The position numbers and the translations under genes are program-made. A stretch of 64,000 nucleotides of DNA from Pedobacter sp. Leaf216 (GTDB taxonomy: Bacteria; Bacteroidota; Bacteroidia; Sphingobacteriales; Sphingobacteriaceae): assembly GCF_001421515.1 (NCBI RefSeq), contig NZ_LMKM01000016.1, forward strand, positions 1 through 64,000, written 5' to 3'. Under the pieces are notes generated by a model. It was not told the origin of the DNA. It was given only the letters and a program-made list of their open reading frames with translations, and did not search any database. Numbering within the stretch: position 1 is the stretch's first letter; each line of letters starts with the position of its first letter. Of this stretch, positions 1 through 64,000 are shown in pieces.

Positions 1-102
1 ACACCAAACGAAGTTATTCTAACAAACCGCCGTATACCGAACGGTACGTACGGTGGTGTGAGGAGACAGCAGGGAAACTAATTCCCTGCTTCTTACTCGA
101 TT
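1..102 (+). mobile_element. 3' end of a group II intron (domains V and VI)
   Basis: Positions 25-58 fold as a 34-nt group II domain V: a 9-bp lower stem (26-34 with 49-57, one G-U), a two-base bulge CG at 47-48, a 4-bp upper stem (35-38 with 43-46) and the loop GAAC. A domain VI-like hairpin follows (stem around 69-77 with 82-90), and the sequence ends in TTACTCGAT near 102, a typical 3' intron end with an unpaired A some eight bases before the junction. The intron-encoded reverse transcriptase would lie upstream, outside the window. The exact 3' splice site (101-103) is uncertain. Confidence 0.75.
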
Positions 103-180
103 ATAGTTTTTTGTTGTTTGGTCGATTTTCAAATTCTTTTCGATTAGGTTAAGGGTGGCACAATTGGGTTATAACGAATT

Positions 181-1815
181 CCGTACTTAGATTGCCAGAT
201 ACGCGTCCTGCTGAATTTATTTCAGCATCTATTGAAACAGAACAACTCAAATTAGAGATCCTGAAACAAGTTCAGGAAGATGATTGCGCTTAGGATTCAG
301 GAATACGGTATTGCCAGATACGCGTCCTGCTGAATTTATTTCAGCATCTATTGTAGCAGAACAAATCAATTTAAAGATCCTGAAACAAGTTCAGGAAGAC
401 GATTGCTCTTAGGATTCAGAAAGACGATTGCTCTAAGGATTCAGGAATACGATTGCTCTAAGGATTCAGGAATACGATTGCTCTTAGGATTCAGAAAGAC
501 GATATTGCCAGATACGTGTCCTGCTTAATTTATTTCAGCATTTATTGTAACAGAATAACTCAATTTAAAGATCCTGAAACAAGTTCAGGAAGACGATTGC
601 TCCTAGGATTCAGGAATACGATTGCGCTTAGGATTCAGAAAGACGATTGCGCTTAGGATTCAGGAATACGATATTGCCAGATACGCGTTCTGCTGAATTT
701 ATTTCAGCATCTATTTACAAAACAACTCAAGTTAAGATCCTGAAACAAGTTCAGGAAGACGATTGCGCTTTGGATTCAGGAAAACGATTGCTCTTAGGAT
801 TCAGGAATACGATTGCTCTTAGGATTCAGGAATACGATATTGCCATGCATGCGTCTTGCTGAATTTATTTCAGCATCTATTTACAAAAACTACTCAAATT
901 AGAGATCCTGAAACAAGTTCAGGAAGACGATTGCTCTTAGGATTCAGGAATACGATATTGCCGGGTTTGCGTCCTGCTGAATTCATTTCAGCATCTATTT
1001 ACAAAAACTACTCAAATTATAGATCCTGAAAAAAGTTCAGGAAGACGATTGCTCCAAGGATTCAGGAATACGATTGCGCTTAGGATTCAGAAAGACGATA
1101 TTGCCAGATATGCGTCCTGCTGAATTTATTTCAGCATCTATTTACAGAAACTACTCAAATTAGAGGTCCTGAAACAAGTTCAGGAAGACGATTGCGCTTA
1201 GGATTCACGAATACGATTGCTCCTAGGATTCAGGAATACGATATTGCCAGATACTCGTCCTGCTGAATTCATTTCAGCATCTATTTACAAAACAACTCAA
1301 GTTAAGATCCTGAAACAAGTTCAGGAAGACGATTGCGCTTTGGATTCAGGAAAACGATTGCTTTTAGGATTCAGGAATTCGATTGCGCTTTGGATTCAGG
1401 AAGACGATATTGCCAGATACGCGTCTTACTGAATTTATTTCAGCAACTATTGTAGCAGAACAACTCAAATTAAAGATCCTGAAACAAGTTCAGGAAGACG
1501 ATTGCTCATAGGATTCAGGAAGACGATTGCTCTTAGGATTCAGGAATACGGTATTGCCAGATACGCGTCCTGCTGAATTCATTTCAGCATCTATTTGCAA
1601 AAACAACTCAAGTTAAAGATCCTGAAACAAGTTCAGGAAGACGATTGCTCTTAGGATTTAGGAAGACGTTTGCTCTTAGTATTCAAGAATACGATATTGC
1701 CAGATACGCGTCCTGCTGAATTTATTTCAGCATCTATTGAAACAGAACAAATCAATTTAAAGATCCTAAAACAAGTTTAGGAATACGATTGCTCTTAGGA
1801 TTCAGGAAGACGATT
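181..1815. repeat. Composite tandem repeat array, 11 major units
   Basis: The motif TTGCCAGATA (with variants) recurs at about 192, 311, 505, 674, 840, 958, 1101, 1244, 1410, 1554 and 1697. Each major unit carries two short perfect inverted repeats, TGCTGAA-n5-TTCAGCA and TCCTGAA-n5-TTCAGGA, followed by one to four copies of a 25-bp minor unit (core GATTGCTCTTAGGATTCAGG). Unit lengths are therefore about 119, 143, 167 or 194 bp, that is 119 plus multiples of 25. No convincing coding sequence was found; short open frames inside it are by-products of the repeats. It lies between the intron end and the gene at 1957. Confidence 0.9.
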
Positions 1816-1956
1816 TTTGAATGCTAAAATCAAAACTGGTTTGCAAGTGATTTCCCTTACTAATCTCCCGCTCCATTTCTACATAATTGTTAAAGCCTGT
1901 TAAATAACAAAATTTAACAATTCATCGCGATACATTCGCATATAAATTAAATTACA

Positions 1957-2787
1957 ATGAATTTTAAAATACTCAATTTAGCTGTTTTTTCTATTATACT
2001 GGGTGGTCTTTCTGTTCGAGCACAAGATGTAGAAGAAAATATCCGGATGGTTAAACCTTTCAAGGCCGATGGCGTATCAAATGAATGGAACGAGCCGCTT
2101 AACCAATACAATGATGCCACTAAACTTGCTTTTGCCCTTGCAAACGATGATAAAAATCTATACATCATTATAGAATCGCTAGACCCACAAACCACTTTTA
2201 GTGTATTAAGGGGCGGAATTACGCTTAACATCAATACTGAAGGCAAGAAAAAGGATGGAATGAAGTTGACTTTTCCTTTAATGGATAGGCCTCCAATGCC
2301 AACAGAAGGAGAAGAACACCATGCGCCTCTATCGCCTGACGGAGCAACACACGATCCTGTAGCGATGAATAAAAGCATTCGAGTTTCGGGATTTAAAAAT
2401 ATACCCGATGGTGAGTTGCCAGCTACAAACCAAGTTGGATTAGAAACTGGAATGAGCATTCATCCCAATAGAGACCTAATTTACGAGTTGAGCATTCCAT
2501 TAGCACAATTACAGGTAGGTTTAGATCTTAAAAAAGCTTTGGTTTATAATATAAAAATTAATGAACCAAATAAATCTGGCTTTAAGAGAGAAGGTAAACC
2601 TGGAGGTGATGGCAATAGCAGAGGGAGATCAGGCGGTAGAGGCGGAATGGGTAGCGGAGGTATGGGCCGTGGCGGCATGGGCGGCGGTGGAAGAATGGGA
2701 GGTGGAGGTCAGCGACCATCGGATGGTGGTGAATCGACAGCAAAAACTTCTGATTTTTGGATAAAGTATAAGTTGGTAAAGGCTTAA
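1957..2787 (+). CDS. Exported protein with CBM9/DOMON-like domain and Gly-rich tail
   Basis: Length 276 aa. Residues 1-22 form a signal peptide ending RA-Q, so export to the periplasm or surface is expected. Residues about 30-205 contain a D-G-x(3)-EW start and a D-x-NLY strand, as seen in carbohydrate-binding family 9-like and DOMON beta-sandwich domains. From about 211 to 255 the chain is almost only Gly, Arg, Met and Ser (GGMG and GRGG repeats), then a last strand (DFWIKYKLVKA) closes the protein. The gene stands alone, downstream of the repeat array and convergent with the polyprenyl synthetase gene. Ligand and function are unknown; the CBM9-like reading is moderate. Confidence 0.75.
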   Translation: MNFKILNLAVFSIILGGLSVRAQDVEENIRMVKPFKADGVSNEWNEPLNQYNDATKLAFALANDDKNLYIIIESLDPQTTFSVLRGGITLNINTEGKKKDGMKLTFPLMDRPPMPTEGEEHHAPLSPDGATHDPVAMNKSIRVSGFKNIPDGELPATNQVGLETGMSIHPNRDLIYELSIPLAQLQVGLDLKKALVYNIKINEPNKSGFKREGKPGGDGNSRGRSGGRGGMGSGGMGRGGMGGGGRMGGGGQRPSDGGESTAKTSDFWIKYKLVKA

Positions 2788-2905
2788 CCTACTGATTTTA
2801 CCATTACGCATAAATACTTCATTGTGAGATAGTTGAGGAAAAAATCTTTAAATTTTAACGTAAAAAGTAATCAACAAATTCAGACTGAAGTGTAAAAGGA
2901 AATAC

Positions 2906-2952
2906 AGAGTTGTCAACTTTCTGGCCGTTTGGCTATAGAAGTTGACAACTCT
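2906..2952. terminator. Hairpin between convergent genes, likely bidirectional terminator
   Basis: Perfect 14-bp inverted repeat (2906-2919 with 2939-2952) and a 19-nt loop, placed between the ends of the genes at 2787 (+) and 2959 (-). No long T tract follows, so intrinsic termination is not certain. Confidence 0.55.
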
Positions 2953-2958
2953 CCTTAA

Positions 2959-3933
2959 TTAATACTCCCTGGCCATTAATTGCTCTGTAAGCGTTAATAG
3001 ATTTGATTTCTTTTCATCACTCACATTAATCTGTGCGAATACTGCTAAAGCTTTGTTAAGGTAATTGTTCATGCTTTCTTTGGCAATATCCTGAATGTCC
3101 AAAGTATCGTATACCTGGCGTACAGTATCTATTTTTTCTTGTGAGTTAAATTCTTTATATGCCGTCCAGGTATCTAATGAAGCCCTGGTTTCTCCATCGG
3201 CAAGTTCAAAGGCTTTTAATAAGAGAAAGGTTTTTTTATTGGCAATAATATCGCCACCAACCTGTTTCCCGAATTTTTCAGGATCAGCGTAAACATCTAA
3301 AATATCATCCTGTAATTGAAAAGCAATACCAATGTTTTCGCCAAACTGATAAATTAAATCTGCATCTTTTTCTGATGCACCAGCGATGATTGCTCCAAGC
3401 TTTAATGCGCCACCTAAGAGAACAGCCGTTTTTAACCTGATCATGTTGATGTATTCTTCAATACTTACGTCATCGCGGCCTTCAAATTCCATATCCAGTT
3501 GCTGGCCTTCGCAAACACCTTGTGCAGTTGCATTAAATGTGTTTAATACAGGACCTAAGAATGCAGAATTAACTTTTGCGAGGTTTTTGTTCGCTTCAAC
3601 CATCATTACATCACCACTTAAAATGGCAATATTTGTGCTCCATTTTTCGTGTACAGTAGCTTTGCCTCTGCGCAGTGGTGCATTGTCCATAATGTCGTCG
3701 TGAACCAGTGTGAAGTTATGAAAAACCTCAATGGCCATTGCGGCGTGGATTGATTCATTTGCATCTTCTCCAAACAATTCTGTTGCCATCAAAACCAGGA
3801 GTGGCCTAACACGTTTGCCACCAAGGTTGATAATGTAAGTAATCGGATCGTAAAGCTGTTTTGGGTGATCCGGAAACTTTAAATTTTGTATTGCAGTATC
3901 TAAAATTTGTTGTAATTGCTCTGTAGTATGCAT
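2959..3933 (-). CDS. Polyprenyl diphosphate synthase
   Basis: Length 324 aa, normal for an all-alpha trans-isoprenyl diphosphate synthase. It condenses isopentenyl diphosphate with an allylic diphosphate to build polyprenyl chains, in Bacteroidota usually for menaquinone or other lipids. Visible motifs are GGKRVRP (about 38-44), the first aspartate-rich motif DDIMD (79-83) within LVHDDIMDNAPLRRG, and the second motif DDILD followed by a KQVGGDI segment near residues 205-225. Product length cannot be read with certainty. It starts 48 bp after the RNase R stop on the same strand, so the two are probably co-transcribed. No signal peptide; cytosolic. Confidence 0.9.
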   Translation of the reverse strand: MHTTEQLQQILDTAIQNLKFPDHPKQLYDPITYIINLGGKRVRPLLVLMATELFGEDANESIHAAMAIEVFHNFTLVHDDIMDNAPLRRGKATVHEKWSTNIAILSGDVMMVEANKNLAKVNSAFLGPVLNTFNATAQGVCEGQQLDMEFEGRDDVSIEEYINMIRLKTAVLLGGALKLGAIIAGASEKDADLIYQFGENIGIAFQLQDDILDVYADPEKFGKQVGGDIIANKKTFLLLKAFELADGETRASLDTWTAYKEFNSQEKIDTVRQVYDTLDIQDIAKESMNNYLNKALAVFAQINVSDEKKSNLLTLTEQLMAREY

Positions 3934-3981
3934 TTGTAATTATTGCGAAAACACTGTGTTTAAGACACAATTTTATATTTT

Positions 3982-6114
3982 TTAATCTGGAATTAAGGTG
4001 AAATCGATTTGTCGTTTAGAAAGATCTACTTTTTTCACCCTAATCATCACTTCATCTCCCAACTGGTACTTTTTCTTTTTACGCTGACCAACAATACAGT
4101 AATTTTTCTCATCGAGTACATAAAAATCGTCTGATATATCCCTTAAACGGATCATTCCTTCGCATTTGTTCTCTTCGATTTCTACGTACATGCCCCATTC
4201 AGTAACACCTGAAATAATGCCTTTATATTCGGTACCGATATTGTTTTCTAAGTATTCGGCTTGTTTGTATTTAATGGAAGCGCGTTCTGCATCTGCAGCT
4301 CTTTTCTCCATCGCTGATGAATGTACACAGGCCACTTCGTAAAATTCCATATCAGCCGATTTGCCGCCATCCAAATAAGTTTGTAAAAGCCTGTGTGCCA
4401 TTACATCGGGATAACGACGGATAGGGGAAGTAAAGTGGGTATAATATTCGAATGCCAGGCCATAATGACTGGTTTTTTTAGTTGAATATATGGCTTTTGC
4501 CATTGAGCGGATCGCAAGCGATGTAAGAATATTTTGTTCTTTTTTTCCTTCAACATCAGCCATTAAATTATTTAAAGATTTGGCAATTTCTTTGTCTGAT
4601 TTTGTATTGATTTTGTAACCGAAACGGGAAGCAAAAGTTGCAAAGGTATTTAAGGTTTCCATGTTTGGCGAATCGTGTACCCGATAAACAAAAGTTAATT
4701 TGTCTTTTCCCTTTGTTTTCTTGGCAATAAATTCGGCTACTTTCCGATTGGCCAAAAGCATATAATCTTCGATGAGTTTATGCGCATCTTTACGTTCTTT
4801 AACATATACACCTATTGGTTTTCCAGATTCGTCTAATTTGAATTTTACTTCGGTACTTTCGAAACTGATGGCACCATTTTTAAATTTACGATCGCGCAGA
4901 ATATAAGCCAACTCATTCAGTTTTAAAATCTCCTGAGCGTAGTCTCCAGCCTTGTTCTCGATTACTTCCTGTGCTTCTTCATAACTGAACCTCCTGTCTG
5001 AATGGATAACCGTTCTTCCATACCATTCGGATTGAATATTGGCTTGCTCATCCAGTTCGAAAACTGCTGCAAAGCACAATTTGTCTTCGTGAGGACGTAA
5101 TGAACATACACCATTACTTAAGCGTTCGGGCAACATCGGAATTACACGATCTACCAGGTAAACAGAAGTGGCACGGCTGTACGCTTCTTTATCCAGTTCA
5201 GTTCCCTGAATTACATAGTGTGAAACATCAGCAATATGTACCCCGATTTCATGATTTCCGTTAGGAAGTTTTTGATAAGAGATGGCGTCATCGAAATCTT
5301 TCGCATCAGCCGGATCTATGGTAAAGGTTAAAACATTTCTAAAATCTTTTCTTTTGGCAATTTCTGATGAAGGAATTTCTTCAGGAATGGCGTTTGCTTC
5401 ACGTTCCACTTGTGGAGGAAATTCGAGTGGGAAACCGTATTGTGCTAAAATTGCATTCATTTCGGTATTATTCTCACCCTGGTTGCCCAACACGTGTTTA
5501 ACAATTCCTATTGGATTTTTAGCACTTTCGGGCCAATCTGATAAGGTTACCAATACGCGCTGACCGTTTTTTGCATCATGGGTATCGGCCAGAGGGACAA
5601 AAATATCGTGCATCATTTTTTTATCGTCTGCAATTACAAAAGCAAAACGATCGGATATTTTAATTACACCAGTGAAATCTGATTTGGCTCTTTTTATAAT
5701 TTCAACAACTTCACCGTCATTTTTACGGCCGCTTTTTTTCGCGAAAACATAAGCCTTTACAGTGTCGCCGTGTAAAGCATTTTTAAGCTTACGTGGGGCA
5801 ACGAATATATCTTTCTCAAATTCATCTTCGGGTACAATGTATGCGGAACCATCGGCAGTCATATCAACCGTTCCGATTATGAAGTTTTGAAGTTCTTTAA
5901 GTTTAAATTTACCTTTTTCAGGCTCTAAGAAAATTCCTGCACCTTTTCCCTCTTTTAAGATTTCCAGAATCGTTTCTCTAGATTCCTGATCGTTCAAATT
6001 TAATTTCGCCGAAACCTGCTTGTAATTAAGCAGCTGATTATTGTTTTTTTCAAAAACATCACTAACCAATTGATTCAGAACCAATTTTATATTTGCCGAT
6101 TTTTTCTTTGCCAT
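3982..6114 (-). CDS. rnr: Ribonuclease R
   Basis: Length 710 aa, normal for RNase R of this phylum. It is a processive 3'-5' exoribonuclease of the RNB family that degrades structured RNA. The order is an N-terminal winged-helix/cold-shock region (about 1-230), the RNB domain with the catalytic metal-binding segment DPADAKDFDDAIS (267-279) and later HFTSPIRRYPD, then a C-terminal S1 domain (VTEWGMYVEIEE onward) ending in a short basic tail. All four catalytic Asp positions appear present. The start ATG at 6114 fits the family N-terminus (MAKKK). First gene of a probable pair with the polyprenyl synthetase. Confidence 0.95.
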   Translation of the reverse strand: MAKKKSANIKLVLNQLVSDVFEKNNNQLLNYKQVSAKLNLNDQESRETILEILKEGKGAGIFLEPEKGKFKLKELQNFIIGTVDMTADGSAYIVPEDEFEKDIFVAPRKLKNALHGDTVKAYVFAKKSGRKNDGEVVEIIKRAKSDFTGVIKISDRFAFVIADDKKMMHDIFVPLADTHDAKNGQRVLVTLSDWPESAKNPIGIVKHVLGNQGENNTEMNAILAQYGFPLEFPPQVEREANAIPEEIPSSEIAKRKDFRNVLTFTIDPADAKDFDDAISYQKLPNGNHEIGVHIADVSHYVIQGTELDKEAYSRATSVYLVDRVIPMLPERLSNGVCSLRPHEDKLCFAAVFELDEQANIQSEWYGRTVIHSDRRFSYEEAQEVIENKAGDYAQEILKLNELAYILRDRKFKNGAISFESTEVKFKLDESGKPIGVYVKERKDAHKLIEDYMLLANRKVAEFIAKKTKGKDKLTFVYRVHDSPNMETLNTFATFASRFGYKINTKSDKEIAKSLNNLMADVEGKKEQNILTSLAIRSMAKAIYSTKKTSHYGLAFEYYTHFTSPIRRYPDVMAHRLLQTYLDGGKSADMEFYEVACVHSSAMEKRAADAERASIKYKQAEYLENNIGTEYKGIISGVTEWGMYVEIEENKCEGMIRLRDISDDFYVLDEKNYCIVGQRKKKKYQLGDEVMIRVKKVDLSKRQIDFTLIPD

Positions 6115-6387
6115 ATGCTAAACTGAATTTACCGAAGATACAGAAAAGATGCTCAGGATGGAAAATATAGCAGACAATATGTAAAATGAATGATGGTTTT
6201 TAGTTCATCTGTTTATCGTCTATTTGTGGATTGATATTTGAAATTTCCTACGGTTTTATGTTTCATGATTCATTTTCAATAACAGTGAAGCTAGCGATCT
6301 GACTATTAACTATTGACCAACATCCATTAAAAAATAAATAAAATTTCATTTTTAACCCTATTTCCGTTAATCGTAGCATCTTATAAG

Positions 6388-7440
6388 CTACAAGCCCGTG
6401 CTTAACTTAATCTCAGCATAGTTAATCTTTTTTCTTTCTGCTGTGTAGGTTAAATGTATGTTTCCTTTTTTGTCCTGAATAATTGCTGGGTAGCTGTATT
6501 CACCTTTGTCGTGCTTTTCCAAAGTGTAAATGTCCTGCCAGTTTTTTCCATCTGCAGAAATAGCTAATTTCAAAATTGATCTTCCTTCCCACCAATTTTT
6601 TCCTGATATTAAAGGATTGTAAATCAACAATTGCCTTCCATCCGCTAAAGTAACTGCATCGCTTCCTGAATTTGGATTTGGCATAGTTGTGGCACTTAGT
6701 TTAGACCAGTTTTCGCCATTATCTTCCGACCAGCTTTCTACAATTACATTTTGCCTGCTTCTACATAACAACTGTAATTTTCCGTTAGGATAAGATAAAA
6801 TAGAGGGTTGTATTACTCCGAAAGTATCACAATTGATTTCAATTTTCTTCCAGTTTTTTACATCACTATCAGATTTTTCAATGTGAATTTTCCATGTTTT
6901 TTCATCTAAACTCTCGGTGCTTGATGGATATAGAATTGTTCCGTTTTTAAGCTGAACAGGTTTATTTTTTATCGGACCTAAAAACCCCTGAGGAAGCTTT
7001 TTAGCAGCCGACCAGGTTTTGCCGTCATTATTTGATATTTTATATTCTGCCCACCATGCCCTGGGGTTTGCACCAACTTTATAATGTAAAAATAAAGTTC
7101 CGTTTCTGGTTTTAAACAATACAGGGTTCCAACAGGCTATCGGAAGGTTATTACTTGTTATGCCTGTGGCAATTTTAATGGGTGTACTCCACTTGCCATG
7201 TTCTTGTGTTGCTATCCAAATTGCAACATCGTTACTTCCTTCATGTTTTCCGCCAAACCAGGCGGCCATTATTGTGCCTTTTTTCAGCTCGCAAAGTGTA
7301 GAGGCATGGCAGGCTTCAAATGGTGCATGCTCAAAAATACTCTCTCTTTTTATAACTGTAACCAACGTATTTCGTTGAGCAATGCAGTTAAAAGAAAGTA
7401 AAAAGAGTATGATTAACAAAAATATTTTTTGCTTAGGCAT
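6388..7440 (-). CDS. Secreted sialidase-like BNR-repeat glycosidase
   Basis: Length 350 aa. A signal peptide (MPKQKIFLLIILFLLSFNCIAQ) directs export. The body has several Asp-box/BNR motifs of the S-x-D-x-G-x-x-W type (SNDGKTW, SEDNGENW, SADGKNW), which mark six-bladed sialidase propellers, and a typical start with CHASTLCEL and AAWFGGKHEG. It fits the sialidase-superfamily proteins of Bacteroidetes that are annotated as exo-alpha-sialidase, but a clear RIP arginine motif is not seen, so sialic acid specificity is not shown. It begins 5 bp after the ABC ATPase stop; with the exonuclease gene it forms a three-gene minus-strand operon. Confidence 0.8.
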   Translation of the reverse strand: MPKQKIFLLIILFLLSFNCIAQRNTLVTVIKRESIFEHAPFEACHASTLCELKKGTIMAAWFGGKHEGSNDVAIWIATQEHGKWSTPIKIATGITSNNLPIACWNPVLFKTRNGTLFLHYKVGANPRAWWAEYKISNNDGKTWSAAKKLPQGFLGPIKNKPVQLKNGTILYPSSTESLDEKTWKIHIEKSDSDVKNWKKIEINCDTFGVIQPSILSYPNGKLQLLCRSRQNVIVESWSEDNGENWSKLSATTMPNPNSGSDAVTLADGRQLLIYNPLISGKNWWEGRSILKLAISADGKNWQDIYTLEKHDKGEYSYPAIIQDKKGNIHLTYTAERKKINYAEIKLSTGL

Positions 7441-7445
7441 AGCAA

Positions 7446-9149
7446 TTAATTTCCAGGAATGGCGGCGATTAATTTTTTGGTATATTCTGCTTTTGGGCTA
7501 TAGAATATTTGTTCAGGAAAACCTTCTTCTTCAATTTTTCCTTTATTCATAACCAATATCCGATCTGAAATATGTTTTACAACGGCTAAATCATGAGAAA
7601 TGAAAATATAGGTAAGCCCAAATTCGCGCTGAAGATCCTTAATTAGGTTTAAAACCTGTGCCTGTACTGAAACATCCAGGGCGGATACGGATTCATCACA
7701 GATGATGAATTTAGGTTTTAAGGCCAAAGCCCTGGCAATTACTACGCGCTGTCGTTGCCCGCCACTAAACTCATGTGGATACCGGTTATAATGTTCAGCT
7801 TTTAAACCTACTTTATCCAACAATTCCAACACCTTTTGTTTACGTTCGGCATCATTGTGGTGTAGTTTATGAACTTGTAAGGGTTCTAATATCGACTGAC
7901 CAATACTTAATTTAGGATTTAGCGAGGCGTAGGGATCCTGAAAAATGATTTGAATGTCTTTCCTTAATTTTCGCAGATCACTTTTTGAAATGTGTGTAAT
8001 ATCATCTCCATCGAATATGATTTCGCCAGATGTTGGCTGGATCAATCTTAAAATGGTACGCCCCAGCGTAGTTTTACCACAGCCAGATTCACCAACCAAA
8101 CCTAAAGTCTCGCCAGGAAATACTTCGAAATTTAAATTATCAACAGCTTTAACATAATCAGTTGTTTTGCCAAATATACCCTGGTTTATGGGATACCAGG
8201 TACATAAATTCTTAATCTGGAGCAAAGGTTGTTGTGCATACAATTTCTCCCTTCGCGCTTCAATCTCAGTCGCAGTTAATTGATTTGCTGCTTGTAAATG
8301 TGCTGAAGCATCTTCAATCTTTCCGGTGAGGAAATCAGCTACGATAGGCAATTTCTTTAATTGTAAGTTAGGGGAGGGCCTGCAGGCGAGTAAACCTTTG
8401 GTATATGGGTGTTGAGGATTTTCAAAAATTGATTTTGCCGGTCCTTGTTCTACAATTTCACCTTTGTACATTACGGCAACTTCGTCGGCAATTTCATTTA
8501 CTACCCCCAAATCGTGAGAAATAAAAATCATTGCCATATTCCGTTCCTGTTTCAGTTTTAACAGGAGCTGTAAAATTGTTTTCTGAACAGTAACGTCTAA
8601 AGCTGTCGTAGGTTCGTCGGCGATTAATAATTTTGGATCGCAACTTAATGCCATGGCAATCATTACCCTTTGCTTTTGTCCGCCTGATATTTGGTGAGGG
8701 TAACTGTCGAAAATTTTTTCTGGTCGTGGTAACTGCACTTCGTTAAAAAGTGCGATGGTATGTTTTTTTGCTTCAGTTTTACCCACTTTTTGATGCAGCA
8801 TAATGGCTTCAGCCACCTGTTCACCACAAGTAAAAACTGGATTTAGAGAAGTCATAGGTTCCTGGAAAATCATTGAAATCTGATTTCCCCTGATCTGACG
8901 GATTTCGTTTGAGCTGAGATTGAGCAAACTAATGTCTTCAAAATCGATATCTCCGGTGATTTTTGCCGATTTTTCATCATGTAAGCGCATAATGGAGAAA
9001 GAGGTTACCGACTTCCCGGAGCCTGATTCGCCAACAATACCCAAAACAGTTCCTTTTTTTACATTAAAACTAATCTGTTTTACAGCCTTAAACCAAGTTT
9101 TCTCATCTTGGTTATAAAAATCGATATTTAAATGCGCAACGTTTAACAT
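7446..9149 (-). CDS. Dipeptide/oligopeptide-type ABC transporter ATPase, two fused domains
   Basis: Length 567 aa, the usual size of fused DppD-DppF-like ATPases (compare GsiA, YejF). Domain 1 has Walker A GESGSGKS, signature ISGGQKQRV and Walker [13 protein letters not shown]; domain 2 has [17 protein letters not shown] and [12 protein letters not shown]. Each domain is followed by an oligopeptide-type C-terminal extension (QHPYTKGLL and AEYTKKLI). It would energise peptide or nickel-type import with permeases that are not in this window. The start codon overlaps the stop of the upstream exonuclease gene by one base (TAATG), so translation is probably coupled. Confidence 0.92.
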
Positions 9150-9862
9150 TAGGCTACAATTGTAATGTTTTCTGCTGGAATAACATCCATACCTTTAAAT
9201 TTTAACAGTACCTGGGCGGTAGTAATTACATCTTTCTGGCAATAGGTAACAATCCGATCGAGATTTTTTTCTTCATAATAAACCTGCCTTACCTGAGCGC
9301 CATTAATGTCATCTTTAGGCGTGGGGATGTCTAAAATTGCTGCCAATAAATTTAAAGAGGTAAAATGTTTGTAATCGCCAAATTTCCAGAGTTCCATCGT
9401 ATCAATATGATTTACTTCCCAAGGTTTTTTACCCGAAAGTTGTAGCTGAACAGGTATTTCAATTCCATTTACGAGTAACCTGCGGCAAATATAGGGGAAA
9501 TCGAATTCCTTTCCATTGTGTGCACAAAACATTAAGGTTGGTATCTGTTTACTTAATAAAGATGAAAATTGTTGCAATATTTCCTTTTCATCGTCACCAA
9601 ATAAGGATTTGATTCTCAAAGTACTTGATTTTTCGTTTTCATTGTAAATTCCCATGCTGATACAGATGATTTTTCCAAATTCAGCCATTATTCCGGCTTT
9701 TTCGTAAAACTCTTCTGCCGTTTGTTCAGAATTTCGCTGATAATGCGTTTTTTGATCCCAAAGTTCTTGAAATTGTGGAGGTACATCTTGATAAGATGGG
9801 TATTGTGGTACAGTTTCGATATCGATAACCATAACCTGATTGAGATCTAACGCCTTTAGCAT
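9149..9862 (-). CDS. 3'-5' exonuclease, PolB-like (DEDDy)
   Basis: Length 237 aa. The three exonuclease motifs are readable: ExoI DIET (residues 14-17), ExoII around FCAHNGKEFDFPYI, and ExoIII YCQKDVITT with the Y-x(3)-D pattern of DEDDy enzymes. This matches the predicted PolB-type 3'-5' exonuclease family common in Bacteroidota; its cellular substrate is not established. It is cytosolic, with no signal peptide. It opens the minus-strand operon with the ABC ATPase (1-base overlap) and the sialidase-like gene; the functional link to them is unclear. Confidence 0.85.
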   Translation of the reverse strand: MLKALDLNQVMVIDIETVPQYPSYQDVPPQFQELWDQKTHYQRNSEQTAEEFYEKAGIMAEFGKIICISMGIYNENEKSSTLRIKSLFGDDEKEILQQFSSLLSKQIPTLMFCAHNGKEFDFPYICRRLLVNGIEIPVQLQLSGKKPWEVNHIDTMELWKFGDYKHFTSLNLLAAILDIPTPKDDINGAQVRQVYYEEKNLDRIVTYCQKDVITTAQVLLKFKGMDVIPAENITIVA

Positions 9863-9948
9863 AATATAAATAGGTTTCTGTCAACAATTTACAATTTTGA
9901 TTTCAAAATCTCCTATGCAAACAATTAAACATTACAACTTAAATTTTA

Positions 9949-9956
9949 TAAGTTTG
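9949..9956 (+). promoter_or_regulatory. Bacteroidota -7 box (TAAGTTTG) of the DUF1579 gene
   Basis: An exact TAnnTTTG match ends 4 bp before the ATG at 9961, so transcription would start at or next to the start codon (leaderless mRNA). Confidence 0.5.
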
Positions 9957-9960
9957 GATT

Positions 9961-10458
9961 ATGGCGAAGAGTAAATTTGAGCAATCTTTAGCAGACGGCG
10001 TTCACCAACAGCTTCAAAGTTTGATAGGCACCTGGAATGGGACAACCAAAACCTGGTTCGAAAAGGATTTGCTCGCAGATGAATCTCCAGTTGAAGCAAA
10101 AATTACTTCAATTTTGGGTAACCGTTTTATTTCTCTTGATTACCAGGGAAGTTTAGAAGGAAAAGCTGTTGAAGGCAAAATGATTATCGGTTTCGATATT
10201 CCTTACCAAAGATTTACAACAAGTTGGATAGATAGTTTCCACATGGGTACGCAGATTATGCTTTCGAGAGGTGAGGCTACAACAAAAGGTTTTTCTGTTT
10301 TTGGCGAATACGGCAATCCGGAATATGGTGAGCAGCTTTGGGGCTGGCAAACAACTTTGGAAATTATTGCAGATAATGAGTTTATATTAACCGCCTTTAA
10401 TGTTTCTCCGGAAGGTGAAGAAGCAAAAGCTACAGAAACGGTTTACAAGAGAAAATAA
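9961..10458 (+). CDS. DUF1579-family protein
   Basis: Length 165 aa, no signal peptide, cytosolic. The segment LIGTWNGTTKTWF, followed by alternating strands ending in a GWQTTLEI and TAFNVSPEG region, matches the DUF1579 family of small beta-barrel proteins. The biochemical role of the family is not established. It is a single gene, convergent with the DUF72 gene; a palindromic repeat element lies between their 3' ends. Start chosen at the ATG at 9961, directly after the promoter box. Confidence 0.85.
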   Translation: MAKSKFEQSLADGVHQQLQSLIGTWNGTTKTWFEKDLLADESPVEAKITSILGNRFISLDYQGSLEGKAVEGKMIIGFDIPYQRFTTSWIDSFHMGTQIMLSRGEATTKGFSVFGEYGNPEYGEQLWGWQTTLEIIADNEFILTAFNVSPEGEEAKATETVYKRK

Positions 10459-10469
10459 TTTAGAAAAGT

Positions 10470-10561
10470 CGTCATTCCCAACCCGATAGCTATCGGGTTG
10501 ATTGGGAATCTTAATAGCTCGTGTAAGGTGTATTAAGATTCCCGCATACGCGAGAATGACG
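10470..10561. repeat. Nested palindromic element (REP/MITE-like)
   Basis: Three nested inverted repeats: outer CGTCATTC/GAATGACG (10470-10477 with 10554-10561), a 13-bp perfect stem (10504-10516 with 10531-10543), and a 20-bp perfect palindrome at 10480-10499. Its right half is the reverse complement of the core of the tandem array at 37.3-38.6 kb. It lies between two convergent genes and may also act as a transcription barrier. Confidence 0.85.
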
Positions 10562-10575
10562 TACCGTAAATAAAA

Positions 10576-11472
10576 CTAAAATAAGCTTGGTGAAGCCTGA
10601 TTTGCCATTACCGGAATTTTTAAATCTGTTCCAACAGCTTTATTCAGCTTTTCAGTAAAATAAGCTGAAAACAAGGGTGAGGATAGTTCAACATTCTGGT
10701 GTACAAAGAAATATAGGTTTTGTAAACCTTGTTCTTTCCAAATTACAATTCTTTCAATCCAGTCGTTTAAACGTTTTTTATCAATTTCATCATCATTTGC
10801 ACCTACAAAGCGCACAAAAGCTGTTGGGGTAGTTAAACGCATATGGAGCATATCTCTTCGGCCAGCAGTATCAACAATAATATTTGAAATGCCATTTTCC
10901 TGAAATAACTGTGCAAATTCATTGGCAATAGCAGGGTTTGAAAACCATTCGGTATTTCTGACTTCAACCCCTAAAGGAATTACTTTCGGAAACTCATTAA
11001 TTACAATTTTTAACCTTTCGAAATCTTTGGGTTTAAAATTATCATGCAATTGAAGAAAAGCCATTCCTAATTTATCTTCAAAATTACTGATGGCATCGCA
11101 ATATTGTTCTACAGGTTCTTTAACGTTGATTAATCTTTTAAAGTGACTGATGGTATTGGTCAGTTTTGGGAAAAACTTAAAATCTGCCGGTGTTTTTTGC
11201 GTCCAGGTAATTACTTGCTCGCTCGTTGGCATTCCATAAAATGTAGCATTGAGCTCAATCGAATTAAATTGTGTAGAATAATAAGTTAATTCATCTTTTG
11301 TTCCTTTTGGATAAAAACCTTTCAAGTCGGCCTTATTCCATTTTGCACAGCCTACATAAGCTTTAAAGGATTGTTTTGGTTTATTTGCTGCCAAAACTGC
11401 TTCCGTTTCAGGAGCATCCGCAGGGAGGGTATAATCTATAATCGAAGGGTCGTCTACTTTACCGAATTGCAT
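10576..11472 (-). CDS. DUF72 family protein (YecE-like)
   Basis: Length 298 aa. The N-terminal half YVGCAKWNKADLKGFYP, then FNSIELNATFYG and the FKFFPKL segment are typical of DUF72 (YecE-like) proteins, which have a TIM-barrel fold and no established function. The late GVEVRN, FVRFVG and FFVHQNVE segments also fit. No signal peptide; cytosolic. It has the same orientation as the DUF433/DUF5615 pair, ending 12 bp upstream, so read-through from that pair is possible. Family assignment is firm; function unknown. Confidence 0.88.
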   Translation of the reverse strand: MQFGKVDDPSIIDYTLPADAPETEAVLAANKPKQSFKAYVGCAKWNKADLKGFYPKGTKDELTYYSTQFNSIELNATFYGMPTSEQVITWTQKTPADFKFFPKLTNTISHFKRLINVKEPVEQYCDAISNFEDKLGMAFLQLHDNFKPKDFERLKIVINEFPKVIPLGVEVRNTEWFSNPAIANEFAQLFQENGISNIIVDTAGRRDMLHMRLTTPTAFVRFVGANDDEIDKKRLNDWIERIVIWKEQGLQNLYFFVHQNVELSSPLFSAYFTEKLNKAVGTDLKIPVMANQASPSLF

Positions 11473-11483
11473 TTAAAAATTTA

Positions 11484-11837
11484 TTAAGTGATACTTATTA
11501 CATTTACTTCCTCTTTTTTATTTAAAAGAACTTCTAATGCTGAATTAATCTTTGGTTCTAATTTTTGCCAAAAAAGTTTATTTGAACAATTGCCGAATTT
11601 AATAAGAATAAGCTTGGGAGGAGCACCAAACCAATCGATTAATTCTTTAAAATCTGAATCCTTGGATATAATTATAACATTCTTTTTAATTTGAGCCATT
11701 CTAAAAATGGTAAAGTCATCTACCGAATGTAAGTTTAGACTAAAAGAAGATTTTGTTTTAAAATTTGTGTATTCTGAAAGCCATTTGGCAATAATAGGGG
11801 ATATATTGGTGTCGGTCCAAATTTCCCAATTATTCAT
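11484..11837 (-). CDS. DUF5615 PIN-like toxin of a TA-like pair
   Basis: Length 117 aa. The N-terminal WTDTNISP and the central IISKDSDFKELI carry the acidic residues of the DUF5615 PIN-like fold (D-x-N early, S-K-D-x-D-F in the middle), expected to coordinate a metal for RNA cleavage. The gene overlaps the DUF433 gene by 8 bp, the usual arrangement of antitoxin followed by PIN-like toxin. Toxicity is inferred from family and context only. Confidence 0.8.
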   Translation of the reverse strand: MNNWEIWTDTNISPIIAKWLSEYTNFKTKSSFSLNLHSVDDFTIFRMAQIKKNVIIISKDSDFKELIDWFGAPPKLILIKFGNCSNKLFWQKLEPKINSALEVLLNKKEEVNVISIT

Positions 11838-12066
11838 ACATTAAGTCCTCATTTACTTTTTGTGCGCTATACAAGAGAACCGCTCTAATATCTTCTTTCT
11901 CGAGGATGGGATGTTCCTCTAATATTTGATCTTCACTCATGCCGCTTGCCAATAATTCCAGTACATCAGAAACTGGGAATCTTAACCCACGCACTGTAGG
12001 TCTTCCTCCCATCAAACCATCTGTTGCAATGATCCGATCGAATAACTTAATTTGTTCATGTGCCAT
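11830..12066 (-). CDS. DUF433 antitoxin of a TA-like pair
   Basis: Length 78 aa from the ATG at 12066. A longer frame would start at a TTG at 12072, but that TTG lies inside a promoter-like box. The segment GGRPTVRGLRFPVSDVLELLASG is cut from a classical DUF433 helix-turn-helix-type domain: key pieces are GGRPTVRG, VLELLASGMS and a final EDIRAVLLY helix. DUF433 proteins commonly precede DUF5615 PIN-like proteins as VapB-like antitoxins. The start codon lies only 16 bp after a strong intrinsic terminator of the upstream gene. Confidence 0.82.
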   Translation of the reverse strand: MAHEQIKLFDRIIATDGLMGGRPTVRGLRFPVSDVLELLASGMSEDQILEEHPILEKEDIRAVLLYSAQKVNEDLMYE

Positions 12067-12069
12067 ACT

Positions 12070-12077
12070 CAAATATA
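12070..12077 (-). promoter_or_regulatory. -7 box (TATATTTG) of the DUF433/DUF5615 operon
   Basis: On the minus strand TATATTTG matches TAnnTTTG exactly, 3 bp before the ATG at 12066 and directly after the terminator of the arginine decarboxylase gene. This predicts a leaderless transcript. Confidence 0.45.
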
Positions 12078-12110
12078 AAAAAAATACCCCAGTAAAAAAA
12101 CCGGGGTATT
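12077..12110 (-). terminator. Intrinsic terminator of the arginine decarboxylase gene
   Basis: The 8-bp stem AATACCCC/GGGGTATT (12083-12090 with 12103-12110) is followed on the minus strand by a run of eight T. It lies 60 bp past the stop of the gene at 12171. Confidence 0.85.
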
Positions 12111-12170
12111 TGTATGTTTTGTAATGTTTGACTTTGTTTTTTGTATATCTCAGATTGAACTGCGACTGAT

Positions 12171-13559
12171 TTAGTAACCCAGAATCTTCAATACTTGCTT
12201 GCTGTTTTGTTCTTCTCCAAAAACCTCAAAATTGAAACTTTCATCGCGGTTTCTGCGGATCAAAACATGTTTTGGACTTGGCAATAAACAGTGGTGAATA
12301 CCACCATAACCGCTTAGTACCTCCTGGTAAGCCCCGGTATGGAAGAAGCCTAAATACTGAACTTTACGTGTTTTAGGCATAAATACGCTGTTCATATGTG
12401 CTTCCTGGTTGTAATAATCCTGTCCATCACAGGTTATTCCACCTAAGTTAACCCGCTCATATTCAGCATCCCAGTTATTGATTGGCAATAAAATGTATTT
12501 TTGGTTTAGTGCCCAAACATCAGGTAAATTTGTGATGAAAGAACCATCCAACATTAACCAGCGCTCACGGTCATTCTGCTGTTTACGGCCCAATACTTTG
12601 TAAAGGATACCAGAAGCCTCAGCAACCGTGTATTTACCAAATTCAGTAATAATATCTGGCTCCATTACTTCGTGGATGGCGCAGATTTCTTTAATCCTTT
12701 TTACAATTTCGTTTACCATATATTCGTAATCGAAATCGAATACCAGCGAATCTTTAAATGGCATTCCACCACCGATATCCAGGGTATCTAAATCAGGATT
12801 GATTTTTTTGAACTTGCAATAAAGTGTTACGTATTTCTCTAACTCATTCCAATAGTATGGCGAATCGGTAATTCCTGAGTTGATGAAAAAGTGTAATAAT
12901 TTAACCCTGAAATTAGGATTATGAACGATTTTGTTATTGTAAAAATCAATAATATCTTCCATACGCACACCTAAACGCGAAGTATAAAACTGCGAATCAG
13001 GTTGCTCTTCAGCAGCAATGCGGATACCTAGGTTACAAGGGGTATCAATATCAACCTCATCATCAAAAAGATTAAACTCTTCTTTATTGTCTAAAACCGG
13101 GATAATATTGGTATAACCATCATGCAACATATCAATGATATATTGTTTGTACTGATAGGTTTTAAAGCCGTTACAAATAATGGTGGTATCTTTCGTTAAC
13201 ACACCTTTTTTCTCCAAGGCATCAACCATTGGCATATCAAAAGCCGAAGATGTTTCTAAGTGGATGTTGTTTTTTAAAGCTTCTTCTACAATATGCTTAA
13301 AATGCGAGCTTTTTGTACAGTAGCAATATTTATAATCGCCACGATAATTGTTCTTTAAAATAGCGGTCTGGAAAAGAATCTTCGCCTGCTGAATCTTCTT
13401 ACTCACCATTGGTAAGTACGTGAAACGTAGGGGAGTACCGTAAGTTTCGATCATTTCCATCAGGTTTAAATCCTGAAAATATAACTCATCATCTATAACA
13501 TCGAAACCCTCTTGAGGGAAACCAACACTTAGATCAAGAAATTCTGAGTAACTCTGCAT
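12171..13559 (-). CDS. speA: Arginine decarboxylase, PLP fold III, short form
   Basis: Length 462 aa. A fold-III (alanine-racemase-like) PLP decarboxylase; the Bacteroidota enzyme is usually called arginine decarboxylase, giving agmatine for polyamine synthesis. Lys83 in YCYCTKSS is the likely Schiff-base lysine, DIGGGMPF binds the PLP phosphate, and CDGQDYYNQ near residues 380-388 resembles the catalytic C-D-x-x-D motif of the family. It is shorter than the roughly 630-aa SpeA of Proteobacteria because insert domains are missing. Neighbouring genes also act on arginine or citrulline. Ornithine or another basic amino acid cannot be excluded as substrate. A terminator follows. Confidence 0.85.
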   Translation of the reverse strand: MQSYSEFLDLSVGFPQEGFDVIDDELYFQDLNLMEMIETYGTPLRFTYLPMVSKKIQQAKILFQTAILKNNYRGDYKYCYCTKSSHFKHIVEEALKNNIHLETSSAFDMPMVDALEKKGVLTKDTTIICNGFKTYQYKQYIIDMLHDGYTNIIPVLDNKEEFNLFDDEVDIDTPCNLGIRIAAEEQPDSQFYTSRLGVRMEDIIDFYNNKIVHNPNFRVKLLHFFINSGITDSPYYWNELEKYVTLYCKFKKINPDLDTLDIGGGMPFKDSLVFDFDYEYMVNEIVKRIKEICAIHEVMEPDIITEFGKYTVAEASGILYKVLGRKQQNDRERWLMLDGSFITNLPDVWALNQKYILLPINNWDAEYERVNLGGITCDGQDYYNQEAHMNSVFMPKTRKVQYLGFFHTGAYQEVLSGYGGIHHCLLPSPKHVLIRRNRDESFNFEVFGEEQNSKQVLKILGY

Positions 13560-13912
13560 TTACTTTTAAATAATTTTTGCAAAAATGTAATTTTAAATCG
13601 AGAATTAATCTTTAATAAAAATATTTTTACTGTAAGGAAACGCTTAGCCTAACTACAAAAAATATTGGTAAATTGTTTTAGTAAGAAAATGTGTGGTTAT
13701 GTTTAAATAATCACCTGTAAATCAGTGCTTTGTATAGAATAGTGTTAAGCGTTTTCAAAGCAAGGCACTATTTTATGGGTTTAGGTTGGCCCTGCGCTAA
13801 ACTGTATCCTTATAAGAATGGGATGATCGTTCTGATCCAGATTTATTTTGCAAAAACTGTGCTTTTATTTTGGTTTAATAGCGAGCAGTCTTATCAATCC
13901 TAAAATAATACA
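13560..13912. other. Gene-free region with a degenerate repeat
   Basis: No coding sequence seen. Around 13755-13850 there is a degenerate element (AAGCAAGGCAC, TTTTATGGGTTTAGG, CCCTGCGCT, TTCTGATC) resembling a second copy at 14613-14703. The rest is AT-rich leader of the arginine decarboxylase gene without a clear promoter box. Confidence 0.5.
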
Positions 13913-14491
13913 TTATCCTTTGCGAAGGTATTTGGTTAAAATTACAATGGTTTGTCCTTCAACCTTACCTTCAATTTGCTCAGTATTATCATGAACCAAA
14001 CGGATATTTTTAACTACGGTACCCAATTTAGCGCTCAAAGTTGATCCTTTAACATCAAGGGTTTTAACCAATACCACGGTATCGCCTTCAAATAAGCGCG
14101 TTCCGTTACTGTCTTGATGAAATTCTACTGTTCCATCTTGCTCGTGATCGCCGGTTTTTTTAGCCCAATCCAAAGTTTCCTCTTCAAGGTATAAAATATC
14201 CAGACTATCTGCTGCCCAACCTTCATTTCTCAATCTGCTCAACATTCTCCAGGCAACAACCTGTACCGGGGCAAATTCCGACCACATGGTTTCGGTTAGT
14301 ATTTTCCAATGTTCAGGATTAAGCTGTTCGGTTTTTTCAATCTGGTTTAAGCAGGTTTTACATACTAAAATGCTGTTATCGCTATTGGCATTGCTGGTTG
14401 GCGGTACTTCGTACACCGTTAAATTGGTTTCAGCAGTGCATAATTCGCATTTATTGCCCGAACGGGATTGTAATTCTTGTGCTAAAGACAT
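13913..14491 (-). CDS. PhnA domain protein with N-terminal zinc ribbon
   Basis: Length 192 aa. The N-terminal CELC (about 15-18) and CKTC (about 44-47) pairs form a zinc-ribbon, followed by a helical middle. The C-terminal PhnA domain starts at LFEGDTVVLVKTLDVKG and ends ILTKYLRKG. PhnA was named for the phosphonate operon, but the actual role of most homologues is unknown. Its place between the arginine decarboxylase and CtlX genes is not explained by function. No signal peptide. The start at 14491 fits the usual family N-terminus (MSLAQELQ-RSGNKCELC). Confidence 0.85.
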   Translation of the reverse strand: MSLAQELQSRSGNKCELCTAETNLTVYEVPPTSNANSDNSILVCKTCLNQIEKTEQLNPEHWKILTETMWSEFAPVQVVAWRMLSRLRNEGWAADSLDILYLEEETLDWAKKTGDHEQDGTVEFHQDSNGTRLFEGDTVVLVKTLDVKGSTLSAKLGTVVKNIRLVHDNTEQIEGKVEGQTIVILTKYLRKG

Positions 14492-14954
14492 ATTGATACT
14501 GGATTTTTGGCGAAAGTAATAAAACTAATCGGAATAGATGATTGTAAAAAGGGGAGAAGTAAATATAGATTGTCATTTCGCCGGCATTAGAGAGAGACTG
14601 TTTTCTGATCATTTGGAAAGCAGGTTCCTGTTTTATAGGTTGGGGTTAGTCCTGCTCTTCATTTTACTTCGTTGCACTCGTGTTCATTCCGATCAGGTTT
14701 ATTAAATCAGCCCGGTGCTGCTATTTGAAGGTTGAATAGCGAGTGTGCTAACGCGATAGAATTTTCCGTGTGCTCCGAGTCTCCATGGCAAAACTAAAAA
14801 TGGTTCGTGGAGACACGAACCATGGCGAGGGATAAATACAGTTCAAAGATTTCTCCATTTCGCTGCGCTCCAGTCGAAATAACGACTGATTTTTACAACA
14901 TTTCATTATTAACTCATTCACATGATTGTTGGCTAACGAGCTAATCTTTTATAG
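14492..14954. other. Gene-free region made of dispersed repeats
   Basis: No gene seen. It holds a degenerate repeat at 14613-14703 (related to 13755-13850), a perfect hairpin at 14800-14823 (10-bp stem, loop GAGA), and a segment at about 14845-14882 (AGATTTCTCCATTTCGCTGC and onward) related to the element near 55.29 kb. Confidence 0.6.
14800..14823. repeat. Perfect 10-bp hairpin with GAGA loop
   Basis: ATGGTTCGTG and CACGAACCAT pair perfectly around GAGA. There is no T tract. This is part of a dispersed intergenic repeat rather than a standard terminator. Confidence 0.6.
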
Positions 14955-15869
14955 CTACAATTTACTCGGCAAATGTATCTCAGCCAGCATGCATCTTGCA
15001 CTGCCGCCGCCATTTTTTTCGATCGTGTAAAGTGGTGCGTAAATGATTCTGCTGTATTGTTCAAGTGCAGTTATCTGTTCGGTGTTTAAAGATAGATAAG
15101 CTTGCTCAGACATCACCAATAAACTTTCATCATCCACATTGGTAACCTGTAGCATATTACCTGCAAATTTGTTCATTTGCTCAAGGCTGATTTCAATGAT
15201 TTCTTTTCCACTTCCTTTTAAACTGATGGTTACATTTAATTTTTCTTCCGGATCTTTAATGGAGTCCAGGCAGATAACCGCAAAGCGATCGCCAATACAC
15301 ATCATCACATTGGTGTGGTAAATCGGGAAATTTGATCCATCAACGGCTTGAAAAGCCACTGGCTCAAATCCGGTTAGCATACAGAAATTGTTCAACACTT
15401 CTTCATCAGTGCGCACACTTAAACAGGCATAAGCAATTTTATTGGTACGATCCAATACCATACTTCCTGTACCTTCTAAAAAAGCGTGTTGCTGTTCATA
15501 AAAGCTTAAATCGCTGATGTGGTTAACTTCGAAATTCTCTTTTAATCCATCCAGAATTTCTTTCCTTCGCTCTAAGCGGCGGTTTTCAGAAAACATCGGG
15601 TAAAGATATACTGAGCCATCATCATGAAAAGAAACCCAGTTGTTTGGAAAAATGGAATCTGGTGTTTCGGGTTGTAAAGTATCATCTATAACCGTTACAT
15701 CAACATTATTTTTTCTTAATAAATCCACAAAGGCATCAAACTCTTGTAAAGCCGCTTTTTGCACATCAGTTTCTGTAGATGCAATTTGAAACTTATTATT
15801 TCCGGCCGTTTGTGTGTTGAATTTAAAATCAACAGGACGGATCATGAGGATATGGTTTGTTGTTTGCAT
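14955..15869 (-). CDS. ctlX: CtlX-type citrulline/arginine hydrolase
   Basis: Length 304 aa, amidinotransferase/deiminase (pentein) fold. PDSIFPNNWVSFH near residues 69-81 and YHTNVMMCIGDR in the middle carry the conserved Asp/Asn and catalytic His, and the catalytic Cys is Cys293 in GGGSARCMLAEIH. These features fit the citrulline-hydrolysing CtlX group; homologues are also labelled amidinotransferase or dimethylarginine dimethylaminohydrolase. Expected products from citrulline are ornithine, ammonia and CO2. The gene lies 88 bp downstream of an arginine-deiminase-like gene on the same strand, so arginine to citrulline to ornithine is a plausible two-step path. Confidence 0.82.
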   Translation of the reverse strand: MQTTNHILMIRPVDFKFNTQTAGNNKFQIASTETDVQKAALQEFDAFVDLLRKNNVDVTVIDDTLQPETPDSIFPNNWVSFHDDGSVYLYPMFSENRRLERRKEILDGLKENFEVNHISDLSFYEQQHAFLEGTGSMVLDRTNKIAYACLSVRTDEEVLNNFCMLTGFEPVAFQAVDGSNFPIYHTNVMMCIGDRFAVICLDSIKDPEEKLNVTISLKGSGKEIIEISLEQMNKFAGNMLQVTNVDDESLLVMSEQAYLSLNTEQITALEQYSRIIYAPLYTIEKNGGGSARCMLAEIHLPSKL

Positions 15870-15957
15870 TCCTTTTCTTTATGCGTCATTCTGAATTCAT
15901 TTGAGGAACTCTTTTTATTAAGATGCCAAAATAAATTCGGTATGACGATGGGTAAAT

Positions 15958-17403
15958 TTATAAATTGTCTCTTAAAATTGGCAGGCTCATACAATGAAAA
16001 CCACCACGGGCACGCGATAGTTCTGCCGAAGGCATTAAAATCAATGTATCGGTTATGGTTTCCGCATTTACTTTGCCACTTTCTAAATCCTCAATCAAAT
16101 CTTTCACATCCACTACATCAAAGCCAGCAGCTTTAAAGGCTTCAACGGTTTTATCATTTCTATCGTAACCTAAAACAACACCTTCTTTAATGGCTAAAAG
16201 GTTGCAAGAATCTGTCCATTGCTCACGAGAATCGTAGGGGAACTGATTGTTTCCGCTATAGATGATTTGTGTTGGTTCGGTACTTTTTAAATCGTTCTGA
16301 CTAATATCATTCAATAAAGCTTCTACATGTTCGAAGTGTTTTGGCTCTTGTGGGTTTGCTTTCGTAAATTGAATTGCGGTGGTAGCTTCTAATTTTTCGG
16401 GCTCTTTTAAAAAATTAATGGGCTCGTAAGGATTATATTTAGGCGAATGGGCAATCGAATTTAAAATTACCCAGGTATTGCGTTTAACCTGTGTAAAAAC
16501 GGTGTCTAGGTGCATATAATCACGTTTGCTTGGTATTTTAACCACCGTAACTTTTTCTACCACATCCTGATCGAACAACAATTTTATCGCTTCGTTGGCG
16601 CCATGTTCTGAGGTTCTTTCACTACAACCAATCAGCACATGGTTAGGACTCACCATCATCACGTCGCCACCTTCTAAAGTGGTGCTGAAAGCAGGCTCAT
16701 CACCGGGGCGTAAAAAGTGCATGGTAACATCCGGAATTTCAAGAATGTTATTGCGATAGCCCTCAAACAGTGGATGATTGAAGAAAATATAGCGCATTAA
16801 AAGCGTTTCTCTAACGCGAGCTTTTTTTGCAGGTTTATTTAACAAGATGTGGTTATTGATTGTTGTACCCACATCCCTGGTAAAAATTAAATTGGGAATC
16901 GGCGCAAAAATCATGGTATCGTTGGCCAAAGTACCTGAGATGAAAATCTCTGCCAATTGCTTTGGATCGGTATTGGTTAATGCTAACTGCACTTTGTAAG
17001 TACAGCCTTCAATCGCACAAACAGCAGCAACCAGTTTTTTGCGGATAGATTCATTCTCCAGCATTTCACTTAACAAATTCTGAATCTCAATTACAGATGT
17101 AGAATTATGAAAATCAGGATGATTGGGTTTATAAAAATTACGTGCTGAGGCTTCTGAATCTATTTCGGCCAATTTTCCTTTAATCTTATCAGGATCAAGA
17201 AAATACATCAGCAACTTGATATAATAATCGTATTCTCCTTTACGGATGGTATCTAAATGTACAATATCTTCGAAAAGCCAATCCTGCGCTTTAGAAGGTA
17301 CCACTTTGCCTAATCCACTATCCGGACTGTGTATCAATAATTTACGCAAGCGACCGATTTCGGTATTTACGCTCACTTTAAAATTTTGGTTCTGCTCGCT
17401 CAT
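15958..17403 (-). CDS. Arginine deiminase-like protein
   Basis: Length 481 aa, longer than classical ArcA (about 410 aa). Visible pentein features: IGRLRKLLIHSPDSGL at the N-terminus, FTRDVG, EGGDVMMVSPNHVLIG, a catalytic His in MHLDTVFT and a C-terminal catalytic Cys471 in GGFHCMSLPI (the family usually has GGxxCMSxP). It is expected to hydrolyse arginine to citrulline and ammonia. It is followed on the same strand by the CtlX-type gene and is divergent from argS. The extra length is in the N-terminal 100 and the central region. Substrate is inferred from family motifs and neighbours. Confidence 0.82.
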   Translation of the reverse strand: MSEQNQNFKVSVNTEIGRLRKLLIHSPDSGLGKVVPSKAQDWLFEDIVHLDTIRKGEYDYYIKLLMYFLDPDKIKGKLAEIDSEASARNFYKPNHPDFHNSTSVIEIQNLLSEMLENESIRKKLVAAVCAIEGCTYKVQLALTNTDPKQLAEIFISGTLANDTMIFAPIPNLIFTRDVGTTINNHILLNKPAKKARVRETLLMRYIFFNHPLFEGYRNNILEIPDVTMHFLRPGDEPAFSTTLEGGDVMMVSPNHVLIGCSERTSEHGANEAIKLLFDQDVVEKVTVVKIPSKRDYMHLDTVFTQVKRNTWVILNSIAHSPKYNPYEPINFLKEPEKLEATTAIQFTKANPQEPKHFEHVEALLNDISQNDLKSTEPTQIIYSGNNQFPYDSREQWTDSCNLLAIKEGVVLGYDRNDKTVEAFKAAGFDVVDVKDLIEDLESGKVNAETITDTLILMPSAELSRARGGFHCMSLPILRDNL

Positions 17404-17420
17404 AAAAAAGTTAGTTATTG

Positions 17421-17428
17421 CAAATCTA
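17421..17428 (-). promoter_or_regulatory. -7 box (TAGATTTG) of the arginine deiminase-like gene
   Basis: Exact TAnnTTTG on the minus strand, 17 bp before the ATG at 17403. A suitable upstream TTG element was not confirmed. Confidence 0.45.
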
Positions 17429-17675
17429 TTAGAAAAATTCAGATAAGAGAATTGAGTTGATAGATTTGAGATAGACCAATATGGAGATAGGTTTATTTAT
17501 TGCACAAAACTAACCTCCTTAAACCTTATTGAAGCGACAGCTCCCGATTCCTTCAATCGGGACTATAGCGGAAAGAAGGACTATCGGAACCGATTCGCAC
17601 TATATTAGCTTTCCAAACCCTTTAAAAGCTCGAAAACCTTCCACCTTAAGCCTTTCACCTTCCACCTTTTTTACA

Positions 17676-17683
17676 TATTTTTG
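17676..17683 (+). promoter_or_regulatory. -7 box (TATTTTTG) of argS
   Basis: Exact TAnnTTTG ending 4 bp before the ATG at 17688. It supports that ATG rather than the upstream in-frame codon at 17529 and predicts a leaderless mRNA. Confidence 0.5.
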
Positions 17684-17687
17684 GCGC

Positions 17688-19460
17688 ATGAATTTTATTA
17701 TTGCCGAAACGCAAAAAGCCATTTCTGAACTTTATAAGGAAGAGATAGCCGAAAGTGTAATCAACATACAAGAAACCCGTAAAGAATTTGAAGGACAAGC
17801 AACTATAGTTGTTTTTCCGATTACTAAAATTTCGAAGAAATCGCCAGAGCAAACCGCTACAGAAATTGGCGAATATTTGGTTGCTAACGTAGCCGATATT
17901 ACTAAATTTAATGTGGTTAAAGGCTTTTTAAACTTAAGCATTGCCGAAAGTTATTTCTTAAAACAGTTTAACGAAGAAATCTTATCCCACAATTTTGGCG
18001 TTTTTGCACCGAACGGTAAAAAGGTAATGGTAGAATATTCTTCGCCAAATACCAATAAGCCGCTTCACCTTGGGCATGTACGTAATAACTTGTTGGGCTA
18101 TTCGGTTTCAGAATTGCTAAAAGCTTACGGTTACGATGTAGTGAAAGTAAATTTGGTGAACGATCGTGGCATCCACATTTGTAAATCGATGTTGGCCTGG
18201 CAAAAATGGGGCAATGGCGAAACGCCAGAAAGTACCGGTTTAAAAGGTGATCACCTGGTTGGCAAATACTATGTAATTTTTGATAAAGAATACAAAAAAG
18301 AAATTGATGCTTTAAAAGCTGAAGGACAAACAGAAGAGGAAGCTAAGAAAAATGCCCCATTAATTAAGGAAGCGCAACACATGCTTTTGAAATGGGAGCA
18401 AGGGGATAAAGAAGTGGTTTCGCTTTGGAAAACCATGAACGAATGGGTATATGCTGGCTTTAATGTTACATATAAAAACCTGGGAGTTGATTTTGATAAA
18501 TTTTATTACGAAAGCAATACCTACCTGTTAGGGAAAGGAACAGTTGATGAAGGTTTAGCAAAAGGCGTTTTCTTTAAAAAGGAAGATGGTTCGGTATGGA
18601 TTGATTTAACTGCCGATGGTTTAGACCAAAAATTAGTTTTGCGTGCTGATGGAACTTCCGTTTACATTACACAGGATTTAGGAACTGCTGAGATGAAACA
18701 CGACGATTTCGATATGGATGAGTCGATTTACGTTGTGGGAAATGAGCAGGATTACCACTTTAAAGTATTGTTTCTGATTTTAGAAAAACTAGGCAAAAGC
18801 TGGGCGAAAGGTTTATATCACCTTTCATATGGCATGGTAGATTTGCCAAACGGTAAAATGAAAAGCCGTGAGGGAACTGTTGTAGATGCCGACGAGTTAA
18901 TTGAAAGCATGGTTACTACCGCCCGCGAAAAAACGGAAGAATTGGGTAAAACCAACGATTTTAGTGAAGAAGATAAAGAAGAACTGTATAAAAATATTGG
19001 TTTAGGGGCTTTAAAGTATTTTCTTTTAAAGGTGGAGCCTAAGAAGCGTTTGTTATTTAATCCTGCTGAAAGTATTGATTTTCAAGGTAATACAGGTCCT
19101 TTTATTCAGTATACACATGCAAGGATAAAATCTTTACTAAGTAAAACCGATTATAAGTTCGCAGTGGGCAGTGAGCATTTTTCAGGAATATCAGCAGTAG
19201 AATTGGAAATGATTCTGCAACTGGCCAAATACCCTGCAGAAATTGCTATTGCGGCTAATGCTTATAGTCCGGCAAGTTTGGCCAATTATCTATACGAACT
19301 GGCGAAACTATTCAATAAATTTTACCATGAGGTACCACCAATCGTAAAAACTGAAGAAGGTGAAACGAAACAGTTCCGTTTAAACCTGAGCAAAAAAACG
19401 GCTGATATTATTCACGCCGGAATGTTGATTTTAGGTATTACTTCGCCAGAGCGGATGTAA
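17688..19460 (+). CDS. argS: Arginyl-tRNA synthetase
   Basis: Length 590 aa from the ATG at 17688, normal for class I ArgRS; the open frame extends 53 codons upstream, but that part is low-complexity and precedes the promoter box. It charges tRNA-Arg with arginine. The class I HIGH-like motif is PLHLGHVRN, preceded by EYSSPNTNKPLH, and the MSK-like motif is KMKSREGTVVDADEL. The C-terminal anticodon-binding (DALR) domain starts near YTHARIKSLL and ends GILGITSPERM-like. It is divergent from the arginine deiminase-like gene, completing an arginine-related block. Confidence 0.95.
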   Translation: MNFIIAETQKAISELYKEEIAESVINIQETRKEFEGQATIVVFPITKISKKSPEQTATEIGEYLVANVADITKFNVVKGFLNLSIAESYFLKQFNEEILSHNFGVFAPNGKKVMVEYSSPNTNKPLHLGHVRNNLLGYSVSELLKAYGYDVVKVNLVNDRGIHICKSMLAWQKWGNGETPESTGLKGDHLVGKYYVIFDKEYKKEIDALKAEGQTEEEAKKNAPLIKEAQHMLLKWEQGDKEVVSLWKTMNEWVYAGFNVTYKNLGVDFDKFYYESNTYLLGKGTVDEGLAKGVFFKKEDGSVWIDLTADGLDQKLVLRADGTSVYITQDLGTAEMKHDDFDMDESIYVVGNEQDYHFKVLFLILEKLGKSWAKGLYHLSYGMVDLPNGKMKSREGTVVDADELIESMVTTAREKTEELGKTNDFSEEDKEELYKNIGLGALKYFLLKVEPKKRLLFNPAESIDFQGNTGPFIQYTHARIKSLLSKTDYKFAVGSEHFSGISAVELEMILQLAKYPAEIAIAANAYSPASLANYLYELAKLFNKFYHEVPPIVKTEEGETKQFRLNLSKKTADIIHAGMLILGITSPERM

Positions 19461-19543
19461 GGTGGAAGAGGTAGGATTGAAAATGGAGATGAGATTATGG
19501 ATGTGCGCATAGAATCTTACTATCTTAAAAATCTAGTTCTGTG

Positions 19544-20314
19544 ATGTACGAATTGATATTACTCTGTCTGGTGGCGTTTGCTGCCGGGTTTATAGATGCT
19601 ATTGTAGGTGGCGGCGGTTTATTACAAACTCCCGCCATTTTGCTTATTTTACCCCATTATCCTGTAGCAACCCTTTTAGGAACTACAAAAATTCCATCTT
19701 TAGCAGGTACCACGCTTGCAGCATTTAAATATTCTAAACAGGTCCGTTTTAATTATAAGGTACTTACCGCTTGTGTGCTTACTGCATTTTGTGCTGCGCT
19801 TTTGGGTGCTTTTCTGGTGAGCAGGATCGATAATTCTGTCATCAAACCCGTAATTCTGGTTGTGCTGATTTTGGTTGCACTTTATACCTACTTTAATAAA
19901 CAGTTTGGTATACATCAGGTAAAAGATCATTCCGTTAAAAAACAGGTATTAATGGCGGGTTTGTTTGGGATAGTGATTGGTTTTTACGATGGATTAATCG
20001 GGCCGGGAACGGGCTCTTTTCTTATTTTAGTTTTTATAGCGGTATTGGGATTTGACTTTATCGGAGCCAGTGCACATGCAAAAATTGTAAATATGGCCAC
20101 AAATTTAGCAGCAATTATCTATTTCAGTTCTTCCGGACATATTCTGTTTCAATACGCAATTCCTATGGCTATTTTTAACTTAACAGGTGCTTTTTTTGGG
20201 ACGAAATTAGCTTTGTTAAAAGGGAATAAGTTTATCAGGGTATTTTTCCTGATTGTAGTTTTCGGAACGATTTTAAGATTTGCCTATGATATTGTGAAAG
20301 TTTGGATATTATAA
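19544..20314 (+). CDS. TSUP family (TauE/SafE) membrane transporter
   Basis: Length 256 aa with about seven to eight hydrophobic segments. The N-terminal GFIDAIVGGGGLLQTPA and the mid-protein GFYDGLIGPGTGSFLIL repeats are the two hallmark TSUP motifs. Members export or import sulfur compounds or small organic anions; the substrate here cannot be read. The gene lies 83 bp after argS on the same strand and is followed by a good terminator. GTG at 19541 is an alternative start one codon upstream of the chosen ATG. Confidence 0.9.
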   Translation: MYELILLCLVAFAAGFIDAIVGGGGLLQTPAILLILPHYPVATLLGTTKIPSLAGTTLAAFKYSKQVRFNYKVLTACVLTAFCAALLGAFLVSRIDNSVIKPVILVVLILVALYTYFNKQFGIHQVKDHSVKKQVLMAGLFGIVIGFYDGLIGPGTGSFLILVFIAVLGFDFIGASAHAKIVNMATNLAAIIYFSSSGHILFQYAIPMAIFNLTGAFFGTKLALLKGNKFIRVFFLIVVFGTILRFAYDIVKVWIL

Positions 20315-20387
20315 TGGAAGTACATGGATAAATAATTAAAGATCAGATTTTTCACAAAACATTCTTTTATAGAAAATAGCATATCCA

Positions 20388-20423
20388 AAAAAGCATCGCC
20401 AGATTAAACCAGCGATGCTTTTT
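20388..20423 (+). terminator. Intrinsic terminator after the TSUP gene
   Basis: AAAAAGCATCGC (20388-20399) pairs with GCGATGCTTTTT (20412-20423) around a 12-nt loop. A/T tracts on both sides make it potentially bidirectional. Confidence 0.8.
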
Positions 20424-20436
20424 CATTTTATGAACA

Positions 20437-20545
20437 ATCAACAATTGACTATTAACTATTAGCCATTTACTCTCAACTATCAACCATTAACTATCAACTA
20501 TCAACCATTGACTATTGACCATTAACTATCAACTATAAACCATCA
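20437..20545. repeat. Short degenerate tandem repeats (AACTATCAACCATT)
   Basis: About 110 bp of imperfect 7- and 14-base units built from CAACTAT, CAACCATT and GACTATT, running into the last codons of the AI-2E family gene. Low-complexity expansion; no function seen. Confidence 0.75.
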
Positions 20546-21670
20546 GCTATCCTTCTCAATCCCAGTTTTAGTTGCCACAGGTTTCCTTTTTCGAAAGATT
20601 GGAAAAGTCATTGGGCTTCTAGCGGGCCGTTCATCACCAAGGAGTACACCCCACTGTTTAAATGATTCAGTACGGTCGAAGATAATTTTTAATACCGCCA
20701 CAATTGGAAGGGCAAGGAACATCCCGGAGATGCCAGCTATACTTCCACCGATAAATACACCAAGAATGGCAAAGAGTGCATTGATTTTTACTTTTGAGCC
20801 TACAATCCTAGGCATCAATATATTGTTATCCAGAAACTGAACAAAAGCAATTACACCTAAAACTGTAACCACCGGCCACAATTCTTGTGAGGAGGTTAGG
20901 GTAAGCAATACACCAATTACGTTACCAATTAAGGCACCCACATAAGGGATCAGGTTTAAGATGGCAAAAATAACACCTATTAAAAGCGCATGTTTAATGC
21001 CGATCAGCATCAATATACCACCCAATAAAATCGTCATATAGGTGATTTGAATCAGGAGTCCGATTAAATAGCTTTTGATAATGGATTCTGTTTCGTAAAT
21101 CGCTTCTTTAACTTTAGGGTGATCGTCGGTTTTAAACCACATAAAAATGAAGCGCAATAAAATGTCTTTATAAAAAAGCATCAGGTAAATATAGATGGGC
21201 AACAAACCTATAAATACAAAAATGCCACTTAGCGTTACAGCTGCACCACCAGCAAGCGAGGTGCCCATATTCATTAAATCGTCGCTTTTGTCTTGTATAA
21301 ATGCTTTTTGCTGTTTGTCGTTATAGTGCGTAATTCTACTGATCCAATCACTTAACGAATTGATATGCTGGGTAACATTGGCTTTTATTTGAGGGAAATC
21401 TTTAACTAAAATGCCAATCTGGTTGGAAAAAAACCAAACAATTAGTCCAACAAAAAGCGCAACCAACAAAATTGATATAATAATGGAAAACGATTCGGGG
21501 ATTTTCTTCCTTTTTAAAAAACGGTAAACAGGTAAGAGCATAATGCTAATGAAAAAGGCCATTAACATTGGCATGATAATATCCCGTCCGATTACCATAA
21601 CCGCTACAATAGCCATTAGGCCCATTAACTCAATAGATCGTTTAACGGTTAGTGGTAAATTGTTAGTCAT
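20543..21670 (-). CDS. AI-2E/PerM family membrane protein
   Basis: Length 375 aa. Hydrophobic pairs at about 15-35 and 40-55, a re-entrant-like soluble stretch (about 85-140), then four to five more membrane segments and the typical QFLDNNILMPRIVGSKVKINAL motif region followed by FIGGSIAGISGMFLALP. This is the AI-2E transporter (PerM/YdiK) family; substrates in Bacteroidota are not known. It is monocistronic, convergent with the TSUP gene. The C-terminus reaches into the low-complexity repeat at 20.4-20.5 kb. Confidence 0.9.
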   Translation of the reverse strand: MTNNLPLTVKRSIELMGLMAIVAVMVIGRDIIMPMLMAFFISIMLLPVYRFLKRKKIPESFSIIISILLVALFVGLIVWFFSNQIGILVKDFPQIKANVTQHINSLSDWISRITHYNDKQQKAFIQDKSDDLMNMGTSLAGGAAVTLSGIFVFIGLLPIYIYLMLFYKDILLRFIFMWFKTDDHPKVKEAIYETESIIKSYLIGLLIQITYMTILLGGILMLIGIKHALLIGVIFAILNLIPYVGALIGNVIGVLLTLTSSQELWPVVTVLGVIAFVQFLDNNILMPRIVGSKVKINALFAILGVFIGGSIAGISGMFLALPIVAVLKIIFDRTESFKQWGVLLGDERPARSPMTFPIFRKRKPVATKTGIEKDS

Positions 21671-21933
21671 AAAAGCTTAGTCTGATTTCAGTTTTAAACA
21701 CCATTGTTGTGAAAAAGTTTTAATTAGTTGGTTTAGCACCAGAGTTTATGGGTTTGGCGACAGTTGACAGGCTAAGCCTAATGCTAGGTGTGTATATTTA
21801 TAATTTAATTGATTACCACTTACTTTACCCATAGGTGAAGCAATGAGGAGCAATAAACCAGTTATACCATTAACTAATGAGTCTACAATAAAAAAAATTA
21901 CTTCTCTCACACCATAATACCCTTGATTAGGCT

Positions 21934-21941
21934 TATTTTTG
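21934..21941 (+). promoter_or_regulatory. -7 box (TATTTTTG) of mnmE
   Basis: Exact TAnnTTTG, 18 bp before the ATG at 21960. Confidence 0.45.
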
Positions 21942-21959
21942 CAGCTTTAAAAATACCGC

Positions 21960-23318
21960 ATGTACAATCAAGATACCATTATTGCTTTATCAACTCCTTC
22001 AGGTTCTGGGGCCATTGGCGTTATCCGTTTATCTGGTCCGGAGGCTATTTCTTTAACCAATACCGTTTTTGCCGGAAAAGATTTAGAAAAGCAAGCTTCA
22101 CATACTTTACATTTTGGTTTAGTTAAAGATGGTGATCATATTGTTGATGAAGTAGTTGCAGGATTATTTGTTGCGCCAAAATCCTATACAAAAGAAAATG
22201 TGGTTGAGATTTCATGCCATGGTTCTAATTATATTATTCAACAGATAATTAACTTGTTGATTAGTAAAGGTGCACGTGCCGCCAAGCCTGGCGAATTTAC
22301 TTTACGCGCTTTTTTAAATGGTGCTTTCGATTTAAGTCAGGCAGAAGCTGTAGCAGATTTAATTGCTTCAAACTCTAAAGCTTCGCATGATGTAGCCATG
22401 CAACAGATGCGCGGCGGTTTTGCAAATGAATTAAAAGGATTACGTGAGCAACTGATCCATTTCGCTTCGATGATTGAGCTTGAATTGGACTTTGCCGAAG
22501 AGGATGTAGAATTTGCCAACCGTGAGCAATTAAAAAACCTGGTTAATAAAATCAACTATGTATTACAGCGCTTAATTTCCTCTTTTGAAATGGGCAACGT
22601 AATAAAAAATGGCGTTCCGATTGTTATTGCCGGTAAACCGAATGTTGGCAAATCGACATTATTGAATGCTTTGTTGAATGAAGAGCGTGCAATTGTTTCT
22701 GATATTGCAGGTACAACACGCGATACCATTGAAGATGAATTAACGATAGGAGGCATAGTTTTTCGCTTTATCGACACAGCCGGAATCCGCGATACTGCTG
22801 ATATTATTGAGGCATTGGGCGTTGAGCGTACTTTGGAAAAAATGAAGCAGGCCAAGCTAATTATTTATATGGCCGATGCCGCTCAAAGCATCGAAGAAAT
22901 TGAAGAGCAAGTACGCGGTTTAGAACAGCTGGCCATTCCATATTTAATTTTAGTAAATAAAGCAGATTTGATTGCTGATGCCCAGCGTAAAGCCTTCGAA
23001 GCGTTAAATGTGGTTTTTATCTCTGCAAAAGAGAAACAAGGTATAGATGAATTGAAAATTACTTTACTGGAGCAGGTGAATTTGCACCACATCAATACCA
23101 GCGAAACTTTGGTAACAAACATCCGCCATGTAGAAGCCCTTAAACAAACCGAACATGCCTTACAAAATGTACTGGCCAATGTGGATAATCCTGTTACGTC
23201 GGACTTTTTAGCGATGGATATTAAGCAGGCTTTACATTATCTTGGTGAAATTACCGGTACCGTTACAACAGATGATTTATTAGAAAATATTTTTACCAAG
23301 TTTTGTATCGGCAAATAA
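21960..23318 (+). CDS. mnmE: tRNA uridine-5-carboxymethylaminomethyl(34) synthesis GTPase MnmE
   Basis: Length 452 aa, normal for MnmE. With MnmG it installs carboxymethylaminomethyl at the wobble uridine of tRNAs. The N-terminal folate-binding domain begins DTIIALSTPSGSGAIGVIRLSG (read in pieces), the inserted G domain has Walker A GKPNVGKS, switch motif GTTRDT, DTAG and NKAD, and the C-terminus is FTKFCIGK with the conserved Cys used by the family. Single gene with its own promoter box; no partner in the window. Cytosolic. Confidence 0.96.
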   Translation: MYNQDTIIALSTPSGSGAIGVIRLSGPEAISLTNTVFAGKDLEKQASHTLHFGLVKDGDHIVDEVVAGLFVAPKSYTKENVVEISCHGSNYIIQQIINLLISKGARAAKPGEFTLRAFLNGAFDLSQAEAVADLIASNSKASHDVAMQQMRGGFANELKGLREQLIHFASMIELELDFAEEDVEFANREQLKNLVNKINYVLQRLISSFEMGNVIKNGVPIVIAGKPNVGKSTLLNALLNEERAIVSDIAGTTRDTIEDELTIGGIVFRFIDTAGIRDTADIIEALGVERTLEKMKQAKLIIYMADAAQSIEEIEEQVRGLEQLAIPYLILVNKADLIADAQRKAFEALNVVFISAKEKQGIDELKITLLEQVNLHHINTSETLVTNIRHVEALKQTEHALQNVLANVDNPVTSDFLAMDIKQALHYLGEITGTVTTDDLLENIFTKFCIGK

Positions 23319-23401
23319 ATACCTCAATTTCTGCTATTAAATTATAATCACTAATAAATTAGTTTCTTTATTCTAAAGATAATATTAGGATATAAAACTC
23401 A

Positions 23402-24607
23402 CTATTTCAATTCATTAACTTCCAATTGTTTCGGTTTTCGTAATAAATTCACAGATACAAAAATTATAAATCCGAATAACCATGTTGAGAATAGTACGAT
23501 GAAGAAAATCATTCTGATGGACGAATGAAAATAACTTGGCTGGTAAAAAAGCCGGTTCAGGATTTTGATTTTTTCAATTAAGGCATTTCTGTCAAAGTTG
23601 TTTCGGATCTGATTTAACTCTTGCTGATCTTTATCCCGAAAACGAAATACATCCTGGGTAAGAGCTGTTGGATTAATAGACGATTCAATCTTATATCTTT
23701 TAAATAGTGTATCAAGCTTTTTAAAAGACTGCAATAAAGAATCCTTGTTTAATTTATAAAGTAACCTATACCGTTGTATGGCATTTTGACGCTGCTGTTT
23801 AGGTACATTTTGATCTTCAATGGGACTGATCAACATCTTGTTTTCGAGAAAAATGCAAATGTTGTCATCGTATTGCGGATTAACTTCAGATCCTCTGTAT
23901 ATAATTTCTGTGCTGTCTTTTCTAACTGTTTTTGTAATAATTCTTTTCAGTATTTCTTTCTGATCAAAGCCAAAAAAATCAGACGCAGAACTGGTCGCGC
24001 CCTTTAACTTTTCATAATCAGAAGTAAGCATTTTTAAGGTATCGATGCTGTAGTAGGCAGTTTGCAGACTAAAATAATCTTTATTGGTTAAATCGTAAAA
24101 CACAGTGTCTCTCACCTCAACCACGGGGTAGGGCTTTGGATAAAGAATATTGGTTACATTAAATAATGTTTCTGAATTGTAGGCAGAACCAGGGTATAAA
24201 AAAGGATTTAGAACATTCAATAAAGTTTTATCAGCGTTGAATTTTTTCTCAGGTAATTCTTGCCTAAGCTTGGCATTTAAGCCGAAACTATAACTGATAA
24301 AGAAAGTTAAGGATAGTAAGACTATAGCAAGTAAAGCAGCCCCGATAGTAAGCAGATTTTTAGCAGAGTACTTTTGTTTAGTGTGATTTCTAATTAATAA
24401 AATAAGTATCGTTAGTAAAAATAAACCCGTTATAAAGAAGTGGGAAATGGATACGTCATCATAAAACTTAAAACGATAAAATTCAGTATAAATATTGATT
24501 TCTTTTATGCCCGCAAATTTAAAATATCCATAAATAAAATAGGCAAAGTGTATAACAGCAAGTACAATGGCAGATTTTAAGAGAAACTTTTTTAGATTAT
24601 GGCTCAT
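23402..24607 (-). CDS. Unknown membrane protein with large extracytoplasmic domain
   Basis: Length 401 aa from the ATG at 24607; a further in-frame ATG at 24691 would add 28 residues without a signal, so the internal start is preferred. Three hydrophobic helices lie at about 10-30, 50-70 and 83-108, then about 250 residues rich in Lys, Asp and Tyr without membrane segments, and one last helix near 370-392 with a short basic tail. No catalytic motif or known family was recognised. It stands alone between mnmE and the molybdate operon. It could be a sensor or envelope assembly factor, but nothing in the sequence decides this. Confidence 0.7.
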   Translation of the reverse strand: MSHNLKKFLLKSAIVLAVIHFAYFIYGYFKFAGIKEINIYTEFYRFKFYDDVSISHFFITGLFLLTILILLIRNHTKQKYSAKNLLTIGAALLAIVLLSLTFFISYSFGLNAKLRQELPEKKFNADKTLLNVLNPFLYPGSAYNSETLFNVTNILYPKPYPVVEVRDTVFYDLTNKDYFSLQTAYYSIDTLKMLTSDYEKLKGATSSASDFFGFDQKEILKRIITKTVRKDSTEIIYRGSEVNPQYDDNICIFLENKMLISPIEDQNVPKQQRQNAIQRYRLLYKLNKDSLLQSFKKLDTLFKRYKIESSINPTALTQDVFRFRDKDQQELNQIRNNFDRNALIEKIKILNRLFYQPSYFHSSIRMIFFIVLFSTWLFGFIIFVSVNLLRKPKQLEVNELK

Positions 24608-24855
24608 ATGGTTTAAAGCTGATTTTTCGGCTAAAATTTTTAGGTTCGGGATATAATGAAACGTTAGAAAATTAATGCTAAAAACACACATCTTATCGTT
24701 ATGATTTGTGCTTTTTATGCTAAAGTAGTTTTTTTATTTTCTTAACAACTGGCAAAAGATTTCTTTCACATCATTTAAAGCTAAAAACGGCAGATTAAAT
24801 AATCATAAGATTAAAAAAGAAAGTTCATTTATCTTTTAAATAACCTCACAGATTT

Positions 24856-24863
24856 TACCTTTG
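24856..24863 (+). promoter_or_regulatory. -7 box (TACCTTTG) of the molybdate operon
   Basis: Exact TAnnTTTG, 41 bp before the ATG at 24905. A longer frame starting at 24863 would begin on the last base of this box, which argues for the internal ATG. Confidence 0.45.
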
Positions 24864-24904
24864 TGATCAACCACAAATTCTCCAATCCTTTTTACAACCT
24901 AAAT

Positions 24905-25411
24905 ATGAAAAAATATTTCAATAAAGTTTTACTGCAACTGATATTTACGGTTTCCTTTTTATCCCTGGCCAATGCGCAGGTAAAAAAAGAAGCCAGTGTA
25001 AACATTACCGGCGAAATTACAAAACCATACGTGCTAACTTTATCAGATTTTGCCAAAATGCCAAGGGTAGAAATAATTCGGAAAGATCGTGATGATAAAG
25101 ACCATCAATATTCTGGTGTACTATTGACCGATTTACTCATAAAGGCGGGCGCAACAATGGGGAAGGAGCTTAGGGGGAATAATTTAACTAAATATGTAAT
25201 GGTAGAGGCCAGCGATGGATATCGGATTATTTTTTCACTGGCCGAATTAGACCCGCAATTTTCTGATGATAAGATTATTTTAACAAATACAATGGATAAA
25301 AAACCACTTCCTGTTGCTGATGGACCTTTCAGAATTATTGTGCAAAATGAGACAAAGCCGGCAAGATGTATAAAACAGGTAACCAGCATTAAAATCGGCT
25401 TTGCAAAGTAA
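24905..25411 (+). CDS. Small exported SUOX-like (oxidoreductase molybdopterin-binding) domain protein
   Basis: Length 168 aa from the ATG at 24905. A signal peptide ends near LANAQ. The rest is a compact form of the sulfite-oxidase-type molybdopterin-binding fold: ITGEITKPYVLTLSDFAKMP, the YSGVLLTDLLIKAGA segment, YVMVEASDGYRIIFSLAEL, and PLPVADGPFRIIVQNETKP. Only one Cys (in PARCIKQV) is present, near the C-terminus, so the usual molybdenum-ligating Cys appears absent. It is 29 bp upstream of modA in the same direction, so a role with molybdate or molybdenum cofactor is inferred from context; enzymatic activity is doubtful. Confidence 0.8.
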   Translation: MKKYFNKVLLQLIFTVSFLSLANAQVKKEASVNITGEITKPYVLTLSDFAKMPRVEIIRKDRDDKDHQYSGVLLTDLLIKAGATMGKELRGNNLTKYVMVEASDGYRIIFSLAELDPQFSDDKIILTNTMDKKPLPVADGPFRIIVQNETKPARCIKQVTSIKIGFAK

Positions 25412-25440
25412 CATTCACTGTAAATTGTTAATTTAATAAC

Positions 25441-26211
25441 ATGAATCCATTTAAAATTGTCCGCATTGGGTTTTTATTGTTGATTTTTCTTGCTGTACAT
25501 TTCTGTGCATCTGCTCAGAAATTGCGGATTGCCGTAGCGGCCAATGCACAAGGACTGATCAAAAAACTTCAGCTCGATTTTAAAAAACAAACAGGGATCG
25601 AAACCGAAGCCATTATCGGAGCATCTGGTAAATTAACGGCGCAGATTATGAATGGTGCACCATATGATCTTTTTCTTTCAGCTGATACCGAATTTCCGGA
25701 GAAACTTTTTAAAGCAGGTTACGGAATCAAAAAACCAAAAATTTATGCCCTCGGCAGCCTGATTGTTTGCAGTACTTTTGATGGTGATATCAGCAACTGG
25801 CAGGCCATGATTAAAAGTGAGCAGGTTAAAAAGGTGGCTATAGCGAACCCAAAAACTGCCCCATATGGAAGGGCTGCTCAAGAATCTCTAAAGTTTTACC
25901 AATTGGAGGGCCAAATTGCACCTAAATTGGTATTTGCAGAAAGTATTTCTCAGGTAAACACCTATCTCCAAACAGCTGTAGTAAGCATGGGTTTTACAAC
26001 TGAGGCTTTTTTATATGAAAACAGCGATAAAACCAAACTTAAATGGACAAGAATTAACCCGGAAAGTTATGCCAGGATTGAACAGGCTGTTATCTTATTG
26101 GCTAATGCAAATAAGACAGGTTTGGCAAAAGCGAATAAATTTTATGATTATCTTTCATCGGCATCAGCCAGAAAAATAATAGCAAGCAATGGTTATCATC
26201 TGCCAAAATAG
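25441..26211 (+). CDS. modA: Molybdate ABC transporter substrate-binding protein
   Basis: Length 256 aa with a signal peptide (ending CASAQ). Family motifs: LRIAVAANAQGLIKKL at the mature start, GASGKLTAQIMNGAPYDLFLSAD for oxyanion binding, and NPKTAPYGRAAQE in the second lobe. It binds molybdate (or tungstate) in the periplasm and hands it to ModB. There is no lipobox Cys, so it should be soluble. It lies second in the four-gene operon, 6 bp before modB. Confidence 0.93.
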   Translation: MNPFKIVRIGFLLLIFLAVHFCASAQKLRIAVAANAQGLIKKLQLDFKKQTGIETEAIIGASGKLTAQIMNGAPYDLFLSADTEFPEKLFKAGYGIKKPKIYALGSLIVCSTFDGDISNWQAMIKSEQVKKVAIANPKTAPYGRAAQESLKFYQLEGQIAPKLVFAESISQVNTYLQTAVVSMGFTTEAFLYENSDKTKLKWTRINPESYARIEQAVILLANANKTGLAKANKFYDYLSSASARKIIASNGYHLPK

Positions 26212-26217
26212 AAAAAA

Positions 26218-26889
26218 ATGGATATGGAACCGATTTGGTTAAGCATCAGGCTAGCCATAATTACAACAATCTTTCTGCTCATCATCGGTATTCCAATCGC
26301 CTATTGGTTATCCCGTAAACAAACTATTTTTAAGATCATTATTGAGGCTTTTATTACCATGCCTCTCGTGCTTCCACCTTCTGTACTCGGCTTTTACCTG
26401 TTATTGGCTTTTAGTCCAAACAATGGTTTGGGCAAGTGGTTACATCAGTATTTCGATTTACAGCTTGTATTTTCTTTTAAAGGACTGGTATTTGCCTCTA
26501 TTATTTACAGTTTGCCATTTATGGTAAGTCCGATTAAGGCTGCATTTTCGCATCTACCGAGGTCGCTTGCAGAAGCATCTTATGTAATGGGCAAATCAAA
26601 ACTAAAAACGTTTTTTTATGTCCTTTTACCAAATGTTAAGCCATCTATTTTTACTGCTGCGGTGCTTACATTTGCACATACCCTTGGCGAATTTGGTGTG
26701 GTATTAATGATAGGCGGTAACATACCAGGAGAAACCAAAGTAGCCTCTATTGCCATTTACGACGCCGTAGAAACGATGGATTATCATTCAGCAAATTCAT
26801 ATGCACTGGTGCTCTTCGCTATAACTTTTATCATCGTAATTACAGTATTTTTGATTAACAGAAATGCAATTAAAAGCCCTTTCGAATGA
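26218..26889 (+). CDS. modB: Molybdate ABC transporter permease
   Basis: Length 223 aa with five to six membrane helices. The EAA loop that docks to the ATPase is readable as LAEASYVMGKSKLKTFFYVLLP, and FAHTLGEFGVVLMIGG is the hallmark of ModB-type permeases. It forms the inner-membrane channel with ModC. Its stop overlaps the modC start by four bases (ATGA). The alternative start at the second Met (MEPIW) is possible. Confidence 0.93.
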   Translation: MDMEPIWLSIRLAIITTIFLLIIGIPIAYWLSRKQTIFKIIIEAFITMPLVLPPSVLGFYLLLAFSPNNGLGKWLHQYFDLQLVFSFKGLVFASIIYSLPFMVSPIKAAFSHLPRSLAEASYVMGKSKLKTFFYVLLPNVKPSIFTAAVLTFAHTLGEFGVVLMIGGNIPGETKVASIAIYDAVETMDYHSANSYALVLFAITFIIVITVFLINRNAIKSPFE

Positions 26890-27515
26890 TAAAGATTGCT
26901 ATTGGAAAAAAAATCGACGGGCGATACGGCAATTTTGAACTTAAAGTAAACACAGCCTTTAATTTAAACGCCATCACCCGAATAGCAGGCCCTTCCGGAA
27001 TAGGAAAAACAACACTATTGAAAATTATTGCCGGATTGGTTTTACCAGACAGTGGAACCGTTAGTGTAGAAAATGTGTTATGGTTTGATCAAATAAGTGG
27101 TTTTTCAAAAAAAGTTCAAGATAGGCAAATTGGTTTTGTTTTTCAGGATTATGCGCTTTTTCCAAATATGACGGTAGAAAAGCACCTTAAGTTTGGAACG
27201 GATGATGAGAGCTTCATTACTCATTTGCTGGAGCTTGGAGAAATGACTCAGCTGAAAAACAGGCTGCCAAAACAACTGTCTGGCGGTCAACAACAACGAC
27301 TTGCGATACTGAGGGCATTATCAACCAAGCCAAAATTGCTTTTAATGGATGAGCCCTTTGCCGCGCTTGATCAGGAACTAAAAAGCAGGTTGATTACTAA
27401 ACTTAGCCATTTTTTTGATGAACAGCAAACTACCGTTATTCTGGTTACCCACCAAGATGATCAGTTTATCGATTACAATAGTTACTCGTTTGAACTTAAG
27501 GGTATTGGAGATTAA
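26886..27515 (+). CDS. modC: Molybdate ABC transporter ATPase, short form
   Basis: Length 209 aa. Walker A GPSGIGKTT, Q loop FVFQDYALFP, signature LSGGQQQRLAILRAL, Walker B LLLMDEPFAALD and the H loop VILVTHQ are all present. It ends directly after the nucleotide-binding domain, lacking the C-terminal TOBE (molybdate-sensing) domain of E. coli ModC (about 350 aa), so transinhibition by molybdate through that domain is not expected. Last gene of the operon; a weak AT-rich hairpin follows. Confidence 0.92.
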   Translation: MIKIAIGKKIDGRYGNFELKVNTAFNLNAITRIAGPSGIGKTTLLKIIAGLVLPDSGTVSVENVLWFDQISGFSKKVQDRQIGFVFQDYALFPNMTVEKHLKFGTDDESFITHLLELGEMTQLKNRLPKQLSGGQQQRLAILRALSTKPKLLLMDEPFAALDQELKSRLITKLSHFFDEQQTTVILVTHQDDQFIDYNSYSFELKGIGD

Positions 27516-27553
27516 AAGTGTAAAAACCCTTAATATATTGCTGTTTTTCACTT
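27516..27553 (+). terminator. Weak hairpin after modC
   Basis: AAGTGTAAAAAC can pair with GTTTTTCACTT with one bulged base across a 15-nt loop. It is AT-rich, without a clear T tract after it. Confidence 0.3.
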
Positions 27554-27737
27554 AGATGGACCAAATTTTTATTGAATGAAGGCAGTTTTTTGTGTTTTAA
27601 TTAAAAATCTTAAAATCATCATTTGCTACTGCAAAAATTGTTTTTTGTTAATAAGCTCACCACTGCATGTTAACCGGATTATTTTTGCCCTGGTACCCTT
27701 CAGGTGTTCCTATTTGGAATGGATGGCTCCAACTTAG

Positions 27738-28613
27738 TTAGGTTGCATCTGCAACCCGCCATTTTAGCTTGATCTCTGAAATAATTGTGGCCATAAAAAT
27801 TAAGCCTCCTCCAATGATAAGCCGGGTTGTAATGTGCTCACCCAATATAAAATGTGCTGCAAACGCTCCAAAAACAGGTTCAAAAAGATAGATGATGGAA
27901 ACGCGTTCGGCACTAATGTATTTTTGCGAGATATTCGAAATCGTATACATATAAGCAGTTGAAAATATTGCACAGAAAACAATGCCCATCCAAAAGGTAT
28001 TTTCCTGAGGAATCCAGATCATGTTCTGTTGGTTCAGACTTAATAAAAATGTCAATATTGCGCAGCTTGCAAACATGGGAACAATGGTTGGGATAATATC
28101 CCTGGTTTTCGATTCACGTTCGATCTGAATTAAATATATTGCAAAGAAAAACGCACCAGCAATGGTATAAAGATCGCCTGAACCGATGTTAAAGTTCTCT
28201 TTAATCGAAATAATCGACAAGCCAATAAGCGCTACAACCGTAGCAAGCCATATTTTTAATGGAGCTGCTTTTTTGTAAATGATCAACTTAAATACGGGGA
28301 TCATCACTACGGTAATTCCAGCTACGAACGAACATTGTGATGCAGAGGTATGCGTTATACCAAGCGTTTGTAAGTAAATACCGAGCATTAATGGAATAGC
28401 CAAGCCAGCACCGGTTTTAAAGGCAGTTAAATTCAGATTTTTTACATGTTTCCAGAAAATAATTGATAAAACGAATGTTGCCAGCAGGAAGCGGTAAAAT
28501 AAGAAGAGCGCGGAAGGATTTTGTCCGATAGCGAGTTTAGTTACAGAAAAGGAAATTCCCCAAAAGGCAGTTCCAAATATTAACAATATAAGAAAAGTGT
28601 TTTTCTTTTCCAT
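27738..28613 (-). CDS. DMT superfamily (EamA) exporter
   Basis: Length 291 aa with ten predicted membrane helices in two five-helix EamA repeats. GTAFWGISFSVTKLAIGQNPS opens the first repeat (read in pieces) and IYLFEPVFGAFAAHFILGE lies in the second, both typical of the drug/metabolite transporter group. Likely exports a metabolite or amino acid. The start overlaps the stop of the GNAT gene by one base (TAATG). The two genes are divergent from a LysR-type regulator, which probably controls them. Confidence 0.9.
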   Translation of the reverse strand: MEKKNTFLILLIFGTAFWGISFSVTKLAIGQNPSALFLFYRFLLATFVLSIIFWKHVKNLNLTAFKTGAGLAIPLMLGIYLQTLGITHTSASQCSFVAGITVVMIPVFKLIIYKKAAPLKIWLATVVALIGLSIISIKENFNIGSGDLYTIAGAFFFAIYLIQIERESKTRDIIPTIVPMFASCAILTFLLSLNQQNMIWIPQENTFWMGIVFCAIFSTAYMYTISNISQKYISAERVSIIYLFEPVFGAFAAHFILGEHITTRLIIGGGLIFMATIISEIKLKWRVADAT

Positions 28614-29155
28614 TATGATTTCGATTCACTAGTTAATACCAAAGCTTTTTTCATCATCAGGTCCGTCTGCTCATCATCACCCAGCCAAAAGGTATGCTTG
28701 CTAAAAGTTTCAAAACCGTTTTTAGTGTAGAATCCTATCGCTCTTTCGTTTTGTTCCCACACACCAAGCCATACATATGATGCACATATTTGATGCGCAC
28801 GATCAATGGCTTTTTGATAAAGAAACTGTCCAACCTTCTGCCCGTGGAATTCTTTAATGACGTAAATGCGCTCAATTTCAAGCGCATCCAGATCTAGTTT
28901 TTCTGTTTGAGCTTCTTTAAGATTAATCTTTAAATAACCGATTATATTGTTGTCGAGTATGGCAAAGTAAATTTCAGAGTCTTTATTGCTGAGCTCCAGA
29001 TTTAACTTTTCTATCGAAAAACTTTCCTGAAGGTATTTTTGCATATTTTCCTCACTGTTGAGTTCGGCAAAGGTTTGGCCAAACGTAGTTTTACCTATTT
29101 GCTGAAGTTTTATTACATCCTGAAGTGTTGCCCTAACAATTTCGATATTTTCCAT
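28613..29155 (-). CDS. GNAT family N-acetyltransferase
   Basis: Length 180 aa. The acetyl-CoA-binding region is readable at about 105-125 (ERIYVIKEFHGQKVGQFLYQ, a Q/R-x-x-G-x-G/A variant) with the following LGVWEQNERAIGFYTKNGF typical of GNAT motif B. Acetyl acceptor unknown. Co-transcribed with an EamA exporter and divergent from a LysR regulator, so modification plus export of a small amine is a possible joint role. The start at 29155 fits the family N-terminus. Confidence 0.9.
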   Translation of the reverse strand: MENIEIVRATLQDVIKLQQIGKTTFGQTFAELNSEENMQKYLQESFSIEKLNLELSNKDSEIYFAILDNNIIGYLKINLKEAQTEKLDLDALEIERIYVIKEFHGQKVGQFLYQKAIDRAHQICASYVWLGVWEQNERAIGFYTKNGFETFSKHTFWLGDDEQTDLMMKKALVLTSESKS

Positions 29156-29206
29156 GGCACGAATGTAATTACTTATTAAATGTGTTAAAATGCTATTTAT
29201 TCATTT

Positions 29207-29229
29207 ATTAATGCATAAATTGCATTAAT
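29207..29229. promoter_or_regulatory. Perfect palindrome overlapping the LysR start codon
   Basis: ATTAATGCA and TGCATTAAT form a 9-bp inverted repeat around TAAAT, and its last two bases are the first two of the regulator's ATG. It contains the T-n11-A core of LysR-type binding sites (ATGCATAAATTGCAT). It lies in the 72-bp divergent region to the GNAT/EamA operon. Confidence 0.6.
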
Positions 29230-30115
29230 GGATTTACAGCGGATTAAATATTTTTTGGTGCTTTCAGAGCAGCTTCATTACTGGAAAACCGCAGAGAAAG
29301 TTAACATTACACAATCTGCGCTTAGCCGACAGATCCAGTCGCTCGAAAATGAACTTGGTTTACAGCTTTTTGACCGGAATAAGAGAAATGTTAAACTCAC
29401 ACCTGCCGGTCAGTTTTTAAAAGAGAAATGGGAAGTAGAGCTGAGTGAGCTCGATTATATACATCAGTTTGCAAAACAGATCCATTTAGGCGAACGTGGT
29501 GCCATTACCATCGCACATCCTGATTCGATATCAGCGTCTATAATGCCCGATATTCTGGTGAAAATCAGTCAGGTATTTCCTCAACTTCAAATTAAACTGG
29601 TGCAGGTTTTATATGAGAATCAGCTGGATTTTTTAAAGAACTATAAAATTGACCTGGCCATTACCAGAGACATTAATAGTGAGGCGGGGATAAATTCGAG
29701 AAAATTGCATTCTGATCATTTGGCTTTGGTGGTTCCGGAAGAACACGCATTAAAATCATTTGGTGATTTATCGGCCGAAAGCCTCCGCAACGAAAAATTT
29801 ATTCTGCCAACCAGGGATGAGGGGAGTAGTTATAGCGAAATTATTCATTCCCTGTTTAGGTCTTACGGTTTCGTGCCGGATGCATTTCTGCACTCAGAAT
29901 TTGGTTCAACAATTATAGCATTGGTAAGGAGAGGGCTTGGAATCGCAATTTTACCAGATTCTTATCTTTTTCATCAAAGTCCGGGTTTGCGGTTTATTCC
30001 TTTGCCTTTTAAAACTGATATATTCATTAATTGGCGTGCTGATGATCATAATCCGGTGCTTGCCAACATTTTAAATCTACTGATTGAACATTATGGCGGG
30101 CATGAAGAACGCTAA
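29228..30115 (+). CDS. LysR-type transcriptional regulator
   Basis: Length 295 aa, normal for the family. The N-terminal winged helix covers about 1-60, with DLQRIKYFLVLSEQLHYWKTAEKVNITQSALSRQIQSLE read in pieces: the recognition helix is QSALSRQIQSLE. A two-lobe effector domain follows (about 90-295) with GAITIAHPDS and RRGLGIAILPDS. Divergent from the GNAT/EamA operon with only 72 bp between starts. A palindrome overlapping its own start codon suggests autorepression and control of the divergent pair. Effector unknown. Confidence 0.92.
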   Translation: MDLQRIKYFLVLSEQLHYWKTAEKVNITQSALSRQIQSLENELGLQLFDRNKRNVKLTPAGQFLKEKWEVELSELDYIHQFAKQIHLGERGAITIAHPDSISASIMPDILVKISQVFPQLQIKLVQVLYENQLDFLKNYKIDLAITRDINSEAGINSRKLHSDHLALVVPEEHALKSFGDLSAESLRNEKFILPTRDEGSSYSEIIHSLFRSYGFVPDAFLHSEFGSTIIALVRRGLGIAILPDSYLFHQSPGLRFIPLPFKTDIFINWRADDHNPVLANILNLLIEHYGGHEER

Positions 30116-30140
30116 TTGATGCTTTTTTAATGTAACAAAA

Positions 30141-30176
30141 AAAAGGTGCTACCTTAACGATACCACCTATTTTTTT
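30141..30176. terminator. Bidirectional intrinsic terminator
   Basis: AGGTGCTA (30144-30151) pairs with TACCACCT (30161-30168) with one mismatch. A-run on the left and T-run on the right serve both convergent genes (LysR and the GIN-domain gene). Confidence 0.75.
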
Positions 30177-30192
30177 TATGGATAATATGATT

Positions 30193-30789
30193 TTATTTAC
30201 TTAAAGAAGCAGTTTGTAAGATTGTTTCAGGAGTATTCATTTCTGTTTTTGAAGCAGAAAAACGATCTAAATCCAATTTTTGTGTTCTACCCATTACCAG
30301 GTTATGGTTTTGTGTTGCTCCGCTTAATTTAAGGTCAGAATGATCTTCGATAACGGTATATAAGCTTTCTGTATTGGAGTTTATTTTAGCTACAGCATTT
30401 CCTTTTAAAAATACCTGAAGATATTTTACATCAAGTTTACCTGCTGTTTTTACCACAACATTATCTGATGCCTGTACGCGGTAAATATCATTTACAAAAA
30501 CGGTAACTTTTGCCAGGCCTTTATCTGCCGAAGATATTTTAAGGTTATAACCATCCTGTATAACTTTTACTTTTCCGGTATTGTCATCACTATAAGTTAT
30601 GCCTTCAGTTCCGTTTTGAATAAGTGTAACTTCTACATTGCCACTTACCATAATTTTATTAAAGTTTTTTGGTGCAGAGATTTTAACAGGTTGTTTTTCG
30701 TTTGCTGTTACATTGGTAACAAAGATTGATGAAGTTAAAACGATTGCTGCGAATAAAGTTTTTGCGAGGGTTTTGATAGCGGTTTTCAT
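30193..30789 (-). CDS. Exported GIN-domain (DUF2807) protein
   Basis: Length 198 aa. An N-terminal signal peptide ends near VTANE. The mature part is a right-handed beta-helix-like GIN domain: FNKIMVSGNVEVTLIQNG at the start, then repeated short strands (YRVQASDNVVVKTAG, LQVFLKGNAVAKI, HSDLKLSGATQ). DUF2807 proteins are common in Bacteroidetes as putative surface adhesion or auto-transporter-like proteins of unknown function. This one has a single, short domain. Monocistronic; its leader region of more than 300 bp is not coding. Confidence 0.88.
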   Translation of the reverse strand: MKTAIKTLAKTLFAAIVLTSSIFVTNVTANEKQPVKISAPKNFNKIMVSGNVEVTLIQNGTEGITYSDDNTGKVKVIQDGYNLKISSADKGLAKVTVFVNDIYRVQASDNVVVKTAGKLDVKYLQVFLKGNAVAKINSNTESLYTVIEDHSDLKLSGATQNHNLVMGRTQKLDLDRFSASKTEMNTPETILQTASLSK

Positions 30790-31222
30790 AATATTGTTGT
30801 TTATATTTTTAATTAATATTTTGTGATTGTTTGATAATGAGACGCTGTTAGTTACAAGACGTTTCAGTGATTATTGGTGCTTTATACCAACGCAGCTTAA
30901 TTGTCGACGTACAGGTTTTATAAATCGGCCAAAATCAGTTCATTTTATCTTCAGATAGGAATTTATGGATACAACCAGCTGATCAATTAGACGGTAAACG
31001 CTGTAATTTTAATTAGCGAATGCAGTAATCATTTGGTAACTTTATATCAACTTCTATTCACTTTGATATAATACTTAATCGATTTAGGAATAAACGGATT
31101 AATTTGTGTAAAACAAGTGTTAGAAGATTAAACAACAGTTTTTTAAAAAAAGAAATATTCGTAGATTGGCGAAATTATACATCCCTACATTGCAAAATTC
31201 TAATAAATTAATCCTCTCTGAT
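30790..31222. other. Divergent intergenic region, no gene seen
   Basis: AT-rich stretch between the GIN-domain gene and the histidine kinase gene. No exact TAnnTTTG box was found near either start, and no repeat of note. Part of it (from 31166) is an in-frame upstream extension of the kinase frame starting with TTG. Confidence 0.4.
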
Positions 31223-32377
31223 ATGGAGGCAATAGGCAAAATACCCGCTGTTGCCAATATTTTGGAAATTGTTTGCCGAACAACTGGTATGGGCTTTGCC
31301 GCTATTGCCAGGGTAACTTCTGATAAGTGGATTGCCTGTGCCGTACTTGATGAAATTAATTTTGGCCTTGAGGTTGGTGGCGAACTGAATCTTGAAACAA
31401 CGATTTGCAACGAAATCAGGCAGCATCATCAATCTGTTGTGATCGATCATGTAGATCAGGACCCTGAATTTAACCACCACCATACGCCTTTATTATATGG
31501 CTTTCAAAGTTATATTTCGACACCTATAAAGTTAAAAAATGGTGATTTTTTCGGAACGCTTTGCGCGATTGACCCTAAACCTGCTAAATTAAAAAATCCA
31601 ACAATTACGGGCATGTTTGCCATGTTTGCCGATTTAATTGCATTTCATTTAGATGCGCTTGAAGAACTTGCCCAGGCAGAAAAAAAATTGAAGAAAGAGC
31701 AGGAAGTAGCAATTTTAAGAGAACAGTTTATTGCTATTTTAGGTCACGATTTACGAAACCCATTAAATGCAATATCAAGCAGTGCACAGCTTCTATCCCG
31801 TTTAAATTTAGATGAGCGAGGTGGCCGGATTACAAAAATTATTAAAGATTCATCTTTTAGAATGAACGGGCTGATTGAGAACATGCTCGATTTTGCTACT
31901 GGCCGCTTAGGTGAAGGCATTACGCTTAACAAAACACCGGATGAAGATTTGGAAAAATTGCTGGTTCAGGTGGTAGATGAATTGCAAGCCATTTGGCCGT
32001 CAAGAAACGTTAAACTGAATTTTACGCTAGATCATCCTGTTAATGCCGATGGCAAGCGTTTGGCACAACTTTTTTCTAACCTGCTGGCCAATGCCTTAAA
32101 TTATTCTCCGGCAGATTCTACGGTAGAAATTACCGCATATAGTAATGCAGAAGAATTTAACCTGTGTGTAGCAAATAAAGGCAAGCAAATTCCTGCTGCT
32201 GCTATGGAGCGTTTATTTCAGCCTTTTTCGAGGGGCGAAGTAGAACCTAATCAAAAGGGGTTAGGCCTTGGTTTATATATTGCTTCAGAAATTGCAAGTG
32301 CGCATAAAGGAACCCTTGATGTTTCATCCACGCCCGAAAAAACCTGTTTCACTTTAAGTATACCTTCAGAAAAATGA
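31223..32377 (+). CDS. GAF-domain sensor histidine kinase
   Basis: Length 384 aa from the ATG at 31223; a TTG at 31166 would add 19 residues. Residues about 8-150 form a GAF domain (IVCRTTGMGFAAIARV, then FQSYISTPIKLKNGDFFGTLCAID), a coiled linker follows (EELAQAEKKLKKEQEV), then HisKA with the phospho-acceptor His175 in ILGHDLRNPLNAI, and HATPase with the N box NLLANALNYSP and G box GLGLGLYIASEI. It has no membrane segment, so it is cytosolic and probably senses a small ligand. No response regulator is adjacent; a 63-aa ORF overlaps its stop by four bases. Confidence 0.92.
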   Translation: MEAIGKIPAVANILEIVCRTTGMGFAAIARVTSDKWIACAVLDEINFGLEVGGELNLETTICNEIRQHHQSVVIDHVDQDPEFNHHHTPLLYGFQSYISTPIKLKNGDFFGTLCAIDPKPAKLKNPTITGMFAMFADLIAFHLDALEELAQAEKKLKKEQEVAILREQFIAILGHDLRNPLNAISSSAQLLSRLNLDERGGRITKIIKDSSFRMNGLIENMLDFATGRLGEGITLNKTPDEDLEKLLVQVVDELQAIWPSRNVKLNFTLDHPVNADGKRLAQLFSNLLANALNYSPADSTVEITAYSNAEEFNLCVANKGKQIPAAAMERLFQPFSRGEVEPNQKGLGLGLYIASEIASAHKGTLDVSSTPEKTCFTLSIPSEK

Positions 32378-32565
32378 CCATTGTTAGCGATAGCCTCCCA
32401 ACATCAACCCTCTTAGATTTGAAGGTTGGAAATGAAATTTCAGATAATCAGCATTCTGGTATTATTAAAAGTATTAAAATTAGTGAAACGGATGAATTTT
32501 TAATGTTTCTATTTCAACTGGAGCATAAAAACATCATCGTAAAAAAGCTTAAACAAATCTGCTAG
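32374..32565 (+). CDS. Small protein coupled to the histidine kinase
   Basis: Length 63 aa, start codon overlapping the kinase stop (ATGA), which points to coupled translation. The sequence is mixed, with LLDLKVGNEISDNQHSGII and a final amphipathic KNIIVKKLKQIC. No known domain recognised. It could be a short partner or regulator of the kinase. Support is the overlap and normal codon use only. Confidence 0.5.
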   Translation: MTIVSDSLPTSTLLDLKVGNEISDNQHSGIIKSIKISETDEFLMFLFQLEHKNIIVKKLKQIC

Positions 32566-32615
32566 TTTACATTAGCCGGAAGATACCTCAATAGTAATTA
32601 AGGTAAATTATAATC

Positions 32616-34874
32616 TCATTCAAAACTGTATGTTTTTCCTGCCTGCGTTTTAAAACTATAAACAAAGTCTTTTCCTGATTTCTTTTCTTCTATACCTTTA
32701 CTTTTAAGTGCATTCGGACTTCTAACTATGCAATCTTCACCAGATAATGATTTGATGGATAACTTCACAATTTTACCACTTTTCCATTGCAGGTTAGCGA
32801 TTTCGAAATTGCCTCTTGCTCTTAAGCCCTGAATACTTCCTTCATCCCATTTATCGGGTAGTGCAGGTAAGAACTGCAATTCTCCGGCCTGGCTTTGTAA
32901 TAACATCTCCGAAATGCCCGCCGTATATCCAAAATTTCCATCGATCTGGAAGGGTGGATGTGCACAGAAAAGGTTTGCATAAATACCTCCACCTTTATTG
33001 TAATCAGTACCCGATCCGCCCACCGGGGTAATAAAATTCTGTAAAATTTTGTAGGCGTGATTGCCATCCTGTAACCTTGCCCAGAAGTTCATTTTCCAGG
33101 CCATAGACCAGCCTGTTGATTCGTCGCCACGGGCAGTTAAAGTAACGCGTGCCGCTTTGGCCAGTTCTGGTGTTTTAATGGTGCTGATCTCCCTGCCAGG
33201 GTGAAGGCCAAAAAGATGAGAGATGTGTCTGTGCTGATCTTTCGGATCATCGCGATCGGTTTCCCACTCCTGTAATTGTCCCCATTTTCCAATTTTAGGT
33301 TTCAGTAAATGCGCTTTAAGATCGGCGATGTGTAGTTTATATTCTTTATCTATTCCTAAAATTTCGGCTGATTCAATGTAGTTGGTAAATAAATCATATA
33401 CAATCTGCTGATCGTGCGTAACCCCATCTTCAGTAGGGCCATGCTCAGGCGACCAGCCCATTGGCGAAACCAAAGTACCATCTAATCTTCTTTTTAAATG
33501 ATCATCCCAAAACTCAGCGATTTCTTTAATAATCGGGTAAGCAAAATTCTTTAAATAATTTTTGTCTTTCGTAAAAGCATAATGTTCCCAAAGGGCCTGT
33601 GCATACCATGCGCTTCCAGGTGTATTCCATAAAAAGCTCATTCCGCCAAAAATATTGTTCTCGGTTTTAACTGTCCAGCCCCTTGTATTAGGGTATTGTT
33701 TGCGTGTGGCGATAGCACTTACCTCCCGCATACTGTTAATGTAATCAAGATAGGGGATTTGACACTCTGAAAGGTTTGTAGGTTCGGCAAGCCAGTAATT
33801 CATCTGGATATTGATGTTCGAATGGTAATCGCTTCCCCATGGTGGCGTGTTGCTTTCATTCCACAAGCCCTGAAGGTTTGCCGGTAAACCTCCTTTTCGC
33901 GATGAACTGATCAGTAAGTACCTTCCATATTGAAAAATTAAAGATTCTAATCCCAAATCAGCCTTCTTTTTATAATCAATTAACCTTTGGTAGGTTGGAA
34001 GTTTATTTTGCATTAAATCGGCCTGGCCTAATGTGATAGCAACACGGTTAAATAAAGATTGATAATCCTGAACATGGTTTTTTAATAATGATGAATAAGA
34101 TTTAGTTGCCGTTTGTTTAAGAATCGTTTCTATTTTTGTTCCTGGTTCTTCACCTTTCCAATTTTGCTCGCGTTTGTTGCTGTAATTTGTCGCTCCGGTT
34201 AAAATAATCGTAATGGCATCGGCACCATCTACCTTTAGTTTGTCACCGTCATTATCTTTAACCGAATGACTGCTTCCATTTTCAATTTTTACTAAGGCAG
34301 TGGCCTGGTAAGACATTCCGTTAGGTAATTTACCCGTAAACTCAATGGTATTCCCTTTTACTGTAATATCGCCCTGATGTGCATTTTTAAGCCTGATTAC
34401 AGCCGAGTAGGCAGCTTTTTTACCAGCCGTTAGCCTTAAAACCATTACTTTATCCGGGAAGCTGCAAAAATATTTACGGTTATAATTTGTTCCATTTTGC
34501 GTGTAACTGATGGAATATATGGCATCAGCAAGGTTGAGTTGACGTTTATAGGCTGTAAAGTTTTTATCTTTTTGATCAAAATCTATAAATAAATCACCGA
34601 AGGCCTGATACATCCCCCGGTCGTTTTCGTCACCTGTCCAAAGTGTATTGTCGTTAAACTGAACATGCTCCTGGTTTACACCTCCAAAAATCATCCCGCC
34701 GATGCGGCCGTTTCCGATGGGATATGCTTCTGTCATCCATTTTGTTGCAGGCTTATCGTCCCAAAGTAAAAGTGGTGATATAGTTTTCTTTTGTGCGGAA
34801 ACACCATTTGAAAAGCCAATGGCCAACAACAAAAGTAAAGTGCAATGAATAATTTGCCTGGATTTAAAAAGCAT
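32616..34874 (-). CDS. GH95 family glycosidase (alpha-L-fucosidase type)
   Basis: Length 752 aa from the ATG at 34874 (MLFKSRQ); the frame extends 14 codons upstream but the promoter box lies there. The signal peptide ends VSAQ. GH95 hallmarks: WMTEAYPIGNGRIGGMIFGG at the mature N-terminus, SNINIQMNYWLAEPTNL with the two catalytic-site Asn, SPEHGPTEDGVTHDQQ with the general acid Glu region, and DGNFGYTAGI with the final Asp. GH95 enzymes cleave alpha-1,2-fucosyl or related alpha-L-galactosyl bonds. It is divergent from a GH92 gene, and both have TATATTTG boxes. Confidence 0.93.
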   Translation of the reverse strand: MLFKSRQIIHCTLLLLLAIGFSNGVSAQKKTISPLLLWDDKPATKWMTEAYPIGNGRIGGMIFGGVNQEHVQFNDNTLWTGDENDRGMYQAFGDLFIDFDQKDKNFTAYKRQLNLADAIYSISYTQNGTNYNRKYFCSFPDKVMVLRLTAGKKAAYSAVIRLKNAHQGDITVKGNTIEFTGKLPNGMSYQATALVKIENGSSHSVKDNDGDKLKVDGADAITIILTGATNYSNKREQNWKGEEPGTKIETILKQTATKSYSSLLKNHVQDYQSLFNRVAITLGQADLMQNKLPTYQRLIDYKKKADLGLESLIFQYGRYLLISSSRKGGLPANLQGLWNESNTPPWGSDYHSNINIQMNYWLAEPTNLSECQIPYLDYINSMREVSAIATRKQYPNTRGWTVKTENNIFGGMSFLWNTPGSAWYAQALWEHYAFTKDKNYLKNFAYPIIKEIAEFWDDHLKRRLDGTLVSPMGWSPEHGPTEDGVTHDQQIVYDLFTNYIESAEILGIDKEYKLHIADLKAHLLKPKIGKWGQLQEWETDRDDPKDQHRHISHLFGLHPGREISTIKTPELAKAARVTLTARGDESTGWSMAWKMNFWARLQDGNHAYKILQNFITPVGGSGTDYNKGGGIYANLFCAHPPFQIDGNFGYTAGISEMLLQSQAGELQFLPALPDKWDEGSIQGLRARGNFEIANLQWKSGKIVKLSIKSLSGEDCIVRSPNALKSKGIEEKKSGKDFVYSFKTQAGKTYSFE

Positions 34875-34897
34875 AGAACATTTGATTAGTGTGTATC

Positions 34898-34905
34898 CAA
34901 ATATA
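34898..34905 (-). promoter_or_regulatory. -7 box (TATATTTG) of the GH95 gene
   Basis: Exact TAnnTTTG on the minus strand, 23 bp before the ATG at 34874. Confidence 0.45.
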
Positions 34906-35057
34906 TAGATAATCAAGTGATTGTACTGTTATTTGCATATGGGAAAGCATATTGATAATTGGCATTATATTCAGTTATTTAAGCATCGGTATTAATGACA
35001 TCAAAACTTTATTTGGTAACTATTGTGATATTTTAAGTTGGATTTTAATAGATTTTA

Positions 35058-35065
35058 TATATTTG
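35058..35065 (+). promoter_or_regulatory. -7 box (TATATTTG) of the GH92 gene
   Basis: Exact TAnnTTTG, 28 bp before the ATG at 35094, identical to the box of the divergent GH95 gene. Confidence 0.45.
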
Positions 35066-35093
35066 ATAGTACATACTAAAACGTTTTATGTAA

Positions 35094-37247
35094 ATGAAAT
35101 CGCTAACCAAATTTATCTTCCTGTGCTTATTTTTAAACGTAGCGGGCATATATTATGCTCAGAGCCAAACGAAAACATCATTTACCAAATATGTAAATAC
35201 ATTCATTGGTACAGCACCTTTAACCGACCCTAAAATTTTGGGTTACGAATTGCCACAGGGCTGGCGATCATGGGCGGGTTTAACCTTTCCTGGGAGTTCC
35301 CTTCCAAATGCAATGGTGCAACTGAGTCCGATTACCGAATTTGGATCTGGTGCAGGCTACGAATATGAAGATGATACGATTTATGGTTTTGCGCATACCA
35401 ATAAGGGGCATTGGAACCTGTGCAACATTCCGATTTTACCGTTATCTAATCCAGGAGATAAATATGGATCTAAATTTTCGCATAAAAATGAAAGTTCGGC
35501 ACCTGGTTTTTATCAGGTTTACCTTGATGATTATAAAGTGAATGTCAAACTTACTTCTACTTTAAGGGCTGGATTTCATCAATACGACTATAAAAATAAC
35601 AGCGACAGGCAAATTTTATTCCTTTTGGGCAAAGCAAACAGTGGCGTTTCTACATGGAATATTGAACAGGTGGGTAATGCTGCGGTACAAGGTTTCCAGG
35701 GAGGTGAAAACATTTATTTTTATGCTACGGTTAACGGAAAAATCGAAAAGCTCGATCAAACGGATAAGGGAAAACGTTCGGGATTTGCCATATTACACCT
35801 TGCCGATGGCAGCAAAGGACCTGTTGAACTTAAAATAGGCTTGTCGTTTGTAAGTACCGCTAATGCCAAAGAAAACCTTGAAAAGGAAATTGGTGATAAG
35901 ACTTTTACGCAAATCCGAAATGAAGCAACAGCTAAATGGGAGAGTCTGTTAAGTAACATCGAGGTTAAAGGTGGCTCTGAGAAACAAAAACAAATGTTGT
36001 ATTCTTGCTTGTACCGTTCTTTTTTATGGCCTGCGTTGAGGAGCGATGTAAATGGCGAATTTAAAGATGCCAGGCATAATGTAGTGAATGGTAACTTTAA
36101 TTATTATACAGAACCTTCACTTTGGGATACTTACCGAAATAAAGATGTGCTTTTAGGCTTAATTACTCCTAAAGTTACGTTAGATGTAATTAAATCGATG
36201 AAAGATGTTGGTGACAAAACAGGATTTATTCCAACTTTTTTTCATGGTGATCATGGTGCATCATCTATTGCCGGAGCTTATTTAAGGGGAATAACCGACT
36301 TTGATATTAAGGGCACTTACCAGATTTTATTGCGCAATGCGAATGTAGAAGGTGGTGCGCGTCCGTTTATAAAGGAATACATAGAGAAGGGTTACATTTC
36401 TGACCCTGATGTTAAAAATCCACATGTAGAAACCAAAGCAAAAGCCGGGGTTTCTAAAACATTAGAATATGCGTATGATGATTACTCGCTGGCACAGCTT
36501 GCAAAGAAATTGGGCGATAGCAGCAATTACCGTATCCTGATGGCCCGATCTAAAAACTATAAAAACATGTTCGATCCTGGTACCCGTTTTATGCGGGGCA
36601 GGTTGGAAAATGGCGATTGGATTAAACCTTTTAATCCACAGTACCCTTATTATGAGTATATGTACAGGGAGGCAAATGCCTGGCAAGTTTCTTTTTATGC
36701 CCCACATGATATGCAAGGTTTAATTGAACTTTATGGTGGTGCGAAAGGTTTCGAATCTAAGTTGGATTCGTTGTTTACTTTGCCATGGAACCCAAAATAT
36801 ATTGCCCGCAACGTAGAAACCATGATTGGACAATACTGCCAGGGCAACCAGCCAGATCATGAAGCGCCTTTTGCCTATACATTTATCGGAAAACCTGAGA
36901 AATCGCAAAAAATAATCGATAGAATATTGAATGAACTGTATGGAATAGGAAGTGACGGTTTAGCATTATCTGGTATGGATGATGCCGGCGAAATGTCGGC
37001 CTGGTATGTATTCACTTCATTGGGTTTATATCCTTTCTCGGCTACCGACCCAAATTATATTGTTACAGCACCTCTTTTTGATGAGGTGAAATGGAAAACG
37101 AGTAGCGGTAAAGTATTAACCATTAGTAAACCTGGAAAAGGAAGGGCAATAACTACCATTAAAGTAGATGGAAAGGTAAATCAGGGGTATTTTATTTCTC
37201 ATGATTTGTTTAAGAATGGAGGGAAGGTTGAGGTTGATACGAAGTAA
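35094..37247 (+). CDS. GH92 family alpha-mannosidase
   Basis: Length 717 aa, typical of GH92. Signal peptide ends IYYAQ. Early motif KYVNTFIGT and GLTFPGSSLPNAMVQLSP, middle GDHGASSIAGAYLRG, and late GNQPDHEAPFAYTFIGKP and LSGMDDAGEMSAWYVFTSLG are family signatures; the last two carry catalytic-base and calcium-site residues. GH92 enzymes are calcium-dependent exo-alpha-mannosidases acting on N-glycan-type mannose. With the divergent GH95 enzyme it suggests trimming of fucose- and mannose-bearing glycans. No SusC/SusD pair is adjacent on this side. Confidence 0.94.
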   Translation: MKSLTKFIFLCLFLNVAGIYYAQSQTKTSFTKYVNTFIGTAPLTDPKILGYELPQGWRSWAGLTFPGSSLPNAMVQLSPITEFGSGAGYEYEDDTIYGFAHTNKGHWNLCNIPILPLSNPGDKYGSKFSHKNESSAPGFYQVYLDDYKVNVKLTSTLRAGFHQYDYKNNSDRQILFLLGKANSGVSTWNIEQVGNAAVQGFQGGENIYFYATVNGKIEKLDQTDKGKRSGFAILHLADGSKGPVELKIGLSFVSTANAKENLEKEIGDKTFTQIRNEATAKWESLLSNIEVKGGSEKQKQMLYSCLYRSFLWPALRSDVNGEFKDARHNVVNGNFNYYTEPSLWDTYRNKDVLLGLITPKVTLDVIKSMKDVGDKTGFIPTFFHGDHGASSIAGAYLRGITDFDIKGTYQILLRNANVEGGARPFIKEYIEKGYISDPDVKNPHVETKAKAGVSKTLEYAYDDYSLAQLAKKLGDSSNYRILMARSKNYKNMFDPGTRFMRGRLENGDWIKPFNPQYPYYEYMYREANAWQVSFYAPHDMQGLIELYGGAKGFESKLDSLFTLPWNPKYIARNVETMIGQYCQGNQPDHEAPFAYTFIGKPEKSQKIIDRILNELYGIGSDGLALSGMDDAGEMSAWYVFTSLGLYPFSATDPNYIVTAPLFDEVKWKTSSGKVLTISKPGKGRAITTIKVDGKVNQGYFISHDLFKNGGKVEVDTK

Positions 37248-37275
37248 TGTTATCAATTATTTTTTTGGTTTTTAA

Positions 37276-38578
37276 CACGGTCGTCATTCTCGCGCATGCG
37301 GGAATCTTACTGCGATCGTTATTTTTGCTTTATCACATCCGCCACTGTGAAGGCACAAAGCAATCTCATTAGTTATTTTGGTTGGCTTTTAACACGGTCA
37401 TCATTCTCGCGCATGCGGGAATCTTAATGCGATTGTTATTTATGCTTTATCCCATCCATCACTTTGAGGCAAGAATCAATCTCATTAGTTATTTTGGTTG
37501 GTTTATAACACGGTCGTGATTCTCGCGCATGCGGGAATCTTAATGCAGTCGTTATTTTTTGCCCTTCAATACGTCCATCATTATGAGGCACAAAGCAATC
37601 TCATTAGTTATTTTGGTTGGTTTTTAACACGGTCGTCATTCTCGCGCATGCGGTAATCTTAATGTTTTCGCTCCGCTCGGGCTTGCCTCGGTTAGCCACC
37701 GAGGGGCTCTTACTTTTGGCTTGGCCCAAAAGTAACAAAAACCCAAGGCTTGGAACTGATGTCGGATAAATTCGTTAAAGCTTTTTGGTCGTCAGCACAA
37801 GTTCTTACTTTTGGCTTGGCCCAAAAGTAACAAAAACCCAAGGCTTGGAACTGATGTCGGATAAATTCGTTAAAGCTTTTTGGTCGTCAGCACAAGTTCC
37901 GCCGGAGGAGGCGGAAAGTGTGTGCTGCCTCAATGCAGTGATGAAGGAAAAGGTATTGATAAAGCTTTAACGTTTTCTCCTTCCATCATTTCCTAGGCCG
38001 GATAACAGGGAGCAAATAGCAGGGTGCAGATAGCGGGGGTTTAAATAGCATGATGCAGGGAATGCGTTAAATCCGTCATTGCGAAGCTGGGGGAGAGCGA
38101 GCTGAAGCAATCTTTTCAGTTTTAACTTGCGGTCGTCATTCTCGCGTATGCGGGAATCTTAATGCGATTGTTATTTTGCTTTATCACATCCGCCACTGTG
38201 AGGCAAGAATCAATCTCATTAGTTATTTTGGTTGGTTTTTAACACGGTCGTCATTCTCGCGTATGCGGGAATCTTAATGCGATTGTTATTTTGCTTTATC
38301 ACATCCGCCACTGTGAGGCAAAATGTAATCTCATTAGTTATTTTGGTTGGTTTATAACACGGTCGTCATTCTCGCGCATCCGGGAATCTTAATGCGATTG
38401 TTATTTTGCTTTATCACATCCGCCACTGTGAGGCAAGAAACAATCTCAGCAGTTATTTTGGTTGGTTTTTAACACGGTCGTCATTCTCGCTCATGCGGGA
38501 ATCTTAATGCAATCTTTATTTTTTCCCTTTAATACATCCGCCACTGTGAGGCAAGAAGCAATCTTAATGCAATCGCAA
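37276..38578. repeat. Tandem array of 8 units in two blocks, with a 460-bp insert
   Basis: The core CGGTCGTCATTCTCGCGCAT recurs at 37278, 37395, 37511 and 37630 (116-119 bp apart) and at 38130, 38245, 38360 and 38475 (exactly 115 bp apart). The unit includes a near-palindrome ATTCTCGCGCATGCGGGAAT, then GAGGCAAGAATCAATCTC and TTAGTTATTTTGGTTGG. The insert 37670-38125 carries a 95-bp duplication and other GC-rich repeats. No gene seen in 37248-38717. Confidence 0.9.
37708..37897. repeat. Perfect 95-bp tandem duplication
   Basis: 37708-37802 and 37803-37897 are identical as read. The unit contains the hairpin CTTTTGGCTTGGCCCAAAAG and ends in GTCGTCAGCACAAGT. Identity implies recent duplication. 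Confidence 0.9.
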
Positions 38579-38677
38579 CGTTCCATATACTTTCAAAAAA
38601 AGCCATAAATAGCAAAATAGTGTTCTTTCGTATTATAATTCTGACAAATTTGCTTTATTCTGTTAAATATGAGCTCG

Positions 38678-38712
38678 TTTTGACTAATAATTCTGCTTAA
38701 TTTGTAGATTTG
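38678..38712 (+). promoter_or_regulatory. Promoter of the sigma/FecR/SusCD operon
   Basis: TTTTG at 38678-38682 and the -7 box TAGATTTG at 38705-38712, 22 bp apart; the ATG follows 5 bp after the box. This matches the Bacteroidota housekeeping pattern with a slightly long spacer. Confidence 0.5.
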
Positions 38713-38717
38713 ACGAA

Positions 38718-39320
38718 ATGTCACCCGACAAACTGCGCGATAAGGAAGAATTAAAGTATCTAGAAGACCTTAAAAATGGCCATCGCCATGCTTTTGACTT
38801 TATTTACGCCAGGTATAGTAAAATGTTGTTGCCAAAAATGCAGCGCATGATTAAGCTCAATGAAGTCGTTGATGAGCTTATGCAGGATGTTTTTTTAAAA
38901 GTTTGGACGAGCAGGGAAGAAATAGACCTTGATAAATCTTTCAAAGGTTGGATTTTTACCATTGCACAAAATGTTATTTACGGCTATTACCGAAGGTTAG
39001 CACTTGATGTAAAAATGCAAAGGCACTTGATTAAAACTTTTGCTGAATTTTATAACCAAACGGAAGATTACATTTTCAACAAAGAAAGAATTGAATTACT
39101 TAATCAAGCCATAGAAAAACTCCCTGCGCAACGTAAAGAGATATTTAAACTTTGCAAAATAGAAGGTAAAAGCTACCAGGAAGCTGCCGAAATCCTATCA
39201 TTAAGCCCATCTACCGTAAGCAACCAATTGGTTAGTGCTACAAAATACATTAAACGTTACGTCTTTTTTCACGCTCAAGAATTTATTATTTTCTGTATTG
39301 CAGCCTATTTAAAGGGTTAA
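38718..39320 (+). CDS. ECF RNA polymerase sigma factor, SusCD-linked type
   Basis: Length 200 aa. Region 2 is readable from HAFDFIYARYSKMLL through VVDELMQDVFLKVWTSRE and IFTIAQNVIYGYYRR; region 4 has LPAQRKEIFKLCKIEGKSYQEAAEIL with the helix-turn-helix SLSPSTVSNQLVSA. This is the ECF class that in Bacteroidetes pairs with a FecR-like anti-sigma factor and a SusC protein carrying an N-terminal signalling domain. The next three genes fit that scheme. It should transcribe this operon when the SusC protein binds its ligand. Confidence 0.94.
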   Translation: MSPDKLRDKEELKYLEDLKNGHRHAFDFIYARYSKMLLPKMQRMIKLNEVVDELMQDVFLKVWTSREEIDLDKSFKGWIFTIAQNVIYGYYRRLALDVKMQRHLIKTFAEFYNQTEDYIFNKERIELLNQAIEKLPAQRKEIFKLCKIEGKSYQEAAEILSLSPSTVSNQLVSATKYIKRYVFFHAQEFIIFCIAAYLKG

Positions 39321-39396
39321 AGAAAATATTTTTAAAAAAAAAATCAAGGTGCGATAGTGTGTTTGTCCAGCTCGTGCATATTATATATTGACAACG

Positions 39397-40542
39397 ATGG
39401 AAAAAAAACCTTTAAGCCCAGAATTATTTGAAAGATTTATTGCCAACAAAAGCAATGCTGCAGAACTTGAGCAACTGTTTGATTATTTTGGAATTGCAGA
39501 AGAAAGGGAACTGCAAAAACTGATTGGTGCTAGTTTTGAACAAAACGACACCTTGTTTGATGGTGCTGAAGATGAACGCCTTGCTACCATCCATGCCGGA
39601 TTATCTGATAAACTTTTTCCAAAGCCTGAAAAAAACAGCTTAAAAGTGTTTAAACCTAACCGCTTTATCAGGGTGGCAGCAGCAATTCTGCTAGTGGTTT
39701 CTGTTACTTTGCTCATTGTTAAGTTTTGGAATTCAAACCAAATGGTTGTTCCGGGTTCGGCTAAGGCCATGTTAAACCTTAGCGGAAAAGCAGTGTTGCA
39801 AGCTGGTAAAAAAGACACGGTATTGTACCACGGCGTAGGGATTACAGTGAGCACAAAAGCAGATGGAACAATGGTTTTTATGGCCAATGGTGCAGATTCT
39901 ACCGAAGCATCGAAGCTGAACACCTTAACTACTCCAAACGGTGGCGAGTACCGTGTTACTTTGAGCGACGGCTCAATTGTGATGCTGAACGCTGGCTCGA
40001 AACTTAGTTTTCCAACTGATTTCCGCGGATCAGAAAGGAGAGTTTACGTAGAGGGCGAGGCTTTCTTTAATGTGGCCAAAAATCCGCTCAAACCTTTTGT
40101 TGTTAGTGTGGCAGGCAATGAAATCCGAGTGCTGGGTACGCAGTTTAATGTAAGCAGTTATCCTGAAGATGAAGGTACGCAAACCACACTGCTGGAAGGA
40201 AGCATCCGTTTTACAAATCCAAACAGGGATGAGGTGGTTTTAAAACCAAATCAACAGGTTATTTCTCAACATGGCAAACTCGCGCTTTACAATGTTTCGG
40301 CAAAAGACTTTAATGCCTGGACGAATGAGGAGTTTCTGTTTAATGATGTGCCTTTATCAATTGTGATGCAAAAACTGGCAAGGTGGTACAATGTAGCTGT
40401 AGATGTGAAATCTATCCCACAGAAAAACCTGTACCTGAAAATATCCCGTAAGGCGGATATTGATGCGGTATTGGATGCCATTTCTACAGCAACAGCTTAC
40501 AGGTTTAAAATCAGAGAGAATAAAATTGTGCTTAAGGAATAA
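39397..40542 (+). CDS. FecR-family anti-sigma factor
   Basis: Length 381 aa from the ATG at 39397 (MEKKPLSPEL). A cytoplasmic N-terminal helical part (about 1-85) binds the sigma factor, one membrane helix follows (91-110), and then a periplasmic FecR domain (TLTTPNGGEYRVTLSDGSIVMLNAGSKL in pieces, and VEGEAFFNVAKN). The C-terminal DUF4974 (about 310-381) resembles an STN domain. It transmits the outer-membrane signal from SusC to the sigma factor. The frame could start three codons earlier at TTG. It lies 76 bp after the sigma gene. Confidence 0.94.
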   Translation: MEKKPLSPELFERFIANKSNAAELEQLFDYFGIAEERELQKLIGASFEQNDTLFDGAEDERLATIHAGLSDKLFPKPEKNSLKVFKPNRFIRVAAAILLVVSVTLLIVKFWNSNQMVVPGSAKAMLNLSGKAVLQAGKKDTVLYHGVGITVSTKADGTMVFMANGADSTEASKLNTLTTPNGGEYRVTLSDGSIVMLNAGSKLSFPTDFRGSERRVYVEGEAFFNVAKNPLKPFVVSVAGNEIRVLGTQFNVSSYPEDEGTQTTLLEGSIRFTNPNRDEVVLKPNQQVISQHGKLALYNVSAKDFNAWTNEEFLFNDVPLSIVMQKLARWYNVAVDVKSIPQKNLYLKISRKADIDAVLDAISTATAYRFKIRENKIVLKE

Positions 40543-40586
40543 GGTTGCTCCAACGTTGATCAATTAACCAACCAAACTAAATTTTT

Positions 40587-43500
40587 ATGACAAACCATTA
40601 CTTTCGCCTCGTCCGATCTGGATGCAGGTATTTACTGAACTGGCCAATTGTTTTTTGTCTGTTTGCAATGTTATCAATGCAGGCAAAAGCACAAAATATC
40701 CAGTACACTTTTAAACAAGCCTCTCTAAATACCGTTATATCGCAAATTTCGGCTAAAACAAACTATGAATTTGTTTATGATGCAGCTTTGGTTAAACAAG
40801 CCAAACCCATCAGCTTTAACTTGAATACTGCCGATATTAAAACCATAATGGAAGCGGTTGTTAAAGGCCAGGATTTCGATTATGAAATTAATAACAACCG
40901 TACCATCATCTTAAAAGTACCCAAAGCGGATACTGAAGATGAATATGTGCTGCATGGTATGGTTACCGATAGTTTAGGTTCTCCATTGCCTGGTGCCTCA
41001 GTAAAAATCAAAAATACCAACAAATATGTACTTACAGACGGTAACGGACACTTCAATTTAACTTTATCCAACCAATACAATACGCTCGAAATCAGTTATA
41101 TCGGTTATCTTTCGAGCACCCGGCGGTTTGATAAAAATGCCGCTTTAAAGGTGGTAACTGTTAAGTTGGGTGCCAACGCATCTTTATTGGCAGAGGTTAT
41201 GGTAAATGGTTTTCAGTCGCTTCCGCTTGAAAGAAATGCAGGCGCATTTGCGATTGTTGACCAAAAGAAGCTGAATGAGCAAATTAACCCTGATCTTGTA
41301 GGTGCTTTAGAAGGTCGTGTGGCGGGTTTGGCTTATAATAAAAATCCTTATGGTATAGGTGCCGATCAGCAGGTGATTAGGGGGAGAGGTACATTTTCGA
41401 TATCCCAAACTGGGGTTAGAACTGATCCTTTGATTGTTATTGACGGCTTGCCATCTGAAACCGCTTTGGAAGATGTTAATCCTTACGACATCGAATCGGT
41501 AACGGTTTTAAAGGATGCTGCAGCAGCCTCAATTTATGGTTCAAGATCGGCCAACGGGGTTATTATCCTAACCACTAAAAAAGGAAATACCCCTGCTAAA
41601 ATTTCCTTAAACACCGATTTTTTTGTTGATGCTAAGCCGAGTTTTAATTCAATGCATTATGCTTCAACAAGTGATATACTCGATTTAGAAACCGATGTAT
41701 ACAATAAGGAACGTGCCAGGTACACTACAACAGAATCGATGTTTGCCGCATATGGAACCGCTGCAAATGGTTCGATTAAATATTACAGTCCGCTTTACCA
41801 ACTGTACCGCGATCGTGACGCAGGTAAGGTTACAGCCGATCAGGTAAATCAACAATTGGCCTCCTGGCGCAATGCAGATTATTACGAGCAGTACAGAGAT
41901 AATGTTTGGCAGAAAGCTTTCCGTCAGCGTTTTAACCTGTCTTTCAGTTCTTCTAGTGCAAAATCAAATACTTTCACATCGATAAACTTCGATAATTCGG
42001 CACAAAAAATAATTCATAACAATGATCAGAAGCTGAACATCTATTTTAAGAACACTTATAACGTAAGCAAGTGGCTAACCACAACTTTGGGCTTTAATGG
42101 CACATACACCAAATCGGTAACTACTGATGGTTCTTATGATGCTTACACCACGATTAGCCCACGTTATGCTTCTATTGTAAATGCAGATGGCAGCCTTGTT
42201 TATGCAGATTATGTAAACCTGCCAGATGGAATTGCTGGCGGAAATATTAACGGTGCTATGGTTGATGCGTTGAAAAATAATGCGCAGTTCCGTTCATATA
42301 GATTCAATATTCTGGAGTCGTTAAACGAAGGACTGGTCAATTCTACCAATATCTCATTAAGGGGTTTTGCCAATGTACAGGCCAGGCTTATGGAAGGTCT
42401 AAGTCTTTCAAGTCAGTTACAGATCGAAAATGAAAGTGCAAAAACGGATCAGTACTATGATGTTAATTCTTATAAAATGAGATCTGCCTACAATGCATTG
42501 GTTGGTTACACGCCTGCCACAAATGTATATGCTTTCGGACTTCCTACAGGGGGCAGGTATAGTCAATCGGATAGAGGAAGTAACAGTTATACTTTTAGAA
42601 ACCAGTTGAGTTTCGACCGTTCTTTTGATAAAGGAAAGCATGCCATATCTGCCATTGCAGGCTTTGAGATGCGCCAAACCTTTTCGCCCAGAGGCATTGA
42701 AGATTTAAGGTATGGTTATGATCCGATAACGCTTACCTCTACACTGATTAATACGCAAACGGCAAGCCAAACAGGTTTTCCGAGCTACATTTATGGTGGT
42801 ACCAAAACATTATCTACTGTAGGCCGTACACAGTTAGAAAGTAAACACCGTAACCTTTCTACTTATGCAAATGCAGGTTATACTTATTTAAATAAATATA
42901 ATATTACGGGTAGTGTGCGGGTAGATCAGGCTGATTTTTTTGGTGTAGATCCTGAATTTAAAAACCGTCCGTTGTGGTCAGTTGGTGGAAGCTGGAATGC
43001 CAGCAATGAAGCTTTTATACAAGAGCAGAAATGGATCAATTTGCTAAAACTGCGCGCCACTTATGGCGTAAACGGAAATCAGAACTCCGAAAGCTCTAAA
43101 TATTTAACTGCAAGAAGAAGAAGCGATAACCTTTTTACATCATTGCAATATATTGATATTACTGCATTACCAAATCCCAAATTGCGTTGGGAAAAAACAG
43201 AGACATATAATGGTGGCGTAGATTATGCCTTTTTATCGAACCGTTTAAGGGGAAGTGTTGATGTTTACTATAAAAAGAGTACCGATTTAATTGTAAATGC
43301 AGAGTTAGATCCTACTGTGGGTGTAGCCACACGGATGATTAATAATGGTACATTGATTAACCGTGGTATCGAATTCACCCTAAATGGCGACTGGTTAAAA
43401 TCAGGCGATTTAACTTTGAGTTCTACCTTTATCCTGGGTTTTAACAGAAGTAGAATTGGTAAAGTTAACAGCTCACTTTCCAGCGCAGGCAATTACGTGT

Positions 43501-44204
43501 CATCTCCGGCAATTTATTACATAGAAGGTTCTGCCTATAACACTTTATATGCTTACCGCTATGGAGGGATGGTAAATGGCTATCCGTATTTTTTGGATGA
43601 AAACGGTAAAGCGAGTATCGATTTTGATGCAAACGGCAACCCCATTGTATCAAGCATTAAAAGCTTTAACAATTTTGGCAGTTTGGTAAACATGGGCAGC
43701 TTAACGCCAACGTATACAGGATCGTTTTCTCAACGGGTTTCGTATAAAAGTTTCGAACTAGCCGCTTTACTGGTATTTTCTGGTGGCAATGTAATCAGAA
43801 GAGATGTAACCAATATCAGTGTTTACGATGTTAATGATGAAAACATTACCCAACGTTTTAAAAATGGAAATGTACCTGATGTACCTCGCTTATTGGTCGA
43901 TTATCCTGAAGCTTTAATTAACAGTGCCAGTACCATTAATACCATGTGGCAAGCTGCAGATGTAAATGTGGTGAAGGGCGATTACATTAAACTCAGAAAT
44001 ATTTCGCTATCGTACAATTTGCCTAAAAGCCTAACCGGCAGGTTCAAACTTCCATCTGCCAGGTTTACTGCGCAAGTAAACAATCTGTGGTATGCAAGTG
44101 CCGCGGGTGATGATATCGATCCGGAATCTTATTCGGGCATTACAGGTACCAGAGCCCTTGAAAATCCTAAATCATTTGTATTTGGCCTAAACTTAACCTT
44201 TTAA
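40587..44204 (+). CDS. SusC/RagA TonB-dependent outer membrane transporter with STN domain
   Basis: Length 1205 aa. Signal peptide to about residue 36 (ending AKAQ), then an STN signalling domain (about 40-110, FKQASLNTVISQISAKTNYE), a carboxypeptidase-regulatory-like domain (about 115-195, VTDSLGSPLPGASVKI), the plug with GRVAGL and DPLIVIDGLP, IYGSRSANGVIILTTKKG, and a beta-barrel to the C-terminus ending in Phe (FGLNLTF). The STN domain is what marks members that signal through FecR. The partner SusD gene starts 4 bp downstream. Substrate unknown; it need not be a sugar, since a protease rather than glycosidases accompanies it. Confidence 0.96.
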   Translation: MTNHYFRLVRSGCRYLLNWPIVFCLFAMLSMQAKAQNIQYTFKQASLNTVISQISAKTNYEFVYDAALVKQAKPISFNLNTADIKTIMEAVVKGQDFDYEINNNRTIILKVPKADTEDEYVLHGMVTDSLGSPLPGASVKIKNTNKYVLTDGNGHFNLTLSNQYNTLEISYIGYLSSTRRFDKNAALKVVTVKLGANASLLAEVMVNGFQSLPLERNAGAFAIVDQKKLNEQINPDLVGALEGRVAGLAYNKNPYGIGADQQVIRGRGTFSISQTGVRTDPLIVIDGLPSETALEDVNPYDIESVTVLKDAAAASIYGSRSANGVIILTTKKGNTPAKISLNTDFFVDAKPSFNSMHYASTSDILDLETDVYNKERARYTTTESMFAAYGTAANGSIKYYSPLYQLYRDRDAGKVTADQVNQQLASWRNADYYEQYRDNVWQKAFRQRFNLSFSSSSAKSNTFTSINFDNSAQKIIHNNDQKLNIYFKNTYNVSKWLTTTLGFNGTYTKSVTTDGSYDAYTTISPRYASIVNADGSLVYADYVNLPDGIAGGNINGAMVDALKNNAQFRSYRFNILESLNEGLVNSTNISLRGFANVQARLMEGLSLSSQLQIENESAKTDQYYDVNSYKMRSAYNALVGYTPATNVYAFGLPTGGRYSQSDRGSNSYTFRNQLSFDRSFDKGKHAISAIAGFEMRQTFSPRGIEDLRYGYDPITLTSTLINTQTASQTGFPSYIYGGTKTLSTVGRTQLESKHRNLSTYANAGYTYLNKYNITGSVRVDQADFFGVDPEFKNRPLWSVGGSWNASNEAFIQEQKWINLLKLRATYGVNGNQNSESSKYLTARRRSDNLFTSLQYIDITALPNPKLRWEKTETYNGGVDYAFLSNRLRGSVDVYYKKSTDLIVNAELDPTVGVATRMINNGTLINRGIEFTLNGDWLKSGDLTLSSTFILGFNRSRIGKVNSSLSSAGNYVSSPAIYYIEGSAYNTLYAYRYGGMVNGYPYFLDENGKASIDFDANGNPIVSSIKSFNNFGSLVNMGSLTPTYTGSFSQRVSYKSFELAALLVFSGGNVIRRDVTNISVYDVNDENITQRFKNGNVPDVPRLLVDYPEALINSASTINTMWQAADVNVVKGDYIKLRNISLSYNLPKSLTGRFKLPSARFTAQVNNLWYASAAGDDIDPESYSGITGTRALENPKSFVFGLNLTF

Positions 44205-44208
44205 CAAA

Positions 44209-45636
44209 ATGAAAAGAAATATCATATTTATAGCATTTATCTTCCTTTTTGCAATGGGCGGATGTAAAAAATATACCGATTTAACACCAACAGGCTCATT
44301 GCTTGTAGAAAATGCACAGGATTATTACGACCTGGTTTCTTATCCAAACAGGGCTTACATCATCAGCAATTTCCAATACCTGGTTGATGACATGTGGATT
44401 AAGGAATCGAATTTTATTGGCGTAACACCTAATTTAAACACGGTACATTTTAGTTTTAACGAAAACATCGATCGTGTTTCGTTGATACAGAGTTCTAATT
44501 TTTATGAACGGGCATACGTATACATCAACCGTTGGAATACCATTATATCCCTAGTTGATGGCAGCAAAGGCGACGACCGGGTTAAAGCCTTGGCCAAGGC
44601 AGAAGCTAAAGTTTTAAGGGCTTTCGATCACTTTTTATTGGTAAACGTATATGCCAAAGCTTATAATGCGGCAACAGCAGCTACTGATGGCGGCATCTGC
44701 ATTATGGATAAATACGATTTAGAGGCACAGCCGGTAAAATCGACTGTAGCCCAGGTGTATGATTTTATCCAAAAAGATTTAGATGAAGCACTTCCATTAT
44801 TGCAAGAAAAACCAGCAGATCCTTACCACCCCTCATTGGCTTTTGCCTGGGCACTAAAGGCTAAAGTGCATTTGTTTAAAAAGGAAATTGCACAGGCTAA
44901 AGCAGCGTGCGAGAAATCACTTTTTTATAACAACCAGATTTTTGATCTCGTTAATTATACTACCAAACAAGGAGGCCCTTCGGTAACTCCAATTGTTGCG
45001 CCCAATAACCCTGAAGTATTAAGTTACATGTACATCCAGGGCTATAATGAAACCAATTTTGGTTATACCTGGCTAATCAGTCCCGAATTAAGAGCATTGT
45101 TCGGTACCAATGATGCACGTTTCAATATGTTTTTTAACACCACCAGTGCAAGCTTTTTAGATATTGGTGCTAATGCAGCATATTATAGTATAGCGTATAC
45201 CAGGTTTTTTTATCCAACTGTTGGTTTAAAAACAACAGAAGTATATTTAATGCAGGCCGAATGTTTGGCCAGAGAAGGTGATTTTGCTGGTGCAATGGCA
45301 GTGGTAAACAAACTCCGCGAAAAGCGCATCCTTTCGGGTACAATTTTACTCCCGGTACCGGCAACCATGAAAGAAACCATGGATATTATTATAAATGAAC
45401 GTAGAAAAGAGCTGTTTTTAGGTTTTAACAGGTTTATGGATTTAAAACGCTTAAATACCGAGCCTGAATATGCTAAAACGGTAGTGCGGAAGTACCCGAT
45501 AGTAAATAAAACGGTTCCACAACAAACTTATACGCTATTGCCTACATCAAGGTTGTATATTATTCCTTTTCCGCTTAACGTACTCAAGAAAAATCCCAAT
45601 CTTACTTTAAATACAGACGAAAAGCTCCCGTTTTAA
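44209..45636 (+). CDS. SusD/RagB surface lipoprotein
   Basis: Length 475 aa. Lipoprotein signal with Cys19 in FLFAMGGCKK. TPR-like helices carry EAKVLRAFDHFLLVNVYAK and AKVHLFKKEIAQAKAACEKS; the C-terminal domain has YLMQAECLAREGDF, NELREK-like NKLREKRIL and INERRKELFLGFNRFMDLKR, ending in typical SusD fashion. It forms the lid over the SusC barrel and binds the substrate at the cell surface. It lies 4 bp after susC and 1 bp before the metalloprotease gene. Confidence 0.95.
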   Translation: MKRNIIFIAFIFLFAMGGCKKYTDLTPTGSLLVENAQDYYDLVSYPNRAYIISNFQYLVDDMWIKESNFIGVTPNLNTVHFSFNENIDRVSLIQSSNFYERAYVYINRWNTIISLVDGSKGDDRVKALAKAEAKVLRAFDHFLLVNVYAKAYNAATAATDGGICIMDKYDLEAQPVKSTVAQVYDFIQKDLDEALPLLQEKPADPYHPSLAFAWALKAKVHLFKKEIAQAKAACEKSLFYNNQIFDLVNYTTKQGGPSVTPIVAPNNPEVLSYMYIQGYNETNFGYTWLISPELRALFGTNDARFNMFFNTTSASFLDIGANAAYYSIAYTRFFYPTVGLKTTEVYLMQAECLAREGDFAGAMAVVNKLREKRILSGTILLPVPATMKETMDIIINERRKELFLGFNRFMDLKRLNTEPEYAKTVVRKYPIVNKTVPQQTYTLLPTSRLYIIPFPLNVLKKNPNLTLNTDEKLPF

Positions 45637-45637
45637 C

Positions 45638-48088
45638 ATGAATATTAAACACATTATATTTCCAATCGCACTCTTACTCTCTATAACTGCTTACGCACAA
45701 AAAACACCTGTTGTTAAGGCTGATAGCACCAGCCGTAAAGCACCGGTTGATTACAGCAAGCTGATTCCTGCAAATTCTTTTAGCGAAACAGGGCTTTTTG
45801 ATGTTAAGCGTGTAGAGCAGAAATGGTATTTCGAAATACCAGATAGTATGCTTAACCGCTACATTTTAGCTGTTACACGTTATGTAAGCACGCCACAGGG
45901 CATGGGGAGTTTTGGTGGTGAAGCGGCCAATGAGCAAACCATTTATTTTGAAAAAGGGAACAACAATAATTTATTGCTAAGATCGGTGCTTTACAGGCAG
46001 GATGTTAAAAGCAATGATGAAGCCATTTACAAAGCGGTGCTGCAATCGCAGGAAAACCCAATCGTTGCTGCTTTCGATATCAAGGCAAAAAATCCCTTAA
46101 CAGGAAATTATGTAATTGAGGTTACCGATTTTATTAAAAAAGACAATCCTGTTATTTCAATCGCTGCTGATGAAAAATCGAACAAGAAACTGGGAAGCGT
46201 GGCTGATGACCGTTCTTTTATCGAGAAAATAAGCACTTATCCCATTAATATTGAGATTAAGAGTACTAAAACCTATTCTACCTCTGCAGGCATCATCCCA
46301 TCAGGTGCACTTACGGGGGTTGTAACACTAAGGTTGAACACCTCTTTTGTGCTTTTGCCTAAAATACCCATGCGCAAACGTTTTGCAGATGACCGAGTAG
46401 GTTTTTTTAACAACAAGTACATTCTTTTTGATGAGGAAAGGCAACACGCTGATGTTAAATATTTTATTGAACGTTACCGCTTGGAGCCTAAAGCTGAGGA
46501 TTTGGATAAGTATAAAAAAGGCAAACTTGTTGAACCAAAAAAGCAGATTATTTATTACATCGACCCGGCAACACCAAAAAAATGGCGACCTTATTTAATT
46601 GCAGGCATTAACGATTGGCAAAAAGCTTTCGAAAAGGCGGGTTTCAAGAATGCCATAATTGGCAAGGAATGGCCAGAGGCAGATACCACCATGAGCCTTG
46701 AAGATGCACGTTTCTCGGTAATCAGGTATTATGCTTCTGAAACGCCAAACGCTTACGGACCAAGAATTAGCGACCCCAGAAGTGGGGAAATTATAGAAAG
46801 TCATGTAGGCTGGTACCACAATGTAATGAAGCTGGTGCAAAGCTGGTACATGATCCAGGCGGGTGCGCTTGATGAGCGGGCAAGAAAGATGAACTTCGAC
46901 GATGAGCTGATGGGCCAGCTGATCAGGTTTGTTTCTTCACACGAAATTGGACATACACTTGGCTTAAAACATAACATGGGAGCTAGCAGCCAAACTCCCG
47001 TTGAAAAACTTAGGGATAAGAAATGGGTAGAGGCAAACGGACACACGGTTTCTATAATGGATTACGCACGGTTTAATTATGTGGCGCAGCCCGAAGATCA
47101 TATTTCGCCTGCTGGCATTTACCCGCGTATTGGTGCTTATGATAAATGGGCAATTAATTGGGGCTACCGTTATTATGCTGGAATTAAAGATGAATATTCG
47201 GAAGAAAAAATCACTAAGAAGATGATTCTTGATTCGCTTTCTGCCAACCCTAAACTTTGGTTTGGTGGCGAAGGGAAAGAAGAAGATCCGCGCAGCCAAA
47301 CAGAAGATATCGGTGATGATGCCATTGCCGCAAGTGATTACGGGATAAAAAACTTAAAGCGCGTGGTGCCCAACCTGGTTAAATGGACTTATGAACCTGG
47401 CGACCTTTACGATAATTTAAGTGACATGCATAAAGCGGTTGTTCGCCAATACAGCAGGTACCTTTATCATGTAATGAAAAATATCGGCAATAGTTATGTA
47501 ACCAAAAGAAGTGCTGATGAGGCTGGAGTTGTAATTACCGAAGTGCCAAAAAAACGTGTTAAGGCTGTTGTAGATTATGTAGGCCGACAGGTATTTGAAG
47601 CACCGTTGTGGTTGTACCCTAAAGATATTACCAGCCGGATTAATATTAAACCGATGGATGAAATGGTAGATCAGCAGAACCAAATGCTGAATATGTTTTT
47701 AAGTCAGGGGCTATTGTACAATTTAAGCCAAAAAGCACTTGCCTCAGCAAATCCTTATCCGGTAAAAGAATTTTTAGTGGATTTAAAGCATGCCACCTGG
47801 GTTAAGTTTACCGGAGTGGAAAGCAGTGATGTTTACCGCCGCAGTCTGGAACGCTCATACATTGAAAAGTTAAACACGCTGATTAATCCGAAAGATATAG
47901 CTGATGGCAAAGCGATGACTACAGCCCAAAGGAGCGATGTAAGGTTGGAAGCTATTGTACACCTTAATGATGTAAAGGAAACAATTAAGTTGTTAATGCC
48001 GCAAACTACAGGCATTAACCTGTTGCATTTGAAAGATATGCTTTTAGAAATAGAAAAAATTAACAAGAAATCAAACACAATCTCATAA
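45638..48088 (+). CDS. Zinc-dependent metalloprotease (DUF5117/DUF5118 type)
   Basis: Length 816 aa with a signal peptide ending AYAQ. An N-terminal DUF5118-like part (YFEIPDSMLNRYILAVTRYV) and a DUF5117 region precede the catalytic site, which is the metzincin-type zinc motif H435-E-x-x-H439-x5-H445 in HEIGHTLGLKHN, followed by IMDYARFNYVAQPED as Met-turn. The C-terminal 250 residues are helical. It starts 1 bp after susD, so it is part of the uptake operon. It probably trims a peptide or protein bound at the outer membrane or in the periplasm. Confidence 0.93.
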   Translation: MNIKHIIFPIALLLSITAYAQKTPVVKADSTSRKAPVDYSKLIPANSFSETGLFDVKRVEQKWYFEIPDSMLNRYILAVTRYVSTPQGMGSFGGEAANEQTIYFEKGNNNNLLLRSVLYRQDVKSNDEAIYKAVLQSQENPIVAAFDIKAKNPLTGNYVIEVTDFIKKDNPVISIAADEKSNKKLGSVADDRSFIEKISTYPINIEIKSTKTYSTSAGIIPSGALTGVVTLRLNTSFVLLPKIPMRKRFADDRVGFFNNKYILFDEERQHADVKYFIERYRLEPKAEDLDKYKKGKLVEPKKQIIYYIDPATPKKWRPYLIAGINDWQKAFEKAGFKNAIIGKEWPEADTTMSLEDARFSVIRYYASETPNAYGPRISDPRSGEIIESHVGWYHNVMKLVQSWYMIQAGALDERARKMNFDDELMGQLIRFVSSHEIGHTLGLKHNMGASSQTPVEKLRDKKWVEANGHTVSIMDYARFNYVAQPEDHISPAGIYPRIGAYDKWAINWGYRYYAGIKDEYSEEKITKKMILDSLSANPKLWFGGEGKEEDPRSQTEDIGDDAIAASDYGIKNLKRVVPNLVKWTYEPGDLYDNLSDMHKAVVRQYSRYLYHVMKNIGNSYVTKRSADEAGVVITEVPKKRVKAVVDYVGRQVFEAPLWLYPKDITSRINIKPMDEMVDQQNQMLNMFLSQGLLYNLSQKALASANPYPVKEFLVDLKHATWVKFTGVESSDVYRRSLERSYIEKLNTLINPKDIADGKAMTTAQRSDVRLEAIVHLNDVKETIKLLMPQTTGINLLHLKDMLLEIEKINKKSNTIS

Positions 48089-48089
48089 T

Positions 48090-48626
48090 ATGAAAAGTTA
48101 TTTAATTGCTTTGCTGGGTGCAGCATTACTTTTAAACTCAGGATTAAAAGCACAGGTTAAAACATCGGCTCAAGAAGTGGCCACGCCAGAACTGGCGCAG
48201 AAAAGAGAAGCTTTAAAAGAAGCGATCATCTCCAATTACCTGGGTATGAAAAACAGTCTGGTAAAATCCGATTCGGTACAAGCGGCTAAATCTGCCACAG
48301 AGTTTGTTGCTGTATTAAACCAGTTTAAGTTTAAAAAACTCTCGTTAGCTGAAATGAATGCGGCCACAACAACACGTGAAGAGATTAAAACACTTGCTTT
48401 GGCTATTGCTGCTACAAAATCAATCAATAAACAACGCAGCGAAATGGATAAACTTTCTGTTAAAATGTGGTCGATTATTGAAAGGTTTAAACCAGAGAAA
48501 ACCACACTTTACAAACAGGTTTGCCCTATGATGGGTACTACATGGATTAGCGATGAAAAGGCGATACAAAACCCTTATTACCCAAAAAACATGCTTACCT
48601 GTGGCGAAGTAAAAGCAAGTATTTAA
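48090..48626 (+). CDS. Exported DUF3347-like protein
   Basis: Length 178 aa. Signal peptide ends near GLKAQ. Helical middle (LKEAIISNYLGMKNSLVKSD, SATEFVAVLNQFKF) and a C-terminal motif CPMMGTTWISDEKAIQNPYY ending MLTCGEV. This pattern matches DUF3347, often linked to copper-efflux membrane-fusion proteins, where the Cys and Met residues may bind metal. It begins 1 bp after the metalloprotease gene and ends the operon, followed by a terminator. Metal binding is inferred, not shown. Confidence 0.8.
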   Translation: MKSYLIALLGAALLLNSGLKAQVKTSAQEVATPELAQKREALKEAIISNYLGMKNSLVKSDSVQAAKSATEFVAVLNQFKFKKLSLAEMNAATTTREEIKTLALAIAATKSINKQRSEMDKLSVKMWSIIERFKPEKTTLYKQVCPMMGTTWISDEKAIQNPYYPKNMLTCGEVKASI

Positions 48627-48658
48627 TACGACATCAAAATAATAGTTAATGATTAAAA

Positions 48659-48688
48659 GCGGTTTCCCGGATAGGAACCGTTTTTTTT
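48659..48688 (+). terminator. Intrinsic terminator of the SusCD operon
   Basis: CGGTTTCC pairs with GGAACCG with one extra T, loop about 6 nt, followed by eight T. It lies 33 bp after the last stop. Confidence 0.85.
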
Positions 48689-48957
48689 GTTTATCATAAT
48701 GATGTTATTTGGTTGTTAATTACACTTTTATTAAAATAAGCTAATTCTTAAAAATTAGTCTTATAAACATCATCGAATATATATTATAACGTTTTGAGAT
48801 TAAATGCAGCTAATTTTTCCCTATTTCTGAGCAAATGATGATGAAATTTTCAAAACCTTTGCGTTTTCAATATTATATAATCATTTTTATGGCTATGCTT
48901 TTATGCTGTTCGATATATAATGAGGTTATATGCTAAAATTTTTATCAGATTGTTAAT
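48689..48957. other. Leader region of the 5-oxoprolinase operon
   Basis: No exact promoter box seen. It contains a short open frame at 48841-48936 (in-frame ATGs also at 48835 and 48838), encoding a 31-33-residue hydrophobic peptide with CC and a C-terminal Cys. Coding status is doubtful. Confidence 0.4.
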
Positions 48958-49698
48958 ATGACGGAAGAAAGCCCATATTTTACGCCTGATTATTCGGTTA
49001 ATATTTATGGATTGAATGAGCAATCGGTTACCGTTGAGTTCGGAACAGTAATTAGTGAAGAAATATTGCAGCTTATTACAAGCTACAACCGTGTTTTAAT
49101 GCAAAATCCTTTTCCAGGTTTAATCACTACGGTGCCTGCATATTGTACACTTACCGTATTTTTTGATCCGCTTTTAGTACACACATCCAATCTTCCGGGC
49201 GAAACTTGTTTTGATAAAGTATCGTACTTCCTGAATCACATTAAACAGTCAGAAAGCAGACAAGCTATAAATAAACCCGTTGAAATCATTATTCCGGTAT
49301 GTTATGGAGGGAGTTTTGGGGCTGATATTGAAACAGTTGCAAAAATAAATCAACTTAGTATAGCAGAAGTTATCGAAAGGCATTCCTCCATGCAATACAT
49401 TGTGTACATGATAGGTTTTGTACCTGGTTTCGCCTATATGGGTGGCATGGATGCAAGTTTACAAACCCCACGCAAGCAGGTGCCAGATGCAACAATACCA
49501 GCAGGATCAGTTGGTATAGCGGGGATGCAAACGGGTATTTACCCGATTGAAACACCCGGCGGATGGCAGATTATAGGGAGAACACCCTTAAAAATGTTCG
49601 ATGTAAACAGGGCCGAACCTTCATTATTAAAAGGGGGCAATTTGGTTCGCTTCAGAGCCATCAATATTGATGAATTTAATACTTATGGCAAACAATGA
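48958..49698 (+). CDS. pxpB: 5-oxoprolinase subunit B
   Basis: Length 246 aa. The C-terminal half has the KipI/PxpB signature: FVPGFAYMGGMD, TPRKQVPDATIPAGSVGIAG, QTGIYPIETPGGWQIIGRTP. With PxpC and PxpA it forms the prokaryotic ATP-dependent 5-oxoprolinase that opens pyroglutamate to glutamate. Its stop overlaps the pxpC start by four bases. Residues 1-90 are more divergent but colinear with family members. Confidence 0.94.
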   Translation: MTEESPYFTPDYSVNIYGLNEQSVTVEFGTVISEEILQLITSYNRVLMQNPFPGLITTVPAYCTLTVFFDPLLVHTSNLPGETCFDKVSYFLNHIKQSESRQAINKPVEIIIPVCYGGSFGADIETVAKINQLSIAEVIERHSSMQYIVYMIGFVPGFAYMGGMDASLQTPRKQVPDATIPAGSVGIAGMQTGIYPIETPGGWQIIGRTPLKMFDVNRAEPSLLKGGNLVRFRAINIDEFNTYGKQ

Positions 49699-50699
49699 GT
49701 ATGAAAATCAGTATCCTAAAAGCAGGTTTGTTAACCACAGTACAGGATATGGGCCGATATGGCTACCTTTCACAAGCTGTACCCATTTCTGGTGCGATGG
49801 ATCAACTCGCTCATCGGCTGGCCAATAAAGCGGTTGGTAATGATGATGATTTGGCAACCATTGAGTTTACTTATGCTGATGCTTCTTTTAAAGCAGAAAC
49901 CGATCTTTTGCTTGCATACTTTGGCGATGGGGCATTTCTGGTTGATCATGATCAGGTGATGCCTGCAGAAAAGCCGTTATTTATCCGCGCAGGTTCGGTA
50001 ATAAAATTAATCAATAACCCTGTAGGGATTAGAATTTACCTTGCAATTGCCGGTGGGTGGGAGGTGCCCGAAGTAATGGGAAGTAAAAGTACATTTCTTG
50101 CTGCTGGTTTCGGCGGTTTTAATGGAAGGGCACTAAAAAAGGGCGATGTATTGAGCAATAATCTTTGTTTAGCAAAGGTTTCGGAAGCGATATTTAAACA
50201 GCTTAAAAATAATCAGTTAAGCTATCCGAACTGGCGTATCTCCCGCGAAAGTTTAATACCCGAAAACAGGCACACCATTAGGGTGGTATTGGCTAACGAA
50301 ATCAATTGGTTTGATGCCACATCCATTATCTCTTTCCTAACCAAAACATATCAAATAGATAAAAGAAGTAACCGGATGGGATACCATTTAAACGGCAAAG
50401 CCCTGGTTAGAAAAGTTAAAAAAGAATTGCTCAGTACCGCTGTAACTCCCGGAATAATCCAGGTTACAGGAAGTGGCGATTTGGTAATCCTCATGGCCGA
50501 TTGCCAAACAACTGGCGGTTACCCGCGCATAGCCCATGTTGCTGCTGTTGATCTACCTTTGTGTGCACAGTTAAAGCCTGGCGATGAAATTCGCTTTTCT
50601 GAAATATCCAGAGATGAAGCAGAAGAGCTATATCTGGAACGCGAACATGATTTATCGTTGATTACCACAGCGATAGGCCTTAAATATTTAAATTTATGA
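49695..50699 (+). CDS. pxpC: 5-oxoprolinase subunit C (biotin-dependent carboxyltransferase-like)
   Basis: Length 334 aa. The start AGLLTTVQDMGRYGYLSQAVPISGAMDQLAHRLAN is the KipA/PxpC hallmark (read in pieces), with later NRMGYHLNG and ITGSGD-like VTGSGDLVILMADCQTTGGYPRIA. The fold is the AHS2 carboxyltransferase-like fold; no biotin is used in the 5-oxoprolinase reaction. It overlaps both neighbours by four bases (49695-49698 and 50696-50699). Confidence 0.94.
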   Translation: MSMKISILKAGLLTTVQDMGRYGYLSQAVPISGAMDQLAHRLANKAVGNDDDLATIEFTYADASFKAETDLLLAYFGDGAFLVDHDQVMPAEKPLFIRAGSVIKLINNPVGIRIYLAIAGGWEVPEVMGSKSTFLAAGFGGFNGRALKKGDVLSNNLCLAKVSEAIFKQLKNNQLSYPNWRISRESLIPENRHTIRVVLANEINWFDATSIISFLTKTYQIDKRSNRMGYHLNGKALVRKVKKELLSTAVTPGIIQVTGSGDLVILMADCQTTGGYPRIAHVAAVDLPLCAQLKPGDEIRFSEISRDEAEELYLEREHDLSLITTAIGLKYLNL

Positions 50700-51457
50700 A
50701 AACAATAGACCTCAATTGCGACATGGGGGAAGCATTTGGAAATTATGCCATGCCCAATGATGAAAAACTGATGGATTATATCTCTTCAGCCAATATTGCA
50801 TGTGGTTTCCATGCAGGAGATGCATCAGTAATGCAGCATACTGTTGCTTTGGCGGTAAAAAAAGGAGTTGCAATAGGCGCACACCCGGGTTTGGCAGATT
50901 TACAGGGCTTTGGCAGAAGAGAAATGAAGATATCTGCAAATGAGGCTTACCAGCTTACCTTATATCAAATTGGCGCATTAAGTGGTTTTGTTAAAGCTGC
51001 AGGAGGCAAACTCCATCATGTAAAAACACATGGTGCATTGTATAATATGGCAGCAAAGGATGAGGTTTTGGCCAAGGCAATTGTTCAGGCAGTTTACGAT
51101 TTTGATCCTGGTTTAATTCTATATGCACTTGCCGGTAGTAAAATGATCAGCGAAGCACATAAGAAAGGTATTGTTACTTCATCAGAAGTTTTTGCCGACC
51201 GTACCTACCGGGATGATGGTTTGTTAACCCCGCGTACAGCTACCAATGCGCTAATTACGAGTGATGAAGAGGCTGTTGCGCAAGCACTAGGTTTCGCCAT
51301 TAAACAAGAGGTGAAAAGTGTAAATGGAAATAAGATTACTGTGAGTGCAGAAACACTTTGTTTGCATGGAGATGGTGAACATGCGGTTGCTTTTGCTAAA
51401 TTAATTTCTGAACGCTTAACAAAAGAGGGCATATCTATTAAAGCACCCACGGCATGA
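50696..51457 (+). CDS. pxpA: 5-oxoprolinase subunit A (LamB/YcsF family)
   Basis: Length 253 aa. The N-terminus is IDLNCDMGEAFGNY, followed by NIACGFHAGDASVM, IGAHPGLADLQGFGRREM, HVKTHGALYN and CLHGDGEHAV, all diagnostic of the YcsF family. It is the subunit thought to bind 5-oxoproline in PxpABC. Overlaps pxpC and the transporter gene by four bases each, so all four genes are probably translationally coupled. Confidence 0.95.
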   Translation: MKTIDLNCDMGEAFGNYAMPNDEKLMDYISSANIACGFHAGDASVMQHTVALAVKKGVAIGAHPGLADLQGFGRREMKISANEAYQLTLYQIGALSGFVKAAGGKLHHVKTHGALYNMAAKDEVLAKAIVQAVYDFDPGLILYALAGSKMISEAHKKGIVTSSEVFADRTYRDDGLLTPRTATNALITSDEEAVAQALGFAIKQEVKSVNGNKITVSAETLCLHGDGEHAVAFAKLISERLTKEGISIKAPTA

Positions 51458-52638
51458 AACCAAAATACAATTGGAGTGTACTTTTAGGAGCTGCTTTTTT
51501 AATGGCTTCATCGGCTATTGGTCCGGGGTTTTTAACGCAAACGGCCGTATTTACCCAACAATTGGGTGCCAGTTTCGCTTTTGTAATTTTGTTATCCATC
51601 ATACTGGATGCCATTGCACAACTAAACATCTGGCGGATTATTGCTGTTGCAGATAAACCCGCACAAGATATTGCAAATAAGGTATTTCCTGGCTTGGGCT
51701 ATTTTATATCATTCCTCGTTTTTTTAGGTGGCATGGCATTTAATATCGGCAACATAGCCGGGGCAGGTTTGGGTTTAAATGTGCTTTTTGGCATTAGTGT
51801 AGGTAAAGGTGCAGTAATCAGTGCTATAATGGCTATTGGTATCTTTATTTACAAAGAAGCCGGTAAAGCCATGGATGTTTTCGCCAAAACCATGGGCTTA
51901 ATCAAAATCGTACTGGCTTTAGTTATCGCCTATACCAGCTCTCCGCCTTTGGCCGAAGCTGCATTAAGGGCGATAAACCCAACGCAATTTAGTTTTACCG
52001 CGGTATTAACCATTGTTGGGGGTACGGTTGGTGGCTACATCACCTTTTCAGGCGCACACCGTTTATTGGATGCCAGGCAAACAGGTATACAAAACCTGGC
52101 TGCGGTAAATAAAGGCGCATTAAGTGCAATCGGCCTTGCGTCAATTATGCGTTTATTGTTGTTTATTGCCGCTTTGGGGGTGGTGAGTAAAGGTTTAGCC
52201 TTAGATCCTGCCAATCCGGCTGCTTCGGTTTTTAAACTGGCCAGTGGTGAAATTGGTTATAAAATTTTTGGTGTGGTCATCTGGGCGGCAGGTATTTCAT
52301 CTGTTGTCGGTTCGGCCTATACCTCCATATCTTTTATCAAAAGTTTCCATCCCATAATCTTAAAATACAACAGGGAAATTATTATTGCTTTTATATCCAT
52401 CTCCTGTGTTATTTTTATCCTTATTGGCAAACCTGTTAAAATATTACTTACAGTAGGGGCCATAAACGGTTTTATACTGCCAATTGCCTTGGGCATTATG
52501 CTTATCGCTGCTTATAAAACCAAAATTATTGCCAATTATAAACAACCGCTCTGGCTTACGCTTACTGGTTTGGCTGTGGTACTTACCATGGTTTGGATGA
52601 GTTATGGCACCATTTTACAAATGGTTAACGGAGAATAA
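51454..52638 (+). CDS. NRAMP-fold transporter (YcsG-like) without the metal motif
   Basis: Length 394 aa with about eleven hydrophobic helices. It aligns by eye to the NRAMP family as YcsG of Bacillus, which also lies with ycsF, kipI and kipA. The helix-1 metal motif DPGN is here GPGF (residues 23-26), and the helix-6 MPH motif is replaced (GGYITFSGAHRLLDA). A divalent metal substrate is therefore unlikely; context suggests 5-oxoproline or a related acid. Overlaps pxpA by four bases and is followed after 11 bp by an M1 peptidase gene. Confidence 0.85.
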   Translation: MKPKYNWSVLLGAAFLMASSAIGPGFLTQTAVFTQQLGASFAFVILLSIILDAIAQLNIWRIIAVADKPAQDIANKVFPGLGYFISFLVFLGGMAFNIGNIAGAGLGLNVLFGISVGKGAVISAIMAIGIFIYKEAGKAMDVFAKTMGLIKIVLALVIAYTSSPPLAEAALRAINPTQFSFTAVLTIVGGTVGGYITFSGAHRLLDARQTGIQNLAAVNKGALSAIGLASIMRLLLFIAALGVVSKGLALDPANPAASVFKLASGEIGYKIFGVVIWAAGISSVVGSAYTSISFIKSFHPIILKYNREIIIAFISISCVIFILIGKPVKILLTVGAINGFILPIALGIMLIAAYKTKIIANYKQPLWLTLTGLAVVLTMVWMSYGTILQMVNGE

Positions 52639-52649
52639 AAATTTATACG

Positions 52650-55211
52650 ATGAATACGATTACAAAATATACCTGCCTTTTTTTATTATTGAGTGCTTCC
52701 TGCTTTGCGCAAAATAACACACCAGCTATCCCTGTAACACCAGGGGTTTCACTTGCGCTGGCAACATCAAGAAGTGCTTCCATCAGCAATATTCAGTATA
52801 AACTTCATTTTAACATTCCTGCAGAACAAACAGCAATAATAAACGCTACAGAAAGTATTGTTTTTAAGTTAAATAAGCTGGCTCAACTGCAAATAGACTT
52901 TAAGCAAAATGCCGATCATTTAAAGCAGGTTTTAGTTAATGGCAAAGAGATAACGCTTAATTTTAAGGAAGAACATATTCTGATCGATCAGCAATACCTA
53001 AAAGCCGGAAATAATACTATTAAAATCGAATTTGTTGCAGGCAATGAATCATTAAACAGAAATAAGGATTTTCTTTATGCACTCTTTGTTCCCGATCATG
53101 CCCGAACCGTGTTTCCCTGTTTTGATCAACCTGACTTGAAAGCTAATTTTTTACTTTCATTAACGGTACCAATTGATTGGAAAGTAATGGCCAATGCAAT
53201 TAAAAAGGATTCACTGGTAAATGGAAATGCCGTTACGTATCATTTTAAAAATTCAGATAAACTGCCTACTTACCTGTTTTCTTTTACAGCAGGAAAATAT
53301 GCTTTTATTAAAAATAAGATGAATAACCGCGACATGGAATTTCTGCACCGCGAAACCGATTCTGCTAAAATTAAACTCAGTGTAGATTCTGTTTTTGTGG
53401 CACACCGTGATGCAATTGACTTTTTGGAGGAATGGACGGGCATTAAATATCCTTTTCAGAAAGTGGGTTTTGTAGCAATTCCTGATTTCCAGTTTGGCGG
53501 TATGGAACATCCCGGAGAAGTACAGTATAAAGCATCGGCCCTGTTTCTGGATCAGGGAGCAACCAAAGATCAGTTTATTTCGCGTTCCAACCTCATCTCG
53601 CACGAAACGGCACACATGTGGTTTGGCGATCTGGTTACCATGAAATGGTTTAACGATGTTTGGATGAAAGAGGTTTTTGCAAATTTTATGGCTGATAAGG
53701 TGACAGAAAAACTGATGGGTAAAAGTACTTTTGACTTAAAGTTTTTGCAAGACCATTACCCCGCAGCATATGGCGTAGATCGAACATTGGGTGCAAATCC
53801 CATCCGCCAGCAATTGGATAATCTGCAGGAAGCAGGTTCAATGTACGGAAATATCATTTACCATAAAGCCCCGATTATGATGCGCCAGTTGGAGTTATTA
53901 ATGGGAAAGGAGAGTTTTCAGAAAGGAATACGGGAATACTTAAAAAAATACAGTTATGGCAACGCTACCTGGAACGATCTGATAGCGATTTTAAGTAAAT
54001 ATAGTAAAAGCGACCTGTACAGTTGGAATAAGGTTTGGGTAAATGAACCTGGCAGACCAATTTTTAGTTATGATATTAAGTTTGATGGCGACAAAATAAA
54101 CGATTTAACCATCAGTCAGAAAAGCGAAGTGGGCGCGCAAAGAATATGGCCTCAATCTTTCACAGTGAAACTGGTATATGCCGATAGCAGTAGGGTATTA
54201 ATGGTTAATTCGATGAATGCAAAAACGTTTATAAATGAGGCAAAGGGACTTTCGAAGCCTCAATACATTTTGTTTAATGCGAATGGTGCCGGTTATGGTC
54301 TTTTCCCAATCGACCAGCCCTTAACCGCTAATCTTTATAGTTTGGTAGATCCTTTAGAAAGAGCATCAGCCTATATCAATGCATATGAGAATATGCTTTC
54401 GGGCCGCGGCAATAAACCTGATGCACTTTTAAATGTTTTGCTTAAAGGACTCAATGTAGAACAAAATGAAATGAACCTGAGGTTGCTTTCAGGGTATTTA
54501 ACAAATATTTACTGGACATTTCTCACCCCAGCTAAAAGAAATGCCTTACATGTTGGTGTGGAGAAAACAATATGGACCGCCATGGAGAAGCAGCAAATGC
54601 AAAACAATAAAAAGATTTTATTTAATGCTTACCAAAATGTTTACTTGAGTGCCGAAGCAGGTAAAAAAATGTATAATTTCTGGCTAAAACAATCTGCACC
54701 TGAAGGAATTAAACTTTTGGAAGATGATTATAGTGCCTTGGCTTTAACTTTAGCCCTCAAAACGGATACAGCGAACAGCATTTTAAAAGAACAGTTGGCA
54801 AGGACTAAAAATGATGACCGTAAAAACCGCCTACTTTATTTAATGCCAGCACTATCAACCGATATTAAAGTAAGAGATGGTTTTTTTAATAGTTTGAAGG
54901 AGCGGAAAAACCGTAACAAAGAAGCATGGGTTACAACGGCGTTATTTTACCTTCACCATCCAATCAGGCAGGCTAGTTCAGTGAATTACCTTGCCGAAAG
55001 TTTAAATTTATTGGAAGAGATACAAAAAACCGGGGATATATTTTTCCCTCAATCATGGCTGGCTTCCATATTTTCGAATTACAATACCAAGCAGGCAAAT
55101 AGAATAGTGAAAGATTTTTTAAACGCGCACCCAAATTACAACCCCAAATTAAAGGATAAAATTTTGCAGGCTACGGATAATTTAAGGCGAGCACAGTTTA
55201 TCGTAAACTAA
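52650..55211 (+). CDS. M1 family metallopeptidase (aminopeptidase N type)
   Basis: Length 853 aa. Signal peptide ends near ASCFAQ. The substrate-anchoring motif is GGMEHPGEV (usual form GGMEN), and the zinc site is HETAH at 318-322 with the third ligand Glu in WMKEVFANF, 18 residues on. A C-terminal helical domain of about 350 residues follows. It should release N-terminal amino acids in the periplasm or at the surface. Located 11 bp after the transporter gene, it may feed the operon with peptides or residues that cyclise to pyroglutamate. Confidence 0.92.
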   Translation: MNTITKYTCLFLLLSASCFAQNNTPAIPVTPGVSLALATSRSASISNIQYKLHFNIPAEQTAIINATESIVFKLNKLAQLQIDFKQNADHLKQVLVNGKEITLNFKEEHILIDQQYLKAGNNTIKIEFVAGNESLNRNKDFLYALFVPDHARTVFPCFDQPDLKANFLLSLTVPIDWKVMANAIKKDSLVNGNAVTYHFKNSDKLPTYLFSFTAGKYAFIKNKMNNRDMEFLHRETDSAKIKLSVDSVFVAHRDAIDFLEEWTGIKYPFQKVGFVAIPDFQFGGMEHPGEVQYKASALFLDQGATKDQFISRSNLISHETAHMWFGDLVTMKWFNDVWMKEVFANFMADKVTEKLMGKSTFDLKFLQDHYPAAYGVDRTLGANPIRQQLDNLQEAGSMYGNIIYHKAPIMMRQLELLMGKESFQKGIREYLKKYSYGNATWNDLIAILSKYSKSDLYSWNKVWVNEPGRPIFSYDIKFDGDKINDLTISQKSEVGAQRIWPQSFTVKLVYADSSRVLMVNSMNAKTFINEAKGLSKPQYILFNANGAGYGLFPIDQPLTANLYSLVDPLERASAYINAYENMLSGRGNKPDALLNVLLKGLNVEQNEMNLRLLSGYLTNIYWTFLTPAKRNALHVGVEKTIWTAMEKQQMQNNKKILFNAYQNVYLSAEAGKKMYNFWLKQSAPEGIKLLEDDYSALALTLALKTDTANSILKEQLARTKNDDRKNRLLYLMPALSTDIKVRDGFFNSLKERKNRNKEAWVTTALFYLHHPIRQASSVNYLAESLNLLEEIQKTGDIFFPQSWLASIFSNYNTKQANRIVKDFLNAHPNYNPKLKDKILQATDNLRRAQFIVN

Positions 55212-55281
55212 GTATGCTGTAATTAAATTATTCAAACGTTCTGAAATAAATTCAGGTTGATAAGTTAAATTTATTCAATTG

Positions 55282-55370
55282 CTGCAAGTCATTTCGAGCG
55301 GAGTGCAATGAAACCGAGAAATCTTTTAAATTAGATTTCTCCGTTCAGCTACCTAATGAAAAATCGACTT
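55282..55370. repeat. Long imperfect hairpin element (REP/MITE-like)
   Basis: Outer arms GCAAGTC and GACTTGC, inner arms GAGAAATCT and AGATTTCTC around TTTTAAATT. The segment CATTTCGAGCGGAGTGCAAT resembles, on the opposite strand, sequence near 14845-14882. Confidence 0.75.
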
Positions 55371-55453
55371 GCTAAAATCAAAATAATGATTCAAGTATTT
55401 GTTAAACCTAAAAGCTTGTTGCGCCCTAAATTTCACAAAATAAAACCTATCAA

Positions 55454-55594
55454 TTACTCTCTAATTAATGATTCAGTTTCGCTGTTCAGGTTATCTAATA
55501 AACCATTTAATAAAATTTCTCTTTTGTCTTCGATCGAATGATCATCCTGGATATAAACGGTTAGGTTCGTGTTTTCTGTCGATTGAGTATACAT
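55454..55594 (-). CDS. Possible 46-aa acidic small protein
   Basis: A complete frame ATG to TAA on the minus strand with normal-looking codon use. The product starts MYTQSTENTNLTVYIQDD and ends ETESLIRE, is acidic and has no membrane segment or known motif. It lies antisense to the long intergenic region upstream of the ergothioneine operon. No promoter box was confirmed. It may be a small protein, a remnant or chance. Confidence 0.35.
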   Translation of the reverse strand: MYTQSTENTNLTVYIQDDHSIEDKREILLNGLLDNLNSETESLIRE

Positions 55595-55799
55595 GGCTTC
55601 GGTAATTTATGTTTGTCAATTAATTGTCTACATTTATTTAACGTAGCTTTTTAAATATAGTTTGTAACTTTTTTATTCGAACTTAGGGTGAGCACTTTCT
55701 TTCGATTAATCAGATAATAACTAGCCATGATCAAACATTGAGCTGGCTATTGAGGTTATAAGTGTCAGAACAAAACAAATCCTTTTAACCTAAGAATCA

Positions 55800-57182
55800 A
55801 TGAAACATTATGATGCAATAATTATTGGAGCAGGGCAGGCTGGCACTCCATTGGCTAAAAAACTGGCCGAAGCGGGTAAAAAAACAGCCATTATCGAAAA
55901 AAGGCTTGTTGGCGGTACCTGTATAAACGATGGTTGTACACCAACCAAAGCTATGGTAGCCTCTGCAAGAGCCGTATACCAGGCAAAAAAAGCTATTGAT
56001 CTAGGTGTTGAGGTAGGTACTGTAAAAATTGATTTTAAAAAAATTAAACAGCGTAAAGATGATATAGTAACACAATTTAGGTCTTCATCAGAAAAAGGCA
56101 TTAAAGGCACTAAAGGACTTGACCTTATCTTCGGTACAGCCAGGTTTAGCGGAAAGAAAGAACTTACCATATCACTCAACAACGGCGGTGAAGAAAAACT
56201 GACTGCCGATTTAATTTTTATCAATACAGGAGCAAAAACCTCCATACCGGATATTGAAGGATTAAATGAAATTGATTTCCTCACCTCAACAACAATTTTA
56301 GATCTCGAATCCGTTCCAGCGCATTTGGTGGTTATTGGTGGAAATTACATCGGCCTCGAATTTGGACAAATGTTTAACCGTTTTGGAAGTAAAGTAACCA
56401 TTCTCGAAAAATCAACCGGAATATTGGCTAAAGAAGATCAGGATATCTCATCAGCGTTAACCGAAATCTTAACTGATGAAAAGATTGAACTCATTACCGG
56501 GGTTGAAATCGATAAAATTGAAAAAGACAAAAATCAGATTCACATTGAGCTCCTTTCCGGTAAGCGCAAGAAAAAAATCAGTGCAACGCATTTGTTGGTT
56601 GCCGTAGGCCGAACGCCTCAAACAGCAGATTTAGGACTTGAAAACTGTGGCGTAAAGCTCGATGACCATGGACATATTCTGGTTAATGAAAAACTGGAAA
56701 CCAACATAGAAGGAATTTATGCGCTTGGTGATGTAAAGGGAGGTCCGGCGTTTACCCATATTGCCTATAACGATTATACCATAGTTTACCGCAACCTGAT
56801 TGAGGGCACCGATTATTCTATTCACGATCGCCCGGTGCCTTATTGTATGTTTACTGATCCACAACTTGGACGAATTGGCATCTCGGAAAAAGAAGCAAAA
56901 GAAAAGAAACTGAATTATAAAGTAGCAGTCCTTCCGATGACGAGCGTGGCCAGGGGCATAGAAACAGGTGAAACACTTGGCCTGATGAAAGCCGTGGTAA
57001 ATGCCGATACAAAAGAGATATTGGGTGCTGCCATATTAGCTTCAGAGGGTGGAGAAATTATGTCGGTTTTGCAGATGGCCATGGAAGGCGGAATCACTTA
57101 CGATAGGATCAGGTATTGTGTTTTTGCGCATCCTACCTATTCAGAATCGTTGAACAACTTATTTATGAAACTCGACAATTAA
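55800..57182 (+). CDS. FAD-dependent disulfide reductase (MerA/Lpd-like), first gene of the ergothioneine operon
   Basis: Length 460 aa. FAD-binding IIIGAGQAGTPLAKKLAEAG, redox-active pair in GGTCINDGCTPTK (Cys41 and Cys46), NAD(P)H-binding VVIGGNYIGLEFGQMF, and second FAD motif YALGDVKG; the C-terminus has the catalytic His-Glu pair in FAHPTYSESL. It lacks an N-terminal HMA domain and the C-terminal Cys pair needed for mercury, so mercuric reductase is improbable. The ATPase gene starts 2 bp after its stop. By analogy with mycothione reductase, a role in reducing oxidised ergothioneine or a related disulfide is proposed from context. Confidence 0.85.
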   Translation: MKHYDAIIIGAGQAGTPLAKKLAEAGKKTAIIEKRLVGGTCINDGCTPTKAMVASARAVYQAKKAIDLGVEVGTVKIDFKKIKQRKDDIVTQFRSSSEKGIKGTKGLDLIFGTARFSGKKELTISLNNGGEEKLTADLIFINTGAKTSIPDIEGLNEIDFLTSTTILDLESVPAHLVVIGGNYIGLEFGQMFNRFGSKVTILEKSTGILAKEDQDISSALTEILTDEKIELITGVEIDKIEKDKNQIHIELLSGKRKKKISATHLLVAVGRTPQTADLGLENCGVKLDDHGHILVNEKLETNIEGIYALGDVKGGPAFTHIAYNDYTIVYRNLIEGTDYSIHDRPVPYCMFTDPQLGRIGISEKEAKEKKLNYKVAVLPMTSVARGIETGETLGLMKAVVNADTKEILGAAILASEGGEIMSVLQMAMEGGITYDRIRYCVFAHPTYSESLNNLFMKLDN

Positions 57183-57184
57183 AT

Positions 57185-58144
57185 ATGATCGAACTCAAGG
57201 AGATAAGCAAGAAATTTGGCCATACTCAGGCTGTAAATACCATTTCATTTAAAGTAGAAGAAAAAGAAACGCTCGTACTATTGGGTACAAGTGGTTGCGG
57301 TAAAACAACTACCTTAAAAATGATTAACCGTTTGATTGAGCCAGATACCGGGCAGATTATCATCAATGGAGCCGACATTACCAATCAAAACCCTGATGAA
57401 TTGCGGAAAGGCATTGGTTATGTGATGCAAAACATCGGGCTTTTTCCGCATTATACCATTGCCGAAAATATTGCTGTAGTACCGAAACTGTTGCGGTGGG
57501 AAAAGGAGAAAATCAAGAGCCGTACACAAGAACTTATTGGTAAACTTCATCTTCCTGAAAATGTACTAAAAATGTTTCCCCATCAACTCAGTGGCGGGCA
57601 GCAGCAACGGGTTGGCCTGGCACGTGCTTTGGTTACCAACCCGGCTGTATTGTTAATGGATGAACCCTTTGGTGCACTTGATAATGTAACCCGGAGCAGC
57701 ATTCAGAAAGAGTTTAAAGCACTCGAGGAGTTAAAACGTAAAACCATTGTTATGGTTACACACGATGTTCAGGAAGCTTTCGAACTGGCAGACAGGATCT
57801 GTTTAATGGATAAAGGAAAAATTATTCAGATCGGTACACCAAAACAATTGCTCTATCAACCGGTGAACGATTTTGCGAAGAAATTCTTAGCCAGTCAAAA
57901 ACTTGCTTTAGAATTTAAAGTGGTTAATATACAGGATATTTGGTCGTTTTTACCTAAAGGAACACTTCAAGATGGAAAAGCTTTTCCGGCAAACCTTAAT
58001 ATATGGGAAGCTATGGAGTTGCTGAGGAATACCGACAGGCATGAATTGTTAATATCTGCAGATAATAAGGAAAGCAAAACGGTTACTTTTGAGCAATTGA
58101 CACAAGGTTTTAATCAGTTTCAAACTTCGCAACCGCATGAATGA
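57185..58144 (+). CDS. Betaine-type ABC transporter ATPase (EgtV/OpuCA-like)
   Basis: Length 319 aa from the ATG at 57185 (MIELKEISKKFG); the frame runs 23 codons upstream into the reductase gene. Walker A LLGTSGCGKTTT, Q loop YVMQNIGLFPHY, signature LSGGQQQRVGLARAL, Walker B VLLMDEPFGALD, H loop MVTHD. After the nucleotide-binding domain (about 1-235) comes an 80-residue tail with only one half of a CBS-like segment. It is paired with the permease/binding fusion (8-bp overlap). OpuCA-type ATPases serve betaines; EgtV serves ergothioneine, and the egtB and egtD genes downstream favour this. Confidence 0.85.
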   Translation: MIELKEISKKFGHTQAVNTISFKVEEKETLVLLGTSGCGKTTTLKMINRLIEPDTGQIIINGADITNQNPDELRKGIGYVMQNIGLFPHYTIAENIAVVPKLLRWEKEKIKSRTQELIGKLHLPENVLKMFPHQLSGGQQQRVGLARALVTNPAVLLMDEPFGALDNVTRSSIQKEFKALEELKRKTIVMVTHDVQEAFELADRICLMDKGKIIQIGTPKQLLYQPVNDFAKKFLASQKLALEFKVVNIQDIWSFLPKGTLQDGKAFPANLNIWEAMELLRNTDRHELLISADNKESKTVTFEQLTQGFNQFQTSQPHE

Positions 58145-59708
58145 ACAACAGCAAACCTTATGGCAGTTTATGCAGGGGCAATCTGATAAATTGCTTAACC
58201 AAACCTTGCAGCATGTAGGTTTAACTTTTATTTCGCTTTTACTGGCCATAGCCATTGGTTTGCCCTTGGGTATCTTAATAGCACGAAAAAGAAAGCTTTC
58301 GGGTACAGTTTTGGGTATTGCAGGTGTGCTGCAAACCATTCCAAGTATTGCCTTATTGGGCTTTATGATTCCTGTTTTGGGTATAGGTGCCAAGCCCGCC
58401 ATTGTGGCCTTGCTTATTTATGCCCTTTTGCCCATTATCCGCAATACTTACACTGGTATTATTGGTATTGATCAGCATATAAAAGAAGCTGCAAGGGCTA
58501 TGGGGATGAGCAGAAGTCAGATTTTATTAAAAGTAGAATTGCCTTTAGCCATGCCGGTAATTTTGGCGGGCATCCGTACCGCTACGGTAATTAATGTTGG
58601 TGTAGCCACATTGGCCTCTTTTATTGCCGCCGGCGGATTGGGAGAGTTTATTTTTGGAGGCATTTCGCTTAATAATACCAACATGATCCTGGCAGGAGCA
58701 ATCCCCGCGGCACTGCTTGCAATTATTCTGGATGCTTTACTTTCATTAATTCAGAAAATGGATTTTAAAAAGTTAAGGCGGGCACTCTATGTTTTTCCTG
58801 TTGTAATTTTAATTTTAGGTGGTTTTTACGCGCTCCCATCTGCTTATGGTTCTACGCTAACAGCCGGATTTACCCCCGAATTTATGGGTAGGCAAGATGG
58901 AGATCTAGGCTTAAGATCGGTATATGGTTTAAAGATTCATACCATCGTAATCAGTGATGCGGTAATGTATAAAGCAGCGTACGCTAAAGAACTCGATGTA
59001 ATTAGTGGTTATTCTACCGATGGCCGTTTAAAAGCTTTCGACCTTAAAATTCTTAAAGATGATAAAAACATTTTTCCACCATATTACGCAGCACCAATAG
59101 TTCGGAACGAAGCATTAAAGCAATTTCCTCAGTTGGAGGAAACATTAAATCTCCTTGCAGATAAAATTACGGATGCTGCGATGACCGATCTAAACTATAA
59201 AACGGATTACCTGCACCAGTCTCCAGAACGGGTAGCTAAGGATTTCCTGATCAGTATCGGGTTATATAAAGCCCCTAAAAATGGCCATAACGGCACAATA
59301 AGAATTGGTTCCAAAATTTTTGGTGAGCAATATATCCTCGCAGAAATGTACAGTATGCTGATTAAAGGCTACACAGATTACGATGTATCAACCAAAACTG
59401 GACTTGGTGGAACAAAGATATGTTTTGATGCACTAACCAATAACCAGATCGATTTTTATCCTGAATATACCGGAACAGGCTTGCTGGTTTTGCTGCAGCC
59501 AGATGCAAAAGTAGCAAAAGAAATGGCCCACGATAAAGAAAAAACCTACAATTATGTATCGGCAGAATTTGAAAAGAAATTCAAAATCAAATGGCTTAAA
59601 CCTATTGGTTTTAACAATTCTTATGCATTAATGATGCGGCGAAAACAATCAAAAGATCTGAATGTTAATACCATCACAGATCTTAAAAACTATCTAGATA
59701 AAAATTAA
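58137..59708 (+). CDS. ABC permease fused to a circularly permuted substrate-binding domain (EgtU-like)
   Basis: Length 523 aa. Residues 20-210 form an OpuCB-type permease with the EAA loop EAARAMGMSRSQILLKVELP (116-135); 214-236 is a further membrane helix. The periplasmic binding domain follows in unusual order. Segments that normally end OpuBC/EgtU proteins come first: FTPEFMGRQDG (245-255), GYSTDGRLKAFDL (291-303), FPPY (313-316), LNYKTD (352-357), VAKDFL (366-371). Segments that normally start them come last: IRIGSKIFGEQYIL (388-401), GLGGTK (422-427), YPEYTGTG (441-448), GFNNSYAL (491-498), TITDL (512-516). Overlaps the ATPase gene by 8 bp and egtB by 1 bp. Known permease-binding fusions of EgtU type carry the order unpermuted. 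Confidence 0.88.
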   Translation: MNEQQQTLWQFMQGQSDKLLNQTLQHVGLTFISLLLAIAIGLPLGILIARKRKLSGTVLGIAGVLQTIPSIALLGFMIPVLGIGAKPAIVALLIYALLPIIRNTYTGIIGIDQHIKEAARAMGMSRSQILLKVELPLAMPVILAGIRTATVINVGVATLASFIAAGGLGEFIFGGISLNNTNMILAGAIPAALLAIILDALLSLIQKMDFKKLRRALYVFPVVILILGGFYALPSAYGSTLTAGFTPEFMGRQDGDLGLRSVYGLKIHTIVISDAVMYKAAYAKELDVISGYSTDGRLKAFDLKILKDDKNIFPPYYAAPIVRNEALKQFPQLEETLNLLADKITDAAMTDLNYKTDYLHQSPERVAKDFLISIGLYKAPKNGHNGTIRIGSKIFGEQYILAEMYSMLIKGYTDYDVSTKTGLGGTKICFDALTNNQIDFYPEYTGTGLLVLLQPDAKVAKEMAHDKEKTYNYVSAEFEKKFKIKWLKPIGFNNSYALMMRRKQSKDLNVNTITDLKNYLDKN

Positions 59709-60859
59709 TGACACTGGCAGAAGAATACTTGGAGATAAGGAAATGCTCCGAACAAATTTGCGAACCGCTGCAAACAGAAGATTATGTGGTACAGCCTGTG
59801 GCAGATGTAAGTCCTCCGAAATGGCATTTGGGGCATACCACCTGGTTCTTCGAAACCTTTATATTAAATCCGTTTGCTGTTAATTACCAGGTATATAACG
59901 ATGACTATAGTTTTGTTTTTAATAGTTATTATGAAACTGTAGGCAATCGGGTAATCCGTACAGACCGCGGAAATTTAAGCCGCCCGAGTGTAAATGAAAT
60001 TTACCAGTACAGGGCTTACGTGGATGAAGCCATGGTAAAATTTTTAGCTCAACCAATCGCCGATGAAATTAAAGCTTTATTGGTTTTAGGTTTTAACCAC
60101 GAACAACAACATCAGGAACTTTTGCTTACCGATATTAAATACATTTTAGGCAATAATCCACTCTTTCCGGTATATTCTACGCTTAAAAAGGAAGTTTTGC
60201 ATCACAGTAATGGGGATGATGGTTTTATTGATATTAAAGAAGGTATTTACGAAATTGGCTATAACGGAAATGATTTCAGTTTCGATAATGAACTGAACAG
60301 GCACAAAGTTTACCTGCAAAATTTCTCCATCAGTAAAACACTGATAAGCAATGCCGAATTTATTCGATTTATTGAAGCCGGAGGTTATGAAAACTTTAAT
60401 TACTGGCATGCTGAAGGTTGGGATTGGTTAAAAACCAACCACATTGCCTCACCCATGTATTGGCACTTAATTGATGCAAAATGGTTCAATTATACATTAA
60501 GCGGCCTTTTACCTGTTGATCTAAATGCCCCGGTAACGCACATTAGTTATTACGAAGCCTATGCTTTTGCAAGCTGGAAAGGAATGCGTTTACCCACAGA
60601 GTTCGAATGGGAAATTGCCGCACAAAACTTCAACTGGGGCGAACGGTGGGAGTGGACAGAAAGTGCATATCTGCCTTATCCCGGTTTTAGCAAAGCACCA
60701 GGCGCAATAGGCGAGTACAATGGTAAGTTTATGGTTAACCAAAAAGTACTTCGGGGCGCATCAATAGCTACACCCGATAACCATTCGAGAATCACTTATC
60801 GAAATTTCTTTCACCCACTTTTAAGATGGCAATATACAGGCCTCCGCCTGGTAAAATAG
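59708..60859 (+). CDS. egtB: Hercynine oxygenase EgtB
   Basis: Length 383 aa. The N-terminal DinB-like domain holds the iron ligands His43 (HLGHTTWFFE), His131 and His135 (NHEQQHQE); Arg84 and Arg87 in RTDRGNLSRP lie where substrate-binding Arg residues occur in known EgtB. The C-terminal FGE-sulfatase domain has WHAEGWDWL, MRLPTEFEWEIAA, WEWTESAYLPYPGF and RGASIATPDNHSRITYRNFF. It couples hercynine with a thiol (cysteine or gamma-glutamylcysteine) and oxygen to a sulfoxide. No egtA or egtC is present, which favours cysteine. ATG shares one base with the permease stop. Confidence 0.93.
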   Translation: MTLAEEYLEIRKCSEQICEPLQTEDYVVQPVADVSPPKWHLGHTTWFFETFILNPFAVNYQVYNDDYSFVFNSYYETVGNRVIRTDRGNLSRPSVNEIYQYRAYVDEAMVKFLAQPIADEIKALLVLGFNHEQQHQELLLTDIKYILGNNPLFPVYSTLKKEVLHHSNGDDGFIDIKEGIYEIGYNGNDFSFDNELNRHKVYLQNFSISKTLISNAEFIRFIEAGGYENFNYWHAEGWDWLKTNHIASPMYWHLIDAKWFNYTLSGLLPVDLNAPVTHISYYEAYAFASWKGMRLPTEFEWEIAAQNFNWGERWEWTESAYLPYPGFSKAPGAIGEYNGKFMVNQKVLRGASIATPDNHSRITYRNFFHPLLRWQYTGLRLVK

Positions 60860-60866
60860 TATAGAT

Positions 60867-61841
60867 ATGACCACCACCACTATCGAAACAACAACCGACC
60901 AAAAAACACAGTTTCTCCAAGAAACCTTAACGGGTTTGCAATCTGAACCGAAATTTATGCTTTCCAAGTATTTTTATGATGCTACCGGAGACCGTATTTT
61001 TCAACAGATTATGGATATGGAGGAATATTATTTAACCAATGCCGAAATGGAGATTCTTCAATATCAGGCCGATCAGCTTTCGCAGGCAATTGCTGCAGAT
61101 GGAAGTTCTTTTGATCTGATTGAATTGGGAGCCGGGGATGCCACAAAATCTATACATCTGCTTAATTCATTGATGAGCAGTAATTTGGAGTTTAGTTATT
61201 TACCCATCGATATTTCAGCGCATGTAATTGATGATCTTGAAGAAAACCTTCCGAAAAAGCTTCCGGGCTTAAATATGACTGGCTTAAATGGCGATTATTT
61301 TGACATGCTCAAAAGGGCTGCAGAACTATCAAACCGTAGGAAAGTAGTATTGTTTATGGGTGCAAACATCGGAAACATGAATATCGCCGATGCAGAAAAA
61401 TTCTGTATTTCATTAAAAGAGATACTTTCGCCTAACGATTTTTTAATTATTGGTTTCGACCTGAAGAAAAACCCGCAAAAAATCCTTGCAGCCTATAATG
61501 ATCAGGCGGGTATTACAAAATCGTTTAACCTTAACCTGCTAAACCGCATTAATAAAGAACTCGATGGTAATTTTAATCTTGAATATTTTGATCACTATGC
61601 AAGTTATGATCCTGCATCAGGTGCCTGTAAAAGTTACCTCATCAGTTTAAAAAACCAGATTGTGAACATTGGGAACCAGGCCGTACATTTTGCTGAAAAT
61701 GAACATGTTTACATGGAGATATCACAAAAATATTCACTTGCTGATATCGATCAATTGGCTGAGAAAACAGGTTTTAAGCCGCTTCAACGCTTTTTCGATC
61801 AAAATCAATACTTTGTAGATGCCATTTGGAAGGTAGATTAA
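60867..61841 (+). CDS. egtD: L-histidine N-alpha-methyltransferase EgtD
   Basis: Length 324 aa, normal for EgtD. SAM-binding motif LIELGAGDATKSIHLL, N-terminal SKYFYDATGDRIFQQIMDMEEYY, and FMGANIGNM, where the family binds the histidine substrate. It trimethylates histidine to hercynine, the first step of ergothioneine synthesis. The late FNLNLLNRINKELDGNF and HAFAENE-like VHFAENEHVYMEIS segments also fit. It starts 7 bp after egtB. Its last four bases overlap the end of the convergent PLP-enzyme gene. Confidence 0.95.
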   Translation: MTTTTIETTTDQKTQFLQETLTGLQSEPKFMLSKYFYDATGDRIFQQIMDMEEYYLTNAEMEILQYQADQLSQAIAADGSSFDLIELGAGDATKSIHLLNSLMSSNLEFSYLPIDISAHVIDDLEENLPKKLPGLNMTGLNGDYFDMLKRAAELSNRRKVVLFMGANIGNMNIADAEKFCISLKEILSPNDFLIIGFDLKKNPQKILAAYNDQAGITKSFNLNLLNRINKELDGNFNLEYFDHYASYDPASGACKSYLISLKNQIVNIGNQAVHFAENEHVYMEISQKYSLADIDQLAEKTGFKPLQRFFDQNQYFVDAIWKVD

Positions 61842-62911
61842 TTTCTGCCATCCAAAACTGTTAAAAGGCGGTTTAAATCTTCCTCTGTATTGTAAAAATG
61901 GAACGAAATCCGGGTTCCCGTTCCCCTGGGTGAACATATTATTTTTGCCTCGGCAAGTTGGTTTACTTTGTTTTCATGCAACGGCATACTCATAATAGTT
62001 GATTGGTATTTTCTATCCAGCATCCAGTCTGGAATTAACCCCCTCGAATTTAATTCGAATCTGGCTTTGTTGCTTAACGTTTGTGTCAGTTTCTCAATCG
62101 AATCGAAACCGATTGCAGCAAGCTCCGCTAAACTTTCGTTTAATGCACCAAAGTTTAACGTATCCAAATGCCCCGGTTCAAAACACATTGATAAATGGGT
62201 TTTTCCCTTCAAAAATGGAGTATTTGGTAATTCTGCCAGTTTCTTTTGGCTGTAAACTGCCTCTTTCATTTGATCGGAAAGAAAAACATATCCATTTCCA
62301 AAGCCACCTAAAAGCCATTTATAACCACTTCCAATCAAGGCATCCAATCCTGATTTTTCAAAATCAAACGCTGTTGTGCCTGTAAACTGTGTGCCGTCAC
62401 CAACTAATAAAAGTTTAGGGTAGTTACTTTTAAGTTTCTGAATAAACTCATCGTCCATTCTTAATCCGCTGATGTACTGCACCATGCTAAATGAAAATAC
62501 TGTGGGCTTAAAAGTATCAATTGCATGGATAATATTTTCCTCTAAATTTTTATCAATTGCCACTGTACGGTATTCGAAACCACCACTGCGCACAGGATAA
62601 CTCACTGATAGATATTCTTCTTCCAATAGCAGAAAACGATGGTTTTTATCCAATCCGGCCAACAAAGTATTAAACCCGACCGAGAAATTTTGAACAAGAA
62701 AGGTGTTTTCAGTTTTTGATCCGAAAAGGCCGCTTATAGTATTTCTCAGCTTATCGATTAATGGCAGGTTTTCCGTTCTGAACATGCTTCCTCCGGCAAT
62801 AAAATCGTCATCATGTTTGGTTCTCCAATCAGCAATATTTTGAGATAAGATACCAGCGTTTGCAGTATTGAGGTAAGTATAGGCTTCGAGGATCGGAAAA
62901 GATAGGTTCAT
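61838..62911 (-). CDS. Aminotransferase class V-fold PLP enzyme, candidate EgtE
   Basis: Length 357 aa from the ATG at 62911 (MNLSFPILEAY). An earlier TTG at 62917 lies inside a promoter-like box. The PLP lysine is in GSGYKWLLGGFGNGY; LLVGDGTQFTGTTAFDF binds the cofactor, and TRISFHFYNTEEDL forms the C-terminal end. Class V enzymes include cysteine desulfurases, kynureninases and the C-S lyase EgtE that converts the hercynyl-cysteine sulfoxide to ergothioneine. Position next to egtB and egtD, where an EgtE is needed, supports that role; the motifs alone do not prove it. Confidence 0.75.
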   Translation of the reverse strand: MNLSFPILEAYTYLNTANAGILSQNIADWRTKHDDDFIAGGSMFRTENLPLIDKLRNTISGLFGSKTENTFLVQNFSVGFNTLLAGLDKNHRFLLLEEEYLSVSYPVRSGGFEYRTVAIDKNLEENIIHAIDTFKPTVFSFSMVQYISGLRMDDEFIQKLKSNYPKLLLVGDGTQFTGTTAFDFEKSGLDALIGSGYKWLLGGFGNGYVFLSDQMKEAVYSQKKLAELPNTPFLKGKTHLSMCFEPGHLDTLNFGALNESLAELAAIGFDSIEKLTQTLSNKARFELNSRGLIPDWMLDRKYQSTIMSMPLHENKVNQLAEAKIICSPRGTGTRISFHFYNTEEDLNRLLTVLDGRN

Positions 62912-62914
62912 GCT

Positions 62915-62922
62915 CAAAATTA
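62915..62922 (-). promoter_or_regulatory. -7 box (TAATTTTG) of the PLP-enzyme gene
   Basis: Exact TAnnTTTG on the minus strand, 3 bp before the ATG at 62911; predicts a leaderless mRNA and supports the start chosen. Confidence 0.45.
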
Positions 62923-63022
62923 GCAGAAATACGTATAAAACAAACAGTCTAAGTTTTTAAACTGAATTTTATACAAACCTATGAGAAACACGATTGTTAT
63001 TTATACAATTCGAGACGTTACT

Positions 63023-63499
63023 ATGGACAATCAAACATCAATACTGATTACAGAACTGAAAAAGCTATTAAATGGAGGAGGGGCCCATGTAGGTTTTAAA
63101 GATGCCGTTGCCGATCTGCCATTTAATTTATTAGGAGAAAAGCCCCATAATTTGCCTTATAGCATTTGGCAACTGGTAGAACACATAAAAATTGCCCAAT
63201 GGGATATGCTCGAATTTAGTAAAGACGGTTCGCACCAATCGCCAAAATGGCCCGATGAATATTGGCCTAAAGCACTTGCTCCAACAGATGAAGCAGCCTG
63301 GAACAATACACTGAAGCAGATTGATAGTAATTTAAATGAATTTATTGCGCTTTTGGATGCTGCTGATTTATTTGAGGCAATTCCACATGGCGATGGACAA
63401 AGTGTATTGCGTGAAGCTTTGCAGATTGCTGATCATAATGCTTATCATGTTGCTGAAATTGTAGTCATCAGGCGTTTAATGGGGGCCTGGAAAAGTTAG
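63023..63499 (+). CDS. DinB-fold protein with three-histidine metal site
   Basis: Length 158 aa from the ATG at 63023; an upstream in-frame ATG at 62981 would add 14 residues. Four-helix DinB fold with the metal ligands His54 (QLVEHIKIAQ), His138 and His142 (DHNAYHVAEI). DinB-fold proteins include bacillithiol and mycothiol S-transferases, maleylpyruvate isomerases and the N-terminal part of EgtB. Located beside an ergothioneine locus, it is a candidate for a thiol-dependent transferase. Cytosolic, no signal peptide. Confidence 0.85.
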   Translation: MDNQTSILITELKKLLNGGGAHVGFKDAVADLPFNLLGEKPHNLPYSIWQLVEHIKIAQWDMLEFSKDGSHQSPKWPDEYWPKALAPTDEAAWNNTLKQIDSNLNEFIALLDAADLFEAIPHGDGQSVLREALQIADHNAYHVAEIVVIRRLMGAWKS

Positions 63500-63672
63500 G
63501 TGTTTCAACACGGATTTACATGGATTTAAATTTGTTTGTATTTCACAACAACATCGCTGAGAAAGATGTCTCATTCAGGCCTTATTATTGACGCTTATGC
63601 AACCAAAATTTGTAAAAATAACCCGCTACATTTAATCATGCGATTTTACATAACTGAATTAATTAAATAACT

Positions 63673-64000
63673 ATGTTACAAAATTCCAAAGCATTCAGCT
63701 CATTTTCTGTAGATGATTTACAGAAAGCAAAAGATTTTTACCAGGGTATATTGGGTATTGAGGTTAAAGATAACCCGATGGGATTGATTGAGTTAGTAAT
63801 ATCTGGCTCAACTAATGTATTACTATATCCAAAGCCCAATCACGTTCCGGCAACGTTTACTGTGCTTAATTTTCCGGTTGATAATATAGATCAAACAGTG
63901 GATGAACTTATAGCAAAGGGGGTGCAATTCGAGATTTACAATCAGGACACGATTAAAACAGATGAAAAAGGTATATCCCGCGGAAATGGAGGACCAAATA
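63673..64000 (+). CDS. VOC (glyoxalase/bleomycin resistance) family protein, cut by the window end
   Basis: 109 codons are visible from the ATG at 63673. [25 protein letters not shown] is the typical start of a VOC beta-alpha-beta-beta-beta module (read as two pieces), followed by [25 protein letters not shown], the second module's start. The typical metal-ligand positions cannot all be judged because the end is missing. It follows the DinB gene by 173 bp in the same direction; a thiol-dependent role is possible but unproven. Confidence 0.8.

What the first reader, a model, noticed from the sequence alone, without database searches (positions are those of the whole stretch)
181..1815. Array whose unit length is quantised as 119 + 25n bp
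Eleven major units have spacings 119, 194, 169, 166, 118, 143, 143, 166, 144 and 143 bp, explained by one to four copies of a 25-bp minor unit within a constant core that contains two perfect hairpins. This nested expansion differs from simple satellites and from CRISPR. It could produce structured RNA, bind a protein or be a decayed transposon array.
Basis: seen in the sequence. Interest (0 to 1): 0.65.

Follow-up and report, generated by a model that had tools for sequence, protein, structure and literature searches.

The report
Array of paired palindromes, self-amplified
The stretch is eleven head-to-tail copies of a paired small palindrome (a known kind of bacterial repeat, a CGTC-tagged REP pair), scattered 287 times through this Pedobacter-group genome; following it up showed that the same palindromes in related bacteria bracket a tiny GIY-YIG nuclease gene, a good candidate for the enzyme that spreads them and that has been missing from the literature.

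Summary
Eleven units start at 204-1709 with exactly the stated spacings; each equals a 91-94 bp core plus 25 bp times 1-4. The 'two perfect hairpins' are one element in two orientations: a CGTC-tagged REP (CGTC + 8-bp stem + 5-nt loop + CT). Each unit is thus a head-to-head REP dimer (REPIN/BIME-like), and the 25-bp unit is a half REP plus 13 bp. The genome holds 287 copies (reversed control 0), and at least 16 other clusters of four or more, so this is a member of a known kind (Di Nocera 2013), tandemly amplified at this locus and absent from the orthologous site in the relatives sampled. The important result lies beside the finding. CGTC REPs are described as having no dedicated transposase. 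In Pedobacter and in proteobacterial plasmids a ~97-aa GIY-YIG nuclease gene sits inside the same head-to-head REP pair. In Pedobacter, nuclease clade and REP stem type match without exception (clade A 76/76 CTGAR stems; clade B 62/62 other stems; a sister clade is not flanked). This genome lacks the nuclease, so its array is most likely an orphan grown by local slippage and recombination. Mobilisation by the nuclease is inferred, not shown.

The parts
204..1815 (+). Tandem array: 11 units, each a head-to-head CGTC-REP dimer followed by a linker with 1-4 copies of a 25-bp half-REP unit
204..282 (+). Unit 1 dimer (P1 204-230 +, P2 256-282 -); the same layout in dimers 323-401, 517-595, 686-761, 852-929, 970-1047, 1113-1190, 1256-1331, 1422-1500, 1566-1643, 1709-1787
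390..489 (-). Longest run of the 25-bp minor unit (4 copies: 390, 415, 440, 465). Read on the minus strand it is CGTCTTCCTGAA (REP tag + 5' arm) plus 13 bp, i.e. half a REP
25..101 (+). 3' end (domains V-VI) of a group II intron; explains the contig end
   Evidence: RF00029, E 3.9e-7
1885..1956 (+). Upstream region of the next gene, conserved in relatives (85-90% in the closest); the array ends before it
1957..2787 (+). Secreted-protein-like gene downstream; orthologues in relatives have no REP array upstream
15884..15947 (+). Single head-to-head dimer of the same CGTC-REP family
37257..38564 (+). Second tandem region (115-119 bp units) built on another CGTC REP type, CGTCATTCTCGC-GCAT-GCGGGAATCT (resembles the clade-B stem type)

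Best explanation
The array is a locally amplified cluster of a non-autonomous, REPIN-like element: a head-to-head heterodimer of CGTC-tagged REPs (G-type stem on the left, C-type stem on the right). Step 1 (shown as a pattern): this REP family is dispersed through the genome as dimers with mostly unique flanks. Step 2 (inferred): dispersal was driven by a ~97-aa GIY-YIG nuclease whose gene, in relatives, sits in the spacer of the same head-to-head pair; it would recognise the CGTC tag and hairpin of single-stranded or cruciform DNA, as TnpA-REP does for GTAG REPs. Step 3 (shown by absence): this genome has no such nuclease gene in its assembly, so its REPs are orphans. Step 4 (inferred): at this intergenic site one dimer with its linker was multiplied to 11 copies by unequal exchange or replication slippage at the hairpins. 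A half REP left in the linker, sharing about 17 bp with the adjacent full REP arm, slipped to 1-4 copies and so quantised the unit length in steps of 25 bp. The array is probably tolerated DNA with at most a mild effect on transcripts passing through it.
For: CGTC-REP identity: tag, stem and loop as in Di Nocera 2013; 287 genomic copies. Covariation at stem pair 7-23, a position not fixed by the search: 109/117 distinct REPs paired (CG 48, GC 47) against a shuffle mean of 55, 0 of 2000 shuffles. Context: 28 convergent, 25 unidirectional and 3 divergent sites; convergent enriched p 1e-6. Local amplification: linkers are largely array-specific; units 4 and 8 are 97% identical; no array at the orthologous site of relatives. 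Half REP in linkers of two other arrays of this genome (L050, L052) and of a genome from another family (L142). A single-contig relative has such an array (L159). Nuclease link: 22 of 26 best Pedobacter GIY-YIG loci have CGTC REPs within 250 bp on both sides, distant GIY-YIG controls 0 of 15; clade/stem match 76/76 and 62/62; 9 of 12 plasmid loci have tagged hairpins on both sides, one of them reaching into the gene; genomes with a clade-A gene or pseudogene carry more REPs (Mann-Whitney p 0.009); none in this genome.
Against: No movement was observed, and no target-site signature or excision was shown. Clade-A nuclease loci are not independent: at least 14 lie at one orthologous site next to an lnt-like gene. 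Five other genomes with 60-130 REPs also lack an intact clade-A gene (G001, G004, G008, G009, G010), so copy number and gene presence are only loosely coupled. About half of the wider GIY-YIG hits have no REPs. Slippage versus recombination cannot be separated with one assembly.
Confidence: 0.72

Rival explanations
1. Purely local minisatellite: the array is ordinary slippage of a palindrome-rich intergenic sequence, and the REP family and nuclease have no bearing on it.
For: Linkers are largely locus-specific, units vary in length by whole repeat units, relatives have other repeats at the site.
Against: The core of every unit is a dispersed family with 287 copies and compensatory stem changes; many other loci were amplified with the same dimer.
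Confidence: 0.15
2. The array is a functional RNA or transcript-processing element: transcribed REP hairpins protect or terminate flanking transcripts.
For: REP sites avoid divergent promoters and favour convergent gene ends; long hairpins are predicted.
Against: No Rfam family at its gathering score apart from the intron. The upstream gene is cut off by the contig end. The array is lineage-specific. The same bias is expected if insertions into promoters are removed by selection.
Confidence: 0.1
3. The dimers are spread by TIR transposases as cargo of MITEs, not by a GIY-YIG nuclease.
For: One relative (G031) has at least 40 near-identical copies (76/81 TIR matches on the two strands) of a ~190-bp MITE with a CGTC-REP dimer in the centre and 5-bp target duplications in the clear cases.
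Against: The TIR has no exact match in this genome; dimers here have mostly unique flanks; this does not explain the stem/nuclease match.
Confidence: 0.1
4. A Y1 (RAYT) transposase of this genome mobilises these REPs.
For: Five Y1 transposase genes exist here; RAYTs do this for GTAG REPs.
Against: None of the five is flanked by CGTC REPs; several are flanked by private palindromes. The literature also found no CGTC-RAYT link.
Confidence: 0.05

Closest known systems
CGTC-tagged REP super-family, families CGTC-1 to CGTC-4 (Di Nocera et al. 2013, PMC3733652)
   Same: CGTC tag, 8-bp stem, 5-nt loop (nearest CGTC-2), head-to-head heterodimers, intergenic, convergent/unidirectional bias
   Different: Tail is CT rather than CCA; first stem pair often lost; clusters are common here although described as rare for CGTC REPs; nested half-REP repeat; a candidate dedicated enzyme is proposed here where that paper found none
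REPINs and tandem REPIN clusters of Pseudomonas fluorescens SBW25 (Bertels and Rainey 2011, PMC3116915)
   Same: Inverted REP pair forming one long hairpin, tandem clusters that include flanking DNA, up to 12 REPs per cluster
   Different: Different tag; associated there with RAYT (Y1) transposases; no nested minor unit described in the parts read
BIME-2 arrays of E. coli (from memory; BIMEs are mentioned in PMC2817692)
   Same: Alternating REP orientations in regular arrays
   Different: GTAG-type REPs, TnpA-REP enzyme, unrelated sequence
dRS3 repeats of Neisseria and RPE-4/RPE-6 of Rickettsia
   Same: Members of the same CGTC super-family according to PMC3733652
   Different: Different stems, hosts and arrangement

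Membership tests
CGTC-tagged REP | Unpaired CGTC tag at one end | tested here: met
CGTC-tagged REP | Stem 8-9 bp, loop 4-5 nt | tested here: met
   8-bp stem with 5-nt loop; first pair often mismatched in this genome
CGTC-tagged REP | Short unpaired 3' tail, mostly CCA | tested here: inconclusive
   Tail is present but is CT(A/T) here, not CCA; the paper says 'most of which fit' CCA, so the exact letters are not strictly defining
CGTC-tagged REP | Mostly head-to-head dimers | tested here: met
   +- pairs are the commonest close neighbours: 68 of 150
CGTC-tagged REP | No associated transposase gene | tested here: inconclusive
   No Y1 association, but a GIY-YIG nuclease association is found in relatives
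REPIN (GTAG REP doublet with RAYT) | Two inverted REPs able to form one hairpin | tested here: met
REPIN (GTAG REP doublet with RAYT) | GTAG tag and RAYT flanked by the cognate REP | tested here: not met
   works like a REPIN, is not filed as one
CRISPR array | Identical repeats with unique spacers of even length, cas genes | tested here: not met
   Intervening sequence is itself repeated; cas genes not looked for
TIR transposon / MITE | Terminal inverted repeats and target duplication at the array ends | tested here: not met
   No TIR seen at the array ends by inspection; 0 exact matches of the G031 TIR in this genome
GIY-YIG nuclease (the proposed enzyme) | GIY-YIG catalytic domain | tested here: met
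   PF01541 E 4e-15 (clade A, L185) and 3e-18 (G062)
GIY-YIG nuclease (the proposed enzyme) | Cuts or moves CGTC REPs | not testable with these tools
   needs biochemistry

The most novel reading that the evidence does not exclude
Small GIY-YIG nucleases are the dedicated enzymes of CGTC-tagged REPs: a second, independent REP/enzyme partnership parallel to GTAG REPs and RAYT transposases. The gene-bearing form is a head-to-head REP pair with the nuclease gene as its spacer, the dispersed dimers are its gene-less miniatures, and this window's array is an orphan after loss of the nuclease.
Probability: 0.6. Interest if true: 0.82.

Novelty: new variant of a known kind. Interest (0 to 1): 0.6.

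Why it matters
By itself the array is one more REP cluster with an instructive nested expansion. It matters because it led to a testable answer to an open question. The only broad survey of CGTC REPs found in the library (2013) concluded they have no dedicated transposase. Here, unlike Y1 transposases, one class of small GIY-YIG nucleases sits inside CGTC-REP pairs, in Bacteroidota, alpha- and gammaproteobacteria, and its clades match REP stem types in Pedobacter without exception. If right, a nuclease family better known from introns and DNA repair drives one of the commonest small repeats of bacterial chromosomes, and genomes such as this one show what happens to the repeats after the enzyme is lost.

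Tried and rejected
CRISPR: rejected, the 'spacers' are repeated. Y1/RAYT transposases of this genome as the enzyme: five found, none with CGTC REPs, several with private palindromes. Known structured RNA: nothing at Rfam gathering score apart from the group II intron. MITE as general vehicle: real in G031 but TIR absent here; no autonomous partner found among elements under 3.5 kb or beside single TIRs. Assembly break caused by the array: rejected, the contig ends in a repeated intron. Higher-order periodicity of the array: similarity does not decay with distance, only units 4/8 and 5-7 are close. Solved structure close to the nuclease: none credible by sequence. Own-genome lnt site (home of clade-A nucleases in relatives): not found in the ~1.6 Mb read. 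Papers linking GIY-YIG and REPs: none found in the library; bioRxiv and subscription papers were not searchable.

Full report
1. The observation. Eleven units with spacings 119, 194, 169, 166, 118, 143, 143, 166, 144 and 143 were recovered exactly. Each is a 91-94 bp core plus one to four copies of a 25-bp unit in perfect register. Tandem Repeats Finder sees both periods. The window begins at the first base of a 93-kb contig of a draft genome; the contig break is explained by a group II intron 3' end at 25-101, a second copy of which starts another contig. The longest exact repeat inside the array is 92 bp, so the copy number is plausible but not certified.

2. What the hairpins are. Hairpin 1, CGTCCTGCTGAA-TTTAT-TTCAGCATCT, and the reverse complement of hairpin 2, CGTCTTCCTGAA-CTTGT-TTCAGGATCT, are one element: CGTC tag, 8-bp stem (first pair often lost), 5-nt loop, CT tail. 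The two are placed head to head and pair with each other in predicted folds. The 25-bp unit, read on the minus strand, is the tag and 5' arm of the second element plus 13 bp, that is half a REP. The family has 287 copies in this genome (0 for the reversed pattern). Stem position 7-23, which the search did not fix, covaries strongly (109 of 117 distinct elements paired against 55 expected). Elements avoid divergent intergenic regions and favour convergent ones.

3. Known class. These are CGTC-tagged REPs as described by Di Nocera et al. 2013 (PMC3733652): tag, stem, loop, head-to-head heterodimers and orientation bias all agree. Tandem clusters of REP dimers with flanking DNA are described there and for REPINs in Pseudomonas (PMC3116915). 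The array is therefore not a new kind of thing. What differs: clusters are said to be rare for CGTC REPs, yet 17 clusters of four or more elements, the window array included, were seen in the 1.26 Mb read (chosen around hits, so a biased sample). The nested half-REP repeat is also not described in the parts read. A half REP beside the C-type REP is present, usually once per unit, in two other arrays of this genome (L050, L052) and in an array of a genome from another family (L142), so it is likely an old part of the linker that expanded only here.

4. How it grew. The array is absent at the orthologous site in all Pedobacter relatives read, where other repeats or none are found. Spacers between the paired REPs resemble those of other arrays (84-87% over 45-50 bp), but linkers between dimers are largely specific to this locus. 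Units 4 and 8 are 97% identical and 5-7 form a subgroup. This fits arrival of a dimer, then local tandem amplification by unequal exchange or slippage, with a second, smaller slippage between the full REP arm and the half REP. The arrangement is shown; the mechanism is inferred.

5. What spreads the family. None of the five Y1 transposases of this genome is flanked by CGTC REPs, in line with the 2013 statement that CGTC REPs lack a dedicated transposase. An array in a more distant genome (L142) contained a GIY-YIG nuclease gene, which led to a survey. Of 26 best-scoring Pedobacter GIY-YIG loci with full flanks, 22 have CGTC hairpins within 250 bp on both sides, 20 of them in the head-to-head sense with the gene in place of the spacer; distant GIY-YIG genes give 0 of 15. 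In a tree of 87 proteins the flanked genes fall in a few clades. In Pedobacter two clades are flanked (26 of 32 on both sides) and one is not (0 of 22; Fisher 5e-10, not corrected for relatedness). The stems match the clade: clade A 76 of 76 CTGAR stems, the type of this window's array; clade B 62 of 62 other stems, mainly ATTCCC. The second array of this window (37257-38564) carries a CGTCATTCTCGC stem resembling the clade-B type. Plasmid copies in Sinorhizobium, Novosphingobium, Azospirillum, Sphingobium, Shinella, Rhizobium, Neorhizobium and Aeromonas have CGTC or CCTC hairpins of their own stem on both sides (in Aeromonas the second reaches into the gene; the R. tumorigenes, Photobacterium, Planktothrix and Spirosoma loci do not have them on both sides). 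Sinorhizobium meliloti, N. aromaticivorans and A. lipoferum are among the CGTC-REP species of the 2013 paper. At least 14 clade-A genes share one site next to an lnt-like gene, so they are inherited vertically at a fixed place, as RAYTs are said to be, and are not independent cases. Several are pseudogenes (G004, G011, G020 with stops, G034 split) while REPs persist. Genomes with the gene or its remains carry more REPs (p 0.009). This genome has 205-287 REPs (by stringency) and no such gene.

6. Verdict. The array: real, known kind, unusual nested detail. The nuclease link: strong as an association with clade-specific stems; mobilisation is inferred. No paper in the library connects the two; preprints and subscription papers could not be searched, so priority is uncertain.

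Noticed in passing
L179, L192, L193, L198, L310, L311 (REP - GIY-YIG gene - REP); tree and stem match: A ~97-aa GIY-YIG nuclease gene occupies the spacer of a head-to-head CGTC-REP pair in many Pedobacter species and in proteobacterial plasmids; nuclease clade and REP stem type match without exception in Pedobacter.
   Followed up: yes
L139:918-1109, L146-L155 (genome G031), L160-L164 (G034): A ~190-bp MITE (TIR ACCTGAGTTCGAT, 5-bp TAATA/TTATA target duplications in the clear copies, at least 40 near-identical copies in G031) carries a CGTC-REP dimer in its centre; no autonomous partner was found.
   Followed up: partly
window 37257-38564: Second tandem region with 115-119 bp units built on another CGTC REP type (CGTCATTCTCGC...GCGGGAAT), interrupted by two identical 95-bp repeats at 37708-37899.
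   Followed up: partly
L010, L011, L012 (own genome C33:170 kb, C12:520 kb, C33:139 kb): Y1 (RAYT-like) transposase genes have private palindromes beside them (GTCAGATGTTACCATCTGAC on both sides; CACACGCGGGACGCGTGCG downstream; GACCTCGCAGGTTTTTAAAACCTGCGAGGTC on both sides), apparently separate REP systems in one genome.
   Followed up: no
L013:1153-1707 (own genome C33:87 kb): A Y1-transposase-like gene contains an inverted palindromic pair (GGTCGGGGCTACCCTTGCGGTCGC) inside its coding sequence.
   Followed up: no
L159 and L160: Short foreign inserts lie at about the same point inside a CGTC REP loop, both ending in CTAATAAAA, in two different genomes: a possible target-specific insertion.
   Followed up: no
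window 25-101: Group II intron 3' end directly upstream of the array, at the contig edge; 95 bp of it are identical at the start of contig C35.
   Followed up: partly
L142 ~1349-1648 (G062): A GIY-YIG gene lies inside a tandem CGTC-REP array whose linkers carry a half REP, the same anatomy as the window's array.
   Followed up: yes
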